A stretch of DNA of 11,123 nucleotides from Chthonomonadaceae bacterium (GTDB lineage: Bacteria > Armatimonadota > Chthonomonadetes > Chthonomonadales > Chthonomonadaceae), in contig JANXLO010000559.1 in assembly GCA_025355115.1 (NCBI GenBank), positions 1 to 11,123 of the forward strand, read 5' to 3'. The notes beneath the pieces were generated by a model. It worked only from the letters and a program-made list of their open reading frames with translations. It was not told the origin of the DNA and made no database searches. Positions 1 through 11,123 of the stretch are shown piece by piece. A program made the translations under genes and the position numbers. Position 1 is the first letter of the stretch. Every line of letters begins with the position of its first letter.

Positions 1-2280
1 CTGCCGCAACTGAGCGTACAGGTGCTCCCTACACGCAGCATCTATGAGTTTGGGAACGAGCAGATTTTTGTTACTTTGACGTTCATGACAGCGGCCCTGC
101 CCAACGACCTGAACGCCCTGGGACGCCCGCTGAGCTACCTCACCTGGAGCGTCCGCTCGGCGGACGCAAAGCAGCACAGCGTCTCGCTCTACGACAGCGT
201 CAGCTCGGGACTGGCCGTCAACTCTCCGAGGCAGGAGGTCGAGTGGCAGGAGGAGGCTATGGGCGGCCTCACGGCGCTGAGTGCCGGAACCCACAGTCAG
301 AATATCCTCGGCAGCTCGGGCGATGACCACCAGCTCGACTGGGGCTATGCGTACGCAGTCGCCCCCGCCTCACAATCAACACCAGCGACGGGATTGGCAC
401 AGAGCCTTGCTCTCGATTTCGCGGCCACCGGCACAGTCCAGAGCAGCAAAAACCTGCGGATGCCGCGCCCGGTGAGCGACGGCAATCCGACTCTGGCATT
501 CGCCTTCGATCTCGGAAAGGTCGGAGCCGCCTCGGTGTCGCGTCACCTGATGGTCGGCTACGACGAGATCTATTCGATCCTCTACTTCCGCCGGAAGCTG
601 CGCCCCTACTGGCGGCGCAACGGAGCCACGCCCGCTGTGATGTTTCAGGAGGCGGAGCGGGACTATCCGACCCTTGTGCAGCGATGCGAGAAGTTCGATA
701 GGGAGCTAATGGCGGATATGACGAAGGCGGGCGGCGAGAAGTACGCGCAGATCGCCGCGCTGGCCTATCGGGAGTGCGTTGCAGCCTGCGGCCTAGCCGC
801 GGACGCTAAGGGACAGCCCCTGTTCTTCACCAAGGAGAACACGAGCAACGGCGACATCGCGACCGTCGATGTCATCTTCCCAATGGATCCTATCTGGGTG
901 TTCCTCAGCCCCTCGCTCGCGAAAGCCAGCCTGGTTCCCATCCTTGATTACGCCGCCTCCGACCACTGGAAATTCCCCAACGCCCCGCACGACCTGGGCA
1001 CCTATCCCATCGCCCGCGGCACCGACGACGGAGGGGAGGGAATGCCCGTGGAGGAGAGCGGAAACATGCTCATTCTCTGCGACGCCATCGCTCAGGCGGA
1101 GGGCAACCCGGCGTTCGTCGCGAAGTGGTGGCCCCAGCTGACGAAATGGGCGGAGTATCTGGAAAAGTATGGCCTCGACCCCGAGGAGCAGCTGTGCACG
1201 GACGACTTCATGGGCCATCTCGCGCACAACGCCAACCTCTCCGTCAAGGCTATCCTCGGCCTGGCAGCATACGGCGACCTGTGCCGGATGCGCGGCGATA
1301 TGGCGAACGCGACGAAGTATCGTAATGAGGCGAAGGCCGATGCGGCGCACTGGATCAAAGTGACTCAGGAGAACGGGCACTCCAGGCTGGCCTTCGACAA
1401 AGCGAACACATGGAGTCAGAAATACAATCTTGTGTGGGATCGCATTCTGGGCCTGAACGTCTTCCCGCGCGGCATCGCGAAGCAGGAGGTCACCTACTAT
1501 AAGCAGGTGATTCAGCCCTACGGCGTCCCGCTCGACTCGCGCACCCATCTGACCAAGATGGACTGGTCGCTCTGGACGGCGACTCTTGCGGAGAACCAGA
1601 GCGACTTCGAGACCCTCATCGACCCGATCTACCGCTATCTGAACGAGACGACCGCCCGTGTGCCTATGGTGGATTCCTACGTCACAGACGACATCCACAG
1701 CGACGGGATGCATGCCCGCCCGGTGGTAGGCGGCATCTTCATCAAGATGCTGGCCAATCGAAGAGTATGGAGAAAATGGGCCAGCCAGGATCGCGAGAAT
1801 GTCGGGCCCTGGGACGATCTCCCCGTCAGGCCGATCGTCACCGACGTCGTGCCAACCTCTCAGCAGACTCCCGCGATCTGGCGCTACACCACCATCCTGC
1901 CCGCCGCTAACTGGTTTCGGCCCGGCTTCGACGACTCCGGCTGGAAGCAAGGGCCGGGAGGATTCGGCAACGCGGGCGCTCACCATACCGACTGGAACAC
2001 CTCGGACATCTGGATACGCCGCACCGTCACGCTGCCGGCTCGCAGCCTCTTCAACCTCCAGTTCCTGGTCTTCCACGACGAGGACATCGAGATCTACATC
2101 GACGGAGTCCTGGCGGGAAAAGAGGCAGGTTACCTTACCAGCTACGACTCCCTGGAGATCACCCCGGAGGCGCTTGCTCACCTGAAGCCGGGTGCCACCA
2201 TCACTATTGCCGCCCACTGCCACCAGACCATTGGCGGACAGGGCATCGACATAGGCATCGTCAGCGTCAAGGAGCGGTAG
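1..2280 (+). CDS. Glutaminase A-like protein (DUF5127/DUF4965/DUF1793) with C-terminal jelly-roll domain, 5'-truncated
   Basis: The frame is open from base 1, so the true start and any signal peptide lie to the left; 759 codons are present. The order matches the fungal glutaminase A (GtaA) family. A beta-rich N-terminal part comes first (to about 560; 'LTFMTAALPNDL', 'RPLSYLTWSVRS'). The DUF4965/DUF1793 alpha/alpha-barrel part follows (about 560-1780), with the hallmark stretch 'TKENTSNGDIATVDVIFPMDP' minus its first residue near 829-890 and 'GTDDGGEGMPVEESGN' near 1018-1067. The last 130 or so residues (about 1880-2270; 'FDDSGWKQGPGGFG', 'DIWIRRTVTLP', 'DEDIEIYIDGV') look like the galactose-binding jelly-roll found on many glycosidases. 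Fungal members hydrolyse L-glutamine outside the cell. The substrate of bacterial members is generally unproven, and the barrel and jelly-roll would also suit a carbohydrate-active enzyme. The family assignment is firm; glutaminase activity is inference. Confidence 0.85.
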   Translation: MPQLSVQVLPTRSIYEFGNEQIFVTLTFMTAALPNDLNALGRPLSYLTWSVRSADAKQHSVSLYDSVSSGLAVNSPRQEVEWQEEAMGGLTALSAGTHSQNILGSSGDDHQLDWGYAYAVAPASQSTPATGLAQSLALDFAATGTVQSSKNLRMPRPVSDGNPTLAFAFDLGKVGAASVSRHLMVGYDEIYSILYFRRKLRPYWRRNGATPAVMFQEAERDYPTLVQRCEKFDRELMADMTKAGGEKYAQIAALAYRECVAACGLAADAKGQPLFFTKENTSNGDIATVDVIFPMDPIWVFLSPSLAKASLVPILDYAASDHWKFPNAPHDLGTYPIARGTDDGGEGMPVEESGNMLILCDAIAQAEGNPAFVAKWWPQLTKWAEYLEKYGLDPEEQLCTDDFMGHLAHNANLSVKAILGLAAYGDLCRMRGDMANATKYRNEAKADAAHWIKVTQENGHSRLAFDKANTWSQKYNLVWDRILGLNVFPRGIAKQEVTYYKQVIQPYGVPLDSRTHLTKMDWSLWTATLAENQSDFETLIDPIYRYLNETTARVPMVDSYVTDDIHSDGMHARPVVGGIFIKMLANRRVWRKWASQDRENVGPWDDLPVRPIVTDVVPTSQQTPAIWRYTTILPAANWFRPGFDDSGWKQGPGGFGNAGAHHTDWNTSDIWIRRTVTLPARSLFNLQFLVFHDEDIEIYIDGVLAGKEAGYLTSYDSLEITPEALAHLKPGATITIAAHCHQTIGGQGIDIGIVSVKER

Positions 2281-2315
2281 CCATCCGTCCTGTTTGCACT
2301 CCCGTCGCCTCAAAC

Positions 2316-2373
2316 TACAAGGGCGCCTCAGTTGAGGCGCCCTTGTACTATGCGTAAGTCAAACCCGTTTTTT
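2316..2373 (+). terminator. Hairpin terminator after the GtaA-like gene
   Basis: Two perfectly complementary 15-base arms (2316-2330 and 2333-2347) begin 36 bases after the stop codon. The stem is rich in G and C, with only two bases between the arms, so the loop probably opens to four or six. There is no U-tract directly after it; a run of six T lies at 2368-2373, about 20 bases downstream. It is probably a transcription end for the upstream gene, though not a canonical one. It could also act as a back-up for the minus-strand RNA arriving from the right. Confidence 0.6.
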
Positions 2374-2434
2374 AGTCTCTATTTCCCGTGTCTACTTGAA
2401 TAATTCGTTCATATGCGTCATCCTTAGAGCGTCC

Positions 2435-2471
2435 AAAGAAAAAGGGAAGACAGACGGCCGTCTGTCTTCCC
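2435..2471 (-). terminator. Intrinsic terminator of the minus-strand RNA
   Basis: Bases 2444-2471 form a perfect 28-base palindrome (14-base arms, GGGAAGACAGACGG and its complement). Read on the minus strand it is followed at once by TTTTTCTTT (2443-2435). This is a textbook Rho-independent terminator pointing left. There is no T-run on the plus-strand side, so the direction is clear. It converges with the hairpin ending the GtaA-like gene, leaving about 95 bases between the two stems. Confidence 0.85.
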
Positions 2472-2776
2472 GAAACGCGGATTGTGCAAGCAAGTTGTGT
2501 GCCCTTGCTTTAGCAAGCGACGATGTTAGTCGCATCGTTCGCTTTAGCATGGCGCACGTTACGTTGGATGAATTGGAGAACCAATGCAGACGATAACGCA
2601 TCTCATTGGCATCGTGTATTACACGACCGGTATCGTGTAATACGCAGTGTGCCTCTTCCGGATGAACCGGAAGGACGCAGAGTAGGCGTCCCCTACTCAA
2701 GCACTAGGCTGTCCGGAAGCTAATGTCTTCCGGGCAGTCCCTCCATAAAACATCTCAACGTTACGCTTAATTGCAC
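2436..2776 (-). ncRNA. Unrecognised structured RNA, about 340 nt, with its own promoter and terminator
   Basis: The predicted transcript starts at G2776 and ends in the U-tract near 2436. Its first six bases (2776-2771, GTGCAA) pair with 2489-2484 next to the terminator, continued by three more pairs after a 2x2 internal loop. A second long-range helix joins 2766-2751 to 2570-2556: 14 pairs, one A-A mismatch, one bulge and one G-U pair. Enclosed local hairpins are 2709-2737 (11 bp, one mismatch), 2680-2698 (7 bp), 2655-2673 (7 bp), 2616-2643 (11 bp) and 2581-2609. Outside that helix lie 2515-2544 (11 bp, one bulge) and a pairing of 2551-2557 with 2499-2504. A few neighbouring helices share one to three bases. 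No credible reading frame exists: the longest minus-strand frame runs through the terminator and resembles no protein. I do not find RNase P RNA's AGGAAAGUCC core, a tmRNA tRNA-like end with CCA, or the SRP GGAAGGAAGCAGC motif. The function is unknown; a mobile palindromic repeat is the main alternative. Confidence 0.7.
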
Positions 2777-2782
2777 GAAGCA

Positions 2783-2811
2783 ATTGTAGCATGAATGACG
2801 CATTTTGTCAA
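2783..2811 (-). promoter_or_regulatory. Near-consensus sigma-70 promoter for the minus-strand RNA
   Basis: On the minus strand, TTGACA (2811-2806) is separated by exactly 17 bases from TACAAT (2788-2783), and TG one base before the -10 gives an extended -10 element. The -35 is a perfect match and the -10 has five of six bases. Initiation about 7 bases on predicts a start at G2776, which is also the first base of the terminal helix of the RNA. The agreement of promoter, structure and terminator on one strand supports a real transcription unit, probably strongly expressed. Confidence 0.8.
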
Positions 2812-3021
2812 CGGTTCGCCTGCGATTTAATCTCACTTGGCCGTCGTTAACCAATCAATAACTTCTGCGGCGTATCGACCATCGAAGTTGTGAGGTTGTC
2901 GCCTTGAAAGCATCCGGTCGAGCCTGGGACGTGATCGGCGTAATTGGGCCAAATCCCTGGCTTAGGACAGATCTGAGTAGACTGATGAGCGGAGAAGCAG
3001 CCATTAACGCGCTGCGGGGAG
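2812..3021. other. Spacer between divergent promoters, no gene recognised
   Basis: This stretch of about 210 bases lies between the leftward RNA promoter and the rightward rimO promoter. I see no tRNA, no start codon with a ribosome binding site, no strong repeat and no recognisable protein remnant in any frame. Regulatory binding sites could be present but none can be named. Confidence 0.5.
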
Positions 3022-3051
3022 TTGGCAATTTGGGCTCAAATGCGGTAAAAT
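3022..3051 (+). promoter_or_regulatory. Putative sigma-70 promoter for rimO
   Basis: TTGGCA (3022-3027), an 18-base spacer and TAAAAT (3046-3051) match the sigma-70 consensus at five of six positions each. Transcription would begin near 3058, giving a leader of roughly 95 bases before the chosen rimO start. The call rests on sequence match alone. Confidence 0.55.
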
Positions 3052-3151
3052 AGATGTTTAGTCAACCTTCTAAGTGAACCTGCCCTGCGGCGCAGCGTTG
3101 CGGACGCATTTTTTGTTGTGTCCGAGTGGCTGTCGCCGCCGAAAGTATGCA

Positions 3152-4534
3152 ATGCCCACGATCGAAATATCCCGTCCCAATGCCGGAAAGGTCAGCCTCA
3201 TAAACCTCGGCTGCGCGAAAAACGAGGTCGATTCCGAGGAGATGCTGGGACTGCTGGCGCGGGAAGGCTATGCCGTCGAGAGCAGCCGGACCCCCAATGC
3301 CGCGTCCCAAGGCACGGATGTCGTCGTCATCAATACCTGCGGCTTCATCGATGCCGCTAAGGAAGAGTCGATCAATACGATTCTCGAGGCCCTGGAGCGA
3401 AAGAAGCGGGGCGAGATCAAGCGTGTCGTGGTGGCGGGATGTCTGGTGCAGCGATACTCCGAGCAGCTTCGCATTGAGCTTCCCGAAGTGGACGCCTTCA
3501 TCGGGACCGGAAACATCGGGGATATCGGCACCGTGGTCGGGCAGTCTCTCATACGCACCGACCAGTTAATGCAGGTCGGCGAGAAGCCGCATCACCGCTG
3601 GGTGGAGACGCCGACTCGTGTTCGTCTCGGCGCGCCCTGGACCGCATGGCTGAAGATCTCTGAGGGATGCGACCATGCTTGCACCTTCTGCGCCATTCCC
3701 TCGTTCCGTGGCGGCCACGTCAGCAAGCCGTTCGAGCGCATCCTGGAGGAGGCCACGCTTCTGGCCTCGCAGGGAGTGCGCGAGCTCAATCTCATCGCGC
3801 AAGACTCGACGCAGTACGGCTACGACCTCTACGGCAAGATGCGGCTGCCGGAGCTGCTGCGTGAGCTCGCGCAGGTGAACGACATTCACTGGATACGCCT
3901 GTTCTACTGCTATCCGTCCCGCGTCAATCGGGGAATCATCGAGGCCGTCGCCACCACGCCAAAGGTCTGCCACTACATCGATATGCCGTTGCAGCACGCC
4001 GATGACGAGATGCTGCGCAAGATGCGTCGCCCCATGTCCAACGCAGGCTACCTGAAGCTGCTCGCCGACTTTCGCGCCGCGGCCCCCGATGTCGCCATCC
4101 GAACGACGTTCATCGTCGGCTTTCCCGGCGAGACGAAGGAGCATTTCGCGACGCTCGAGAGATTTGTCGACGAGGCGAGGTTCGACCGCGTCGGGGTCTT
4201 CGAGTACTCCGTCGAGGACGGCACTCCGAGCGCAGAGATGATGCCCAAAGTCCCTTCCCGCATCAAGCGCAGCCGCAAGGATCTGCTCATGCAGCGGCAG
4301 CAAGCGATCTCGCTCGCCTGCAACCAGAAGTGGGTAGGTCGCGAGCTGGAAGTCCTTGTCGAGAGCCGCTCTCCAATGGACATCACGACGGCCGTCGGGC
4401 GCTCGTTCCGCGATGCACCGGAGGTGGATGGGCAGGTGCTTGTGCGCCGATGCTCTGCCGCGCCCGGGAGCTTCGTCCGCACCAGAGTCGTGGAGGCTCG
4501 CCCATACGATCTGGTAGCTGAGCTTATCGTTTAG
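3152..4534 (+). CDS. rimO: Ribosomal protein uS12 methylthiotransferase RimO
   Basis: Radical-SAM methylthiotransferase that adds a methylthio group to the conserved aspartate of ribosomal protein uS12, a cytoplasmic ribosome modification. From ATG 3152 it has 460 residues, close to the usual 430-450. The N-terminal methylthiotransferase domain carries the three cysteines of the auxiliary 4Fe-4S cluster: Cys21 (NLGCAKNEVDSE), Cys63 (INTCGFID) and Cys97 (AGCLVQ). The radical-SAM motif is Cys173-x3-Cys177-x2-Cys180 (SEGCDHACTFCAIPSFRG). 'VGVFEYSVEDGTPSA' favours RimO over the tRNA enzyme MiaB, and a TRAM-like C-terminal part follows. An in-frame GTG at 3074 would add 26 residues unlike the family, so ATG 3152 was chosen. 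Its ribosome binding site is weak, with only GAAAG nearby. The gene stands alone behind its own probable promoter; the next gene follows after 76 bases. Confidence 0.95.
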   Translation: MPTIEISRPNAGKVSLINLGCAKNEVDSEEMLGLLAREGYAVESSRTPNAASQGTDVVVINTCGFIDAAKEESINTILEALERKKRGEIKRVVVAGCLVQRYSEQLRIELPEVDAFIGTGNIGDIGTVVGQSLIRTDQLMQVGEKPHHRWVETPTRVRLGAPWTAWLKISEGCDHACTFCAIPSFRGGHVSKPFERILEEATLLASQGVRELNLIAQDSTQYGYDLYGKMRLPELLRELAQVNDIHWIRLFYCYPSRVNRGIIEAVATTPKVCHYIDMPLQHADDEMLRKMRRPMSNAGYLKLLADFRAAAPDVAIRTTFIVGFPGETKEHFATLERFVDEARFDRVGVFEYSVEDGTPSAEMMPKVPSRIKRSRKDLLMQRQQAISLACNQKWVGRELEVLVESRSPMDITTAVGRSFRDAPEVDGQVLVRRCSAAPGSFVRTRVVEARPYDLVAELIV

Positions 4535-4595
4535 CGTCGAACATTGTGCATTTTGTCCGCCATTCGGCGCCTTCATCTGTCAGTGGATTGAGAAC

Positions 4596-4602
4596 AAAGG
4601 AG
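4596..4602 (+). promoter_or_regulatory. Ribosome binding site for the 608-residue hypothetical protein
   Basis: AAAGGAG lies 8 bases before a GTG codon at 4611. It decides the start, because the gene begins with GTG rather than ATG and no other start nearby has a comparable site. Confidence 0.7.
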
Positions 4603-4610
4603 AAAATTAC

Positions 4611-6437
4611 GTGGCAACCGCCGTTATTTCGAAGTCACAGGAGCCGCAGACGCCGGAGCAACTCGCTGCCCGCTATGCCGGTGACCTGATTCATAAAGCT
4701 CTGCTTCAGACCGGTGAGCCGATGAAGGCCGGCGACGTCGCTCGCGCCGTGGGGCGGCCCGATGTGGACTCCAGGCTGGCCCGCGTCGCCCTGACCACCA
4801 ATCCGCACATCACTGCAGTCGATCGCAAATGGACGCTCTGGACGCGCTACCTCGACGCGAACAGCACGTTCGATTTCAATGTTCGCCGCATCCTCAACAC
4901 GATGGGCCAGCCGATCCGGATCCCCCATTTGGCGAACGAGCTGCACACCGTCTACGGGCGGCCCGCAGAAATTTATGAGGAGATGCTCGAGTTCCTGCTC
5001 TCCGACAGCCCGCGCTATTTCCGCGTCGGGGAGGACTACGTGGCTCCCTCCGACTGGCTGCTCCAGGCGGAGCACACCAATGAGGAAGATGTTCTGTTCG
5101 ACAATTTCCTCGAGGACGAGGACGTGCTCCCCTACATCGAAACGGCGGAGGCAGTCGGGCTTGCGACGGACAAGCCCGAGACGATTGCCGCTCTGCTTGA
5201 TACGGTCGGCAGGCCCCTCAAAACGAAGGCTCTGCAGTTTCTCGTGTGGCGCAAGGATCAGGATAACTTCAACCCTTACGCATTCTACAACGGGCTCTTT
5301 CTGACCAGCGGGGCGGCGCCCCTTTCGGACGGAACGTGGGCCGGCCCGAAGCAGATTGCTGAATTCGTCGCGCACTTCCCTATTCTCGCCGAGCAGGAGG
5401 TCAGCGACACCGCGGAGACCGATGCACAGGAGGCAGCGCAGCCACTGGTTCTCGGCGACCCGGAGCGCGAGCAGCTTGTTGATAGCGTTCTGGACAGCGA
5501 AGATTCAGTGCGAGCGTCCATTCTGCTGGAGGACCTGTTCGAGGTCACGCCGGACTACCGCACCTACACCGAAGACCTGATCGCGATCACGGATGCCCTG
5601 AAGGCCGATGAGCGCGTGCTCTGGGTGGGAGGCGACCGCTACCGCCCGCAGGGCACTCTGCCCGGCTACGTGTTCAGCGTTCCCGGCCTGCTCGACATCC
5701 CCGAATATCACTTCCTCGACTCCGAAGGCAATGTGGTCGACCAACTGCTCGAAGACGGCTTCGAGAATGGGCTGGACCGGGAGATGCTCAACCCGCTCGT
5801 GCAGGACGTGCTGGACGAGGAGCCTGTCCCGTCAGCCGATCCCAACCCGCCCTCAAACGCTCGCGCGGTCATCAAGTATCACCACAAGCAGATCGGAACG
5901 CTGCCCCTGTGCCAGTTTCCGTCGGGCTTCTTCCCTGCAGAGCCGACGATCCTGGAGACCGAGTTCGTTCTTCCCGGCGGACAGAAGGCGCGGGTTTGGG
6001 TCAACAATGAGACCCGACTTCTCTACGGCCTGCTCGACTGGTTCCAGTCCATTCCCATCGACTCTGGCGCGACCTTCACGCTGGAGCGACAGGCGCTCGA
6101 TCGCTACGTCATCACGTACAACGACGAGAGCGAGCCCACGATGTTCATCAGCCGCAACCGTGTCAACGAGCTGCTGGCGCTTCAGGAGAAGGCCGAGACC
6201 GAAAATCTGCCGACCTTTGAGATCATGCGCGAGATCATGGAGCACTACCGGAAAGGCATCGAGTACCTTACGTTGCACACCGAGATCAACATCGTGCGCC
6301 GTGTCACGCGCCGCCTGACCGCCTCCCTGCTGTCGGAGTACCATTGCTACTTCCAGCGCGGTGGTGCCTGGGTCTACGATGCGAAGAAGCTCATCCAGGG
6401 CTTCGACAAGAGCAAGCGAAAGTACCTGCAAAAGTAG
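4611..6437 (+). CDS. Large hypothetical protein with probable tandem winged-helix modules
   Basis: I do not recognise this 608-residue protein. It has no signal peptide and no membrane segment, so it is probably cytoplasmic. The N-terminal part seems to repeat a unit of helices ending in a short beta 'wing' with an aromatic: residues about 24-80 (ending KWTLWTRYLD), 88-150 (RYFRVGEDYVAPSDWL), 188-246 (LSDGTWAGP) and 300-350 (VLWVGGDRYRP). 'TMGQPIRIPHLANELHTVYGRP' minus its last two residues, and 'TVGRPLKTKALQFLV', occupy equivalent positions. This resembles stacked winged-helix domains such as the HARE-HTH type, from which DNA or RNA binding is inferred. Acidic linkers follow near 155-180 and 255-300. 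Residues about 415-510 look beta-rich, and the last 70 are helical with a basic tail (RRVTRRL, DKSKRKYLQK). It is 76 bases after rimO and 205 before gltX, with composition like its neighbours. The reading frame is certain, the function unknown. Confidence 0.85.
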   Translation: MATAVISKSQEPQTPEQLAARYAGDLIHKALLQTGEPMKAGDVARAVGRPDVDSRLARVALTTNPHITAVDRKWTLWTRYLDANSTFDFNVRRILNTMGQPIRIPHLANELHTVYGRPAEIYEEMLEFLLSDSPRYFRVGEDYVAPSDWLLQAEHTNEEDVLFDNFLEDEDVLPYIETAEAVGLATDKPETIAALLDTVGRPLKTKALQFLVWRKDQDNFNPYAFYNGLFLTSGAAPLSDGTWAGPKQIAEFVAHFPILAEQEVSDTAETDAQEAAQPLVLGDPEREQLVDSVLDSEDSVRASILLEDLFEVTPDYRTYTEDLIAITDALKADERVLWVGGDRYRPQGTLPGYVFSVPGLLDIPEYHFLDSEGNVVDQLLEDGFENGLDREMLNPLVQDVLDEEPVPSADPNPPSNARAVIKYHHKQIGTLPLCQFPSGFFPAEPTILETEFVLPGGQKARVWVNNETRLLYGLLDWFQSIPIDSGATFTLERQALDRYVITYNDESEPTMFISRNRVNELLALQEKAETENLPTFEIMREIMEHYRKGIEYLTLHTEINIVRRVTRRLTASLLSEYHCYFQRGGAWVYDAKKLIQGFDKSKRKYLQK

Positions 6438-6468
6438 GGAGGAACCTCGCTCCTTCCCGTCGATCAGC

Positions 6469-6500
6469 GTCCGCGATCCGGCCCGCGCCGGGTCGCGGAC
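6469..6500 (+). terminator. GC-rich hairpin after the hypothetical gene, possible terminator
   Basis: Arms 6469-6482 and 6487-6500 pair over 14 bp (one T-G) around a CCGC tetraloop, 31 bases after the stop codon. The stem is very stable, but what follows is ATTTCCC rather than a U-tract. It may be an imperfect terminator, an mRNA-stabilising 3' structure or a dispersed palindromic repeat. Confidence 0.45.
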
Positions 6501-6578
6501 ATTTCCCATGAGGAAACTTTTCGGCGCATTTTACTGTCACCGGAATAACTGATTCATCGTTTGTCACTGAGATCATCA

Positions 6579-6596
6579 AGCCCGCCTGAGCGGGCT
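6579..6596 (+). other. Small hairpin in the gltX leader
   Basis: AGCCCGC and GCGGGCT pair over 7 bp around a CTGA tetraloop, 46 bases before the gltX start. No T-run follows, so it is not a convincing terminator. No T-box or known riboswitch element is visible around it. Confidence 0.35.
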
Positions 6597-6642
6597 GAAT
6601 GCGTTATCGCGCACTATCCGCCGACCGCATGGAGTTGCCGCT

Positions 6643-8172
6643 ATGTCCGTTCGAGTGCGTTATGCCCCTTCCCCCACTGGCTCGCCCCATGTCGGCAACC
6701 TACGCACGGCAATCTACGACTGGCTTTTGGCCCGCAAAGAGGGCGGGAAGTTCATTGCCCGCCTGGAGGACACCGACCGCTCACCCGAGCGCTACGTCCC
6801 CGAAGGCATCTACGACATTGAAGCCAGCCTGCGCTTCCTCGGCATCATGCCGGACGAGTGGTGGGTGACGGGGGGATCGGCCGGCCCATATGTGCAGAGC
6901 CAAAGGCTCCCGATCTATCAAGCAGAGATCGAGCGCGTCATAGCATCCGGGTCGGCTTATCGCTGCTACTGCACACGAGAGCGTTTGGACGAGATGCGGA
7001 AGGCGCAGCAGGAGCGCGGCACCCCCACCGGTTATGACCGGCGTTGCCGCTTCCTCTCGCCAGAGGACAGGGCGCGTCACGACGCGGAAGGCAAGCCCTC
7101 GGTGGTCCGGCTCGCCATGCCGCTCGACGGGGTGACGGTGCTGCACGACGAGATACGCGGCGACATCACCTATGAGAACAGGCTGCAAGACGATCAGGTG
7201 CTGATCAAGTCCGACGGCTTCCCTACCTATTTCTTCGCCTGCGCGGTGGACGATCATCTGATGGGCATCACGCACATCATCCGTGGCGATGACTGGCTCT
7301 CCTCCGCGCCGAAGCTAGTGCAGGTTTTTCATGCCCTCGGGTATCCGCTGCCGAAATTCGTCCACCCGCCTCTCATCGTCGGGGCAGACAAGAAGAAGCT
7401 CAGTAAGCGGCACGGTGCCACGCAGTTCAGCTGGTTTATGGAGCAGGGTTATCTGCCGGAAGCGCTTCTGAACTTTCTCGTGCTGCTCGGCTGGTCTGCG
7501 GGCGATGAGAACCGCGAGCTGTTCACCATTCCGGAGCTGATCGAGAAATTTTCCATCGCCGGAATGTCGGAGCACCCCGCAGTTTTCGACTACGACAAGC
7601 TGAACTGGATCAACGGTCAGTATATCCGGTCCAGCGAGCCAGGGCGCATCATCGGCCTCTGCCTGCCGTATCTCCGCAAAGCAGGCCTTATCCCCGAGCC
7701 GCCGCCAGGGGATGCCAGCGACGAGGAGAAGCGCATCTATCGCGAGACCTGGCTGGACTACGCCCGCCGCATCATCCCCCTCGAGCAGGAGCGGATGAAG
7801 GTGCTGAGCGAAGTCGTGGATCTGGTCGGCTTCTTCTTCGAGGATCTCGACTACCCCAATGGGTACGAGCCCAAGGCTGTCGCAAAATGGATGGGAGTCG
7901 CTCATCTTAAGCCCCTTCTTGAGAAGGAGATCACCGCCTTCTCCGCTTTGCCGGACTGGACAGCCGCCGCGCTGGAGGCATCCGTTCGCGAGATCACCGA
8001 GGAACTGGGCGTCAAATTCGCGGAGGTCATACACCCGACCCGCGTCGCAGCCACCGGACGCACCGTCGGACCCGGCCTGTTCGAGACCCTCTGGGCGCTC
8101 GGCAGAGAGCGCACTCTGCATCGTCTCCGCACCGTGCTGGAGAAAAATGATTGGCCTTCGACAGGAGCATAG
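6643..8172 (+). CDS. gltX: Glutamate--tRNA ligase (GluRS)
   Basis: Class I aminoacyl-tRNA synthetase that charges tRNA-Glu with glutamate in the cytoplasm, and in bacteria lacking GlnRS also tRNA-Gln. The product has 509 residues, slightly above the usual 470-490. The HIGH-type motif is YAPSPTGSPHVGN (residues 7-19) and the KMSKS-type motif is KLSKR (252-256, in KKKLSKRHG). Cys108-x-Cys110 with Tyr131-x3-Cys135 resembles the zinc site of GluRS and its relatives. The catalytic core continues through 'IIRGDDWLSSAPK'; the C-terminal helical part is the anticodon-binding region. ATG 6643 is preceded by GGAG at 6631-6634 and starts directly before the first catalytic motif, so the start is secure. 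The stop is 4 bases before the next gene. Whether the enzyme discriminates between the two tRNAs cannot be judged from this sequence. Confidence 0.96.
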   Translation: MSVRVRYAPSPTGSPHVGNLRTAIYDWLLARKEGGKFIARLEDTDRSPERYVPEGIYDIEASLRFLGIMPDEWWVTGGSAGPYVQSQRLPIYQAEIERVIASGSAYRCYCTRERLDEMRKAQQERGTPTGYDRRCRFLSPEDRARHDAEGKPSVVRLAMPLDGVTVLHDEIRGDITYENRLQDDQVLIKSDGFPTYFFACAVDDHLMGITHIIRGDDWLSSAPKLVQVFHALGYPLPKFVHPPLIVGADKKKLSKRHGATQFSWFMEQGYLPEALLNFLVLLGWSAGDENRELFTIPELIEKFSIAGMSEHPAVFDYDKLNWINGQYIRSSEPGRIIGLCLPYLRKAGLIPEPPPGDASDEEKRIYRETWLDYARRIIPLEQERMKVLSEVVDLVGFFFEDLDYPNGYEPKAVAKWMGVAHLKPLLEKEITAFSALPDWTAAALEASVREITEELGVKFAEVIHPTRVAATGRTVGPGLFETLWALGRERTLHRLRTVLEKNDWPSTGA

Positions 8173-8176
8173 GAAT

Positions 8177-10318
8177 ATGAACAGAATGCGCATTATGCAG
8201 ATTGGCGGAGCTGCGGTTGCTATGCTTGCCCTGGGTGGCCTCGGCGTTCGGGCGCAGGATAGATTGAAGACTATGCCTGCCTATGAGCACTATGCCAGGG
8301 CTATTCAGGATCTGAACGGGGCGATGAGCAGTTACCGCAGCAGCGGAGTAAGCGGCGTGGTCTGGACGGACGACGGTAAGGCGGTGGGCTATACGAAGGC
8401 CGGGAAGAGCTATCGCTACGACCTGACGACCCATCAGACTACGCCGGTCGACGAGCCAATTAAGGGCGTGGGGCAGATAGGGGGAGGGGGCAGGCGACGC
8501 GGAGGAGGAGGGGGCGCGCCGGAGCGGGGGCGACAATTTGCCTCGGCGATTTCCCCGGACGGCAAGCTGAAGGCGTTCTATAAGGACAGCAATCTCTGGC
8601 TCAGCGACGGCGATGACGCCAACCCGGTTCAGATCACCGTCGACGGAAGCAAGGCAGCGCGGATCAAATACGCCACGGCCAGTTGGGTGTACGGCGAGGA
8701 GCTGGAACAGCGAACCGCGATGTGGTGGTCGCCGGACAGCAGGCGAGTCGCCTTCTACCGGTTCGATGAGAGCAAAGTGCCGGACTACTATCTGGCGATG
8801 CACACCCTCCAAACGCAGGACACGCTCGACGCTGAGGCCTATCCGAAAGCGGGCGCCCCCAATCCCATCTCAGACATTCTAATCTACGATACGCAGACTA
8901 AAACGAGCCAGACGATAGACGGCCGCGACGGCAAGCCGTTCGCCGACGCGACAGTGGGCCACTATTTGTACGGTGTCGAGTGGTCGCCAGACGGCAAAGA
9001 GCTTCTGCTGCACCGCACCAACCGCAAACAGGACATCATGGAGTTTGCAGCCTGCGACCCCGTAACGGGAAAATGCCGCATGATCGTCCGCGAAACATGG
9101 CCCGCAAGCTGGACGGAGAACCTGCCGACGATGCAGTTTCTCAGCGACGGCAAACGTTTCCTCTGGGTCTCTGAGCGGACTGGGTTCCGAAATCTCTATC
9201 TCTACGATCTTTCGGGCAAACTCCTCGCCCCTCTGACTGAGCATCCCTTCGAGGTTGTGAGCATCGTGAGAGCGGATGAGACAGGCGGCGCAGTTTTCTA
9301 TATGGCGAGGGATGGCGATAATCCCTACAAGCTTCAGCTGCATCGCGTAGGACTGGACGGAAAGGGCGATGCTCGCCTCACCGATCCGGCGTTCACTCAC
9401 CGCGTCCTGTTCGCTCCAGACGGCAAGACTTTTCTTGATGTCGCGGAGAGCCATGACGCGCCCGTGGCGACCCGGCTTATGGACAGCAATGGCAAGCTGC
9501 TCGAGACGCTCGGCCAGGCAAGCGATGCCGCTTTGAAGGCGAAGGGCTTCACTCCTGGTGAAGTGTTCACATACAAGTCGGCGGACGGCAAATCGAACTG
9601 CTATGGCCTGCTCTTCAAGCCGTCCAACTTCGACCCCAACAAAAAGTACCCCATGATCGTCTCGGTCTACGCAGGGCCGGGCGTCGGGGCAATGATCCGG
9701 GAGAACTTCGCCGTACCCAACTCGATGACCGAGCTTGGCTTTCTGGTCGCGGAGTTCGATGGGCGCGGGCAGGAGGGACAGGGCAAAGCCTTCAAGGACG
9801 CGCTCTACCGCAATCACGGCCGGCCGGAGATCGACGATCAGGCGGCGGGCGTGAAATACTTGCGTCAGCGCCCCTATGTCGATGGCGCGAACGTCGGCAT
9901 CTTCGGAACATCCTACGGCGGCTACGCCTCCATCATGTGCCTGCTTCGCTATCCGGACGTGTTCAAGGCCGCGAGCGCCTCTTCAAGCGTGACGGATTGG
10001 CGCAACTACGATAGCATATACACGGAGCGATTCATGGGCATGCCGGACGACAACAAGGCGGGCTACGAATTCGGCTCCGCGATGACGCATGCCGCTGATC
10101 TCAAGGGCCGACTGCTGCTCTACTACGGCACTGCCGACAACAATGTGCACCCGGCCAACACCTATCAACTGATCCAGGCTCTCTCCCGTGCCGGAAAAGG
10201 TTACGACCTCCAAATTGGTCCGGACCAGGAGCACACAGGCGTCAACTTCGCCCGCATGATGGAGTTCTTTATGGACAGCCTGGTGCTGAAACCCACAGGC
10301 GGTTTGACCGCGCAGTGA
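8177..10318 (+). CDS. Secreted DPP4-like serine exopeptidase (family S9)
   Basis: Predicted to remove dipeptides from peptide N-termini, probably after proline or alanine, outside the cytoplasm. ATG 8177 gives 713 residues and a signal peptide: basic start (MNRMR), hydrophobic run, likely cleavage after Ala26 (VRA-QD). GGAG at 8164-8167 supports this start, although the frame is open further left inside gltX. Residues about 40-490 form the DPPIV N-terminal propeller, with the Glu174-Glu175 pair in 'WVYGEELEQ' that in DPP4 anchors the substrate amino group, favouring exopeptidase action. The alpha/beta-hydrolase domain carries the triad Ser579 (GTSYGGYAS), Asp654 (GTADNNVHP) and His686 (DQEHTG), in the right order and spacing. 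Residues 102-119 are a glycine/arginine-rich insert. The gene starts 4 bases after gltX, suggesting one mRNA, and may supply peptides for nutrition. The exact specificity is inferred. Confidence 0.93.
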   Translation: MNRMRIMQIGGAAVAMLALGGLGVRAQDRLKTMPAYEHYARAIQDLNGAMSSYRSSGVSGVVWTDDGKAVGYTKAGKSYRYDLTTHQTTPVDEPIKGVGQIGGGGRRRGGGGGAPERGRQFASAISPDGKLKAFYKDSNLWLSDGDDANPVQITVDGSKAARIKYATASWVYGEELEQRTAMWWSPDSRRVAFYRFDESKVPDYYLAMHTLQTQDTLDAEAYPKAGAPNPISDILIYDTQTKTSQTIDGRDGKPFADATVGHYLYGVEWSPDGKELLLHRTNRKQDIMEFAACDPVTGKCRMIVRETWPASWTENLPTMQFLSDGKRFLWVSERTGFRNLYLYDLSGKLLAPLTEHPFEVVSIVRADETGGAVFYMARDGDNPYKLQLHRVGLDGKGDARLTDPAFTHRVLFAPDGKTFLDVAESHDAPVATRLMDSNGKLLETLGQASDAALKAKGFTPGEVFTYKSADGKSNCYGLLFKPSNFDPNKKYPMIVSVYAGPGVGAMIRENFAVPNSMTELGFLVAEFDGRGQEGQGKAFKDALYRNHGRPEIDDQAAGVKYLRQRPYVDGANVGIFGTSYGGYASIMCLLRYPDVFKAASASSSVTDWRNYDSIYTERFMGMPDDNKAGYEFGSAMTHAADLKGRLLLYYGTADNNVHPANTYQLIQALSRAGKGYDLQIGPDQEHTGVNFARMMEFFMDSLVLKPTGGLTAQ

Positions 10319-10352
10319 GGCCAGCCATCAAATTTGATAAGGAGAGCTTTCG

Positions 10353-11123
10353 ATGCCGACAGCACTGGACTTTTCAGCAGAGGAGATAGCCGACGGGAAG
10401 ATGGAGTCTGGCAAGCTTGAGGCTGCGTGTGCGGCTCTGCGCGCGGATGGATTCGTCGTGCTGAACGATATCGTGAATCCTGCTCATCTGGAGACGCTGC
10501 GCGTGAAGATGCTCGAGGATTTGGCGGCGATTGTGGCGAGGGCCGACGCGCCGTTCAATTTCAATGCGGGGAATGTGCAACAGGATCCGCCGCCGTTCGA
10601 GCCCTATCTGTTTCGAGATGTCCTGCTGAACGAGCTGGTGATTCAGGTGACTAAGGCGATGCTCGGCCCCGGCCTGAAAAACAACTTCTACAGCGGCAAC
10701 ACCGCGCTTCCCGGTGAACGGATGCAGCCAGTTCACCCGGACGTGGGACAACTATGGCCGGACCTGGAGACCGCCTCCCCGCCATTCGGCTTCGTCGTAA
10801 ACATTCCCGTCGTGGACATGTCTCCCGAGAACGGCAGCACAGAGCTCTGGCCCGGAACGCACCGCGACACGACGATAAGCGACGCCAGAGGCGACATCAA
10901 AGTCCCCGAGTCTGCGCTTGACGACTGGCGCGCCTCGCGCCCGCCAATTCAGCCCTCCATCCGTTGCGGCGGTGTCCTGATTAGAGATATTCGCCTCTGG
11001 CATCGCGGGATGCCCAACCGCACGTTGGCCCCGCGCCCCATGATCGCCATGATCCACTGGATACGCTGGTGGAGCGACCGGGAACGCATCACGTTTTCCA
11101 CTGGGACGGAAGCTTTCCTCCAG
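10353..11123 (+). CDS. PhyH-family Fe(II)/2-oxoglutarate dioxygenase, 3'-truncated
   Basis: The frame runs open for 257 codons to the right edge, so the C-terminus is missing. ATG 10353 is preceded at 8 bases by AAGGAG (10339-10344), 34 bases after the peptidase stop; co-transcription is likely. The protein fits the phytanoyl-CoA dioxygenase superfamily, which hydroxylates diverse small molecules using Fe(II), O2 and 2-oxoglutarate. An N-terminal helix-rich part with 'LRADGFVVLNDIVNPAHLETLR' minus its last two residues is the usual opening. The iron ligands appear as His128-x-Asp130 (QPVHPDVGQLW) and distal His217 (IRLWHRGMPNRT). Arg228, 11 residues later, matches the family position that binds 2-oxoglutarate. 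'SPENGSTELWPGTHR' is a typical core strand-turn. There is no signal peptide. The substrate is unknown: members act on lipids, natural products, phosphonates or ectoine, and nothing nearby chooses among them. Confidence 0.88.
   Translation, partial: MPTALDFSAEEIADGKMESGKLEAACAALRADGFVVLNDIVNPAHLETLRVKMLEDLAAIVARADAPFNFNAGNVQQDPPPFEPYLFRDVLLNELVIQVTKAMLGPGLKNNFYSGNTALPGERMQPVHPDVGQLWPDLETASPPFGFVVNIPVVDMSPENGSTELWPGTHRDTTISDARGDIKVPESALDDWRASRPPIQPSIRCGGVLIRDIRLWHRGMPNRTLAPRPMIAMIHWIRWWSDRERITFSTGTEAFLQ

Follow-up and report, generated by a model that had tools for sequence, protein, structure and literature searches.

A gene-like locus encoding a candidate orphan structured RNA in a Chthonomonadaceae genome

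Described structured RNAs and the setting of the locus

6S RNA, like the candidate RNA described here, is a stand-alone structured RNA, but it consists of one long hairpin with a bubble, whereas the candidate is predicted to adopt a multi-branched fold. GOLLD, ROOL and OLE share with the candidate that they are stand-alone bacterial RNAs of elaborate structure whose function is unknown or unclear (PMC12286853). GOLLD and ROOL are located in phages and prophages, one ROOL example measures 659 nt, and many GOLLD RNAs exceed 800 nt (PMC12286853). In contrast, the candidate is ~340 nt long, the Rfam models of GOLLD, ROOL and OLE are unmatched at the locus, and its contig contains no phage gene among the genes matched by Pfam. 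The literature searched, mostly papers available without subscription, yielded nothing about the locus or about a comparable RNA from Armatimonadota.

The window analysed is an entire contig of 11,123 nucleotides (G000:C132) of a 3.66-Mb genome that is distributed over 774 contigs and is 73.85% complete. The RimO protein encoded in it is most similar, at 78%, to that of a Chthonomonadaceae bacterium, so that the organism is a relative of this family within the Armatimonadota. The candidate RNA gene lies on the minus strand in the intergenic region 2281-3145, and all annotated genes of the contig are on the plus strand:

1-2280, plus strand: GtaA-like gene with DUF5127 (Pfam)
3146-4534, plus strand: rimO
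4611-6437, plus strand: gene for a protein of 608 aa that matches no Pfam family, located after rimO and before the glutamyl-tRNA synthetase-type gene
6643-8172, plus strand: glutamyl-tRNA synthetase-type gene
8177-10318, plus strand: DPP IV-type peptidase gene
10353-11123, plus strand: PhyH-type gene, truncated by the contig end

The contig contains no minus-strand gene downstream of the candidate, and the GtaA-like neighbour is convergent with it. The first-pass annotation had argued from the lack of an adjacent minus-strand gene that the RNA is not a leader, and this stands; a riboswitch or attenuator leader is rejected because a convergent gene takes the place of a downstream gene on the same strand. 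A small protein was also dropped as an explanation, the three overlapping reading frames being without Pfam match. Beyond the GtaA-like gene, a strong inverted repeat without a clear T-run is present at 2311-2352.

No Rfam family was found in the whole window at gathering scores, and the covariance models gave nothing relevant around the locus at E-values up to 10; the locus has thus not turned out to be a known RNA. The earlier view that it lacks the hallmarks of RNase P RNA, tmRNA and SRP RNA agrees with the Rfam models of these, none of which matches the window. The RNase P RNA of the genome is encoded elsewhere (C348:3074-3439; 278.6 bits with RF00010), and the candidate lacks a match to this model. 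The candidate is most likely not 6S RNA either, since it does not match RF00013 and a probable 6S RNA was found at C623:2431-2611. The latter scores 41.4 bits, which is below the cut-off of 46.4 bits, whereas the 6S RNAs of three relatives score above it. Within the family, Rfam detects 6S RNA in only four of 17 genomes, so its model may not cover this branch.

In the RNase P gene of the genome, a TTGACG-17-TAGAAT promoter is followed, after a gap of 6 nt, by an RNA closed by its own ends and then by a terminator whose tail is rich in T. The candidate resembles it in its similar length, 17-nt spacer, 6-nt gap, end-to-end closing helix and intrinsic terminator, and differs from it in leaving the family model unmatched. 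Not every RNA gene of the genome has such a promoter, since no promoter with at least 9 of 12 consensus matches was found in the stretch scanned at the probable 6S gene.

Promoter, terminator and predicted fold

The features of the candidate, from promoter to terminator, are as follows:

2783-2811, minus strand: sigma-70-type promoter TTGACA-17-TACAAT with TG preceding the -10 (11 of 12 consensus matches)
2776, minus strand: predicted transcription start, a G, 6 nt past the -10 (from promoter spacing only)
2484-2776, minus strand: structured RNA body (293 nt), whose closing helix P1 pairs 2776-2766 with 2494-2484 (predicted fold)
2776-2771/2489-2484 and 2769-2766/2494-2491, minus strand: pairs of helix P1 (predicted fold)
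2558-2764, minus strand: long-range helix P2 (2764-2751 paired to 2570-2558), inside which the hairpin array lies (predicted fold)
2764-2763/2559-2558, 2761-2756/2566-2561 and 2754-2751/2570-2567, minus strand: pairs of helix P2 (predicted fold)
2707-2740, minus strand: hairpin 1 (predicted fold)
2680-2698, minus strand: hairpin 2 (predicted fold)
2655-2673, minus strand: hairpin 3, with the stem sequence of hairpin 1 in reverse order (predicted fold)
2616-2643, minus strand: hairpin 4 (predicted fold and palindrome sequence)
2580-2610, minus strand: hairpin 5 (predicted fold)
2497-2557, minus strand: 3' domain, its pairing less certain, with pair probabilities from 0.32 to 0.98 (predicted fold)
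2436-2471, minus strand: intrinsic terminator, consisting of the perfect palindrome 2471-2444 and a T-run (sequence)

The near-perfect sigma-70 promoter and the canonical intrinsic terminator of the first-pass annotation were both recovered, and they are placed in gene order around the folded part. When the intergenic region 2281-3145 was dinucleotide-shuffled 1000 times, an equally good promoter on either strand appeared in 11 of the shuffled sequences, and a terminator this strong (perfect stem of at least 10, at least five T in eight) in one; after the palindrome, the minus strand reads TTTTTCTTTG. At looser settings no enrichment was seen, with three promoters of at least 9 of 12 matches in the whole window against 2.8 expected, and six terminators against 7.9 expected. 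RNA polymerase would start at or near G2776 and transcribe leftward over ~340 nt, probably stopping at the terminator. The 6-nt gap between the -10 and the first RNA base is the same at the RNase P gene of the genome. The proposal that G2776 is both the first base of the RNA and the opening of its closing helix agrees with the fold in its second part, P1 beginning at 2776; the start itself is placed by promoter spacing only. An inverted repeat, AATTGC-TTCGT-GCAATT (2769-2785), covers the last bases of the -10 as well as the predicted start, and it could be an operator or be part of P1 by chance.

The full RNA of 341 nt is predicted to fold at -153.7 kcal/mol, compared with a mean of -99.5 (sd 5.2) for 100 shuffles (z = -10.4). 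For the RNA minus the terminator (301 nt) and for the body (293 nt), z amounts to -9.6 and about -9, respectively. A 300-nt window was also slid along both strands of the contig, and each of the 362 positions was compared with 16 shuffles; the 12 with the most extreme values started at 2221-2581, six per strand. The outer helices P1 and P2 are predicted with pair probabilities of at least 0.83, and they are not a by-product of composition, since the 5' strand (first 31 nt) was scrambled 500 times without once reaching the observed -129.3 kcal/mol (mean -118.2, best -127.9). The claim of a closed multi-branch fold of ~340 nt is upheld as a prediction above chance. The RNA is predicted to close on itself through P1 and P2, which surround five hairpins together with a 3' domain, a fold that it may also adopt in the cell. 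P2, previously drawn as 2766-2751 with 2570-2556, was confirmed as a helix enclosing five hairpins, and its ends at 2766 and 2556 were slightly off in the full-length fold, where P1 takes up 2769-2766. It is extended inward by 2745-2741/2578-2574.

According to the predicted fold, unpaired sequence is scarce beyond the hairpin loops and a short 3' linker (2483-2472). Alternative folds are possible, since hairpins 1 and 3 share a reversed stem sequence and the loop of hairpin 2 can pair with the bases immediately 3' of it; for some sections of the RNA, alternatives lie within 1 to 2.5 kcal/mol. Hairpin 4 harbours a 13-base palindrome, CGTGTATTACACG, at 2613-2625, with a partial copy at 2634-2644, 21 bp or two helical turns away; the pair resembles tandem operator sites.

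Copy number and search for relatives

In its genome, 74% complete, the locus is single-copy, save for the terminator palindrome, which matches its own opposite strand. The scattered copies that would point to a repeat element were thus not seen, and a multi-copy repeat or MITE is rejected.

Homologues had been called for from related genomes, and no convincing one was found in 291 Armatimonadota genomes from 156 genera, including 16 others of the family; three weak matches were chance-like. The genome itself is the sole representative of its genus in this set. A DNA search of 151 genomes at an E-value of 1e-3 returned the own locus only, and in one of 31 genomes at E-values up to 10, the matches listed included short ones of 15-39 bases in scattered positions. 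In the 291 genomes, with the best two candidates considered per genome, two matches of 22-23 bases were obtained (E = 0.004 and 0.008), of which the 23-base one is a single palindrome resembling hairpin 1 (29 nt, 15.8 bits). The model R1, whose reach is limited because it was built from a single sequence, gave one weak match besides its own in each of the sets of 151, 291 and 39 genomes (E = 0.245, 0.065 and 0.86, respectively).

Targeted searches had a similar outcome. Synteny provides no anchor, since 14 loci of the family differ in the strand, length and spacing of the genes upstream of rimO; 29 rimO loci (L004-L032) gave no blastn match at E-values up to 1, and nhmmer returned a single match there (E = 8). 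On 58 loci near GtaA-like genes or with weak DNA matches, the best R1 score was 18.7 bits over 87 nt (L119), which was judged chance. R1 was also run on the window together with 47 further loci, which took in 17 of 80 RimO loci and left out 63 (L052-L114); the best score besides the candidate itself was 17.7 bits over 34 nt. Plasmids gave no match, and phages a single 48-nt match (E = 0.03), also judged chance. Four exact patterns found 0, 0, 5 and 0 stretches in viral contigs, and R1 did not match the five.

As a yardstick, the RNase P RNA of the genome detected 14 of 14 RNase P loci of the family by blastn (E = 1e-57 to 1e-115), and its 6S RNA two of three 6S loci at E-values up to 1e-3, missing that of G005. 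Thus, conservation like that of RNase P RNA is excluded, conservation like that of 6S RNA could partly be missed, and a faster-evolving RNA would be missed. The suggestion of a new large noncoding RNA family is not supported at present, as no convincing second member was found in the 291 Armatimonadota genomes and the putative family has one member.

Readings of the locus

The locus is gene-like, structured and an orphan on the basis of its sequence; it is real as a locus and a candidate as a transcript and as a family. The first-pass description of a stand-alone, structured minus-strand RNA of unknown class fits the order of promoter, fold and terminator and the lack of an Rfam match. We consider it probable that the locus is a stand-alone, lineage-restricted gene for a structured noncoding RNA, so far found in its own genome only. 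The absence of homologues from the genomes searched, and with it of covariation, weighs against this reading, as do the fold of the opposite strand and the small number of G-U pairs.

The alternative that survives best, although unlikely, is a cluster of DNA palindromes, i.e., sites bound by proteins, a recombination or replication site rich in hairpins, or the remains of a small element, with the RNA fold as a by-product. Both strands fold about equally well, the opposite one at -136.2 and the own one at -129.3 kcal/mol, whereas the own strand folded better in all 18 controls (14 RNase P, with one RNase P locus omitted, and four 6S RNAs). This difference is a caution and not a refutation, since the advantage of the complement, 0.024 kcal/mol per nt, is smaller than the standard deviation (0.039) among 112 ordinary windows of the contig. 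An opposite strand with a nearly equal fold lends the RNA reading no further support; it accords with largely Watson-Crick stems, G-U pairs making up six of 106 predicted pairs, and it keeps the palindrome explanation alive. In addition, several stems are perfect Watson-Crick palindromes, and hairpin 4 contains the tandem 13-base palindromes 21 bp apart. However, promoter and terminator flank the folded part precisely and on one strand, the long-range closing helices are above chance, the locus is single-copy, and the ends of P1 show no target-site duplication by eye.

Doubtful as well is a trans-acting antisense small RNA that would pair with mRNAs through a few exposed bases. A stand-alone promoter and terminator are typical of such RNAs, and their rapid turnover between genera is common, but most small RNAs are shorter than the candidate, and unpaired sequence is scarce in it outside the hairpin loops and the 3' linker. 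A diverged member of a known family missed by Rfam is very improbable: the models can fail on deep branches, as the sub-threshold score of the probable 6S RNA illustrates, but lax thresholds also gave no relevant match, and RNase P RNA is, and 6S RNA probably is, encoded elsewhere in the genome.

If the locus is indeed a stand-alone RNA gene, the folded RNA might, quite tentatively, act as a scaffold or decoy for a protein. A scaffold-like or protein-binding role appears more likely than an antisense one, as few bases are unpaired and both ends are tied up in the predicted fold. There is a small chance that the RNA is the first known example of a new class of bacterial RNAs that are of medium size, close on themselves and bear several hairpins. 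Such a class would be restricted to one genus-level lineage of Armatimonadota and would serve as a protein scaffold or self-assemble. At present, it is one candidate from a genome that is incomplete. Were it transcribed, the locus would offer a clean case of an orphan structured RNA with full gene signals and an elaborate fold, without a relative among the 156 genera searched in the phylum, and orphan cases of this kind test the rate at which large structured RNAs are born and lost.
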